Shown here piece after piece: positions 1 to 64,000 of a stretch of 64,000 bases of DNA; position 1 is the stretch's first letter, and every line of letters starts with the position of its first letter. The DNA is from Caenorhabditis elegans (Eukaryota; Nematoda; Chromadorea; Rhabditida; Rhabditidae). The stretch lies in NCBI RefSeq assembly GCF_000002985.6, contig NC_003281.10, positions 9,610,001 to 9,674,000 of the forward strand, given 5' to 3'. The notes beneath the pieces were generated by a model, which made no database searches, was not told the origin of the DNA, and saw nothing but the letters and a program-made list of their open reading frames with translations. A program made the position numbers and the translations under genes.

Positions 1-2191
1 TTCGCGTTTTGTGGATAGAGCTCTGTGCACAATTTTATATAATGAAGTGCCGAGCAATGTAGATTCATGATATCATGAAGAACTCCCAAATTATAACTGA
101 TCCTGAATTAAATTGTATTATTATTACGTATAATTCAAGCCATTCCTTCTCGTACTTATAGTTTAAGGGATTGATAAAAGCGGCTTTTTTCAAAGCAGAA
201 TGAGAAGCAGCTGGTTTATTTCTGGCCAGAAGACCGATACCAATGTTGTTCCAGAGGCAACCGTTATAGTCACTCACATCTGCCGCAACACTGAAAATTT
301 TCATTTTTATTTCAAATTGGATATGAAGCAAAAACATTACCGATATTTATTCAAAGCAACGTCATGATCAGAGTGATTTTGCATTATGGATCCAATTGTT
401 AGAATAGCCTGAACTTTTCAATTTTAGAATTACATTTTATGGACGTTTTTCTTTTTATTTCATGACTGTGAAATTTTTGATACGTTTGTGACGAGATACA
501 AATAACAGTTGAAAATTCATCTGACCTGACTATTGGCTGGATCATAAGCCAAACAATTTCCAAGTTGAACAAATCCTTCTTGTACTTGTCCAGTTCTGAG
601 ATAAATCAACCCAAGTAGATTCATGACTTCTGTATTATCTGGTTGTAATTTTAATGATGATTTATAGGCAGCAATTGCACCCGAAGTGTCCCCAAGTTCT
701 TCACAAAGTCGACCCAGAAAGCAAATTAACGTGGCATCCTTGGCTATATCAGGTCTGAATTCAGAAGATTCGGTATTTGAAAAAAACGTATTGTTTACTT
801 CATTAGAATTGTCCTTGCAGATTCTACAGGATTGAACGTTTTCCCTTGCACCTTTTCAGCAGGAAAATGATAAATTGCTCGAGCGAGCCAATACCAAACT
901 TTTGGATTGTCTTTCATTACTTCACTTGCTTTTGTTAATTGTTCAACAGCAATTTGATGGCGACCAAGTAGGAAATTACATCTTCCAGTTTCATAAAAAT
1001 ATCTGTAATAAATAGATAATTATTTGAAATTTTCCTATATTTAAAGGTATTCCTTTACTGGTACAAGAAAGAAGTTGGCACCAACGAGTTTTGGCAAGTT
1101 TTGGCAACTCTCTTGTTGCATCTGACATTGAAATTGACATTTTATATATTATTTGTGAAGTTTTTTCAATTAAATTATATTAATTTACTGTAAAAAATGA
1201 CTGAAAATTAGAATTTGTATAGTTTGTTCGCAAAAACTTGAAACTATGCACTAAATTTTTTACTAAAAATCCTGGAAATTTCATAAACGTATTTTTCATT
1301 ATCAAAATAATAATTATGTGGAATATAGAACTTGTAGCTAGTACTGTGACTGAAATTGTGGCGAGACCCACTCAAAAAACAGCGTGTGCCTTTAATCGAA
1401 TTCTTACGAAATTACAATAGTTTTTCAACATTATTGTTAACAATAAATCACAGTAAATCGGTGACATGAAACCCTGAAAAGAATTTCATCGATTTTTAAT
1501 AGTTTTTAGTTTTCCAACAAATAAATTTGTTTTCAACGGAAAACTATAAAAATCGATGCGAATTATAATCGATATATCGAACGCGGCAACGAAAGTTCGA
1601 AGCTACAGTACTCTTTAAAGGCGCACACTTTTTTGGAAACAATAAACAAAAACTTGTCGTGTCGAGACCGGGTACCGTATTTTTGGCGCAAAAATCGTTA
1701 AATGAAGCGCACCTTTAAGGCAAAGTTTCCTTTTTTCACTAATTTACCATATACGGCCATATTCACCTTTTATTTTTGCCAGAAAGCTCATAAGCTTTAT
1801 GAAAGCATTCCATCGCTTCTTCAAGTTCTCCTTCATTTCTTGCAATTAGTCCACGAACATGAAAAGCAGCTTCATTTCTTTCAAGATATTTGCTTTGAAT
1901 TTCTCCAATTATTGATTTGCACTCAATATAGTCGCCTTGGGCAAAATAATGATACATTAGACCATTTAATGAGTTACAATCGAGAATTTCCACTCGTTTT
2001 GGAGCAGACGGAGCACGTTCTGGTGGAGGTGGTGGAACATCAAGGGATGTTGGTTCAGGTACTACTTCCTGATGAACAGAATTATAAACGAAAAAATGTT
2101 TCAAATTATTTCATTAACTCACTTCTGGATTGTCCTGTTCATTTGGAATAACGTCAGTTCCAATAATTTCATCTTGATTACTCGCTTCCAT
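1..2191 (-). CDS. bbs-4: BBS4, BBSome TPR subunit (partial, C-terminus off the left edge)
   Basis: BBS4 is a tetratricopeptide subunit of the BBSome, the coat-like complex that moves membrane cargo in cilia; in worms it acts in ciliated sensory neurons. Exons on the minus strand: 2123-2191, 1767-2068, 799-1002, 526-754, 341-408, 156-290 and 1-102, the last running out of the window. All splice sites are GT/AG and phases agree. Start MEASNQDEIIG follows no obvious SL acceptor. Successive TPR units are visible, for example AILTIGSIMQNHSDHDVALN and ISYNLGVLHDIMN, which align by eye with human BBS4. The 156/102 junction restores the TPR motif, so the longer read-through frame is an intron. Intron 2 (764 nt) carries a dispersed repeat. 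An X-box lies 51 bp upstream. Confidence 0.93.
1600..1730. repeat. Dispersed repeat fragment with GTCGAGACCGGGTACC core
   Basis: Within bbs-4 intron 2. The segment TTTAAAGGCGCACAC...GTCGAGACCGGGTACCG recurs with variation at about 18060-18140, 21690-21730 and 21855-21925. It is an abundant C. elegans dispersed repeat type and is not coding. Confidence 0.6.
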
Positions 2192-2241
2192 TTTTAATAA
2201 GCTATGCACCCTCAATAACTGCCTACGTCTTTCTCCTTGCC

Positions 2242-2255
2242 GTTGCCATGGAAAC
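2242..2255 (-). promoter_or_regulatory. X-box, DAF-19/RFX binding site upstream of bbs-4
   Basis: GTTGCCATGGAAAC matches the imperfect-palindrome RFX/DAF-19 X-box consensus of C. elegans cilia genes. It lies 51 bp 5' of the bbs-4 ATG, in the usual distance range, and sits in the 155-bp gap between the pri-1 stop codon and bbs-4. It indicates that bbs-4 has its own ciliary promoter and is not only read as part of a pri-1 transcript. Confidence 0.92.
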
Positions 2256-2295
2256 TCGCGGACGCCACATGCTATAAAAGGTCTCGAGAAAAAAA

Positions 2296-2301
2296 TTTAT
2301 T
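2296..2301 (-). terminator. Poly(A) signal of pri-1
   Basis: AATAAA on the minus strand, about 46 nt past the pri-1 stop and about 40 nt before the bbs-4 X-box. Confidence 0.6.
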
Positions 2302-2346
2302 GTTAAAGTAGAAATCATGTTACAGTATAAGAAAAATGAAAGTAAT

Positions 2347-4279
2347 TTATGAAATGCAAGCCGATACAAACTTTTCAAAGTTTTCAACGTAAGGTGCGAG
2401 AGCTCCATGCTTGTACGCCAGGAATTTTCGATTCTTCGAATCCTCGTTCTCGTCGTTTCCTCGTTCAGCCAAAAGACTGCTCAACTCTTCCACGACATGA
2501 CTGAAAGTTTTTGGATAATACTATTAGAGAGACGACTTTTTACTTACTCAATTCGAGGACATTTGCTTACATCGAACTCTTCAATTTTACCGACATTCAG
2601 AGGAACTGCAACGTTTCCGGTCTTTGGATGAATGCAGAATGGGGATTTGAGCAAGTGATTTGTTCCTGTAAAATGTGACCGTTTAGTACGAAATCAACGC
2701 AGTTTCATCGAAAAATTAGGAAAATAATTATTTTTTGTTCAGAAAGTTTCAATTTTTTGAAATCTGTAGGGTGAGAAATTCTAAGAAAAAAACTATTTTC
2801 GAAATAAAGGAAGTTTTCAGTATTTATCGTAATTTCCCAAGATTTTGACATGCCTTCTTAAAGGAGCACGGATTTATTCAGATGGGTCTCGGTGCGCAAA
2901 AAGTAATGGTTGTATTTTTTTTTCGCGCCGAGGCCCATCTGAATAAATCTGTGCACTTTCAAGAATGCATGTCGAAATTTTTTGAAATTATACAGTTTCT
3001 TTTTGATTTTGAAACTATTTTTAAATATGTAAAAAACATTTCACCTGTAGATACATTAACATCAAGACGTGGATAGCATCGTTGAAGAACAAAGTAGAGA
3101 AGATAATTTCGGTCGCGACCTTGCATTTTCTGAAAATTGATTTATCTATTTTCCGACTGTTATCTCAAAGCTTCCACTTACAAAATCGAGAAGACCGTCC
3201 TTCGGAGAAAGCGATTTGCGATAGTCGTCATCAAAAAGCCCACGAATCATGTTCCAGCGTTCTTGTGGAGTTTTGTAAGTCTCGGAAAGGCTACGCAAGT
3301 CATCTCTGCCTACTTCTGACATAAACTTGTACTCTGTGATAAAATCTTCCTTATCCAGCCATCCCTGGTCATAGATCATCTTCTCGAAAACTCCATCTTT
3401 CAATGCAACGTTAAACGCGTCACGCACAATCGGCGGAACTTTCGTCATTTTGGCCCGACCTTCAGTCACCTCACATTGGCCATTTTTCTGTAAAATGAAT
3501 TTTTTATTCTAATTTGGACAAAGAAGTTCTCGAACCTTGAACAAATTGAGTCTGGTCGCGATTGCAGATCTTTGATAATTGTTCAACATCCTCGCTTTTT
3601 TGTCACCGACCCAACAATGTACTCCACGTCTACCAGAGAAGACCCACATTCGTGCTTTGAAATCGAACATATCTTCCAGTTGGAAATCCAAGATTTTAAC
3701 AGCGAGAACCATGAATTTCCAGCATTTTGGGCAGACGGTGGCATCTCTGAAAAATTAGAAAATCGAAAAGTGGGTTACAGATCATCTTAATAATGCCCTC
3801 AAATAACTATCTTTGCTAAATATATCAATATAAAAATAGAGATACGCGGAAACGGGATTTTCGTAAACTCTTACTTGCAACAATTACGAACTGGATCGTA
3901 GTCGGTCAAATCGATATCAAAAACCAATTCTCGTTCCACAGCTTGATAATCTGTATGTCTCTTGTTATTAATTGGCTCGTGATTGTAGACAGCTCCAATA
4001 TCAAGTTTTTCCGGGTTAGTACTTGAAAGTGCTTTGAAAAATGCGTGTTCGTCATTGTAACTACGATATCTGATATGAACGTCATCTGCCAGAATGAATG
4101 CGAATTCTCGGCGGTTGAAATAGTCTCCGTTATCTGCAAATTTCAAATTTCGTTAAGAAAATCGAAATTCGAAACTCACTTTGTCCGTAGCGGAGCCATT
4201 TTGTGAATGGTTTGACTGGGAAGAAGTTTTTGTAGTATATTGGCAAATCTTGTGGAAGTCTGATGGAGTTATAAGACAT
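2347..4279 (-). CDS. pri-1: DNA primase small (catalytic) subunit
   Basis: Catalytic subunit of the DNA polymerase alpha-primase complex, which makes RNA primers for nuclear DNA replication. Exons: 4180-4279, 3875-4133, 3536-3746, 3182-3487, 3045-3129, 2548-2665, 2347-2500, giving 410 aa, close to the usual family size of about 420. The active-site motif FDIDLTDYD (Asp106 and Asp108) and the zinc cysteines CC...CPKC (about residues 118-128) are intact, followed by SGRRGVHCWVGDKKAR, the SGxxGxHxW primase motif. The start MSYNSIRLPQDLP lies 2 nt after a TTTTCAG acceptor, as expected for a trans-spliced gene. It is divergent from the 201-aa gene at 4491. Intron 5 carries a fold-back repeat. Confidence 0.95.
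2847..2973. repeat. Fold-back element in pri-1 intron 5
   Basis: Two arms of about 56 bp (2847-2902 and 2915-2973) are inverted copies, both reading GACATGC...ATTTATTCAGATGGG...CTCGG, separated by about 12 nt. They would form a long hairpin in the intron. The form is that of a small palindromic, MITE-like repeat. Confidence 0.85.
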
Positions 4280-4490
4280 TTCTGAAAAGAAAAAAAACTA
4301 TAAATATTTGGTTCAATTGAAATTCAAGCTAAAAAAAGATGAAATCCTCAAGAAATAGGCACATATGTAGTGCGGTAAACTGGTTTAAATTCCAATTTCG
4401 CGGCGTGTACAACAGGGCGCGTTTGCATTATTTTATTTTTCTCTAAAAGACCATTTTCTCTCCATTTCTATACTCATTTTCAGTGTACAA
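4280..4490. promoter_or_regulatory. Shared divergent promoter, pri-1 / 201-aa gene
   Basis: 211 bp separate the two start codons. The interval includes a GC-rich block near 4400-4425 (GGCGCG). Both genes have a TTTTCAG acceptor just before the ATG. A bidirectional promoter is inferred from spacing only. Confidence 0.5.
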
Positions 4491-5284
4491 ATGAATTCAA
4501 TAAAACATTCTACGGAAATTCCATCGACCAGTAAGCTGTCAGATAAGCAAATAATTAATTAATATAAAATAATTGCAGGTACCCAATCACTAGTATTCGA
4601 ATTCACGAATTTGGACGATTTGTACGGATTTTTGAATATTCTCCAGTGTCGTGAAGAATATTCGTTTGCTCAAATACGTGCCTTCTATAATATTCCCGTC
4701 GATAAGGTAACTAATTTATCTTCTATTGCCAGAAGTTATTATATTTAAGCTTCAGAAACTTCTTGTCAACATCCAAGTGAAAAATCCGGCACAAAATCTC
4801 GATTATGCTTGGGAAAGACGTTTGAAACACCATTTCCGATACATGCTTGATCTCGAAAAGCTCATGTGGAACTTGTCTACTCTAGGTGGCGCTTATTCAG
4901 CTATGGGAGATTTCGATGCAAATTATGTAAGTTATCAGTTTACACTTTAGTTTAACGCTAGCTTTTCAGGCGAAAGTCGCTGCAAAAATTACTGCTCATC
5001 AAATCAACTTAGCGAAAAAATATGGAGATCCAGTTATTCTTGCACGATGCTACCTGTATACCGCCCTCGCAGAAGCACAACTCGGAAATCTCTCGCATGC
5101 TGTTAATATTGTTAGGTTGGATTCTTGAAAGTAGAAAAGGCTTATTTACGTGGTCAATTTCAGAGCAATTTATCACTGGGCCAAACAGAATCCGAACACG
5201 GATATTGTACAAAGATGCTGCGAAGGAGTCTATCAGAAGCTTCGAGCTATTCATATTTTCGGAAAAGCTAGTTCGAACAAGTGA
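4491..5284 (+). CDS. Conserved 201-aa helical protein of unknown function
   Basis: Five exons: 4491-4530, 4579-4706, 4756-4926, 4970-5115, 5164-5284; phases agree and the product is 201 aa (MNSIKHSTEIP... to ...FGKASSNK). I think this is the locus called F58A4.6. It is mostly helical: the stretches WNLSTLGGAYSAMGDFDANY and YLYTALAEAQLGNLSHAV look like TPR-type helix pairs, suggesting a scaffold role. No catalytic motif, signal peptide or membrane segment is seen. The start follows a TTTTCAG acceptor by 8 nt. AATAAA at 5288-5293 is its likely poly(A) signal. Function not assigned. Confidence 0.88.
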
Positions 5285-5435
5285 TTAAATAAAATGTTCT
5301 CATTTACAAGTAATGAATCTTTATTATTTGACAAATAGTAAACGTGTTCACGGTACACAAAAGATCAAACAGCGCTAAAATTGATGAGATAAATATGGCT
5401 TGAAGATCGAAAAATGAGTATTGCAAATATTGTTA
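5285..5435. terminator. Convergent 3' ends with opposed poly(A) signals
   Basis: AATAAA on the plus strand at 5288-5293 serves the 201-aa gene. AATAAA on the minus strand at 5320-5325 lies 111 nt past the hcp-3 stop. The signals are only 26 bp apart, so the two 3' UTRs very likely overlap. Confidence 0.7.
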
Positions 5436-6453
5436 TCAGAGATGTCGAAGGCAGAGACGTCTGTATAACTGAATATCCGTTGTCATGAGTGTGACACGTT
5501 TCGCATGGGTGGATATAAGAGACGATCCTTCGAACATTTCGACCAAAAATGCTTCCGCCGCTTCTTGAAGAGCACTGATGGCGTCAGAACGAATACGGCA
5601 GTCGGCGCCAAATGGAGTGGAAGTCTGCATAATTTCGCGGACGAGGCGTGCGAACGGAGCCTGAAATTTGGAATTGTTTTAATATAGTTTAAATAAAGTA
5701 AAAATTGTATACCTTTTGAATCAGAAGGTCTTCAGTTTTTTGGTACTTGCGGATCTCTTCCAATGCCTTCTGGCCCGGTCTATAACGTCTCGTTTTGGTG
5801 ACTCTGTTCCTTCCGGCTCTCATCCGCACGCGATCGGAGCTCGATGGGCCAGTTCTATTACCACGATCGGGGTTCGATGGGCCAGCTCTATTTCCATCGC
5901 CATTTGTTCCATCCATAGAATAGTTTTCTTCGTCGGAGCTATCGTGTCGACGGTATGAGGGCATATGATGACGGCCGTGGGAGTAATCGACAAGATTCGT
6001 GGAATTTCTGCCGACCTGAAATAAATTTTATGTTGTTTGAAATCATACAAAATTGAAACTAACCGTGAAATCCATAGACGAAGCTCTTCTCCGAGCTTGC
6101 TCTTTTCGCGCGTGATATTCGTCTTCGGCTTGCTTCAACTTCAAGACATATTGATTCCGTTTGCCTGTGACCAATCGAATTTTGTGGATGTGCGCTTCAG
6201 TGTAGTCGTTGGCTGCATCATCCTCAAGCTCCTTCTTATACTGGTTCAGAATGTCGATCAAATCGTTGACACCTGCGGCGCTTGTGTTGAATCCCGGCAC
6301 TGAAGTGACTCTGAAACAGCAGACATTAATTTGTAGCACGAAAACAAAAATCATCACTTACCTTTGCATGTCATGTTTGAGACGTTGCATGATCCTTGTG
6401 ACGCTCTCATTTTGCTCGGCGATTTCCTCAATAATTGGGGTGTCATCGGCCAT
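5436..6453 (-). CDS. hcp-3: Centromeric histone H3 variant (CENP-A)
   Basis: CENP-A of the holocentric worm chromosome, which replaces H3 in centromeric nucleosomes and directs kinetochore assembly. Exons: 6362-6453, 6064-6310, 5713-6015, 5436-5660, giving 288 aa. The N-terminal tail is very long (about 190 aa), first acidic/helical ([20 protein letters not shown]), then Arg/Ser/Asp/Gly rich with [14 protein letters not shown] and related units. The C-terminal histone fold is clear: [20 protein letters not shown], then [15 protein letters not shown] and the end [20 protein letters not shown]. An acceptor 17-18 nt before the ATG is a candidate trans-splice site. It is convergent with the 201-aa gene. 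Confidence 0.96.
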
Positions 6454-9400
6454 TGTTCGAAGATTATCCTGATAAAATATAAAATTTAGAAAACTGAAGC
6501 TAAATTAAGACGATTTGTTTGAAGGTTAAAAAGGAATTAAAGAAGCAATAAATGCGAACGCAGTTTAAATAAGTAACGATTGGCGGCGAGAGACGCAGGG
6601 AAATACGCAGACGACATCACGCTAAAGTGCACACAAAACAACATAAATGACGGACTCAACCCCGGGGGTCGCCTAATTAATCAATATTTGGGTCTTATAA
6701 AAATTTAGTTCAGCTGATTGAACAATTGTGTTGTTTTTTTCGAAAAAAAAACGATTCTTCATAAATATTCCATCAAAACTTCACGAAACTTGGACTGCCT
6801 TGGGCTGTGTCTCGCATACAGCGATAATATATAATATGAGATTAGCTGTATAATTTTTTATCGAGATAACTTTGGAAAGTGCAGTGAAAAAACAAATATT
6901 CGCCGGAGAAGACAATGATTCGGTGTTTTTCACGACACTCTGGAGCTTTAACACACAAAAATGTAAAAATAGTCTGATACAAAAAGGAAAAAAAAAGAAA
7001 AAAAATCAAAATAATTCCTAATTTTAGGTGACAATAATCTGAGAGTCACCATCAACAGACAAAAGAAAATTCTAGAAAAGAAAAACCAAATTTTCGCGCT
7101 TCCGCGCGCTTTGAAAAACTAAAATGTGCAAGTAACACGAGAGATGCGCCAGCAACTTCCGCTTGCGCGGAAGGCGATTATTCAAGCAGGTCTAGAAATA
7201 ATAATTAGAGCTAATATTCTCTTATAATCGAAGAACGCTTAAAACTTCGCTGCAAAAAAATTATAATAAATTTATATTTGGACCTGGTAATCCAGTGTTC
7301 GATAAGCCGAGTCTACTGCAATGACATAGCACAAGTTTTCAATTCGAATCACGTGGTCTCATGAGACGTCTCATAACTGATCTATAGTTTTAAATAGGAT
7401 TTTTTATATATGATATTAAAAAAATTCAAAAAATTTTTCGGCCGGAAAAGTGTGCCTGCTAACCGAGTGACAATGGTTGGAAACTACGTCTCAATTACCG
7501 CTTTTTTCCATGTTTTTTCCCATCAAAACAGCGAAAAATCGAAAAATGAAACACTTGATCCTGACACCAAGTGATTCAGGAAAGGCTCGTAACTAGCAAA
7601 CCTATTTTATTTCGATGAGCTTTCCGAAGCTTGTTGAAAACATATAAGCCAACTTTTATAATTTTAAAATACCAAAAAAGTCTAAAATGCCAAAAAATTC
7701 GGCTAATCGCTCTGTTTGAATTTGAATTCCCTCCAAAACAAGAACTGCAATACCAATTAGCAAATTGCTCCGCACACTTTTCCACCAATCAGACAAAAAG
7801 GGCGGAGTCCGGAAACGCTGATTGGTTTCTTTCTTTATTTTTTATTTCTTTTCAAATACCATTATCCCGATAGAACGATAGACATGACATGTTTTGCAAA
7901 GTTAATACTAAACTTGTTTCCAAAAAAAAGTGTACGTGTTCCGTGTTGATTCATTTTCCTTTCCAATTCTGTGTCTTTAGAATTTTCAAAACACCAACAC
8001 ACACACACACACGGAAACCTCTTCAATATCACTTTTGCAGTATTGTCTCTCTCTTTTCTACATTCTGCCCAAAAAAAGATTGAACACATGAAGAAATATT
8101 CGCGACGACGAATGGGGTGACAAACTGTGTAAGAATACTATCACAATGATGCGTAAAATGCTTTCGTGACGTCTGTCACTAAACAATTGAATTTTATGAG
8201 CGCGTCGAGATGTTCTCAGTGAAAGGAAACATTTTTAGGTGTACATAATTGGCACAGAAATCATAAGGAAAAAAATCGAAAAAAAAACCAAAACTGCAGC
8301 TGAATGAATTTGAATTCTTGAATTTCAAAACCTACGGAGTCGGTCAATATTCTATTCGTTCACGGTTTTACAGTGATTTGCTTGAGCTGTTCGAATAACT
8401 CAAAAGATATGTTAGCAAAATATTTTCAACTGACCAGATGTTGCAAATTACTTTTTCTACATTTTTATTTATGTCAAAATTATTATATAACTCTATTTCG
8501 GATCAAGTTACAGCAGCTGAGGTCCTCCTCAGACTTTCATAATTCATGTTTCATGCTTCGTATACTTTTTCCTGATCAATTTTTTACACAACAATAAATT
8601 GCAAAATGTAGGCATTTTTATGGAAAACATTTTCATATTAAACTTTGTTCCATGAAAACACCCAGTTTCAAAGTTGTGGTCTATTTAGAAATTCGATTCA
8701 AGAACTTGCCCGCCGGATGTCAGCAGCTTCAACTATTTTCAAAATAGAGTTTTATAAATTTGACATTAATATATATGTAGACCAGATAATTTGGAACATT
8801 TAGGTAGTTTAATGTATATTGCTAGCTATTATACATAGTTATTGAGTTATAAGTGTTTGAACAACTCAAGCACACCAGGCAATTAATTCATGGTGCATCA
8901 CAAAAACGGCCATTCATAAGGCGCAAATTGCAAAAATTTTCGAGTCGCGGTGTATGCATCGTGCTTCCACAAAGCCAATACTGTGTAGTTCCTGATGGAC
9001 ATCTTGCAAATTATCTATGATCTAGTGACCAATATTCCCATCTGTTTGATTCGAACATCCTTCACCAATCCTCTTCCACATCCTGGCGCCAACTCAACCT
9101 CGAAGATCATCCGACCAAAAACACATGTCGATGGCATCCCGACCCCGTCGGTGCCCATCCACGTGCCCATCGTTTCTCTCGTTTCCTCCTCTCCGAAAGC
9201 CTGATGATCGTCGAACGAGTGCGTCAGAGACGCAGAGATATGTTCGGCGCTTCGCCTCCTTTTTTGCGACGAGAGCTACAGAGAAACGAAGAAATAGGAA
9301 AAGTATAGAGAAATTGTGAGATATAGAGAGATAGTGAACATGAGAGAGTAAGCAATAGAGAGAGAGAAGGAGGCGCCCGCTCCCTCAACCCCTAAGACCA

Positions 9401-9840
9401 TTGAGGCGCTGCTGCTGGCCTTTAACATTTATGTGAGTGTGTGTGTGTGAGTGTGGTGTGTTTCTCGTCAGCTCCTTCTTCTCTTTTCCATCTCTTTTTT
9501 TTCCAATTTCTCCCTTTCTCATCTCAACCCCATGTTGCCTGTGTTGCTGCAGCAAACCGATCAGTCCACCACCACCACCGCTGTCTTCGTCGTCGTCGCC
9601 GCCGCGAAAAACTTTTTTCTCCCAAATGATTCGGAGCGTCGTCCCCCCCCAGCCCAGTCAGCCAGTCAGTCAGCCTGTGTATATGTCTATTTGTCTCGCA
9701 GTCTCTCTTCGCGCCCGGCTCCCCCATCTCTCGTCCCGCCGACGAACGTATTTCGATCGTCTCGTTTTTTCGGTTGTGTACCCCAATATCTAAATCTAGT
9801 CGCGATTGAACACCTGACCTATTCTGTCAAATCACACACA
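6454..9840. other. Intergenic region between hcp-3 and hlh-11, no gene supported
   Basis: Mostly AT-rich DNA without a credible open frame. It holds a short perfect hairpin CTTCCGC/GCGGAAG near 7157-7174, a CCAAT-type inverted pair near 7783-7830, and from about 9050 to 9840 a GC- and pyrimidine-rich island that probably contains the hlh-11 promoter. Overlapping plus-strand frames in 9437-9855 are low-complexity Pro/Ser/Phe translations of CT-rich DNA. Confidence 0.6.
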
Positions 9841-12202
9841 CCCTTGCGTCTGTGACGACATTTATTTGCAACATGTTTCATATTGAATTCCATATGGTAA
9901 GAGTTCCATTTTTTTGATCAACAAGTTTCCTCTTGTTTGGAAAAATCTATGAAAAAGTTAATAATATTAATATAGTACCCATTATTACGAGTATTCAGGT
10001 GAACCCTCTTTCCATTTGACCTCCAAAAATTGCGGGAGTAGAAAACAGTAAGTCCCCACAATTTTAGAGGGGGTCTACCTCTATGATCTTACTGTACTCG
10101 ACCATCATATCGTTCTTCCTAGATTTCTGATTTTCTGCCTCAAGTTTGTTATGATTCCATATGTTGTTATGTTTCTTTTTATCTTTTAGCTTTCTTTGTC
10201 TTCCCCCCGATAAATTATTTTATCTCTTATCTCACTCACTGTCTGGCTCGCGCCTACCGTATCATCGGAAACGAGCGTTTACGTTTGCCCCTTCGCTAGA
10301 CAAGGTCTCGAAACGAAACGAGACGCGAACTGCAAACTTTTCTCCGTCTGTTTCTCCGTTGCGTCCAAATCTTCTTAAATCACTCTCTCCCTCTCTCACT
10401 CCACTCACAGCTGTTTGTGACCCCAACCAACAAAACTGGGGGCCGCGCCATCAGGTGTTTTCCCCATCCATCCATCTGTCTCTAATTCTCAGGATCCCTT
10501 CAGAAAATGTTTCTTGGATCGGTTGATGGGGAAGATCGCAACAAAATCCCTTAACCTTTATTTTGAATGATAACAGATCATTACCGTCCGAATAGTTCTC
10601 GATGTCGTTTTGTTCAGTGTCTTTCTCTTTTACTACGCCTTTGAACTGATCTCTTTGCCGATTTTGGTGATGTTTTGTGATCTTATAAGAACTATAGTGA
10701 GTATGACTATGAAAAATTGTTCCCAACCTTTAACGCGGTTTCAACTAAATCTTGACCAAGTTTTTCCGAAGTTTTGCCAAAACTATGGACGAACTTTATA
10801 TGTATGTTATACACAAAAATTTAGGCAGGAAATTGCCTCCAAAAATTGAGAAATCTTCCTCTGAAATCTCCAATATTTTCACGATTAGACTCTATTAACC
10901 TATGTTCTATTAAGTATTTCATAAATCTACTACCAAATGTTTTCTAACTTTAGATACTTTGCGTGTTGCTCTATGTGCCCAGCTGTTCTCCCATAAATGC
11001 CAAACTTGACCAACTAGATCATCCCGTACACTTGCACACTACAGCTGATCAAACTTTTGTTTCTTTTTTAGTTTTATGATTATTATGTGAGAAGTAACTA
11101 ACTTTTCGTAATTACCAAGAATTCTTAAACTAACTGGTCAACTGCTTTTTGTTGACTTGTCAATGGGTTCCAGGGAGCCCTCATTGTAAAAAACATATGG
11201 TAAGTGCAATTGGCTATCGTCTATAAGCTCAAGGAAGTTGGAACCAATTTTTTGTTGATATTTTTTTCTGTTTTGTCTTCTCCATTCCGTTTGAGAATCA
11301 GTTTGTGTGTTCATCGCTCTCTCGTTTCTCCGATAAATCGCTAATCAACATTTTTTCTCGGTTTTTTAAGAAAGTAGAAAGATCAAAACATCAAGAGCTC
11401 ATATTTCATTTCTTGGGGTGAAATCTTGAAATCTAGCCTTAAATTCTTTTTTTTTTCTTTCTTTTTTTTTTTTTAAGACCGATTTATTCTTGGTTCTTCA
11501 TATTTTATCAAGAGAGAATCTGAGCAAGTCCGTTTGTAACTTTTGAAAGACGTTTTGTGATTCTGCAAATTTATAGAGAACTGATTGTTATTAAAACATG
11601 GACTCTGTCGGCTTCACGAGATAAGCTCATCGTCAGTTAAAAATAATTTCATTACAAGAAACTTTCGGTTTCTAATTCCAATTTTGGCAATGTTCTGATG
11701 TTTCGATTACTCCCAAACTCTGATCATTCAAATTAGTATCATGAAACATTTTAAGTAAAAGTTGTTGCATTAAACACCTGAAAATGGATCACCTGTTCTT
11801 TCCCTCTCATTTTTTCAATTATAAACCCTTCAGTTTTTCTATTTTCTATACATTTAAAACCTATTTCATCTGCTACACTGAAACTGCCCTCTTCCTCACG
11901 CCTTTTTCATTTAATTTACATATACATTGGTACCTACCGTATGAAATAGACGAACTGCCCGATTTTGAATTATAAGTCGGTGTGTTTCGACCCTCGATTG
12001 CTTCCTCTTTCCCCTCATGTGTCTGTGTAAAACATGCCATATGACACACTGACAAACTCTTTTTTTTTTCGATCTTTCCCCTTCAAGAATTTTCGTGAAG
12101 CATCAGCTGTTGGTTTTTTGTCGCAAATAATTCCAATTTTGTAAAGTTTCAGGTAATCCAGACGGCTCCCATCGTCCCTTCGTAGTCTCCGTAGTACTAA
12201 CA
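9841..12202 (+). other. Candidate 5' leader exons of hlh-11
   Basis: Three splice-site patterns suggest noncoding leader exons. One ends at 9896 (CATATG|GTAAGA). A 27-nt exon at 11173-11199 lies between TTCCAG and CATATG|GTAAGT. Another at 12153-12202 lies between GTTTCAG and ACA|GTAAGT. They would join to the acceptor at 12480, 18 nt before the hlh-11 ATG. This rests on splice-site appearance only. Confidence 0.4.
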
Positions 12203-12497
12203 GTAAGTATTTATTTCTTATTTCAAATAATTCGTGGTATAATCATTGTTATCTTTGCCCCCAAGTGTTGCTTATCACAAAGATTTTCAGCTGGGAAAAG
12301 AGCCTATCTTCTTTGATTCTACAAAGAAAATGGCATGTCAGCCAGTCAGCCAACATAGTGGGGGAAAGGTGATAAGAGTTACGGGTTTCGGGAAACTTTT
12401 GTCGGAAAAAGAGAGAATAAGGAACAAATAGAATTTCAATTCGAGAACCTCAAAAATCAAAAAAGAAAATTTTTTTCAGGTAGATCAATAGTAGAAA

Positions 12498-15400
12498 ATG
12501 GTTCGTTCGGATAGCGCAGAAGAAGATCAAATCATCATTGATGATGGGTAAGGATTTTTGTACTACATTTTTTGCTCATGGTTTTAAGAAGAAACATTCG
12601 AAAAGTAATGTATTGACATAAGTCTAAGCCGAGTTTTGCTTATAATCATAATATGGTTGAATTCCCGCCTTCTAGGCGACTAGGCAGGCGGTCTGAAGAC
12701 GTGCCTGCCTACTATATATATATATATATCCAGGATCAGACTCTCATTTGATGAAAGTATTAAAATCTGAAAATAATTCGAAAATAAACTTTTTTTGCTC
12801 CCTCTAAACCTATCAAGTTTCCAAGTGAAGTGTTAAGTCTACAGTAACTTTTCAATAAATAAAATTCAAATAATTTCCCATGGCTTTCAATTCGTTCTCA
12901 GTGACACGCAACAAGAACACCTGGCTTTTAGAGAAAAACACAATATAGAGACGCAGATGAACTTTTCCTCAATTCTAAAACTGCATGTGGCAATTTGTAC
13001 TAATAATTTCTCATAATTTTTGGAACAGAAATATTGAGATGTTAAATTGAAGCTAATTTATCCCATTTTCTTTCTTTTTTTTTGTGGAATCGTGGCATTT
13101 ATTGAATTGATAGGTTCTAATTGTAGATGAAAAGATCAATATAAAAATCAGAACAACTAAAGCTAGAGTTATTTTAATATTAGTTCAAATGTTACCCATT
13201 GTCGGCAAAGTTCAAATTTAAGGTCTAAAATGTGTTTTATCACTTTTGGAATTTTTTTTTAAAATGCATTTATAATAATTTAAAACGACTTTGTGAATTT
13301 CCAATTTTTAAAAAATATGTTTTTTCTCTATCCTCAAAGGAGTACTGTACTGTAGTTGTAGAATAGAAAAATATGAAGATATTCACGAAAAAGCTTGCGT
13401 CTTGAGAAGGCATTAATTGGAAAGTTGAAGTTAATTGGCCCCAAATTATTTGATAAATTTCGCTTCTTGAACAACCTCATCTACGAACACATTTTTGCAG
13501 ATTTGATCTAACTGAAGAGGACGAGGAGATGATGAGTTCGGGTACAGGTGCATTGCCCGTGACTATCGCCGACTGGAATTCCGTGACAAATGCACGAATG
13601 GCACCACCATCCATCATGTCAGCTGCTTCGGCATTTGATTTGACGGCTTCTGGAATGCAGAATTCGTTGCGTTCTGTCTTGCCTACCTCGACGATTGGGC
13701 ATGCACCAATGCTCGCCAACCGGTCACTATCCCAACCGGCGCCACTTTCACCAACGTCGCTCGACCCCGACAGAAGGTTAGTTTTATAGCACTGAAAGGT
13801 GGTGAGTACTGTAACTTTATATAGTATAGATCCAGAATGCGTCGGCAAATTGCCAATTGCAACGAGCGGCGGCGGATGCAGAGCATCAATGCGGGATTCT
13901 TGGCTCTAAGAGCCTTACTTCCCAGAAAAGAGGGAGAAAAGCTGTCGAAGGCGGCTATTCTGCAGCAAACTGCGGATATGGTTCATCAACTTTTGGGACA
14001 CAAAGGAGAAGATATACCTGACGGTGGAGAACCCAAAAAACTCAAACTTGAAGGTAAGTTTATATCTTATTGATATTTTTGAAAAGTGGAGTAGGATGAA
14101 TGGAAACTGTGTTTCAACAAAAATCTGGATAATCTGAAATTCTGAAATTCCACAAAATAATTCCAGCCTAGAATGGCCTGAAGAAGTCTAAATCTTACTG
14201 AATCGTGCCTACCCTAAATCAGTTCAAACTTGAAATTAATATAAGCTGTTCAAATTAAATTTTGTTTCAGAAGATCACCACGACGCTGACCATCAAGCGC
14301 AAATAGCACATCTCCAAACAATATTAGAAACTGAACGAGCCGCCCGTAAGGCTTTGGAGAGTCAAGTAATTCAGCTCCGTGAGCTGCTCCAAATGACGAC
14401 AACATCATCGCAAGCATCGTCACCAGTGACACCAAGATCTAATGGTTCTGGTGGTTTCACATTGCCATCTTCATATGCTTCATCGGCTCTTCCTACTCCG
14501 TTACGAGAATCACCGGAAAGGAAACCATCATTTCAAGATACAACAAGTACTCCGTTGTCTCTTTTGACACTGAACGGTAGTCCAACTTCTTCTGAATCAT
14601 TGGCGTCTCAACGTATATTCCATCCGCCTCCAACATTGCCAAGTTTAGAGACAACTGTTATCCGTCCTACACCACTACCACCAATATCAGGTAATTTTTG
14701 GAAAGATATATTCAAAATTAGTTTCAAAAAGATTGAATGTCCAAACAAAACACTATGAAACGTTTGAGATGTTTCAAAATTTCCAGGCAATATTTTGGTA
14801 AATTACCAAATTTTTTTTTTGGAAAATTTGGTCTTTTGGGAAATTTAGAGTATTAAGGCCTAATGCATGGTAGCATTTTTTGAAGCCCTGGAATATTCAA
14901 ATAAAACTTTTTGACTATAAATATATATAAACATTTAAGTTGAAATATCATCACCATCTCTGTCAACTCCATCACCTTTGACTGCCGCTCCAATAATCTT
15001 CTCAACAGCAGTTCCAACTCAATCGAGTATTTTGTTCCAAACAGCGGCGGCAGCGGTCACCTCGGCCATGTCTACCGGTAACTCGACACCCGTCGCATTG
15101 CCACATCATCTGCAGGGACATAATTCTGCGTTTGTGTGAGTTCTGTATATTTTATGGGGGAAAAATTATGAATTCAGTTTTCTGTTTTGAGAGAAGAAGG
15201 CTGTATGTGGAATGATCTACTTTCAAAATTCAATTTCTGAATTCAAATCTTCGTTATAAATTTAATTTTTAAATTTATTTTATGCTGATTATTAAATTTC
15301 AATTAAATCTTTTTTATAATATACTCTATACAGTCAAAAAAAATGTTGTGGTTACTGTAGGTTGCAATATTGCTATTATGAGGTCGTAGAAAAATCCCCC

Positions 15401-15913
15401 TTGTAAAATCGAGGACCGCCCCCAACAGCTGGGTCTCGTTAGGTATTGGGGGGCCAAACCAGTAATTCAAACTTTTTCTATTAGTTTCGCCAATGTTTGA
15501 ACATTTTGCGTCTTTCTGGGTACGTATGCCAAATTGATTTTAAAAAAACTTTCCAATAAAAACAACCATTTTTCCAATAAAAACAACGAAAGACGAAAAA
15601 CGACGAAAAACTCCTGAAAATTGGTACAATTATTTAATGACAAACGTTTGAATTCACGGATTTGCCGCCAAATACCTAACGAGACCCAGCTATGGAGGGC
15701 GGAGATTTTCTACGTCTGCATAATAGTTCTCGAGCAAACTTTTCGAATTTTTAAAAAAATTAATATGTTGCCATCAATTCCAGAAGCACACAACCGAGCC
15801 TGACCCTGTCTCAATCAATGCAAACAATTGTTGAAGCTATTCGTCATTTGGAGGGAAGTCATTTCATTCCAACATCTCCTCCACCAACCTCACAGACATC
15901 GCTCGTCCGTTGA
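12498..15913 (+). CDS. hlh-11: AP-4-like basic helix-loop-helix transcription factor
   Basis: Single worm relative of vertebrate TFAP4, a nuclear E-box-binding dimeric repressor/activator. Exons: 12498-12547, 13501-13776, 13830-14053, 14271-14690, 14940-15135, 15784-15913, giving 431 aa with consistent phases. The bHLH starts at about residue 109: basic region RRQIANCNERRRMQSINAGF with the E-box-contacting NERRR, then helix 2 LSKAAILQQTADMVHQLLG. A leucine-rich coiled coil follows (IAHLQTILETERAARKALES), as in AP-4, then a long Ser/Thr/Pro-rich tail. The first acidic residues (SAEEDQIIIDDG, LTEEDEEMM) may be an activation or cofactor site. Intron 5 holds a large fold-back repeat. Confidence 0.95.
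12660..12716. repeat. Short dispersed GTAGGCAGGC-type inverted repeat in hlh-11 intron 1
   Basis: GGCGACTAGGCAGGCGG and the opposed GTGCCTGCCTAC form an imperfect hairpin. Related TAGGCAAGTAGGCAGG sequence occurs at 41793-41870 and 44100-44185. Common nematode dispersed repeat; no coding content. Confidence 0.6.
15371..15730. repeat. Fold-back repeat in hlh-11 intron 5
   Basis: Left arm (about 15371-15452) and right arm (about 15661-15730) are inverted copies sharing AGCTGGGTCTCGTTAGGTAT and the flanking CTATTATG..CGTAGAAAAAT segment. The spacer is about 210 bp. Palindromic MITE-like element. Confidence 0.85.
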
Positions 15914-16676
15914 GCCTGACTTTTGACAAATGTAGAGTTACAATTACAAATACAATTATCAAATTTTCCACGTTTCATAATCTCTCTCTCTTTCTCTTTT
16001 TCTCTCTTTCTTTCTTCAGGTTGATCCTGTTTTTTGCTCTTCATCTTTTTTCTCTCTCTCACCAGGCACAGTATCTATCATTTTTATCACAAAATTTGAT
16101 GAATTTTTGTTCTTTTCCCATTTTTCTTCTTGTTTTAGGTATACTACTTGTTGTGTTTCTATGAAATGTTTTTTTCCAAAATTTTTTGTGCCGATTGTGG
16201 TCTTCTTGTCATTTTTCTTCTAATCAATCTAGCTTCCTTATTTCCCGCGCTCTCACGGACCTATCCATTGTTTCGTTCTCCCCACCGATAACTTTTTGTT
16301 TTTTCATTTTCCTTTTTTTCCAGTCTTGTTCATCTCCAGACACTGCCCCGTTACTTTTACACAAATCGTGTCGATTTCCTCTTTTTTTCATTTTTCACCC
16401 GGTGGTTTTGTTGACCGTATGTGCAGCTTGAAACACTTTCATTTTCAGACCTCAATATGTCTCTCTATTGCTATCGCGCAATAATCATAACTAAATAATT
16501 TAAATAAACCTCAATAGTACAACCACTGAGACAAGAGTACCAATATTTATGTGAAAATTATGATGATGATGAGGAGCACATGATATAAATAATACAATAA
16601 ACACAGCATATGATAATCGACAGAGATCCGTTTTAAGAAGTGAATGAGAATCCCGCGAGAATAAATAATAATAAAT
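15914..16676. other. Convergent 3' region of hlh-11 and tbg-1
   Basis: 763 bp without a gene. 15980-16020 is a CT-rich tract, and AATAAA on the plus strand near 16503 is a candidate hlh-11 poly(A) signal, which would give it a 3' UTR of about 0.6 kb. Confidence 0.6.
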
Positions 16677-19154
16677 CTAAAGCCCTCTTGTCAGATAGTC
16701 CTTTTGTACGACCGCCTTGTACTCGTCCAGCAAGTCTTGCACAATGTGCATTGCATCGTCCATCATATCCAGCGAGAAATTGTCAATCTTTTCAAACTTG
16801 TCGATGAAGGCTCTCTTTGATCGTAGTTTGTCGTATTTGGAGAGAAGCGATTCGAATAACGGAGCCACGCTTGTGCTGTTATTGAGCAAGAGTCCAGATA
16901 CTTTGTATTGTGGCCGAACATATGGAGAGAGTGGAGCATGCATCATTCGAAGTGGTTTAAGCATGTAGAATGGAGGCCTTCTGATTGCGAACTGAAATTT
17001 GATTTTATTGATTTGATGCTTTAAGGTGGATTATAGAAAAATAACGAAAAAAAGTCATTATTAATCACTAATTTTGTCTTTAAAATAGTGATTTTATTGG
17101 TGCATTTTTGATTTTCTGACTAATGTGTTATTTGAATTGCCACGCTTTTGTCAAATTTCCAAGTTTCTAAAAATTTTTTACTTCATGTCAAAAATACTTT
17201 TTAAAAAAGTTTGCTTCACAATTGCTGATTCGTCAAAATAAGCGCTCATTTTTGCAATGTAATTTGAAGATTTTTTTCGTTTGCAGTATCTCGGTATTTG
17301 TGACCGCCTTCGTGTTTTGAGAATAAAATCTACATCTCCAAAATTAGCTTACGAAAATTTTTCGTTTTTCCGATATCTCGAAAAATATTTTTTAAAGTTG
17401 CTTATTTTTATTTTTAGAAAATATTTATATGCTTTCTTATAGTTTTCATGAACATAAACAAAATTTGATAAAAATTGAATTTTATGGTTGATTTAGTAAA
17501 TTTATTTTTCAATTTTCCCGGAAATTCTTTAAAGTATTGAGCTTACATCAACGTTTTGCTCAGCAGTCATAATTGTATGTGCCTCAATTTGTCCTTGAAG
17601 GAACATGTAAGCTGATAGCATGCAGTCATTTGGCCGAACCCGAGAAGCAGTTGAAACCATCATTGAAGTTGGTTTTAACAAGAAGCGAGTGACGTCAGCG
17701 ACTGAAGTTTTTCGGGTAAAGTTCTCATTTGGATCGACAACAGGAGAGATAGCTGCAAAAAACAAAATAAATAGATAAAATAACATATTTCGGAATAAAA
17801 ACAAACCGGATTGAATAAAGTGCATTGGTGGAAACGGAGCCAAATCCAAATACCGAATTGATGGGCACATTGCAGAGTTGAATCGATATGGAGCAGTGGA
17901 AGTGCTCATGATTCGGGCGACAAGAGAATTGATATGATCAAATGTTGGTGTATCTGTTTTGAATTTTCCAGCCGCAAGACGGTGCAGTGCAGCATTATCG
18001 AGGACAACAACATGATCTGAAAACTATTTATTTGAAATTCCTTTTTTTTATTATTACTCAGATACAAAAATTGAGACGGTACCCGGTCTTTTTCACTTAA
18101 TGCGAATATATGTGAGCCTTTTAAGGGTACTGTAATTTCAAACGTTCGTTGTTGCGGAATTTTCATAGATTTTTCGATAAATCATTGTCATTTCGTTTTT
18201 AATTTATTAACTTACCAGGATTCTCAATAAGTCTTTGCATAGAAAGTACCCAGTTATATGGATGAACAACAACGTCAGTACTGGTGTCACTATTTGCAAA
18301 AACACTGTAAGTTTGAATAACTTTCTTCGGAAATGCTTCGCGAAGCCTTTCGAGCAAGAGAGATCCCGTTCCAGATCCAGTTCCTCCAGAAACACTATGA
18401 GTAAATAGAATTCCATCCAAATTGTTCGTATTTTCAGCCTCTCGAATGATGATATCCATTATCTTCTCTTGAACTTCTCTTAAATATTATTTATCATTGA
18501 TTTTCAATTAAAGAAATACAACTCACTGTCCTTGACAATATCCACTTGCCCAATTATTTCCAGCACCACCTCCGTGATCGGACATGAATATATTGTCCGT
18601 ATTGAAAAGATTCGAAAAGTTTGGAGACTGCATCATTCCGTTGATTACACGAGGTTCTAGATCGACTAGAACTGCTCTTGGCACATAATGATCGTCATCA
18701 GCCTGGTAGAACAATAGATCTTTCTTATCATTCATATCGTCTTCGTGAGTTGTTTGTCCACGTCTGAAAACGAAAAAAATTGTTATATTTATCAAAATTA
18801 TGAGGCTGAATTATGACCTTGAATAAATTGCGTCTTAAATTATTTAACTTAGCAAAAATGTTTGTTTCATCTCAAACAAAAGTAAAATAATTCATATTTT
18901 GTTTTCAATCATGTCGATTCACGAGAACAATTCACAATTGCAGCATTTCAGTATTGAAATATAAAAATTGCAATAGTTTTCACATTTCGGACTGTGGTAT
19001 ATCGAATTTTGCCTAATTGAAATTGTCGGTGCCTCAAATTTATTCCCTACTCATTGATTCCATGTTCGTCGACCATCGATTTCCAGAAGGCTTGAGCAAG
19101 CTGATTTCCGCACTGTCCAACGTGGACAGTCATCAAGGCACCCGTACCGGACAT
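16677..19154 (-). CDS. tbg-1: Gamma-tubulin
   Basis: Gamma-tubulin nucleates microtubules at the centrosome and other organising centres. Exons: 19051-19154, 18527-18763, 18216-18478, 17807-18016, 17547-17752, 16677-16991, giving 444 aa, the normal family length. Visible tubulin features: N-terminal [14 protein letters not shown] (nucleotide-binding loop), the glycine-rich signature [14 protein letters not shown] and the following [13 protein letters not shown], then [20 protein letters not shown], and the C-terminal [20 protein letters not shown]. The tail ends KDYLTRGL and is not poly-Glu as in alpha/beta tubulin. The ATG directly follows a TCTCCAG acceptor, and the gap to the rpac-19 stop is only 195 bp, so co-transcription with rpac-19 is possible. 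Confidence 0.96.
18055..18165. repeat. Dispersed repeat fragment in tbg-1 intron 3
   Basis: GAGACGGTACCCGGTC and flanks are related to the repeat at 1600-1730 and 21660-21940. Confidence 0.5.
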
Positions 19155-19349
19155 CTGGAGATTTGGATTGAGAAAATCTTTGATGCAAACAAAAATATGG
19201 CATATTTTGAATAAAACATAAAAACGTGAATCACAAATAATTATCTTTGCCAATACAAATTTTTCATTTCAGATTGAAATGGGTGAAGTCAAACAAAAAC
19301 ATCAAAACAACAAAATGGATAACAAATAATGACAAAATGAATAGCAATT

Positions 19350-19879
19350 TTACGATTGGCTTTGCTCATAAGACTCTTCAAATTTCCCTCTAATCGTGGA
19401 AAAAATTTGTTCAACACTTTCGAATGCCTTCGCGAGAACTTCCAGAGCATTAATACCATCCTTTGTCTGCACTCTGAACAAAATCTTGTCTTCCAGAGGA
19501 TGTGGAACGTTGTAACCACAAAATTCAACTTCATCCCTGAAATTAAACAACAATTACATCTGATCGATTCGTTCGTAAAACATACATTCTGCTCAAAATG
19601 TGCTTGATTGAATTTCCAATAGTGTGATCTTCCTCGTACATGATAAGCGTCAAATTAGATGGATCTTGTTCGAAACTTTTTGGGTCCAGCTGTAAAACAG
19701 AACATTTTTTTAGAGGAATAGTGTAGAAAACTTACAATTTCCATTTTCTTTTTTGAAGGTACGTTCAAATCTTCTTCGTCGTCCACTTGTGGGGTTTCCT
19801 GTGGTTGTTCGTCGACTTCCATTGTTTCTGCTTCTACCTTTTCAGCTTCTTCTACTATCTTTTCATTTTTCTTTCCCAT
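19350..19879 (-). CDS. rpac-19: RNA polymerase I/III subunit AC19 (RPAC2)
   Basis: Small alpha-like subunit shared by RNA polymerases I and III; it pairs with AC40 as the counterpart of a bacterial alpha subunit. Exons: 19736-19879, 19586-19689, 19350-19536, total 144 aa. After an acidic N-terminus (about 45 aa) comes the family core: LIMYEEDHTIGNSIKHILSR, then VEFCGYNVPHPLEDKILFRV and a C-terminal helix ending SYEQSQS. The ATG lies 6 nt after a TTTTCAG acceptor, typical of trans-splicing. It sits between ubc-7 and tbg-1 on the same strand. Confidence 0.94.
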
Positions 19880-20474
19880 TTCGAGCTGAAAATCACTTTT
19901 AATAACTGAAACAGATCAAATTAAAAAAATAATTTTTAAATATTTTCCAAATGAAGCCCCGCCTCTTTTTGCAACGCTCGCACGCAGTTTTTGCAATTGC
20001 GAGGCACGCGGAACGGTTTTCGTTATTTTCCGTCTAATGTATTTCGAACGAATGACATATTTATCAGAGATGAAATTGATTGTATTTAGTGAAAAAAAAA
20101 TTTTATTTTCTCATAAAAGATAAGAAGTAGCATCACGAGGATTGTGAATTCATACCAAACAAATAAACATGTGGTACCGCTCTCAGAAAAAAAACGAGTT
20201 GCATAGTTGTAACTATAGTTTGGATGTTAACAAAAGGAAAAGAGCACCACCACTAGACAAAAAAAAATTACGAAGCAAATTCACAGGTTTTGCGTTCAAA
20301 AAAATGTTAAGGGGAATAAAAAGTAACGAGTCCAACGCTTATGAGGAAAGAAATTAGAAACACGTGGTGTCAAAAAATGGGGTGAATGAGTAAGAAAAAG
20401 AAGATCAAAGTGGATAGTTTCATATGAACGACGAGTTAAATTAATGCTTCTTCTCTGTTGATGCAATGTTCAAA
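19880..20474. promoter_or_regulatory. Gap between ubc-7 and rpac-19, probable promoter
   Basis: 595 bp without a coding frame. A GC-richer block at about 19958-20030 (GCAACGCTCGCACGCAG, GCGAGGCACGCGGAACGG) just upstream of rpac-19 is a plausible core promoter. The rest is AT-rich. Confidence 0.45.
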
Positions 20475-21163
20475 TCATTCTTCTTGACTTCTGCGAACAC
20501 ATTGAGCAACTTTCTTTTTGAACTCGGCGTAGTTTTCACGTTGCATTTTCTGAAAAAATTAAAATATTTCGGTTATTTTTCATTGTTTAGACGAACCGCT
20601 GCATCAACGTTTGCAGGAGATTCAAAGTTAGGATCCGTGAGCATTGAGATGACAGAAAGAAGGATCGTCTCGACAGTATGCACAGGCAGCCAACGCTCTT
20701 CCGGACGTTCGTAACCCCACTTATCATCTCCGGGATCGTGAAGAATCGAGATGCACACGTTACCTTCCTTGTCAACTGAAATATTTTATGTGTAAAATCG
20801 ACTTGTTTCAGTAAATACTAACTGTTTGGATGCCAAATTTCCGAAATGAACTTCATCTTTGGTGGTTTTTGTGGGTAATCCCTTGGAAAGTCGAGAATAG
20901 CCTTGAAGAAACCTCCCTCGCTGCAAGAAAAAACTAATTACAATTTTCACAAACAAACAACTTACTAGAGAGTATCTGGTGGTCCGATCACCAGGACTTC
21001 CCATTTGTAGATGTCATTGTCATCGACGAGACCTGCCGAGAATCCGTCGACTGGAACTCTGCGCATGTCTGGAAACAGAAAAAAGTTAGTTTTGATCATA
21101 GATCACGTTTAATCCCAACTCACCTGCCAGCTGTTTCTTCAGAAGTAGGGAGGATTGCTCCAT
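20475..21163 (-). CDS. ubc-7: Ubiquitin-conjugating enzyme E2, UBE2G1 type
   Basis: E2 enzyme that receives ubiquitin from E1 on a cysteine and passes it on with E3 ligases. Exons: 21124-21163, 20966-21068, 20823-20920, 20597-20775, 20475-20549, giving 164 aa. The UBC fold is complete: [20 protein letters not shown] with the HPN motif, catalytic Cys88 in [19 protein letters not shown] with the acidic loop insertion diagnostic of the UBE2G/Cdc34 group, and [20 protein letters not shown]. The C-terminus [13 protein letters not shown] matches UBE2G1 better than UBE2G2. The ATG is 4 nt after a TTTCTAG acceptor. Confidence 0.95.
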
Positions 21164-22855
21164 CTATCTAGAAATAAATATAGAATTATCGATTAATTTG
21201 AATGAAATTAAGCAAAAACGTGGTGTATTTTTCAGGAACACGCACCAATAAATCGATGGTTACGAAATTTCAAAAAATTAAGAAGAGAGTAATTATACTT
21301 CTTTTTACGTGGAAAAAATATCGATTGCACATGATTAAACCATTTAAAAATCTTTTGAAAATAAAAAAATAAATTTGAGAAACTAATTCTCGATAAATAG
21401 CGGCGACGAAGGTGCCAGTAGCGACTGAACAAGAAAGTGAAAACGTGATTGTCAAAGGCGCACGCATTTTAGAAGTTGGGTCTTGCCACGCTATCTTGAA
21501 ATGCGCGCTTTTTCAAATTTTAAAAGTTGCAGCGCGAATTTATAGGGTTTAAATACTTATATTTCAAGCCTAGGAATGCAAAAATATGCCTTTAAAATTG
21601 AAATAACCGATATTTAGAAATTAAAAAATATAAATGTTTTCCATATTATCCAGACGCGGTATTTTGAGATTTTTGTTTCAAAAGTACGGTACCCGGTCTC
21701 GACACGACATAAATATTTTTGTTAAATGTGAAAAGGGCTTCAATGAGTACTGTGATTTGAAATTTTTTTGTTGTTTTTTTCACGATTTTTGTTCATCATC
21801 GAAGAATTATGAAAAATCAATGAAAGTTCCGTAGCAACGAGAGTTGAAAAATACAGTACTTTTTAAAGGCGCACATCTTTTCGCAGATAACAAAAATTTA
21901 TCATGTGGAGATCAGGTACCGTATTTTTGGTACAAAAATCCCAAACTGTCGCGTCTTCGTAATATCCCTGTAATTTTATTGATAAAATCAATTGATTCAA
22001 AAGTTTATTCAATTAAAATTTTATTTTCTTCAAAACGAAAATAAAAATTTGAAATATTGTTGTCACACCACGCAAAACGATTGATCGGATGATACAGGAT
22101 AATTCGAATTTACGAAAAAAAAACTTTTTACATATTACAATGATGGCTCTACTGAAAAAAACCCCCTGAGCAATAGAAAAATGTTCATTTTTTCGGGCGA
22201 ACATTCGAGGACACACAAAAAATATATATGTTTGAGAACAGACAAAAAAGAACGAAAAAAAAAACGACGAATGATGAATGAAAGATTTGATTAGATTCGA
22301 GGGAATGTGTGCCAGTAGAGGGATGACAGCATCCTTCTAATTATTAATAGATCTCGGTGCATGCAGTGAAAGAATTCTTTGAATGATTTCAATAGTGAGA
22401 CAAAAAAAGTGGAAAGATTGTTTGGGAGGGAGGGGCTTATGAATCGGCGCGAATCGGGAGTCACATTTTTACAAACACGGGTTTTTGAATTCCAGACAAT
22501 CTTTTAGATGACAATAAAGAAGTGGAATATTTTCAGAAAGGGGGAAAAGTTCACCGACATAAAAGTTAGAAAAGGGGAAGCAATGGCCACGTACAAATCA
22601 GGTGTGGGGGTGTGTGTGTGGGGCTATGAGGTATCAGAATGGAGACAGAATCCTATCAGAATATTGCGGCAATGTGAGAAGAAAGTTTGATGAAAGACGT
22701 AAAAGACCCAAAAACATGAATGCGAGAATGCATCTACTAAATGGAAAAAAAGAACAACGAATTCAGCTCTAAAACGCGAATAAATGCACATACATAGGTG
22801 TAGGAATGGAGAATATTGAGAAAAAAGAAACAGGAGAATCATTTTCTAGAATTGT
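21164..22855. other. Intergenic, ubc-7 promoter side and gei-13 3' side, with dispersed repeats
   Basis: 1.7 kb without a supported gene. Between about 21450 and 21940 lie degenerate copies of the GGTCTCGxCACG/GGTACCGTATTTTT dispersed repeat, partly in opposite orientation (21685-21730 and 21855-21930). Part of 22000-22855 is probably gei-13 3' UTR. Confidence 0.55.
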
Positions 22856-25800
22856 TTAGTATTGATCCACAAGGCTAGTTGCCAGAATATCAACGTCAGG
22901 GATCTCGTATTCTGGAGCAAGGCAATGTACAAACTCGCGGAAGTGAGTATTTGTGAGAAGAGTTTCGTTGTCTGCCCAGAGTCTGAAAAACAATTGATTT
23001 ATAGTCTGATAAAAGAATATTCTGAAATAGGAAATGGCACTAATATCTTGACAAATATTGCAAATAAATTGTACGGATTCGAACATGTGACAGTTTTCTC
23101 AAAACGTGGCAAAAAACTAGTAATTGCCCCTTTTTTTGGCCGTCAATAAAATATTTCAAAAACTTTTGTAAGATGTTTTACTATGATATTTGGTTATTTT
23201 GGAACTATGGATGTGGTGTTTAACAATTTCATAACTGATTTGAATTTTTGGAATTGCATTTTTGCTATTGCACTTTTGGAGCAAAACATGCAAAATTTTG
23301 CACCTTCACAAGTAGAAATTACCAAAAAAAAAAGTTGCTCTTACCTTGCCAAAGCTTTATCTCTTTCTTGCTTCCGATCATCTTCATTTGAAGAGCACGG
23401 TGACTTAGTTTCAGAAGCAATAACACTTCCGTTTAGATCAACAGCAATTGGCTGAGCAGTAGACTGTCCTAGGAAACTTGAGAGCGAGCTGTTTGCAAGA
23501 AGGCGTTGGCGGAACTCTTCAAAGTTTGCTGGCTGAAATGATCATAATTTTCAACTATAGGGCTCGAACATTAAAAATACCAACCATAGCTTCCTCCTTC
23601 TTCACTTCTTGTCCAGCAATTCCAACAAGAGCAGCAAGTTTGTCAGTGGATGAGAGACCACTGAACATATCATCCTCACTGAAATTATTGAAGTTAAGCT
23701 TTTGTTTCAAATAATTGTATTATTAATAACTAACCACTCTTTCTTAATCTTGATTTCTCCATTTTGAATAACATTTGGTGATTGAGATCTTGCGAATGAT
23801 TGACTAATAATTTGTTGTACTAATTGAGGTGTTTTCGGTGTTGATGGGAAACTTGAAGAGTTTGGAGTTGGTGGTGTTGTCACATTACCTCCACCTCTGA
23901 TATAATCGATAAGTTCAGTTTTAAATTTATTTCCAGGTCCAAAACATCCTTCTTCTAATCTCATTTCTTCTTCCAATTGAAGAACTTTCTCATAATCATC
24001 CTTGTGATGAGCCTTCAAGTGCATTTTCAAGTTTGTAGAGAAAGCGGATCCAGTTCTGAACTCGCAGTTTGTACATCCAACCATCTGAAAAACATACAAT
24101 ATTGCAACTATTACTTCACAGCGATAGACTCACTCTATCTTCAAGATCCTTGAAATAAACCCAAACTGGATGACGTCGAAGGCGACGACGTTTTGGTTGT
24201 GGAACTCCGTTGGCATCAGTACCATGTGGAGCATTCATAATTTCTTGTTTGATGTGAGCTGGGAAATTGAGGGTATTTATGATGTTATCTTGAGACACTT
24301 GTGGAACGGCTGAAAGCAAAAATTGTAAAATATTTGTTGGATCTGATCCTTCTTTGACTACACGTTAAAGTACTTCTATATATTAAAATTTTAATATTTA
24401 TGTTTACTTGTAGTAAAGTTTTTCCGATGATTGTTTTTAATAGTTTTAGGTTAACAAAAACGTATTTTGACTTTCAAAAATAGTCTAGGTCATATGTAAA
24501 TTTATGCTTTTCTAGTCTACTGTTTTGAGACGTTTTCCAACAATTTATTTTTTTTTCAAAAGATCAAAAACTTATTGGCCAAAAAATGAATTTTCTAAGA
24601 ATTTTCTAAAACTTTAGAAAATGGCAAAAAGTGTTTTATTTCACAATTTCCACAAAATCTCAAGTTTAAATGTTGCAGCCTACTCTAATATAGTACTTAC
24701 GTGGTGGAGTTGGCTGCATTTGATTTCTTGCAAGTTGATTCAAAGCTGCCAAGTTGGCTGCATTCAATGCAAACTGTGGAATTGCACCCTGTTGCTGCTG
24801 CTGCTGTTGTTGCTGAATTTGTTGCTGTTGTTGCTGTTGCTGTTGCTTCTGTACGGCTGCTTGAGCAGCTTGAAGTTGAGTTTGAACATTTTGAAGATGT
24901 TGTTGTAATCCATTATTGGCAATTGTTTGACGAAGAACTGCGTTCAGCGGATTCTCTTCGCCATTTTGTTGTTGATTTGCCACTTAAAAAATAAAATGAA
25001 TGAGTTGTAGGGGCATTTTTTTTCATAATATATATATATATATATATTGGAAGTTGGTGAAAATTCCACATTACACTTTAAAGGTTCTTGCTGTTTTTCT
25101 GAGTTGGTCTCGACGCGATATATTGAGATGCGAGATATTGTATGAAACGTTATGTCTTAAATTATTTAGCGGAACCCAAAATTTAACAAAACATTTAGCG
25201 CCTAGTTTCAAGTTTTTGGAAAAGTTGACTGTCTTAGACCTTATCAAATAATAATTCGAAAAAAATTTATTCTTTTTCAATAAAATATTTAATCAAAACT
25301 TTTGAATGAACTGCGATTGTCAAATTAGAAAATTCGAAAAATTGAACTTAATCAAAACAAAACAGGTATGCCTTAATAGATTTTTTTTTGGATGCTCTCA
25401 ATAAATCCCAAAAAAAAAGGCAACTTACATTTATTAATAGTCATCAAAATGCTGGAAGTCATTGGTGGCATTCTCTTTCTATTTGCATCAACATTAAATA
25501 ATTTTGACGTATTTCCACTGAGCAATAAAGCATTTAAATTCAATGCATCTTCCGCCATAATCACCTGCAGAATTGGAAATGTTTAAAATTTTGGAAAACC
25601 AGCTGTTCTCTCTGTCTAGTCGAAAATCACTCACTTTCTCATAATCGGGCCTGTGATGTGATCTTAAGTGAACTTTCAAATTAGTACTGAATACACTTTT
25701 AGTGCTATACAGACACTGTTTGCATCGTGCAGTTCCATCAATTACATCAAAATATGGCCATACGGGATTTCTTCTTTGTCGTTTTCTTTTTGTTGGCGTT

Positions 25801-27097
25801 GATTCTACACTTGGAGCAGAAGCTGCTGTTGTGCATGGACTTGCTGGCATTGGAAGTCCCGTCGGTATGTTAACGGGCAGCTGAAATACGAAATATTTTA
25901 GTTTCTAGAGACAAGAAGTTGGAAATACTCGAAAGAAAAAAGAGGGAAGAAAATCATAAATTTATATCAAGGTGCAACAAATCAAAATTTGTTTCTGCAG
26001 AAAGAAACTCGAGTTTTTTCGAAAAAAAAACATTGACGACTTCCAAGAATAAAAGTGATGAAAATAGACACAAACCTGTGGAGTTACTGTGTTCAGATTG
26101 GCAAGAGTTTGCTTAAAAAGTTGCTGATTGAATGCAGCAGACATCATATTGATTGTATTTTGATTATTTTCCATTAATGATTCTTTGAAATCTTGATGAA
26201 ATCGAAGAAGTTCTGAAAAATTATCTTATCAAGCCTTATCAAGTTGGTAGTTAAAATGTCAAGTAGATTCTGTGCATTGGATTTTTGATATTTTTGATTG
26301 AAATGTAAAAAGGAGCGTTTCTAGTTTATAGATAATTGAGTAATTTTTACTCAAAGTTTATACAAGATATTTCTGTAATTGTTTGACCGACTGTCTTTGT
26401 ATCATTTTTTGGCAAATTGCCTAATTTCGAGAAAAATCGTTTTTTGAACAACTTCCAATAAGCGAAAATGACAAGAAAAGGAAGTCAAAGTAGTTTCGGA
26501 ATTTAGGTAAAAATGTGAGCAAATATTTATACTATGTAATCACAAAAAATTCAGCTTTGGAACTGATTCCCTGAAACTGCCATCTGATATTTTTTTCCGC
26601 AGAATTTAGGTCGAGTTTGAGTAAACTGACATAATATAGTTTAAAACAATTTGAAAATATTTTACGATATTCGGCTATTCTACTTTAAGTTTGAGGTGTT
26701 ATAAGTGTTTTCAATCTAATACCATTTCAAAGTTGCTATAAAAGTTTTTCTACTCACGTCTCTGAAGTTCTTCATCTACCACAACACCTTTCTCTTGAAG
26801 ATCATTCAAATGTGCTGATGACGTGGAAAGATTATCTGGAGAAGCATCACGGTCGCTACTTTCGAAGCTTGTCGCTACATTTTCAGGCGAGAACGATGCA
26901 TTTCCAGAGTCTGATGTTGGTGTTTCAGTTCTCTGATCTGTAGGACTGTGATGCTCTGAACTACTGTATGGAGGTGATGTGCTTTCGGATGTTGTTGTGA
27001 ATGAAGATACGTCGACGTGATCGTCTGAATTGCCAAGCGATGCAGTAAAATCTGCAGTTGGCAGTAAAGCGGCCAGTGTTGAGGAACAGTCGGTCAT
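22856..27097 (-). CDS. gei-13: Double BED zinc finger protein, probable domesticated hAT derivative
   Basis: Nuclear BED-finger protein, known in worms as a GEX-interacting protein. Ten coding exons: 26758-27097, 26076-26212, 25635-25880, 25429-25564, 24701-24982, 24134-24309, 23735-24084, 23585-23678, 23345-23532, 22856-22982; 691 aa. An acceptor at 27116 implies an upstream 5' UTR exon. Domains: Ser/Thr-rich start; BED 1 at about 195-241 (RRNPVWPYFDVIDGTARCKQ with CKQC and HLRSHH); a poly-Gln block; BED 2 at about 420-475 (RRHPVWVYF, CTNC, HLKAHH); a Pro/Ser-rich linker; and a C-terminal LTNTHFREFVHCLAPEYEIP resembling the segment after the BED finger in hAT transposases. No transposase catalytic core is present. 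Confidence 0.93.
24791..24848. repeat. CAG/CAA repeat encoding poly-Gln in gei-13
   Basis: Read on the minus strand this encodes two glutamine runs split by a single Ile. CAA interruptions make the tract less prone to slippage than pure CAG. Confidence 0.9.
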
Positions 27098-27991
27098 TGA
27101 ACCAGACTGAATTAACCTGTAAAATATGAAAATGTACAAGTATATAAGAATGAGAAATGAAAAAGAAGAAAAAGTAGAAGAAAGGATTAAGTCAGAACAA
27201 TGATAATAGTTGAAATGGGAGGGATCATCTGCACCGGAACCAAAAACAAACAACTTTAGGATCATGCGTGAATATTGGGATTTTCATCAAATCGAACACA
27301 AAATCATCGTGCGACGGCTGTCAGACATGCTACGGAGCTGTCAAGAAAGTAGCCAGTGGCGATTGAGAAGGGGGGCTACTCCTCTCCTCTTTGTTCGGTT
27401 CAGCAGTTCTCGAACCCGTTTCGTAAAGCACACATAATACAGGGAGGTGCTCTCTCGTGCTCTTTTTCTGTCTATGTCTTTAGCCAAACACATAATCGTA
27501 CTAATCGCGATGATGAAGAAACGGTAGAAATATGGAGAGATGGAGAGATCATTAAGCGGAGTTGAACGGTAAAGAAAACAGAAAACTCGCGCGCGGGAGG
27601 AGAAGGTGGATGAGGACGGCAATTTGAAACAGCTACTTTATACGGAAATCAGAACACACATTAATACATGTGACGGGTGGATGTATAATTTGAAACTGGA
27701 TATGGTTAGAGCTTACGACATACGGTTTCCAAGATTGAACTGATTATTAAGCCAGGTGGCCAGCGGGTCTGCAGGGTGGCCTGGGAGTCAAGCTCGATGC
27801 ACCCTGCTTAAAATAGAAGACACTGAAAATTAAATAAACAATTCAGTTTTGAAAACATTTCAGAAATGATGATCAGATGATACCTTTCAATCAACTTAGT
27901 GGTCTCTTTCTGAAAGCACACATTTTCCAAAACTGGACACTGATCCTATACACACCTGATAACTCCCAGGGATTGATGTTGCGCAGAACCA

Positions 27992-27995
<4 letters not shown>

Positions 27996-28087
<92 letters not shown>
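27996..28087. repeat. (GA)46 microsatellite
   Basis: 92 bp of uninterrupted GA dinucleotides. Long frames through it on both strands are Arg-Glu or Ser-Leu translations of the repeat, not genes. Confidence 0.98.
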
Positions 28088-28089
<2 letters not shown>

Positions 28090-28885
28090 TGTGGAAGAAA
28101 AACAAACTGATAAAACTGGGAAGCGAGCTGTTTGTCCGAGAGAGAGACTATGAGCTAAAATGGGAAATCACGAAACGCATACAGTAAGATACCATCAAGC
28201 CCCCTCTCTCCCCTTCTTAGGCTTCAACTCTCTCTCTGTCAAGGAGTGGTGGTGGCGCAACCGAAACTGGAGACGCGTGTGAAGAAATGAGGTGGACTGC
28301 AAACTGATACTCGTTACCGCAAAGTCATCTCGAGCATGTACAAATGTTCTAGGTAACCTAGAAGGTATCAAATTGACGTAGTAGTGCGCGAAAATGGCAT
28401 GTATACGAGAGAGGTGGGTGAAACAGTTAAGTTGTCACATACTAACTGATAATAACAGCACCACATGGAGCGAGATGGTGATCAGAAAAGACAATGAGAT
28501 AGTAAAATATAGTAACACAACACAACACTGAAATTTCGCGTGATAACGAGTGAAGCTCTCAACAGAGTTTCAGTACTCTTTCTGCGCGCGTTGATAGAGG
28601 GAGTAGTAGAGGCACAATACACTTTTGGTAGGGAAATAGTATAATAAGGGTGAAAGAAAGTAACATTGAACTGATAAAAACCTGGAAGTTGCCTAGAAGA
28701 AGAGCACACAAAGCGTCGAGACGCACTTTTCCAACAAGAAGACAAAAGGGTGATAGGTTCAGAAATGAAATCGAAAGTTTTGGGAATGGAATCAAGTATC
28801 AAGTATGATCTAATCAGTTTCGCTCCGAAAGTTACAATTCTCAAAGTTTTCTGTATAAAAATAATTAGGTTTAGGCAGATTCGAA

Positions 28886-28900
28886 CCCCCCCCCCCCCCC
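28886..28900. repeat. C15 homopolymer (G-tract on the minus strand)
   Basis: Fifteen consecutive C. G-tracts of this class form quadruplexes and are deletion-prone in worms lacking the DOG-1/FANCJ helicase. Confidence 0.95.
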
Positions 28901-28902
28901 AG

Positions 28903-29070
28903 TTCTTGATTTTGACGGCTTATATCTCGGGTGTCTTAACTTTTATCAAAAAATACCCAACTACCAAAAATAGAAAAATTCTGTGCACGTATTTTGTTAG
29001 TTGACAATATTTTGATAATACCAAAAACAATCGAGATATAAACTTTCAAAGTGGAGCAAAGATGATAGGA
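28903..29070. repeat. Inverted-repeat element, TTATATCTC family, copy A
   Basis: TTTTGACGGCTTATATCTCG on the left and CGAGATATAAACTTTCAAAG on the right form degenerate inverted ends. Related copies lie at 30539-30685, 31531-31710, 52232-52336 and 57073-57240. Confidence 0.55.
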
Positions 29071-30078
29071 GTCTAATTGGGAAAATGTGGTATTTCTACA
29101 GTTGGTTTGATGGACAAACAATTCAATAAAAGCTTGACCTCTACACAAGTCGAGTTCTGAAAACTATAAAACAAATGAAGTCCGAATGACCAGTTGCCGG
29201 AGACAACCTCCTCCTCTTCCAACGGGCGGTCTCTAGAAAAAAGTAGCCCAAACAGGGAGATCGCTAGTTGCATTGAGTTGTGCATTGTCAAAGGCGAAGA
29301 GGAGGGCAACTCGAAGAATGGCGCACTAAGGGGGTATTGTGCAATCTATTTTCAGAAAGTATACTGTTGGGGTGGCTCACCTATGTGCGCGCAAACATTT
29401 CGAGTTTCAAAAGCATCAAAAGTTTGCGTCCCTCTCAGCTTTCCGCGCTGTCTCCGCGCGGACGCGTCCGCCGGTGCTCCGCGAGTTGGTGGTGGGGCAC
29501 AACCGTCTCAGGTCAGAGTCAGAGTCAAGTCACGAACCGAACTGACCGCTGAGAAACGAAGGGAGCTCCCACAAGTCAAACACGTCGGCGCGCTCTCCTA
29601 CATGCTTCACTATTTCCTAACATTTTTAGAGTACGGTAAAATAGCTTCTGTTGTTGCTTCTATTGCTTCGGAGCCACAAACAATGCAACTTTTATTCCTT
29701 CTAGCACAGAAATTTGAAACGGTTCAGTTCTTGTCTTTTGGCGCATTCCGCGTACTTTTCCGTCTCTGTAGCAAGTGCGATCGCGCCCTCCGATTTGAAA
29801 CTTTTTCTGCGGAACGAGAGTGAATTGGAATGGACATAGAGGTGAACACGCTAATTAGACAGATCCGAGAAAAGGGAAAGAAATAAGGATACGGTAGTCG
29901 GGAGTGTTGCGAACTACCAGAAAACCAGTTCAGAATGGGATTAAAAAAGGCAAGGCAGGTGAGGATATACAAGAGGATTTACAAGAAAGAATTAGAAAGT
30001 TCAAGGGATTACTGTATACTTAATCATAGTTCTTTTGCACTTATCACTCTCTGGAACACACATACAACATACATAATA

Positions 30079-30441
30079 TCAAGCGGACTTTTCTCTTTCT
30101 CTCTTCACACACACGGGGCTCAAGTACGTATAAATGTGTTGCACATACATACACGCTGTTTGATGTAACTTTACACCGACACACTGAAGGGCGATGAGCC
30201 AATGTCCAGGAGGCACTCCGAGATCAGTGACTCTAGTAATCGGCGGGGCTCCGGGTCCCCCCGGTTGGTAGGTTACGTGTGCTCGTGGGATGCACGGAGG
30301 AGATGAAGCTTTTCGCTCGATTACAACATTCGCAACATTGTAATGCTCGTCGTGTGGACCGATTGCATAATTATACGAGCGGTGGGCTCGGAGACAAGCT
30401 TGATCGAAGAGGAGTTCCCAAAGTTTCTCCTCCCGTACCGA
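30079..30441 (-). other. Cryptic 120-codon open frame, possible exon
   Basis: On the minus strand a frame without ATG is open from a TATTAG acceptor (exon would start at 30441) to a TGA at 30079. Codon choice looks like worm coding sequence (GGA, CCA, CGA, CTC, GAG). Peptide samples: SYNYAIGPHDEHYNVANVVI and GPGAPPITRVTDLGVPPGHW. No clear donor was found. The plus strand also offers a start at 30194 or 30202 with a good donor TTG|GTAGGT after 30267. At most one is likely real; the island may instead be regulatory DNA with few stops because of its GC content. Confidence 0.3.
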
Positions 30442-30538
30442 CTAATATATTGTGATTGAGATGGAAGGTGGGAAGGAGATCAAGAGAAAATTGAATATTT
30501 CGGGGTTTAATTTGTTTTGAAAAATTGTGTTTCTTTTT

Positions 30539-30685
30539 CAGTAGTATTGCACCCCACTACTTCACTATAAAAGGTAAAAAATACAAAAGAATTAGAAACA
30601 ATTAAATCAGTTGAATTTTGGAATAGAACAAACGACAACTGAGATATAAGATCTGAAAGTGAAACAATGTGGTGCAATACTATGA
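30539..30685. repeat. Inverted-repeat element, TTATATCTC family, copy B
   Basis: Ends AGTAGTATTGCACCCCACTA and the opposed TGTGGTGCAATACTATGAA, with GAGATATAAG inside the right arm. Confidence 0.7.
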
Positions 30686-30988
30686 ATTAACTGTTTTTAT
30701 CATTTCATAAAATTAAGAATAGACGAAATTCAAGATTCTTGGAAACTTCGAGATTAAAAACCAATGAAATGATTTGTAGACAATATTAGCAAAAGTAGAT
30801 CAGATAAAAAGTTGTAAAATAGTAATCTCAAAAGTAACACTTTTTCTTAAAAATTTCGAAACCGTCTTGATATTCAAGACATTCAATTCTTTAACCAAAA
30901 AACAAAGACTAACAAGATTTATCAGATATCAAACGGTAATTTTCAACGTTTCCACAATGAAAATCAGGTGACCGCCTCAAAAACAGGA

Positions 30989-31039
30989 ATGCATGCCGAG
31001 GAGGTATAAGAATAAGTTTATGTTAAAATCGGCATGCAT
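30989..31039. repeat. Perfect 11-bp hairpin
   Basis: ATGCATGCCGA at 30989-30999 is perfectly complementary to TCGGCATGCAT at 31029-31039, with a 29-nt loop. The loop does not pair well, so it does not look like a microRNA precursor. Confidence 0.8.
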
Positions 31040-34000
31040 ATACAAATATACATGTAAACATAATGGGAAGTTCACTGGTAAAATCGTATAAATTAGTGCA
31101 GGGGGGGAGACTCTCGGGGAGGGCACATCCAGTATTACAGCACCAGTGGAAACCAGGGACCCAGAGCCCTTTGGGTTAGTGCAACAAGAGGAAGAGAGAT
31201 AGAGTGTGCTAGACGGTTACATCATAAACAATTGAGCAATCGGTTCTTACGGAGTCTCGGAGCACTAGAGAGCCCTCTGTTTCGATCATCTAGAGTTCGC
31301 AATTACCACAAAATTTCGAGTGAGTGAGAGTCGAGCCTAGGCGCTTCAGGAGTGGAAGAAGAGAAGTTGAATGTTTTGATTTTACAAAGTGAAGATGGAA
31401 GAGAAATGAATTGTTATACTCATGAAGCTGAACCAGGGAAAGTAGTGAAAAATGAAAATGAAAAGGATAGGTGAGTGACCGGTGTGAGGATTTTTGTCAA
31501 AATGGACGTTTCCAAGGATTGAAGGTTACGGGACTACTTTATTTTGAAAGGTTATATCTCCTCGGCTCATTTCGAAGATATCAATAATCTATTAACTACA
31601 AAACGATAGAAAAATGTCTAACAAATATTTTTTCAGGTAACAATTTTTGAAACGGAAAAACGATAGAAAAGATATAAGCCGTCAAAGTTGCACAATTAAT
31701 TTTTCGGATAGAATGCATAAACTATATGAATTGTTCAAAATAGAGTTATATGTAGTAAAGAGTACGGTAAGTGTAGTATTCACAAGTAGATACAAAATGA
31801 ATACAAAATGAAGAAAAGAGATATATGTATAAGAAACTATAAAATATGAATTTTCCTAGTATAGCTGGAGAGGTGGCGGACAAACTTTACAAAAAATTAG
31901 CATTTTGATTGCAAAGAAGAAGTAAAAGAAGACTTGAACTGGTGGTTTAAAAGGATTCAGAATATACGGCGTGGGGGGAAATCGCAAGTTTCATAAAGTT
32001 AAAATGAGAGGCGGGGGCGACTTCTTCATCGGGATGATGGAGGTGGGGCTACAAGACTTCTTCCAGGAGATGCGCACTTGTATATGTACAGGAAAGACAA
32101 AGGACACAGTATGGTTGTATGTGTGTATAGACTTATCTGCGAAATAGGCCATCTACAACATTTATCTCTGCGCGCCTTCACTGCGGACGCTCCTCTGGAA
32201 GGGCACTGTCTCCCCCCTTCTACTCATCCGACGCATCCCGAAGTGCGCCGTACCTGTTCCTTAATCGCCGTTGGCCATCACCTAGAAGCTTCATCTCATT
32301 CTCTCCCCTTTTAGCTTCTTCTACCTTCATCGCCACACGGGTGAATCGTCCGTGGCGACTTGACTTTCGAGATATAATTGAGATAACATATATATTTGAA
32401 ACATGTTATAGTGTTACCCTACAGGGGGCACCTCCTGCGCGCAATCCTTCTGCGAGTTAGGTATGCGGAGGGCAACAGATACCGGCTGATTGCTTCGGAC
32501 AACACAAATACACATACAATGCCAGGTAGCTTTATCGGCAACACTTTTCAACAAACGTGGCAACTGCTTTCACTCTCTCAACCGCGCAGGGGTGTCTCTT
32601 TATCGCGATAAGGTATCTAGTACCGCCACCTTTTGTGGAACACGTTTTTGACGTAGAAATCAACTGGACAGTCCGAGTGGAATGTCTCAAGAAACATACT
32701 TTAAGTATTTATGTCTAAAACTTCTTCGAGTAATCAAAAAAATTCGGAAAAATCTAATTTTATTATGGTGCATAATTAAAAAAAAACTTCCTGTAAACAA
32801 ATTGGCAACTTATTAAAAACTGCTCCTATAAGTTGCCAAGTTGCTGACAGAAAGTTAGCTGCTGATAGGGAGTAAGCTCCTTGACAGCAAATTGCAAAAG
32901 TTCAAGAGCAATTTACCAAAATTAGTTGAAAATTGGCAGAAGTTTGACAGGGCGTCGCCAACATTTGGCAGAAAGTTACAAAAGTTCGACAAAAAGTTGC
33001 ACCCGAATGCTCAGAACTTTTTGAACAATTTCTTTACGAACAATCATTTTTGATATTACCACCAACTTTCCACCATGGTTGGATCGCTGTGCCATACAAA
33101 AATTGGCCAATTTAGATATTTAGCAAAATTTCCATAAAATACTTTTTTCTAAATATTTATTAATCTAACTTTGTTAAATTCTGGTTTAGGCGGTAACATT
33201 TAACCAATATAACTATAAATTTTGAAAAATGGATTTTTCAAAAATTCTCTTTGAAAAACTGGAAGTCTGGACAGCACTGACTACAGATTGGCAAATGAAA
33301 GTAAAAAGGGGGCGGGACTAAATGTACATATGTATAGATGGTGTATACAAAAAAGAGAGTTCGAAGCTCGAACAATCCACTCCAAATCCACATTTATGAA
33401 AAAAGAAAACGACCAAATAATGGGAGTCTTTTAAAATGAAATGGACAAGAAGAAAAGCAGCAGAAAGTGCTCATCCTACCGTAGACTACGTGTCACTCTC
33501 GGGGTGCCCCGCACAATTCGCATAATAATGACTCTCTCTTTTTCTCATCAAAATGGTTATTATTTGGTCTGGTAACCATGGACATTTTGAAGAGCAAGAA
33601 GGCACAGAGAAAAAGCTCTTAGGACAAGCGGGACGAAAGCGCTTCGTGACGGTCAAAGTTTACCTTTTGGTAAGTTTTATTTGTCTTTTCTCCTTCTCCT
33701 TCAACTCCCACCTCCCAATGAGCAATACAGTGTGTGTGTGTGTGTGTTCGTAAAGAAAGAAAGAAAGACCAGTACTTTTCCGACTAGAACCACCATCTCC
33801 GAGCCCAACAAAAACTTGAAAATTGAGCCGGTCACAGGGTGGTCAAAAATAGAATTGGTGGAGACAAGTACGGTTTGCAACACACTCGAGTCCATCCCCA
33901 GGGGGCTCGCTTTCAAAAATCGCGCCTCCCAGAGAATAAATAAGGAGTCTATACTGTCTGTCAAATACCTTTGGATGTTTTGAAAGAGAAGCACTTATGT

Positions 34001-36637
34001 TGGAAAAAAGAGTAATCGGTGGAGACAGAACACATGTACAGAAATAGAACGGTTACTACATTATTGTGAAATTTTGAAATCGAGAACTATGTGTGATTGC
34101 TCAGTTAAGGGGGAGGAGGCTGAGAAGAATTTATTTCTATGAAATTTTATAACTTCACAAACTTCAGTAAAAATATGAGGAATGCATCAACTTTTAATAA
34201 TCTATTTAATCATCAACTCTTGTAAAAATTGTCAAAGGATCACAGAAAATTGCCAAAGTTTGACAGAACGGTTTCTAATTTCGACACTAAGTTGTCATGT
34301 ACTACTAACTCAAACTTTCATCATAAACCTTTGCGTCATTATTTTCCAACAAAACTAATATAATATTTCAGAAGATTTTCTGACTTGATAATACCACAAT
34401 CTAACAACAAAATCCAGAAAATATTGTAGGCCTTCCTTCAAAAAATTGTAGACGGGAGGTCTGGAAGACTTAAAGAAACGAAAGAAAAAGTAGTGAAAAT
34501 TGGTTGAAATTGAATTGATGTTCCACAAAAAGTGATCACTGGGGAATTTTTATAAATTAATTTTACCTAACTTAGCATTAAGGATCCTATGATTTGTTAG
34601 CAATTCGCAAAAACCGTTCAGATTCGGTGCTAATCAAACTGTAATTTTTCCATTTTTTTTTTCGATACGATAATCCAACTTTTAAAATCAGAAACAAAAC
34701 TGAGAATTTCAATTTGTCAAAAAAAAAACTTTCAGCCACTATTTTAGATATCTAACTTTTCAACCAAACTTGAAAACATTCTAAATTCATATAGTATGTT
34801 CCCATTTCAATTCCTGATTCAAAAAGTTGGATTTATCATACTGAAATTTTTTGTAGATTTGTTGAGTTTGACCAACTGATAATTTTTCAGAATTGTTGGT
34901 TCATTTTTCAGCAATTAAACGTGTTGTAGAATTCACTAAAATATGTAATTTTCTTAATTTTTGAAGATCTTTGATCCATGTATTGTTATCACCTTCTCCG
35001 AAGGATGGTCACTCCGTTCATCCCACTCTAAAGTCTACTTGGACTTTTGAAATGTTACACAGTTTAAAAGTTTGCTCAAGCTCTCTACGAGATGCACATT
35101 TGATAACAAAGACGCAGACAGCTTGATGGCTACTACTGGTACGGTTGTGGAAAGTTGCATTGCACTTCCGTTTGCAAACACGCGTGGGAACGGGGGAAGA
35201 GAGAGGACAAAACGAAGATCTCTCCGTTTTGGGTCATTAGGTAAAAGTTATCGTACCTAGCGCGCCAGTGTGTATGTGTGTGTTTCTCGCTTTTCCAAAG
35301 GACATAACAAGAAGGCGATCTGATCAGTTTTGAAAATACGGATAAAAAGTAGGTCGCACTTTGCAGAGATGATGAAGTTCGATGATGCGGCAGTTGTTGA
35401 AGAAGAGAAGAGGCCTTTTACGAACTAAAGGAGGCGATAAAAAACTCGCAATTAATGAAGTAGTCTTGTCCGTTAGAGGATCCTTTTTCTCCGAACTAAT
35501 CAAGAACTACGCCCTACTTGTACTAAAAAAGGGTTATAAATCTTAGGTACAACCCTAAGATTTCAAATAGATACCTTTGAGGATTTGTATATGTGAGGTT
35601 TACCATTTTTAAATTGGAATACGCATAGGGGAACCTCTTCATAAGACTTGCTCAGAAGAGCCAACTTATCAATACGGCAAAAAATCAGTATAAATAAAAA
35701 ATACCATGCACTTTCTGCAATTGCAGGTAACGTCAGTTGGGATATTGTTTATGACTTGTCAAAGTAAAATATTCAGGTGCAAGACTAATAGATGAAAAAC
35801 GGTATCTGAATAAAATACCTAAAATGCCTTGTCAATAAATTTTGAACTTTTGAGAATTTTAGAACATATTTTGATGTTCAAAAACTTTATATTGTTGACT
35901 CTAAATTCATAAAATTTGAAAAAAAATGTTGAAATGTAAGGACTATAGTACTTTGTGTTTTAGCTCTACTTGTAGTTGTTTAGATTCCTGTTACAGTTGG
36001 TTATGAAAATTCTCCGAGCTAAATATATCTTTTTCAACAAAAATAGTTTTTAGGTTACCACTACAATGTCGTATTTAATTAACGAGTTTGAGCCATGAAC
36101 TTCAAAATTTTCAACAATGATAGTGCCCTCTTGAACCAAATTAGGTTAATATGTGCTTCCTGTTTTACAGTTCTGCCTCCAATTTTCATATTCTATTTGA
36201 AATTATCAAGTGATATCTCTGAATATGATAAGGAAAATATAGACAAAGGTATACATAATGGATAAACTTATGGAATGATAATACTATTTGAATGAGGGAA
36301 CCGGTTGTGTTGGAATTCCACACGAGAAGCATCAAATGCCGTAGAAAAAGAAAATTTGAATGATCATAGAATATTGATAAGAAGATAAGAAGAAAGCCGT
36401 AATCGGATATGTATACTTGTCAAGTACAGACTACTTTTGTTTTTCTCAAAAATGGGTAAGAAGTTGTGTGTGAAGTAGGTCACTAAGTGAAACTACTGTC
36501 ATTCTCCTTTTCCATCTCTTTCCCCCATTACCTATCCCGCAGATCCGCGGCAAACCGTAAAAGGGCACGCGATGTCCGGAGGGGACAGAGAGGTGAAAAA
36601 AGGAAAAGTGAAAGGATTACTGTAGATATGTACCTAC

Positions 36638-36834
36638 TGGTCTCGTGTTTCTCGAAGTCACAAACAATATCCGCGACTTCTTCTTCTTCTAAGTTTCCTT
36701 GCGGAAGGAGGTCCTCCGAATCTCGACCCGCCGCCACTTTCATTTTCATTGCGAACGAAAGATTGCCCTTTTCAGGATTACCCGTTTGTAGAATAAAGAA
36801 GGGTGAAGAAGTTGTATGTCCACAAAGCGGACAG
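36638..36834 (-). other. Cryptic exon-like frame with CPLCGH motif
   Basis: Open minus-strand frame between an acceptor CTCTCATAG (exon start 36834) and a donor ACCA|GTAGGT (end 36638). It would encode about 65 residues beginning with CPLCGHTTSSPFFILQTG and ending LEEEEVADIVCDFEKHET. The CxxC and acidic tail look protein-like, but no neighbouring exon joins in phase. The plus strand of the same interval is also open, so the reading is uncertain. Confidence 0.3.
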
Positions 36835-38639
36835 CTATGAGAGAAAAATGAAATGAAAAACTACTGGAGAGTACATAGAGTATTAGAAAGGAAAAAAAAG
36901 TTTGTCTTCTAGTGAAAGAGCTGACTCACATGTGCTACCGTAGCTTTTATTGACATCTTCTGTGTGACCGGGGGGATAGTTGAAGCTGTATGAATAGCGG
37001 AAACAATGAAAATGCCACGTCATTGGCCCATAATGTTTTGGTATCAAGTTACTCCAGTGATGTGCGAAATGATATTTGAATTCGGGAATCTTTACGATAT
37101 TGTTTGATAATGAAATCTTTATTGTAGACATTGTGAAAATGGCTCATTATTTTTGTAAGGCTTTCAGTTTCAAAAATTATCAGTATTTTGATTTGATTGT
37201 GAAATAAAGCTTGAACATTTTTATAGGTGCATTTTTACGAATTCGCGATTCTTTTGGAACCAAGCTCGAGTGATGCGAGCAATTCCATTTACAGTTGTGA
37301 AGCTCATTAAATTATTTTATTCAAATTTTAGGATATAAATTAGATACTCTAAGCTTAATTACATTTAAATAGTTTTATAAAACATCAAAGTTTTTAAATG
37401 TTCCTTTGACAAAGTAGATGTTTATTGCAACTATAGTAACCTTACAGTATCATTGCATGGCTTACAGTAATCCTTACATCATCAAAACACATATTAATGT
37501 TGGTGGACAACAGAAGAAACTGGGATCCACTTGTAAGGTTTTTCAAAATTTTCAGTCAAAGTTTCAGTAAATCGCCAAACTGTTCAATATCTCGGATTTT
37601 TGAGCAATGTTGAGCATTGATGCAGGTTCGAACCTCTATATTGGACTGAGTACATATAATTGAAATGTGATTAAATCACAAATACCTCAAAACAATTTTT
37701 TTGAGATATTTCGAGTATTCCTCTTTCTTAAAGTGAAAAAAGAACGATTGCTTCGTTTTCAACTATCATGTAAATTTTGGAAATCCATCAGGAATATTTT
37801 CTACAAGTCCTATTTTTTTAAAATAATGTTGAAGCTATCAAATGTTGAAATTTTGAACATACTAATGTTTCGAGTTTACAGAAACCTCCGACTTTTGGTA
37901 AATTTGGCACTTGACTAAAGCTTCTACTGAAAATTTATATATAATCTTAATTATGATAAATTTTAGATTTCAAATATCAAGGTTTGTTATAATTTTAGCT
38001 TTTAAAAATAATTTATTATTATCATTAAACCCAAAACTGTGACTTTCTTTCACTTTTTCTTGAAAACACTTTTCAACTCCAAAAAAATCGAATAAAAATC
38101 AATTGTTTAGATTATTTTTTGTATTCATATTATCGAAACCCAACTTTCTGAATGACTTTGCCCTCATTGTAGTTCCGATTGAGAACTGGCTACCTATCCG
38201 GATCAAATCATCTACATCATTGGTCTTTATCAGTTTCCTTTTCTCAATTAATTTGTTTTTATTTTCCAATCAGTTCCAATAAAATATAAATTAGTGTCTA
38301 TATACAACACATGACTTTTCCATAATCCAATCTTGTACTTGGAATAAGAATTGGCTTCAATCCCGAAACGAGTACTCTTCTCATTTGAAAAGTCAGTTAT
38401 ATAATGATGTCCTTGTTTCCATCAGTCCCTCTCTCTTTAGTCCATAGTTTCAAAACTTGTCGACCACCACTCGAATCGAGAGAACTGGATTCTATTGACC
38501 ATGCTTTTGCCCCTCCTAACAAACACATAAAGGACATACTACGGTAATTTCGGAAAATAACAAGGAGAAGAAGCTTAGACGACAAAAAAGGAGGATGATG
38601 AAGCTGAACAAGATTGAATAAAAGTTTTATAAAAAACCA

Positions 38640-38808
38640 ATGAGTTGATTTGATACAGATAAAGTCAGTTGTGAGAAGGGTCTTATAGGGATTTTTGTAG
38701 AATGGAAACTTATAGACTCCACAAGCAAACGTATACGGATATCTTTCGATGTTTTTATCAGTAACTTCGCAAAATTGGCATTGTGGACAAAACAAACACT
38801 ATCAAAAA
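38640..38808 (-). other. Cryptic Cys-rich exon-like frame
   Basis: After a TTTTTTGATAG acceptor-like site an open minus-strand frame reads CLFCPQCQFCEVTDKNIERY, then YTFACGVYKFPFYKNPYK. Cysteines are spaced like a zinc ribbon. The frame stays open for over 130 codons to 38397 but loses coding character. No ATG and no neighbour exon identified. Confidence 0.25.
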
Positions 38809-40453
38809 ATCATCGGCTCTGAGAATCCAAGAATCCTCATCGCCGTCCTTTGTTCTGCCCATCAAGTTCTTTTCCAATTTAAAATCTACTTTTTTTCAAT
38901 GTTTCCTTCTTTTTCTTCTCATCACAAGCAATCTGATTAGCAATCCGTGTCTGGCATCAGTCCAAGATATTGCAATCAGTCTCTTATCAGTCAAAATGGG
39001 CTTCAAGTAGAAAAAACATGAAGAGTCTACGCGCATAGTCATACCAAAATACCGGTTGAAGAATATAATACGTACAAAATATGAGATGTAGGCAAGAGAT
39101 GGAGGAAATGAGGAGCGACAAGTGATAAAGGTGATGTCTAACTGAAGAAATAGATACATATCAGCTAAACAATTAAATAGCCAATGGTCAGGGGATAATT
39201 TTATTCAAAGTATAAACTAAGAGGTGGGGTAGCGCAAGTGGGGGTAAATTTTAAAAACCACTCATATAGTGCCAAAATGGCCAAAAACCATAGTAAAACT
39301 TTTCAAATAATTAAAAAAAATTTTATTGACAGTCTAAAAGTGGCAATTACTGAATAGAGAGTTTTTGTGACTTTTTATGCTGGAAACAGGAATTGTTTCT
39401 CTGCATCAGATTTTGTGAGCTCCAAAACTGTTACATGCTCACCTGCTAGATGTAACTCACTCTCTAGAAGAGGTAAAAGGCAGTTATGTTGTCTGTGTAT
39501 CTCTACAGGCTCACAAGCCACTCTCTCTCTGCGGGGAAAAAACTGTAAAGATTATGCCGAAGAGAAAATAAAAAAATTTCCTTCAGAAACAAAATTTGAT
39601 AAATATTCCGAAATTTTGGAATGATAAGAAATTCGAAAAATTAAAATTTTTGAGTTTTCGATTTTCAAAAATATCAAAAAGTGGAGAACCTAGATCAGGA
39701 AGAATGATTATGCAAGAGAAGAGATAAAATTACAAACGATGCAAGCTGACAGTTGGCAAAGTTCCAAGAAGCAATCAGTCAATATGCTCACAAAGATTTT
39801 ACTACGAGTGAGCACGAGTTTAGAAAATGAGAATTCTGAAAGAGCACTTTAACAATAGAAATAAGAGGGACAGGAGGAAAAGACTAAACGTTTCTCAATT
39901 AGTCATTCCTCAAACCAGGTGAATCCAAGGAAAATGAGGGTAGTTGAATATGTAATGAACTGGTTACAGAGAAAGCACAAATCCTTTTGAATAGAATGTA
40001 AGAGTAAGTTGCGTATGTTTGAGCACAAAAATCTATGGTAGCCATGTAATACTTAACGGGCAAAAGGTGTAGAAAGGGAGTCCTGAATATTTTTCTAGGC
40101 AAACCTCAAAATTTGCCCAATTTTTTTTGTTCGAAGCTTGCCAAGTGTCAGATCAAACTTGGGCTCAACTTTATACAAGTTTTTTGCAACATCTGAATCA
40201 ATTTCCTATTCTTTTGGCAAAACCCGAACAACAAGTTATATCCGTGATAATCATTCGAAAAATAACATTTAAAAATGTGCGCACCATACTGTTCCAAAAT
40301 GGATTTTTCAGAAAAAACCTGCTGCGGATTTCAAGAACTGATTTATAATTCGAAAAGTTCTTCCGAAAAGTCGTTTTTGAAAATTCTTAATAACTCTACA
40401 AAAAAACAGAATACATTGTGAAATAAAAACCAATTCATTGTGAATGAGAGGAA

Positions 40454-41763
40454 TCATTGAATACTTGGTGCAAACTCGACGACTTTTCTTTGAACTTCTT
40501 CATTTGTTGAGTTGTTCTTGAACCAACAAGCCATAGATCTGTGGACAGTTCCGAATTGATCAATGTTGTCCACAATTCCGCATCTTTCAGCTCTCAAACT
40601 TGCCAACGTTTCCTTTGCGTTCACTTCCTTTCCTTTCTGAACTTGGAGCATTGCTGTGAAGAGTGTTAACATGGTTCCGGCTCGACCAGTACCATTCATG
40701 CTCATAAGAACAGTGTTCTGTAAGATTATTCTAATTAAGATGAGAAAATTAATTTTATATCTTACGTCATTAACCTTCATAACCTTCTCCATCGTTGCAA
40801 CCAAATCTGTCACAACCTCCAATCCTCTTTTCTGACGCCAGTTGTGCAAGTGGTACACTGTAGTGAGCAACGAGTTTGAGCATCCATCGGGAAAGATTTC
40901 CAAACAGTATTCAGTCATTCCGACAGCTGATTCAACCTTCTTATTGTTGACAAACATTTTTCCATAGGTGGAGTATGTTCCGCTCAGAAGAGGCAAGATT
41001 TGTTGAAGTGTCACCTCCAGGGGCATAACTGCAATAACTACTGAAGCTATGCTCTCCTGGTGGATCATTCTCCAGAAATCAGCGATGTCAGGCGCACTTG
41101 ACAGATCAGGAACTTGAGTCAGGATCATAGTTCGGTTGAAATCCGGAACTGTGATCTTGGCAGCACATATGAAACTCTCCGGACCATTCGTCAACTTCAC
41201 AAGCTTTTCTTCCGGGATTGGACAATCCGGAGCTCGTATTTTGTGCATGTTGTTCTTGAAAGAAGGGCACGAGTCCATCGGCGTTTTGAAGTTGTCGGTT
41301 TGTTTGAATGTCCCGCCAACATTGGTAGTTGCTGAAAAAAACATGATTGTTTTGATAGAAAATATCTAGCTGAAAACAAGAATGAGGAAAACTCACTGAA
41401 GAATCCATTCGCTACCATTCTCTTAGCAGGCTCTTCTTCACTCCATGGCTCTTTAACTTCTTCCTTCTTTTCTTCCTTTCTCTCTTCTTTCTTCTCCTCT
41501 TTTTTGTCATCCTTCTTCTCATCTTTCTGATCATCCATTCTAGTAGTTCCTTCACTTTGTCCTGATGATGATGGTTGAATAGTTTCACGAGAAGTGAATC
41601 CATTTCCCTTTGGTCCACGACTTTTTCGAGTTCTTCGACTTTTTTGACTTTTCTCGCCTGCCGGTTTCTTCTGTTTACTTTTACGTTCACTTCGAATTGA
41701 TCGATCATTTCCTGATTTTGATGTCTTCTTCTTCTTACGAGCAGATTTTTGAGATCTTTCCAT
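40454..41763 (-). CDS. Tyrosine-phosphatase-fold protein, catalytically dead
   Basis: Exons: 41397-41763, 40766-41331, 40454-40717, total 398 aa. The first about 120 residues are Lys/Glu/Arg-rich and disordered (KKDDKKEEKKEERKEEKKEE); the rest is a PTP domain of the type expanded in nematode germline and sperm genes. The active-site loop that should read HCSAGxGRTG reads MSMNGTGRAG: the nucleophile Cys is Ser317, the preceding His is Met, and only Arg323 remains. The WPD loop is also lost (HNWRQKRG). Hydrolysis is therefore not expected; binding of phosphotyrosine or a scaffold role is possible. The ATG directly follows CCCTTCAG. It is head-to-head with the kinase pseudogene. Specific gene name not recognised. 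Confidence 0.88.
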
Positions 41764-41792
41764 CTGAAGGGTTAAAGTTATTGTAAATTTAA

Positions 41793-41870
41793 GTAGGCAT
41801 AGTATAGGCAAGTAGGCAGGAGCGTAGGCAAACAGGTATGATACAGGTGTGTATGCCTTCGTACGTACTT
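41793..41870. repeat. GTAGGCA-type dispersed repeat
   Basis: TAGGCATAG, TAGGCAAGTAGGCAGGAGCGTAGGCAAACAGGTA: short tandem-like units related to those at 12660 and 44100, just upstream of the phosphatase-like start codon. Confidence 0.6.
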
Positions 41871-42333
41871 GCATTCACATTTTCCGCAAAACTTGAAAAC
41901 CGGAAAACCTTTGCTATTTTAGTTGAACCGCTTACCTTGAGACTATCCGATTGAGAAATAAATAAATAAATTTTGAAAACTAACTTTTTTACACATCAGA
42001 TTCTTATCAGTTGATTTTTGAAAATATTGTGATTAAAATTTAAAACGTGAACTTTTTCAGGATATTTTGGTACTAATTCAAATTTTAAATAAATATTCAA
42101 GGTAAGTGGCTGAAACGTGACAAACCAAACATAAAACCAATTTTTTCCCGCTGCTACGTGGCAAGAAGCTCTCACCTTTAATCACCACAAAATAAATTTA
42201 TTTCAACTTTTAAAACTTCTCGTGCAAAGTTTATCAACATGAAAAAACAATCAAAATCCACCATTCAAGCGCAGATCTAAAATCGGAGCTCACATTTGTA
42301 TTGTGGGTACTGATGAATATATTCTTTTTTCAG

Positions 42334-43949
42334 GAAAGTTCAATTTCTGCAAAGGAGAATGATAGTCAATCGAATAGAAGCCGTGAAAAAATCGCCCCAA
42401 AATCGGAGGGTTTAGTCACAGGACTTGATGAAACTGAATGGAAATCAAGGATTACAACTCCGGAAATTGTTTTAAAGGAGATTCGGACACTCGAAGGAGT
42501 TTCATATTATCATGGAATGGTGGCTAGAGATCTAGTTGAATCGAAGCTCACAAGATGCGGAGATTAGTTGATTCGAGCAACTGACAATCGTATTATGGAG
42601 TTCGAGTTCATTTTGTCATTTTTCAATAAAAAACGGATTCACAGTCATTTGACTATCAAGTAAGTAACTTTATAGGAAGAGTTTCGTAGGTAAAGCCGTG
42701 CGTCACGCTATTCTATTTCTGATAGTAAAGTAGCACTTAAAATATCGATTAATTTTTAATTTCAGATGCGACGTTGAAGCTGGCAAATGGGCTCTTGGAT
42801 TGTTGTCAGTCAATCAATTTTCATCAGTTATTGACCTCACCAACTTCTACAAAACTAATCCAATTGGAGCTGGCTTCTTCTTGAAACGAGCAATTTCCAA
42901 GGGAAAGTACATGATTGCTCATGATCGTATTAAATATTCTCCGAAAGACGTGAGTACTTAATACATACTAGGAAATAATAATAATCGATCGTTTAGGATC
43001 TACTCGGCACCGGAAATTTCAGTGATGTCTTCTGTGGAAAGCTCGAATTGGAGAATCAAATGGTGAATGTGGCACTGAAAACCACGAAACTTCTCGGCGA
43101 TACGATGGATCCAACAAAGAATGTGAAAGCCAATAAGATTAAAAAGGAAATTATCCAGGAGGCAGAAGTTATGAGTCAGCTTCGTCACGCAAATGTCACA
43201 TCGGTAAGGATTTTAGGAATGAGAAGTTCTTGATCTAAATATTTTCAGTTCTTTGGTAGTGCTGTCGATCGTTTACCGATTCTTCTGATCATTTAGTTCT
43301 GCAATGGTGGTAACCTTCAAGGACATCTCATCAAATTTGGAGACAGAATTGGAACTAATGAACGTTTTCTGTATTTGCATGATGCTTCAGCTGGCCTCAA
43401 TTACATTCATGCAATGTCTATCACTCATCGTGATATTGCTGCTCGTAACTGCCTCATCTCAGTCAATGGTTTTGTGAAGTTGTCTGATTTTGGAATGGGT
43501 CTTAAAGTTCGTCGAAATGAGAGTGCAATGAAAGCGGAAGACAACGGTGAAGAACCTCATCTGCCAGCTCGTTATTCGCCTTCTCAAAGATGTCCTCGTA
43601 TCTGCACCGACACAACGGACCACTGCAGACAAGTTTTATAACGAGGTAAGATTTTCAATCAAACGTTCTTTTGTTTTAATTTTAACTGACATTTTTTTCA
43701 GCTTCATGTCCTTTGTACTCAAAAAGGTACATTGTCATTGACCGGACTGACAATCAATCAAATTTGTGGAATCAGTCGTAAACGTGTTGAGCATGTAAGT
43801 TTGCAAAATAATTCTTCAAGAAATTGAATTTTCGGTGGGAAGGCTACATTCCACAAGTTGTCATCTGCGATAAGAATGGTAACGAGAGAGATTGGGGTGA
43901 TGCACTACAGGAGATTTTGGCTAATGTTGTTTGGAGGGGAAAGAAGTGA
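42334..43949 (+). pseudogene. FER/SPE-8-type SH2 plus tyrosine kinase pseudogene
   Basis: Non-receptor tyrosine kinase relic. Exon-like blocks: 42334-42659, 42766-42949, 42997-43203, 43249-43645, 43702-43794, about 43826-43949. SH2 begins YYHGMVARDLVESKLTRCGD and is then cut by TAG at 42565-42567 before LIRAT. The kinase has GTGNFSDV (P-loop), VALKTTK (Lys), HRDIAARNCL (catalytic loop) and DFGM. A second TAG at 43294-43296 interrupts the hinge just before FCNGGNL. After the activation segment the kinase frame ends at 43638-43640 and lacks the APE motif; the remaining blocks are open in another frame and do not look like kinase. Splice sites are still intact, suggesting recent decay. Confidence 0.82.
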
Positions 43950-44084
43950 AACATCGAGTTATCCCGGATCTTTTGAATCAGAACTCTTTTTTATTTGCAA
44001 CTCGAAATAAATGGCATGTATTGAATTATTTTTGTTTGTTTCAAGAACGCAATAATGTTACTACATATATTAAAGTGGGCCTCA

Positions 44085-44190
44085 ACTGTACGTCATCTAG
44101 AGCCTAGAAAGGCCGTCCGTTGTTGGCCACACAAAGTAAGTAGGCGGGCACGAAATAGGCGAGTAGGCTTGTAGGCAATAAGACATGAAG
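44085..44190. repeat. GTAGGCGGGCA-type dispersed repeat
   Basis: TAAGTAGGCGGGCACGAAATAGGCGAGTAGGCTTGTAGGCAA, split here by class: units of TAGGC at 5-15 nt spacing, between the pseudokinase and the Lys-rich gene. Confidence 0.55.
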
Positions 44191-44408
44191 TATTTAGTAA
44201 ATTATTTATAAACTTTTGGTAAAGAAGTTCATGAAGTTCCAGATTTAAAACTACTAAAAGAAAACGATTTATTCAAAAAGTAGTGTTCTATCACTTATGT
44301 GATTATTATCCTAAACTGTACGTAAAGTAGAGTAAAAGTACGAAAAAATGAGAGAAGTATTTTATTCTGATAGTGAGAAAAAGAATAAAATCAATATCAA
44401 AGTTCAGA

Positions 44409-45859
44409 TCAAGAAATCTTGATAATCCCTGCATTCTCTACGGCCTTCTTCTTTTCAGGAACTTCAATCTCAACTGAAGATGTCGTCACAGTCTTCTTAT
44501 TGTCTTCTTTACCAGGTGTCAATCCGCCATTACCTGCATCTGGAGTTGTTGTTGGAGCTGGCTTCACGATCTTCTCATTCAACTTGTTCTTCCCATCCTT
44601 TAAGGATGTTTCAGTTCCCTTCTTTTTCTCCTTTTTAATCTTTTCTTGTTCTCCATTGTCAGGCTCGGAATTCGTACGCTTAAACAATTAAATTATAAAT
44701 CTAAAAAACAATAAAAGAGTACCTCTGGTTCATCTTTCGTTGGAGCTGGTAGATCTTGTGACTGCGTCGTAGCTAATGTTTTGGCTTCTTTCCGTTTCCG
44801 TGACTCAGACAATAGAGGTTTTGTGACAGTTTTTGAAGGTGTCTTTTTCACGTTTCTGTCCGATCCCTTCTTACTGAAAGTATATTAAATTGGAAAAGGA
44901 GGGATGTTATTAGGGACAAAAAGGGACGTCCCGTGCGACAGCGGACTACAACCGGATAAATAACCGGACAAATGGTTTGCCCGATATTTTCCCGCTGTTC
45001 CCGGAACTCCCCGTATGCTCATAACAGCCTCACTCACTTCTCAACAGATTTATCTCCACCATTGGGAACTACTTCCTTCTTCTTCTCGTTTGATCCTTTT
45101 TCTGATGGTGCAACGTATCCTTCTCGTGATCCTGTATACACATTTGTATCTGGTTTATCTGTCAGATCTGATTCTATAGTAGGAGAGGTTGTTGCTTCTT
45201 GATTTTGAAGCGGTGTTTTTATGTGAGTTTCGTGAGTCAATGATGTGAAATTCCCGCTGAAAATTGCTTTCTTTTTCATTAAAAGTGAAGCAATTGGATG
45301 TGAACGTACCTGACCAAGGCAGTCACAAAACAGTTTGCAGTAGATCCGATTGGTTTGAACGTGAGTTTCAATCCTCTTTCTGTCACCAAATTCACCAAAA
45401 AATCTCCTGCTTTCTCGCAGATTACTCCCATACTTTTCAATTCGTGAAGGGGATACATTTGGCCAATCAGAGGTTGTCTGGAAGCACATATTTTACATAT
45501 TAAATGGAAATACATATAGTCATTCCCTGCATAGATATTCGAAGGTGTGACTGGTACACTTCTCCCCGCCGGGCGTGTAGCGTACCCCCTTAGAATGCAA
45601 ATTGCCAATTTTTTCAAACTCACGAGTAAATGAAGATTTTTCCAGCCGGCTCACCATCCACTTTGACCAGAATCGCCTTTTGTTGTTCCCATTTCGATCT
45701 TCCTATCTTTACCTCTACTTGACAACATCCCGAGTTCGGAAGCGAGCACAGAGAATTCTGAGTTTTTTTTAAATGAAAAGAAATGTTACTCGCTTTATCC
45801 AAGAAAAAGAAACGTACCTGCTCTGGCAGTGAAATGTATTTTGGTTTCACCGAGCACAT
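44409..45859 (-). CDS. Nematode-type protein, small N-terminal domain and Lys-rich tail
   Basis: Six exons: 45818-45859, 45624-45757, 45310-45477, 45038-45256, 44723-44873, 44409-44678, in phase throughout, 327 aa. Residues 1-115 form a compact domain (MCSVKPKYISLPEQ; VEVKIGRSKWEQQKAILVKV; PAGKIFIYS; LKLTFKPIGSTANCFVTALV) whose alternating strands suggest a PH-like fold; that is inference. The rest is disordered and rich in Lys, Glu, Thr and Pro (SESRKRKEAKTLATTQSQ). The last exon uses the acceptor TTTAAG at 44678; the upstream TTTTTTAG would lead into a stop. It lies beside the phosphatase-like and kinase-like loci, and a germline or sperm role is possible but unproven. Confidence 0.82.
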
Positions 45860-45933
45860 AGTTTGTTATGAATATTTTAAGAATATTTAAAATTGTGAAG
45901 ATATCGAGAAATGTTCTTAATTTTTATGAAATT

Positions 45934-45947
45934 GGGGGGGGGGGGGG
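45934..45947. repeat. G14 homopolymer
   Basis: Fourteen consecutive G about 75 bp upstream of the start codon at 45859. Same class as the C15 tract at 28886. Confidence 0.95.
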
Positions 45948-45959
45948 TATAAGGACGGA

Positions 45960-47006
45960 AAGGCTTTTTAAATAGAAAAACAGAAAGTTCACGCAAAACA
46001 TAGTTAAAATTTAAATTTTTTAAACAAGTTATCTTCTAAATGAAAGCGTTTTCAGGGCCGATAGACAAGGAGGCAAACGCTACACAATTTGAAATTTATG
46101 ATACCGTGAGTTTTTATCTGTATCGAAACCTCAGTGTGTCAGTTATTTGAAAACATTTGAGAGAAAGTTACAGATTACCCTGAAAGTTGAAAAACTCTTT
46201 CTTCTGAAATTTCAGATTCATGAAATAGGATAATTATAGTTTAAATCCCTCGACTCTAAATTTATCTATTAGTATATTCTTCCGTAATTTCTTGTTCTCA
46301 AACTAAAGATCAATTGTTCAGGAAACCCGTTCTGAATAGTTTTTCTTTGCTTTTCTTACACATTGCAACAATTGTTATCTACTCCTACTCCGAATGTTTG
46401 TTCTCCACTTGTCTATTGACCGTTAGTCTTTCTAACATCACATAGTTAAGATGACATAAAATGGCTTCATAAAAATGTTGTCTTTTTGTTTGTTTGGTGA
46501 TTTTTTCGCCTACGATTTATAGACTGATCTAATAGAATCCGTTTACATTCACAAATAAAAAACGAAACGGAAAAAAGTGATTCTTCATAAATACCAGATT
46601 TGAAATGAAATTTTATCAGAAAGCTGCTGCTAAAATAATCAAATATCATAGTAACACTTCAAAAAAATCATTTAACATTTTTTAAGTTACATTCAAAAAT
46701 GGCAATTACTCAATTTTCACCTATTCGGCTAGGTGGTACGATTTTTTGAATTTCGATTGTGTTTTATTTATCTGTATTCAATCAAACGTCGTAGTATATG
46801 ATTTGAAGCATTGATCAAGTTCAAATTTTTCAATAATTTGGCAGTGTGCCGAAAACTTTGACTGAAAATGTCAAAAAAAAACCTGAAACACTTCAGTTTC
46901 TATTTGGATATGTAGAATTTTTGACATTTTTTAAAAAGTATGTTTCAAAAAATCCCCATTCACGCTGCATTATCTCAAACAATTAGGATCATAGCTTCCA
47001 ATTTTT
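45960..47006. other. AT-rich intergenic DNA, nothing supported
   Basis: No exon-like frame, RNA gene or clear repeat was recognised here on either strand. Confidence 0.5.
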
Positions 47007-47385
47007 TCAGATAAGAATGATTTGAAATGGCTTGTCTTTTGAAGATGGAACAACAATTTTAGAATTTTCAAAGAATTCAATCAAAGTTTTGAAAACTTTT
47101 GAGCTTCGCTCGACTTCTAAACTTATATCATCTGAGTTTTCACCACTGTTTTTTTTCGATAATTGAATATTTTAACATAATTAAAACGGTTTTAAACAAT
47201 ATTTCATCTATTACAGTTTTTCTTGAAACGAAGTGATATCCAAACTGCCATGCCATACTGAGAAATGTTTGATTGTCCAAAATATTCAATTCGATGTTAT
47301 TGTTAGTAAACTTTCTCATCAAAAAGAGCAGTATTTTCTGGTAAATGTCACACAAAAAATCGACCTGAATATTTTCGTTTTTCAT
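47007..47385 (-). pseudogene. Possible hAT transposase relic with a frameshift
   Basis: The minus strand has an open frame from 47385 to a TGA at 47140, containing LDNQTFLSMAWQFGYHFVSR and KTVIDEIL. This has the spacing of the hAT segment Nx2F...Y.hPSRKTh. A second frame, opening in the same A8 run near 47150, continues with NSGENSDDISLEVERSSKVF and VFKTLIEFFENSKIVV until a TGA at 47007. One base of slippage in the A8 run separates the two frames. No catalytic domain is visible. An unrecognised intron is the alternative. Confidence 0.35.
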
Positions 47386-47656
47386 TACATGAATTGTTAT
47401 TTTAAATAAATTACGTGGTTTAGAAATGTTTGATTATCTTTAAAAGACAACCGATTTTTTTTTGTTACAATCAGAAAACTCCACAGCCATAACTTCTTTC
47501 TGATAACTTAAATTTGAGAGCTGTAAAAAATTGGAAATTTTCAGATTAATTCCCTATTTGTTCGAGATCTATTAAATTTTTCATTTTGTAGATATTTTAA
47601 GCGCTCCCTACGTATCTGTGAAAACATGTCATTTCGAAAATATAAAAATTTTGTAA

Positions 47657-47795
47657 CTAGTCGTCAATCGTAGAGGACATTTCACTCCAACCTTGACAAG
47701 AACACCTTCCTCCACATGGTCCCCTATCATCTTCACCAAAGTACGACTTATTAATGCCTTTTTGTCTAGACACAGCTGTCGCTTTCTCTGTGACC
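47657..47795 (-). other. Orphan terminal coding exon
   Basis: Acceptor TTCGGTAG (exon start 47795) followed by an open frame to TAG at 47657-47659. The peptide contains TAVSRQKGINKSYFGEDDRG and CGGRCSCQGWSEMSSTIDD. It looks like a real C-terminus, with phase 2 at the 5' junction. The frame is also open upstream to about 47930. No upstream exon was joined. A GTCTAGAC palindrome at 47764-47771 lies inside it. Confidence 0.45.
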
Positions 47796-48112
47796 CTACC
47801 GAAAAAAAAAACTATTTTAGTAGAATAAAAAGAAAAATAGTGGGATTTGTCTGATGCCCAGAAAACACGAGAAATCGTTGATGAAAAACCAAGCGCTGTC
47901 TGCTCCTGCTGTTTTTTTTTTTTTGAATGACATCAAACATCATGGCTCTAAAACAAATAAATGATCTGAACAAGAATTTATGAATCTTATGAAAAAGTAA
48001 ATTTTCAGCAATTTGCCGATTTGTCAGAATATTTAATTTTTGACAGATTGCCGATGATCAATTTACCGAAAATATTTTAAAGGGATTTTTAATAAAAAAA
48101 GTACTTGTAACC

Positions 48113-48392
48113 AGGGGTGCCGGACAATTGCAGTTCGGCAATCGAATTTTCGGCTATTGCCGAAAATTCACAAAACCGGCAATTGCCGAAATTATCGATT
48201 GGAAATTAGAATTTCCGGAAATATACATTTGATACTTTTTGTATGTTTAGGAGCCTTTAATCTATTATATTATAATGAACCATTTCAATTTCCGAAATAT
48301 AGTTAGTACGAAAAAATGCCGAAAATGTCCATCAATCGGCAATTCCAGCAATTCCAGCAGTTTTGGCAATTGCCGAAATTGCTGATACCCCT
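48113..48392. repeat. Repeat element built on CGGCAATTGCCG palindromes
   Basis: Ends CAGGGGT and ACCCCTG are inverted. The interior holds many TTCGGCAATTGCCGAA-type units (48140-48195, 48330-48385). A fragment of the same family is at 50993-51060. Confidence 0.75.
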
Positions 48393-48660
48393 GCATGCAA
48401 CTATGTGTTTTTGAATTTTTCCGCGTTTTTTTTTTGTTTTTAAATTTTTTCGCGTTTTCTTCAAATATTTTCATGGAATTCATTTACAGTTCTAGGAAAA
48501 TTTATATGATGCCTTTAGTTTTGCAGTTTAAAAAAGTGAAATTTCAAAAAAATATTGCACAACCACAATTTGTATAAAAATTTCCGAATAGTTAAATTTG
48601 CCAAAACCTGATAACGGCAATTTGCAAAAATTTCATTTGCCCCCTAGGACACACAGTTTT

Positions 48661-48839
48661 TTAATTAATCTCCCCAAAATAGGAGTATACTCCCTCCACA
48701 TGATTTTTAAATGGCATATTCGGGATTAGACATGTTTCATTTGGACACCAAATCGGATTATCTTGAATGGATCTGCTTATTTCAGGAAGTACGTCAAAGC
48801 TCTTTATGAATAGCGTTCTGTGGCCTGAATCTAAGATCA
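48661..48839 (-). other. Orphan exon-like frame
   Basis: After an ATGTTCAG acceptor (exon start 48839) an open frame runs to TAA at 48661. Peptide samples: GHRTLFIKSFDVLPEISRSI and WCPNETCLIPNMPFKNHVEG. Protein-like composition in otherwise AT-rich DNA. It does not join in phase with the exon at 47795. Possibly a fragment of a decayed gene or transposon. Confidence 0.35.
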
Positions 48840-49843
48840 CTGAACATTTTGAAAAGATTAGCATTTAATGGTGGAGTAGTGGGGATTTACTCTAAATACG
48901 CACATTCCAAAAGGTCCAAAAAGGCCGAAAAATATATAAAACACCTGAAAATTTTTGGGATTTCTAAAAAAGTGTTAGAACTCTTAGAAAAAATTAGTTT
49001 AGCAATCGAAAAAAACCGAGTTTTAGAATTTTTGCCAATCGCCAAACTACAATTATCGTTTTCAAAAATTATTTTGAAACAAAAAAACTCAAAAATAAGC
49101 AAAAAACTTATTTTTACTATATGTAGCAGGCTTTTTTGTAAAAAAAATAAATAATTTTCCTTCACAACTCAGAAAATTCTACAGAGATTTTATATTCTGA
49201 GTTTTGGAAATTTTAAAGACAATTATAAAGTAGCCGAATTTGTAAATTTTCGAAATTTTAGATTTTTCGGGTGCCTGAGGACCCCTATTTTATTAATCCA
49301 AGTGAAGAAAATCTCTATTTCACAGAATACCATAATATTTTTAGATTCCGATTGCAAATTTATATTTGACTAACTATAAATATATTTAAAATTTTTTGTA
49401 CATTCATAAATTTGTATAATTATTTTTTGTGTGCCCTGCTCCCCTCTATTATTATTTCTTTAAAAAACATGAGATACGTTGAATATTCGTCAACTCGAAA
49501 TGTCAAGTTTCAGCAATTATAGCCTTGAGTTGGACACTTGATGTTTCGACATCAAAGTACGGAATATTTTATAACTTTTTCTCTGTTTTGATGCGACGAG
49601 GAGTGCAGGTGAAAATGAAATATCAGACAAGAAGTGATGGAAAAATATTATTTTTGTTGATTAATTCAGAAGTGTCTTGAAGAAAACGTTTCACAATAAA
49701 TGCTACGAGAAAGTTTGAATTAAACATTTCAAAAGTTTAGGATTTTTTTAAAACAATCAGGCTACAGCATAGGCTTAGGCGGGAGATCCAGTAACAAAAA
49801 ATTATAAGAAATTGGTCCGAAATAAATTTGGACTTATCTCCCA

Positions 49844-50110
49844 TCACATATATATATATATTTTTGAATTTTTAGATTTTTTTGCGAGTTCTTCACACTG
49901 TTTTAAATCAAAAGTATTCCTATATTTTGGTGTTTTGAGAAAATCCGTAAGACCCCATATTTCTGGCCCATTAGAAAACCGATATTGTACTGTACTCGTA
50001 GTTAAATCTGTCGAAACACATATTTTTGAAAATACAGTTTTTTTCAAGTTCCCTTTTCCCCCACTTTCCCGACGGAGGCACTTTTGCAGCTCGTAAAACG
50101 AAAAAGCCAT
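49844..50110 (-). other. Possible first exon followed by dispersed repeat
   Basis: ATG at 50110 gives MAFSFYELQKCLRRESGGKG then NLKKT, with a weak donor ACT|GTATTT. The frame stays open to 49844, but from about 50035 down it enters a dispersed repeat (TACTGTACTCGTAGTTAAAT on the plus strand). Low support. Confidence 0.2.
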
Positions 50111-50143
50111 TTCAGAATTGAGCACAGCAGCGACACTAGACAC

Positions 50144-53100
50144 TCGGTTCCCGTCTAGACAGACTGATCATTCAAGAAAAACTGGAGAGCAATGTGTGCT
50201 CAGAGAGCAGTAGCAGAAGCGAGCAGGGTGCCCTTTGACGCCGTCCGTCCACCATCTGTTTACAAATGCAATCCGAACTCTAGACGTCGCTGATTCTGTG
50301 AACTTTGCTTAACAAAATGCCGAATTTTTGTGAATAACAGGAAAGATTATTTCATTGCTGGAAAACAAAATCACCCTCTGGCCCGGAAAACGTGTCTGAA
50401 AAATGTGCAAAATATTAAAGAAGGAGTATTGTCAATTGGAACATACTGAAAACTGTAGTTTATCTTTGAAATTTGAATTTCGCGGACAAATTATATTACA
50501 CGGGAATTCAAATTTAGTTTTTGTGTTTTGATTGTACACATGCTCATTGGAATCGCTTTCTAAATTTTTTGAATTTTTTTACTATATATACTTGGAGCAA
50601 CTGCCCATTTCGGTACTATCATCCAGTAGTATGAATTAATAGTGTAGAAAATAATTTGAATTATTTAAAAATGATATAAAAGGTTCTCAAATATTGTCTG
50701 AAAGTTTTTATTTTCGGAAAAAATGAATATGTTAAAATTATTTTGGTTTTTAAATCCTTTCAAAGTTTTAAACATACACATAATAAGTTATTTTCAGATA
50801 AATTACATTTTTTCAACACTTTTACCTTTCTTCAAAGCCCCATGGATCCCAAAGACTTTTAAGAGTTAGCATATATTTTGTGGCAGAATATTTAGTTTTT
50901 TGTAAGAAAATTACCTACGGAATGTTAAAATGTTTTACACCGAATCGTGTTAAGCTTAAAATTTTCAAATTTTCGAAATATAGTTAAGTTTTAAAATTGC
51001 CGAAATTTCCACCTATTGGCCATTTCGGCAATTTCAGCAACTTCCGAAATTGCCAAAAATTCCCCATTTTCAAACATTTCCGATTACATCTCACCTGATA
51101 GGAACAGATTAACTATTTAATATCCTGTAGATTATGCAAACGCCGACACAAAGATTAATTGCTTAAATTCCTCCGAGGCTTTGTATTTCCAAATTATACA
51201 GTAGTCCCCCGAAGATTAAATACATAATAATCATGGACAAGATTATAGTCGATCTTTTGATCTTCAACAGCTGTGTCTCATCTGTGTCTTTCTTAATTGT
51301 CTTCATTATTACGATCATCGGAACAGTCTGCACTTATCTCCGTCTCCTTCTCTCTCATTCTTCAGATGTCTTCCCGCCGTTCCTCTTCACCGTCTTCCTT
51401 GTGTTCTGAACCGATTTGAAATGAGACGAAGAACGAATAAATGAAAGGAAAGGAGGCGATTGTCTAGACACATTTTCTTCCCCTTCCGAACACATAGAAC
51501 AACCATTTCCATTTTCCATGACCAGCAAAACAGTGACAGGGCTCCAGATAATTTATGTATTTTGTATTCGTACAACGCCAAACCAGGAAGTCAATTTGTT
51601 CACATGCAAATCTAACAGAAATTCAAATATTGTTATCAGAAGTCCATTGGGTTCATACAGAAAAGTAGTTTTGAGGATTCTCATTCAAATTTCTAATGAT
51701 GTTAGAAGTTCGAGGTTCTTACGAGAATTTGCTCGAAATGTACAAACCTATTTGTTGAGCTGTGCCTGTCTTCCCAAAAAGTTTTGTATATAAGTTCCAC
51801 GAACAAAAAATTAATTTTAAAATTTTGGAAATATGCAAATGTTTCCAAGTATTTATTATTGAAAATTCCTTTTTCTCTTTTCGTTCTGAGCTTCGAAAAT
51901 TGCGGGAATTTTTCTCACTTAAAAAATTCTTCGAGTAATCCTATTATGTTTCCCTCGGAGTCAGACCCTTCTTGATGTTAAACTGAAACAAAAGCCCAAC
52001 TTGATTAAACTTATGCCATTTGAGTTGAACAAGCCAGTCTTTTGTAGGAAATGTAGCCAAGGAAATGATGCAGGTGGTTTTGCCTCGAGATAACCAAAAA
52101 ATCAAAGCTATCACACGTGGGTGCACGAACAATTGTCTGAGAAATTGTTATTTTCATATATATTAAACTTCATCTTTTGGTTTTGTTTGTACGGGGAGAT
52201 TGATTTTAGTGAGACGGATATTTACCATATTTATTCTTTTAGTATTGTACCCTATTGTTTAACTTTGACAGCCTATACCTCAGTTATCGTTTGTTCTTTT
52301 ATTGATACGTTTGAATATCAGGCGGGGCAATATTAATAGAAGAAATACGGCACTTACGGTACTTATCTAGTGCTATGATGTTTTGATTGAAAAATATTTA
52401 CATGGACTCCTAAGGGAAACAACTCATAAAAGTCTTATACCAAAGGTTACAGATTTAAAAGCGTGCCCTCTACCAGTCAGTTTGCAGAAAGACAGACGTC
52501 CACAATTCTTTTGAACTTCAAATTACTACTTCACTTTCAGTAAGCCCCCCGTCTGAGACTCCTTGGGGGAAACAAGAACTACGGTAGCCCAGTGAGTGGC
52601 GCAAATCGAAGCTCATTAGAAAACACGTTGCTTCTCGGTTCTCCCTTCATCTTTTTGTGCGTGTCTGCAGTACGTGCTGCTGTTGCTCAAAACGCCATTA
52701 GTCGAACTCTATGGACTTTGGCCCTTTTTCTCATTCTTCCGGTGGATCTGTTCCCCCCGTCGCAACATGAGAAATTGGAGAAAAGGATAGAATTAGATGT
52801 ATGTTTGTTGGTCACATTCTAGACACGAGCACTTTACACAATGGTCCTGAGACCTGCTAGACCTGAGTAGAAATGCAGAGAAAAATTTGAAGAGTCTAGT
52901 TTGTCTGAGAGTTCACACGAAAAGTCTTGGGAGAAAACTATTGGAAACTGTAAAATTATCTGGGAAAAATAATTTTTTTCAAAATTTTTAGTCAAAGTAT
53001 TGGATAATTGCAGAGAAATTCGGAAAAAATATTTCAAGTAGAATGTTAGAGAAAATAACATTTCGTCAAAAATACCAAACATCATAATTAAAAACTCAAT

Positions 53101-53682
53101 TAGAGGTTTTGGAATTTGCTTCTGCAAATTTGAAAAATCATAAAAAATTTATAGCTTCTAAAATGTTTTTTTGAATATTCATATTTGGTATTTCGATACT
53201 GTATTCTGCCATTTTTTAATGAATCTCCCACGAAAAATTTCTGATTATAATTTCCTATTGGAAATTTTCTGAAACACAGAAAACTGAAAAATAAAATAAT
53301 AATTTATTTGTTGAATGATCTATGGGGATCTATCGACCGCGAGCAGTCAAAATAAATTATTGAAATAATAAAAAATCGAATCAAAATCAACCGAGATAAG
53401 GAAAGGGATGGGATGATGATGAGAGGGCAAATAAAAAGAAGAAGACTATTCTAGCCTAAAATACACCGTGAATTTAAGAGATTTCCAATACCGAGACAAT
53501 GGGATTTTTTGAAGAAAGAAGAACGTTTGTGGGAAAGAAAAATACCGAATCGTTGCATAAGCCGTTAAAAAAGATGACTTGTTACCGAGATACCCTTCAG
53601 AATTCTCGCTAACAAGCCAAAATGACAGTGTGAATTTTGGGCGGGAAGGGAATATTGTACAAAACAGGAACAAAAAAGTATA
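50144..53682. other. Gene-free stretch with repeats and GTCTAGAC sites
   Basis: No gene supported. It includes a CGGCAATT-family fragment (50993-51060), a TTATATCTC-family inverted repeat (52232-52336), a GC-rich island at 52540-52770, and GTCTAGAC at 50153 and 51462. Confidence 0.5.
52232..52336. repeat. Inverted-repeat element, TTATATCTC family, copy C
   Basis: TTTTAGTATTGTACCCTATT and TTTGACAGCCTATACCTCAG on the left, GGGGCAATATTA at the right end. Confidence 0.55.
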
Positions 53683-56600
53683 TTACAGTGAGCTTGAAGA
53701 TTCAAATCCCTTATTCACTTGTCCTCCACCCATCATGGATGTCGTGTAGTCACAAAGTGAAATTGAATGTTCAGCGTTAACCATAGGGACCATAGGGGCT
53801 GGGCAGTTCTCGTCGTGTCCTTCACTTGTCTGAAAATTGCAGAATTGAGTTATAGTCTTCTATTTTTTGATATTATCTATGTAAAAAGCAGGAAAATTAT
53901 TTAAAACCGCTTGTACATATAGTGCACAAGTGTCTAAATATCATAGTAATAGTTTTGAAAATTTGGCAATTTACCGAAACTTTTGAAATGTTTCATTATG
54001 GTATTTGGACGTGGAATTAAACAAAGTCCCCACTGTCAATTTTCCATTTTAAAAGTACTCTTCTGTAACATCATCAATCGCATTTTGGGCACAATCTAGC
54101 CAGAGCCACAAATTAGCGGAAGTAATGCTTCTCACTCTTTCTCTCGCTTCTTGTGCTCACGTAGCGTCTAGCTCACTTTTTTATATGTCAGCAATATCAA
54201 AACACATTTTAAATGAGCGAATCCAAGAGATCAAATAATCAAGAATCATTGACTCATAATAATAATAATAATACAGCTACTAATAACATTATTTTTCACA
54301 TTTCAAAAAAAAAATTTATATACGACACAGATAAGCATGTGGAAACGAACAGCGCGGTGTTTGGAGAAGCCGTGATTTTGCAATTTTGAATACTAGAAAT
54401 TGCAGTAAATAAAAACTAACCAGTCGACGTTTCCGCCGTGTCAATGAAGATATATTGCGGAAGCATTGTGGACATCGTGCATATAATGGACCGCTTTTGT
54501 AGTCTTTAATCTGAAAAAAAATGTTCAGTGAGCTTCAAATAACTTTGTTTCAATGGTCCCTTCTTTAAACCCATTCCAACATCTGGACCTCTAGACACAT
54601 CAATCTCGTATCTCGTAGACGAGTAGGCGGAAAGAGCACAGAGATGTGATCATGATGTGTTAAGAAGAAAAAGAAGAAGAAGAAGTTGGAATGGGGAACA
54701 AATTCGATTTTTGGCTAGGAGAAGAGGAGCAGCGCCAAGTGCTCAAAGAGGAGGAAGGACCAAAGTTCCTTTGAAGCGACGGCGCATCACGAGGCATGCT
54801 TCATCTTTTTTGCAAGAAATTCAATAAATTTTTTGTTGCAAAGCTTGGTGAAGGATGAATAAGTAAATATATTAGTTCTACAACAACACCTTCCCTTAAT
54901 CCTCAGAAGCTATGAGAGAATGTGTTGATAATATAATGTTTTAATGATCGGCAGCTGGTGCGAGACGGACTGTAGACTTTGATTGTGTGATTCGTTTTAT
55001 AAACAAACACCCTTGAGACGCACACACACACACCCTTACGCACAATATAGTCTAGTCTGCATCTGGACTGTCTGATCGGTATTGCTTTGATTCTATTGAT
55101 ATCTACACCCTCCGGAACTTACCGAATCACGTATCATTTCGTAGCAGCAATGTTTGCATAAGGAGGAATGATCCGAGCAATCGTCACCCATCCATCGGCC
55201 TTTTCTTTTCATACAAAAATGACATCTTTCAGAGTTTGGAACATCATCATCGACGTATTGATATTCAGTGTGCGACTGGAAAAAATTTTATATTGAAAAC
55301 AATTTTAAAGAGTCAAAATTATTCTTTTTTGTTGCTTTTTCAGGACCAAACCGATTAGATATGTAATTTTATCAAAATTCGATTTTTTTCAGCCAATAGA
55401 ATTTCCATCCGTTTTGTGGCAGTTTAATAATTTTGTTCATAGATATGTGTAGTCTTTGTCACATCTCAAAAAGTAAAAGAGATTGCTCATTGGTTCCCCC
55501 CGCCAATAACTTTTTCCCTTCCATCATTATATGTTTGAGTATGTGAAAAAGTCCTCATCATCTCTCATCTCATCCTGTCTGTTTCTCTATCTGTCTAGAC
55601 ACAACAAGAATAAGAAGAACCGCAACATTCTCAACATTTGAGCGACGCGCCCCTGCTGTTTGGAGGCAGCAGCAGTGCGACAACTAGAGAGTATGCAATG
55701 TTCCAGGAGATTCAGAAGCAGTTGGACGGTGAGATGAACACGAATATACAGATAGTATGAGTGAAAGAAAAAGAGACACATACACATACTGACGTCGTTT
55801 TTGGTCTTCTAAGAGGCGCCGCGACTATATTCGTATTGTGCTGCCAGGAGAAGAATGTTGCAAGTTTAGGAGTCTAGACTAGACACATAAAACAAAAAAA
55901 ACCAGGGAAGCGACTCGGAGCACACACAAAACTTGATCTTTAGCTCGTGGGGCTTCTTGGAGAAACTGATAAGAGGGGAAACGAGTTGCGATAGTTTCGT
56001 GGCAAATAGTGTCTGAAAGCGCCTAGTTTATCGTTTATGACGTTGAGTGCACATTGGTGTTTTAGAGTGATTGTTTGTCTGTGCTCAATTCTTCTAGACA
56101 ATTGATTTACTTACGCTTTAAATAACAAAAAGTGCGCTGATCGGGACCGGAAGTGAATTTTCATGGGAATTTCCTAATAGGAAGCACAGTTTTTTGTATA
56201 AATTATTATATACATACATGCAAATGTATGTATTTAAATTTTAAAATTCCAATTAGCAATTTGATTTTGCTGGACTTTGCCTAACTATAGTCAGCTATAG
56301 CTGAAAAAAGATGCAAATCCCTGTTTTTTGTAACAATCCAAAAATTCCGAACACGAACTATTCCGAGTTGTTGTAGTATTTGTATGATGTCTCTATCTCT
56401 GTGTCTCTTATTTACGTCACTCTCTCATCCCAGACAGACATGTGACTCAAAACCATGTCTAGGCCAAAGTGCTGCTGCTGAGACTGTCTTCCCTGTCTGC
56501 AGAGATTACTGTTTGATGTCATCTACAGTAGTCACGGAACTTTTTTTTTCAAAAAAAGTGTGCGTTGAAGCCAGAAGACAGATTTACGTCAGAGGTTTTG

Positions 56601-57592
56601 AGCTTTAATTAGACATCTTTTCATGTTTGCTTGATGAATATGAAATAGAGATAGAGAAAAAGAGTGGTATTGATTCAAGACATTTTCAGTCTAGACTTCG
56701 ACTTTCTTGAAGTTTGAGGAAATCCAGTGATTTAAATGTTCAAAAAAAAGATTAGAAGAATTAATTTCTTAGCAGTTACAACAGTTTTTCATGAAAAATT
56801 GATCATCTACTCTTTGCCTGCCTCTTTCTGTCACTTTCTCCCGTACACCGGCGCCGAGAGCGCTTACAAACACATGTCACCACACAGGAAGGAGAGAAGA
56901 AACAAAAGAAAATGAGAGAGATAAATAGAGAAAGAAACAGAAAAAATAAATATAATAGCAGCGTCTCCTAGTACGATTCACTACAAAAAGATATAAAAAG
57001 GAACAACAAATATTTTGTCAGTTAAAAATAGTGTGATTAGACAAAATACGACTTAACGCATTTTCTCTATTAGCATTGCATCCTACTACTTTATTTTGGA
57101 ATATTATTTCTCGGTTCTTCTTGAAGATATTGATTAATAATCAACTAAAAAACTCAAAAAAATAAAATAATAAAGTTTTTGTCAGTTGGCAACGTTTGTA
57201 TAGGACAAAAGACAGCTGATATATAAGCTGTCAAAGCTTTAAAAGTGAAATTTAAAAAATTCTCAATTATAACTAGTATAACAAATTGCAATGACATTTT
57301 CCTATGTAAGATTTGAATTGACATATACTATATTTAAATATTTTTTTTTGAATAAAAAACTCACCATTCTCTCTTTAATAATTCTGATAATAGCATCCCT
57401 GCTCTCTTCAGTCATTGTCCAATTGCATTCAGTTACTTCAACGGTTCCAATTACATCGACGGTTTCTTCTGTTTTTGTACAATTTGTTGATGTAGTGGCT
57501 CGTGATGTAGATTGCTCAGTTGAAGACATTTCGTGGTAATCGAACCGATGACGGAGTCGATTTACTTTATTGCTCAGCCAACCCTGAAGCAT
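53683..57592 (-). CDS. Cys-rich putative zinc-binding protein
   Basis: Four phase-0 exons: 57365-57592, 55123-55275, 54421-54510, 53683-53829; 205 aa from ATG 57592 or 184 aa from ATG 57529. An acceptor TTTTTTTGCAG near 57640 fits the 5' end. The N-terminus is Ser/Thr-rich (MSSTEQSTSRATTSTNCTKT). The core is CHFCMKRKGRWMGDDCSDHS, LCKHCCYEMIRDS and LYARCPQCFRN, spacing C-x2-C-x11-C-x6-C-x2-C-x20-C-x2-C, enough for two zinc sites in a cross-brace-like arrangement. A basic run RRKRRL follows, which may be a nuclear signal. I do not recognise the family. The 2.1-kb first intron and flanks are rich in GTCTAGAC sites, suggesting regulated expression. Confidence 0.82.
57073..57240. repeat. Inverted-repeat element, TTATATCTC family, copy D
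   Basis: Left end AGCATTGCATCCTACTACTT, right part GATATATAAGCTGTCAAAGC, opposed as in the other copies. Confidence 0.55.
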
Positions 57593-58845
57593 CACTAAGA
57601 ACGTTTTCGAGTCGACAGTTTATTTGTTGGCAACTGCAAAAAAATATGGATTTAAATAGGAATTATGAGATTTCAGAAAAAAACATTATGAATAAGATGA
57701 GAAGCCGTCGTGGAAAAATCTGTTTATAAAATCAAAATGAGCATCATCATGTGAGCTATGATATAGCTATAATAGTATGAGTAGTGAAAAAGTGCCAGAC
57801 ATGATATGTATTAATAGTAAATCAAACAAATAAACAGGTGGCAACAAACGTTTTCAATTTCAATGTGATGTTTGGTGATAAAGTTGTAAAGTGGAGGTGA
57901 TAAGAGAGTACATTAAAAGTGGCGGGAATTACCCTTTTTCAAAAAATAAATATATTATGCAAAATAAAAATGAGACGCCTCACAAAAATGGACACGCAAA
58001 ACGAGAAACGGGAGGAGGCGAGGAGACGACGAGGTATGGGAGGGCATGCAGTGTGTGGGGAGGAGGGCGGCGCCAAAACGAGGGGTCGGAACTCGATAGG
58101 GTCGGACACTGCAGCCGTCTAGACTCTGTCTGCGTCTCAATGTTCTCCTACTTCTCCACCGTCTCGTCGCTAAAGATTAATGTGTGTAGCCACCAACAAG
58201 CGGCCGGCGGGCGGGCATAGAAGGGGCATGGGACGGAATTGAGAGGCCCCGCTTGCTTTTTTTGGTGAGGCTGATCACAGTCTACACACACAGACAGGAC
58301 ACGACGATGAAGAAGACGTCGGTGTCTGCCTCCGTTGAGAGAATTTTTTGAGAATAAACATAGACGTCTGGAGGAGGGGCGAAATGCTGATAAACAAGTG
58401 GTCGTTGGTGTCAGAACTGTCTGGCGGATGAGAGAGCTCTGAAGACAGGAGACGTTGAGACAAAGATAGACTGAAAGTTCCTGTCTTTTGTTTTTAAAGT
58501 TTTTAAGAGTTTTTTAGAGATCTAGAAGACAGAAAATAGAAATATTGAACAGAGTCAGCTGATGATAGTAGACAGTGAATCACTGAACGTACTGTACAAA
58601 AGTGCTATGTGCCTTGTGTGAGGGAGAATGTGTAAATACGCAGGAAGAGAAGAAAAAGTGAAAGTGAGACACTTGTACTGTTCTAGAAAATAAACTGGAA
58701 TTTATTTACCAAAACTGTGGATTCATGAATTTTCTGCAAATTTTGCAGAGTGCAAACTACCGTATTTGCCTTATGAGACTTGCACCACCACATGTTCTGA
58801 AAAATTCACCTTTCATTGGGCGGCGAACTTCTTCAGGAAATTTAC

Positions 58846-59060
58846 AAAACTGCCCATTTCGATATATTAACTCAACTTTTTAAAATACAAACACATTTAG
58901 AAAAATAGAAAAATATTTGTTTCGAGAATGATTTCAAAAACCGCTTGAAAGTTATCATTTGTCAAAAAAATTAGAACAGTGGTTATTTGGCAAATTTGAG
59001 ACAGTTTTTGAGATTATTTTTTCGAGTTTTTCTAATAAAAATCGTTATTTTTGAATAAAT
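58846..59060. repeat. TIR element copy 1 (truncated)
   Basis: Begins AAACTGCCCATTTCGATATA like the complete copies at 59962 and 61613 and shares the internal AGAAAAATATTTG and TTTTTGAGATTATTTT stretches. No right terminal repeat is visible. Confidence 0.65.
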
Positions 59061-59961
59061 CATTTTTATAAATATATTTCTTCATTTATTTTAATTTTAA
59101 AAGGAAATGTTTCCGCTCAAATTATTGATAGCAGTTCTAGCGGTAAGCTTAACCATACTTGCAAGCTTTCAAATTTTCCTGATATTCGATATATAGAATA
59201 CATATCTGTTTACTTGTACAAAAACAACACATGATGATCATATTCATATTTGAATACATCAAATATCAAAAAAAAAAGCTGTTTATCGGTATGAAACGTG
59301 ATTTACAACTGTTCAGTACCGTATCCTCGATCATTTTCGCGTGGGAGGATAAAGGAATCACATATTCTCTCATGATTATGCAAATTTTATTTCCAGAATG
59401 TTTTTTTAAACATATTTCTATCAGTAAAAGTAGTTGGAGATATATAAAATTATTTTTCTACAAATGAATGAGCTCAATCAAGGAAAAACTCAAAATTTAT
59501 TGGTCAATTGTTAGATTTTTTGCTCACAATTCAGAAATTCATAGCTCAAAAATAAAAAGTAATCTGCGAGAATTAAATTTCCAGATGTTCCTTAAAGTCT
59601 GAGTACAAAATCTACAATTTCAGGCATTAAAATATCAGAGCTCTGTGAAAAATTGTCGCATTTTCTTCTGTCCAAAACACAAAATCTATTCAGAGAACTG
59701 GTGTATCAGAAGACGGCTTCATTAAGTATCAAAAAACCGCATAATCTATGCGGATCAGTCTACAAGCACAAAGTACAAAATGTCTAGACATGTATCGAAG
59801 CGGGGAATTATATTTATAATGTGTATCAGTAGACTACTGATATCCGTTCGATGTTCAAGAAACTTACAACGTCATTCAAGTACATCCGATAAGGAGAATA
59901 ATGTTATAGGGGTTGGAAATACTCAGAGGGATAAGCTTGAAAAATTGAGTCAAAAACGTAA

Positions 59962-60279
59962 AAATCTACAAAGCTGCCCATTCCGATATGATAACTCAAC
60001 TTTTTAAAGTAAAAATAAATAATTTTAGAAAAACATTTGAATTTAGACCTTTTAGTTTTATTTAAAAAAATCGAACGAAATTTTAAAAACTGATTGAAAG
60101 TAGCCAAATCTTAACAGTTGTTCTTCGGCAAGTTTCAGGCAATTTTTGAGATTATTTTCAAGTCAACCAATAAATACAATTGTTATTTCCGAACTAATTA
60201 AATATTTTTCTAAACCTGCATATTTATTTTTATTATAAACGAAGAGTTATCATATCGAAATGTACAGTTTTGTAGATTT
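59962..60279. repeat. TIR element copy 2 (complete, MITE-like)
   Basis: Inverted ends of about 36 bp: 59962-59997 (AAATCTACAAAGCTGCCCAT ...) and 60243-60279 (... CAGTTTTGTAGATTT). About 320 bp, non-coding. Confidence 0.85.
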
Positions 60280-60334
60280 GGATAGGTCGTTCGCCGCCAT
60301 TCCCTATATTGCAACTCAAGCATCTTCCAAAAAA

Positions 60335-60600
60335 ATTTTCTACCAAATGTATCAGCTTGGCATAAAAACTACACACTTGGTTTAGAAGTTGACAACTCCT
60401 CGACAAAACTTTTTCAATTTTCATCCAACTCTTGCCAATTTCTTACCCAAGTTTAGAATCCCAACGATTGGCAGGAGTTGCATCAAAATTAGGCTGAACT
60501 TGAACTTGAAAAAGGATCGAGTTTTCAATCAGTCTTGCCAAAGTTCAGACAGAGTTTTCCAATTTCTACACTAAATTTATAGATTCTGAGCCAAGCTTGG
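60335..60600. repeat. Degenerate tandem CTTGCCAA / AACTTTTGCC-type repeat
   Basis: Irregular repeats of a 20-30 nt unit around TTGCCAA...AGTTGACA. Similar sequence on the other strand lies at about 32800-33000. Confidence 0.5.
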
Positions 60601-61612
60601 GCAAAAAGTTACCTTCACTTTTTTGTAGCAGAACAACCCCCACCTGATATCACAGTAGCTTACTGAGTCCTCATGTTTACATCTCGAATTGACAGTGTAG
60701 TTGAAGAAGAAGACCAAACTTTCAAAAGTAGATCCCTCTGGGTTAAGCTTACTGGAAATGCTGCTCGATGGTCCGTGTACTTTTGTCTTGGAAAGCTTTG
60801 TAGAAGGAAGCGGAACAACATAAAACAACAAAGACGCAGCAGCAGCAGAAGAAGAAAAAGAAAAATAAACGGGATTAAAACTAGAAGAAGAACAAACCCG
60901 TCTAGACTGCATCAGACGTGGTCTCCTTTGCAGACAAGATGAGATGATCACACACACACATAGCTGAAAACAACTGCTTCTTCATTTTTCCCTCTCTCTT
61001 ATTCCATGCCAGTTGAGTGATTTCCAGAGAGATGTCTAGACAGTCTGAACACCACACTTTTAGCTCCTCTAAACAAGTTGCAGAGAGTGGCAAAAGACGG
61101 CTCGGGCAAGTGTATCTAGTACGAATAAATTGTCTGGTTCTGTTTTGTGTACGTCAACATGAAAGTTTTGGATCGAAAATAGCTGTACACTACAAAACAC
61201 GACGGGGGGGGGGTGCTTCTCCTATGTTCTAGATCTCTACAGTAGACAATCAAAACAATATCAAATTTCCGTTTTCCAGACAGTGTTTTTGTCTCGACAG
61301 CAGACATGTAGTATCAGCAAAGTTGAAAATTATGTCTAGGGGATTATTTTCCGCTCTTGGAAATTGTTCTTTATAGTCACAAATAGTTACAGTCTCGTGC
61401 ATTTTCAACAACGTGAGAAATGGAACAAAATGGTTCCTGGTGAACCAATTCTATTTTCAAGTAACTCATTTCAAATTTAATAAACAATTTTCAAAAAATA
61501 ACGATATCGGGATAAGACCCACCGATAGCACGCACAATACAACTATTATAATTTTAACCCAAAATTCAAGAACTTCAACTTTTGGAATCTTTTCTGAGTA
61601 ATGATCTCTGTG

Positions 61613-61931
61613 GAGCCCATTACGATATGATAACTATTGTTTTTAAACAAAAATGTACGTAGAAATATAGAAAAATATTTGATTAGTTTAAACCAATATT
61701 GGAAAAATAATATCTTTGTACTGAAAATTTTGAGAATAATCTTAAAACCTACCTGAAACTTGCCAAAGAACTACTGTTAAAATGGTTCTAGCAAGGAATT
61801 TTTTTCGATGTTTCAGAAAAATGAAATGTTATTTTCAAACTAATCAAATATTTTTCTATACGTTTGCATATAGTTTAATTTTAAAAACTTGTTATCATAT
61901 TAGAATGGGCAGTTTTGTTAATTTGCCGAGG
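61613..61931. repeat. TIR element copy 3 (MITE-like)
   Basis: Left end GAGCCCATTACGATATGATA, right end TATCATATTAGAATGGGCAG. Same length and interior as the copy at 59962. Confidence 0.8.
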
Positions 61932-62650
61932 AGATTTGCAGCCCATGTCTATTCCAAGGTAATCTCACATCAAGTGCAAATTTTTTTTAGTAAACATTTT
62001 TGGAAAGTACTTAACCACAAAAACCAAACAATGAATAATCGAAATAATCATTTCCAGACAGTGTATTTCCGGTTATTCTGCAGTTTTTAAATACGAATAT
62101 CATTCTCTCCTACACAGCTCACGTCATTTGACAGTCTGTGTAAAGTCTGCGTTTCTCGAAAACTGTGCCAAATGCACTTTTTGGCAACAGATATCAAGTT
62201 CCGGACATCTACATCATGTGTTCAATGAGACAAAAAACAGTGTGGTTTGTAGAATTTTGTTACTATTAGTAAAGTTGTTTTTGATATCTCGAAAAAAATT
62301 CTTTAAAATTTGAAACAAAACTTTCAGGAAAGAAATTCGAGTCGGTTAACAAAACATGATAATAATGCCTGATATCTCCTGGCTTTCCGGTTTGAAAAAT
62401 CCCCGGAAATTGAAAAAAAAAGAAGAGACTAATATTTGATCAGTTCAAATAATTCTCACAAATTGATCTTGCGGTTTTTTCGGTTTAGAATTCATCTGCC
62501 TTTTACTTAAAGATGGAGTAGCAATAATGGGAATGTCGCTTTAAAATATCCATAAAAACTTTAATTTTAGATATAAGAGAACTCACAAAAAAAACAGGTT
62601 AATAAAAATTTTCGACATTTAAAAAGCTATTCAATGAGATATTGCCTTAT

Positions 62651-62752
62651 TTGAACCAATCAGCGAATAGCCGCGCCCATATTCAAACCAATTAGCATTT
62701 TCCACACTCCAATTGGTTGAAAAGTGAGCGAGCGAGTCGCTGATTGGTCGCT
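62651..62752. repeat. Nested CCAAT-box inverted repeat
   Basis: Outer arms AACCAATCAGCGA and TCGCTGATTGGT, inner arms TTCAAACCAATT and AATTGGTTGAA: two hairpins, one inside the other. Confidence 0.8.
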
Positions 62753-64000
62753 GATTAGTCTACATTTTGGAGGGAATTAAAACAAGTAATTGAACCAGAA
62801 TTGAAAAAAACAGGTTTTCCGAGAATTAACTCTCTGTTTTCTTTTGTAATATTTTTTGAATTTCTGATTATTTTGGATATTTTGAAGCAAAAATACAAAT
62901 ATATTTTCAAACATACAAAAGTGTTTTTTGACTGATCATTTGAATACAAAAACATCACTTAAGACATATTACTCAACTGCCAATTTCTACCAAAAGGTGT
63001 GTCTTCAGACTTTCAGATCTTTAATTACATGGGTATGAGAATCTATTTTCAGAAATGTACTTTCAGAAACTTGATCGGTTTCTTGTGACAGACATGTTGT
63101 AATTACATATGGTTCTGTGGCTCAAAAAGTGCAGAAGATCATCTGTTTCTTGATGTCTGCTATGTTTTATAAACGCAGCTTTCGGAAACTGAGAATTTAG
63201 CCAAAAAATGTGAATGATCAAAATAATTATTTTTGTGGGTAGAGCAACTATAACAATTTTGACATGCCAGTTTAAAGACGCACGTTGATTTTTTGAGTGA
63301 GTCTCGCCGCGATCTCAGTCATAGTGATCGCTAAAGGTTACAAAATTTACAGATTTGTTAATTTGATGTAGAAGAAGAAAGTTTCTGTAATTTAAAATTC
63401 TGAAGTGCACTTGGAAAGTAAAGATTTATAGTACCATGTTTACGCGAACAGAATAAAATTTTAGGTTTTCCAAAGTTGACAGCTTCTCTGTAGTACAAAA
63501 ATTGGTAGATGCGGAAAACAAAGTGGCATTTATTTATATTTTCCTTATCATATTCCCAAAACTTTTTCAAATGATGTCATACAAAATATTAAACCTATTT
63601 CTGTCTACCTAAGTAAAAACCACTGCTTAACACAGAAAATTGTTTTTCATCGTCCGTTGTTTTGATGATCGACTGGGGGTCTGCAATTCAAACGTCATTT
63701 ACTTCAGTTATCCTGAAAAAAGGGGGCACTTGTCAGTGCCACCCCATGTCTTAAATGTTTTCAGCCCTGCAGAAGTAATAGTATTTATAATTAAGTGTGT
63801 TGACAAACAAAATTGTGTGTCCTGATCGTTTGATTCTACACACCTCTAGACATTTTCATCGGAACCTCCGACCAATTCTCATAGACCGAAATGTAAAGGG
63901 AGGGTGTCTAGACTCTTTTGGGTAACCAAATAAGATTGCAGCTGATAACCCGATTGTCTCGCCACTTATCAGCTACAACGATCTCAGTTTGTTTTTTTGG

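Follow-up and report, generated by a model that had tools for sequence, protein, structure and literature searches.

A rare concentration of the SMAD palindrome around a predicted Cys-rich gene of Caenorhabditis elegans, a candidate TGF-beta-controlled region

In the present study, a 64-kb stretch of C. elegans DNA (the window; chromosome III, 9,610,001-9,674,000) was found to carry eleven exact copies of the palindrome GTCTAGAC within 47764-63913 and none in 1-47763. With a probability of roughly 0.6, we propose that a homotypic cluster of SMAD sites occupies 47.7-64 kb and would act as the SMAD response domain of a predicted Cys-rich gene. Since this 16-kb stretch is packed with words recognised by SMADs, it is among the first places where strong control by TGF-beta may be expected. 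The eleven copies, and their absence from the preceding 47.7 kb, had been claimed in a sequence-only reading, and all eleven were recovered on recounting, as were five further TCTAGAC sites (50279, 52818, 54590, 56093 and 63845); the GC content of the region, assumed to be 35%, was measured as 30-39%. According to the excerpted text of PMC5727232, GTCTAGAC is the palindrome obtained in oligonucleotide screens with Smad3/Smad4, and GTCT/CAGAC is the MH1 element. The sites and the region used for the statistics are as follows.

47001..64000 in the window, statistics to 64700: core region; with the palindromes counted, it has 91 AGACA (29.8 expected from the flanks) and 30 CAGACA (6.3 expected)
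47764..47771, no strand: GTCTAGAC site 1, on the 3' side of the Cys-rich gene
50153..50160, no strand: GTCTAGAC site 2, with another AGAC after it (GTCTAGACAGAC)
51462..51469, no strand: GTCTAGAC site 3
55593..55600, no strand: GTCTAGAC site 4, in the first intron predicted for the Cys-rich gene
55872..55879, no strand: GTCTAGAC site 5, in intron 1; another CTAGAC overlaps it (GTCTAGACTAGAC)
56689..56696, no strand: GTCTAGAC site 6, in intron 1
58117..58124, no strand: GTCTAGAC site 7, upstream of the Cys-rich gene, about 0.5 kb from its predicted 5' end
59782..59789, no strand: GTCTAGAC site 8, upstream of the Cys-rich gene
60900..60907, no strand: GTCTAGAC site 9, upstream of the Cys-rich gene
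61034..61041, no strand: GTCTAGAC site 10, followed by GTCT (GTCTAGACAGTCT)
63906..63913, no strand: GTCTAGAC site 11, upstream of the Cys-rich gene

All 11 palindromes start outside the predicted exons of the Cys-rich gene. Diverged repeats are present in 58.8-62 kb and 48.1-51.1 kb.

In 100 dinucleotide shuffles of the whole window the palindrome occurred 0.35 times on average and three times at most, and 300 shuffles of the 17.7-kb core (47001-64700) gave a mean of 0.1 and a maximum of 1 against the 11 observed. Only two other copies were found in the 264 kb around and including the window, one 76 kb left of the group and the other 20 kb to its right. Furthermore, the ratio of exact to one-mismatch copies was 11:12 in the core vs 2:52 in the 246 kb of flank, which indicates that the excess is specific to exact GTCTAGAC and is not a general drift of composition. 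Over the genome (100,286,401 bases) the palindrome is not over-represented, with 668 copies vs 771 of the reversed word. For the count in 16-kb windows that had been suggested as a check, 502 of the 668 genomic sites were placed (a set including all 11 sites of the window and only 50 of contig C6), and nothing similar was seen among them: groups of 16.2 kb elsewhere held at most three copies, a number reached by four groups. These sites were placed through the matches listed for the palindrome in combination with eight flank patterns, and through those in the first part of contig C1. In 5,000 random placements at most five copies fell in one span, a comparison that used 418 of the 668 sites, including window site 60900 added by hand, and a span of 16,150 bases against 16,200 for the observed groups.

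The palindromes are accompanied by a separate excess of half-sites. Adjoining GTCT/AGAC half-sites had been noticed from the sequence, and with the palindromes masked in the core and the 246 kb of local, mostly genic flank as background, GTCT/AGAC was raised about 1.7-fold, CAGAC about 2.7-fold and CAGACA about 4.8-fold. Under the same masking, AGAC ranked first of 136 4-mers (149 seen vs 90 expected), AGACA first of 512 5-mers (79 vs 29) and CAGACA first of 1,989 6-mers (30 vs 6.3), while CAGAC, the complement of GTCTG, which we take to be the DAF-3 site, ranked second among the 5-mers (44 vs 17). When the best 16.2-kb windows of the 264 kb were compared, the core held 84 AGACA, 29 CAGACA and 167 AGAC, against 43, 13 and 117 in non-overlapping windows. 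The excess was lacking from 27-40 kb, which is mostly non-coding and has 0.38 CAGACA per kb vs 1.71. Among 63 arrangements of two half-sites (inverted, everted or direct, with gaps of 0-20), the inverted one with zero gap, GTCT joined to AGAC, was present in 11 copies, and the remaining arrangements in the core reached at most two copies each for other inverted or everted gaps and at most five for direct ones. This palindrome is also known from reporter constructs. Taken as sequence, the half-site excess together with the zero-gap inverted arrangement reads as a SMAD MH1 signature. The GC-type SMAD/BMP elements were not clearly raised, with 12 GGCGC vs 8.9, 4 GGCCG vs 6.7 and 3 GGCGCC vs 0.8 expected from the flank.

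At a scale of 500 bp, the half-sites were densest in three stretches of the window.

58101..58600, no strand: densest, 19 GTCT/AGAC, a candidate proximal response element
60901..61400, no strand: second densest, 15 GTCT/AGAC
56351..56850, no strand: third densest, 13 GTCT/AGAC, in intron 1

However, AGAC ranked only 18th of 136 tetramers of the window for clumping at this scale, and the idea of an exceptional compact enhancer was therefore set aside.

The gene in the middle of the cluster is predicted to have four exons on the minus strand (53.7-57.6 kb) and to encode a Cys-rich protein of 205 residues. Its splice signals were read by eye, and the exons are listed below.

57365..57633, minus strand: predicted exon 1, preceded by TTTTTTTGCAG, an acceptor either for trans-splicing or in the 5'UTR, with ATG at 57592 or 57529
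55123..55275, minus strand: predicted exon 2, Cys-rich (CHFC..C..CKHCC)
54421..54510, minus strand: predicted exon 3, with CPQC
53683..53829, minus strand: predicted exon 4, carrying the stop codon

The midpoint of the cluster, 55.8 kb, falls inside this gene. The sequence-only reading had offered either the Cys-rich gene or the next gene to the right as the target; the position of the midpoint favours the former, and the latter does not lie at the centre. The protein possibly binds zinc. No Pfam family was matched by the draft spliced protein at E up to 1, and no significant relative of the exon 2-4 piece was found among solved structures, the best being survivin with an E of 0.43. A search of the genome for paralogues of exons 2-3 at E up to 1 returned the gene's own exons only, and none of the papers listed in literature searches had a title or abstract opening about this locus. 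The identification of the gene as mab-31 was ruled out, as the excerpt of PMC2921377 gives mab-31 as Y54E10A.16 on chromosome I. Non-coding RNA and tandem repeats were also rejected as origins of the region: there was no tRNA and no Rfam match at gathering thresholds, and none of 12 tandem-repeat rows lay inside 47-64 kb.

It is conceivable, and in our opinion unlikely, that the homotypic cluster is real and serves another protein dimerising on TGTCTAGACA, such as an uncharacterised zinc finger or nuclear receptor, instead of SMADs. The binding sites of many worm transcription factors are unknown, and the commonest extension of the half-site is AGACA, the top 5-mer (the base after AGAC across 22 half-sites is A in 12, T in 7, G in 3 and C in none), both of which speak for such a protein. 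In vertebrate ChIP regions, as given in the excerpts of PMC5727232, clustered CAGAC occurs in 1% for Smad1, 4% for Smad3 and 6% for Smad4; CAGAC does not exceed the baseline in Smad1 peaks, the increase for Smad3 and Smad4 is only 2- to 3-fold, and AGAC by itself shows no enrichment (1.17 vs 1.04 per 200 bp). Hence, dense AGAC clusters appear atypical of SMAD targets, at least in this source, and this again is in favour of another protein. On the other side, GTCTAGAC is exactly the palindrome bound by SMADs in vitro (PMC5727232, excerpt), and the classical SMAD element CAGAC is the second 5-mer although it is absent from inside the palindrome. The p53-like orientation was rejected as well, because the window holds 0 copies of AGACATGTCT and 0 of GACATGTC; the response element of the p53 family has a consensus of the RRRCATGYYY type.

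We consider it very improbable that the motif group serves chromosome structure or organisation, as the clustered short motifs of meiotic pairing centres do, with no role in gene regulation. Such an element would suit the strongest concentration of GTCTAGAC among the placed sites, and also their spread over intron, upstream and downstream DNA with no exceptional compact enhancer. Pairing centres, however, are found close to the ends of chromosomes and have 12-bp motifs that differ in sequence from this one, whereas this group is in the interior of its contig (9.66 of 13.78 Mb), and the separate CAGACA excess and the centring on one gene suit a cluster of transcription factor sites better. Least probable of all is a neutral excess left by a diverged repeat or by local mutational bias. 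The diverged repeats nearby are in its favour, but the sequences flanking the 11 sites show no relationship to one another (identity 26% on average and 40% at best), and a genome search at E up to 0.001 gave no second copy of the segments 55500-56150 and 60700-61250, which hold 4 of the 11 sites; a repeat-family origin is therefore rejected. Composition bias would not give the observed ratio of exact to one-mismatch copies.

The SMAD reading of the cluster is thus supported in part, by the rarity among placed sites, the non-repeat character, the half-site excess and the zero-gap inversion; the GC-type elements and the 500-bp clumping of AGAC did not add to it. We infer SMAD binding, the Cys-rich gene as its target and the sign of regulation. 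The eleven optimal palindromes and the CAGACA/AGACA excess extend from the DNA upstream of the gene through intron 1 and on to its 3' flank. On signalling by a TGF-beta-type ligand, SMAD complexes might bind many of these sites at once, the candidate binders being SMA-2/3/4 of the DBL-1 pathway, or DAF-3 and its partners of the DAF-7 pathway. The bound SMADs would then set transcription of the Cys-rich gene, with the densest element (58.1-58.6 kb) just 5' of it.

The 8-mer is the same as the SMAD binding element of Smad3/Smad4 and of the MH1 crystal structure, and here it is found in 11 copies with extra CAGAC half-sites. Elsewhere the palindrome comes mainly from in vitro selection and structures, as far as the excerpt of PMC5727232 tells, whereas here native copies extend over 16 kb of one locus. 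The arrangement resembles homotypic clusters of transcription factor sites at TGF-beta targets in that many copies of a motif surround one gene, in the intron and upstream. In human Smad peaks it is the GC-type 5-bp sites that cluster, with clustered CAGAC in only 1-6% of regions (PMC5727232, excerpt), but at this locus the AGAC type dominates and the whole gene is spanned. The C. elegans work on DBL-1/SMA-3 and SMA-9 target loci, in the same organism, used the same 4-bp GTCT element; in that source (PMC11785376) the SMAD sites are described as degenerate and of low affinity, in contrast to the optimal palindromes of this locus, and BMP-type R-Smads are said to prefer GC-rich elements. For the dauer pathway, the portion of PMC524168 consulted gives an optimal DAF-3 site of only 5 bp, and more than 80% of genes have one in their first 2 kb of upstream DNA; CAGAC is enriched at this locus, and it is thus density alone that sets the locus apart.

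A more far-reaching view, which we regard as doubtful, is that this locus serves as a dedicated TGF-beta hub, where optimal SMAD sites are denser than anywhere else in the worm genome. It would drive an unstudied Cys-rich, zinc-binding protein that either executes the TGF-beta response or exerts feedback on it, and a gene with no recognised domain would thus be a main direct output of DBL-1 or DAF-7 signalling. SMAD sites are usually considered too short and too weak for the prediction of targets from sequence, as stated in the excerpt of PMC11785376. At this locus a SMAD target may be predictable in that way, since no other mapped place comes near its concentration of the optimal palindrome. 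The locus would offer a clean native test of how the number and arrangement of SMAD sites set the response, and the Cys-rich gene, in which no domain was recognised, becomes a candidate for a direct target.

In the window, all 11 copies of GTCTAGAC, an 8-base palindrome of inverted GTCT and AGAC half-sites with no gap, fall between 47764 and 63913. The cluster described by the sequence-only reading is thus real and statistically extreme, as 100 dinucleotide shuffles of the whole window gave a mean of 0.35 copies (maximum 3) and 300 shuffles of the 17.7-kb core around it (47000-64700) a mean of 0.1 (maximum 1). The genome (100,286,401 bases in 7 contigs) holds 668 copies, about one per 150 kb, against 771 of the reversed word, without genome-wide over-representation. 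The count across the genome proposed in that reading was carried out on the 502 of 668 sites placed from matches listed with varied flanking dinucleotides; the window's 11 in 16.2 kb form the largest group among them, and elsewhere no such span held more than three, the next being four groups of 3. When 668 sites were placed at random 5,000 times, 155 placements had no group larger than 2, while 4,286 peaked at 3, 543 at 4 and 16 at 5. There is a small chance that the 166 unplaced sites include a further dense group. In addition, exact and single-mismatch palindromes stood at 11:12 in the core vs 2:52 in the 246 kb of flanks.

Smaller groups were also seen. Contig C2 (5,228,094-5,362,908) carries a second, looser group of 9 placed sites in 135 kb vs about 0.9 expected from 668 per 100 Mb, and a 10-kb piece of it held 2 palindromes, 27 AGACA and 6 CAGACA. 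Contig C1 (11,684,441-11,695,485) has three palindromes in 11 kb, with 8 CAGACA in 8 kb (1.0 per kb vs about 0.36 in the flanks of the window cluster), and is perhaps another SMAD-rich locus. A comparable trio on contig C5 had just 2 CAGACA in 8 kb.

The half-sites were ranked in the core against the flanks with the palindromes masked (Poisson P, uncorrected). AGAC was first of 136 4-mers (149 vs 89.9 expected), AGACA first of 512 5-mers (79 vs 29.4, P 3e-14) with CAGAC second (44 vs 16.6), CAGACA first of 1,989 6-mers (30 vs 6.3, P 9e-12) and CAGACAG the top 7-mer; the top 8-mer was a repeat word, ATTGCCGA. A sliding-window scan of 264 kb (16.2 kb per window, palindromes included) put the core well ahead of the best non-overlapping window for AGACA (84/43), CAGACA (29/13) and AGAC (167/117). 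Among two-half-site arrangements with gaps of 0-20, the inverted one with gap 0 occurred 11 times, other inverted or everted ones at most twice and direct ones at most 5 times. The excess was absent from the mostly non-coding 27-40 kb of the window (CAGACA 0.38 vs 1.71 per kb in the core; AGACA 2.46 vs 5.24), a stretch that also holds a perfect GA dinucleotide repeat of 46 units (27996-28087). Since AGAC was just 18th of 136 tetramers for 500-bp clumping over the window, the half-site signal is regional.

A repeat-family origin, which the sequence-only reading had named as a possible refutation, showed no sign, as the 30+30 bases flanking the 11 sites (the 8 bases excluded) averaged 26% identity (best 40%) and two segments with 4 of the 11 sites (55500-56150 and 60700-61250) matched only themselves in a genome search. 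Diverged repeats are present near palindrome sites: one at 58838-62000 holds GCCCATT..GATATGATAAC in three diverged direct copies plus inverted copies about 1.1-1.6 kb apart, and several ATTGCCGAAAT/ATTTCGGCAAT units lie in both orientations at 48148-51053.

The cluster surrounds a predicted Cys-rich gene, with splice signals assigned by eye.

Predicted exons of the Cys-rich gene
57633-57365, minus strand, exon 1
55275-55123, minus strand, exon 2
54510-54421, minus strand, exon 3
53829-53683, minus strand, exon 4

All predicted introns are phase 0. The open frame starts at the ATG at 57592 (205 residues) or at 57529 (184 residues) and encodes 12 Cys, paired for example as CHFC, CKHCC and CPQC. 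A TTTTTTTGCAG acceptor precedes the predicted 5' exon, so the gene is presumably trans-spliced or has a further 5' exon. A draft of the protein with short intron read-through had no Pfam match at E ≤1; no clear relative was found among solved structures, and exons 2-3 had no paralogue in the genome. To the left lie a protein kinase (PK_Tyr_Ser-Thr) and a tyrosine phosphatase, and exons that resemble UDP-glucuronosyltransferase by eye begin at about 66.9 kb on the right, on the minus strand. In addition, a tubulin match lies at 18.2-18.5 kb, and at 25.5-25.9 kb a BED-finger exon fits gei-13/F58A4.11, whose clone also carries tbg-1 and hlh-11. An excerpt of one report describes gei-13/F58A4.11 as a BED-finger gene (PMC4844114).

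Either the Cys-rich gene or the next gene to the right had been proposed as target. The cluster is centred on the former (midpoints 55.8 and 55.7 kb), not on its right-hand neighbour, and extends about 6 kb on each side. The densest 500-bp half-site stretches start at 58101 (19), 60901 (15) and 56351 (13), two upstream of the gene and one in intron 1.

Judged from sequence, the palindrome and half-site pattern is that expected of a SMAD MH1 target. In excerpts of the sources, GTCTAGAC was recovered by oligonucleotide screens with Smad3 and Smad4, the MH1 domain reads the GTCT/CAGAC element (PMC5727232), a C. elegans study employs the same GTCT element (PMC11785376) and the DAF-3 optimum is just 5 bp (PMC524168). 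Several points count against SMAD proteins. The excerpt on human Smad peaks gives CAGAC clusters as rare (1-6% of regions) and bare AGAC as not enriched (PMC5727232), whereas this locus is rich in AGAC-type sites. C. elegans SMAD sites are characterised, in the part cited, as degenerate and of low affinity, and BMP-type R-Smads reportedly prefer GC-rich sites (PMC11785376); such sites were not clearly increased in the core relative to the flanks. For the BMP-type element GGCGCC, the flanks predict 0.8 copies in the core, where three occur (55815, 56850, 58069); the remainder of the window has 4. The copy at 58069 precedes the palindrome at 58117 by 42 bases (58069-58124).

SMAD binding is the best available interpretation of the motif pattern. 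Most likely, SMAD complexes control the Cys-rich gene through the cluster: either SMA-2/3/4, acting in the DBL-1 pathway, or DAF-3 with its partners, acting in the DAF-7 pathway, would occupy many of the sites across intron 1 and the upstream DNA, and the gene would be controlled in step with TGF-beta signalling. For the proposed TGF-beta-responsive domain, the sites, their rarity, arrangement, position and half-site excess are established, and we infer the binding, the target and the sign of regulation. No GTCTAGAC cluster at this locus was found in the open-licence literature, among the matches listed by title and start of abstract, which for one query were 15 of 2,066 hits, supplementary tables aside. 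The cluster belongs to a known kind, the homotypic binding-site cluster, and, if the SMAD reading holds, it would stand out among native SMAD examples for its unusual purity.
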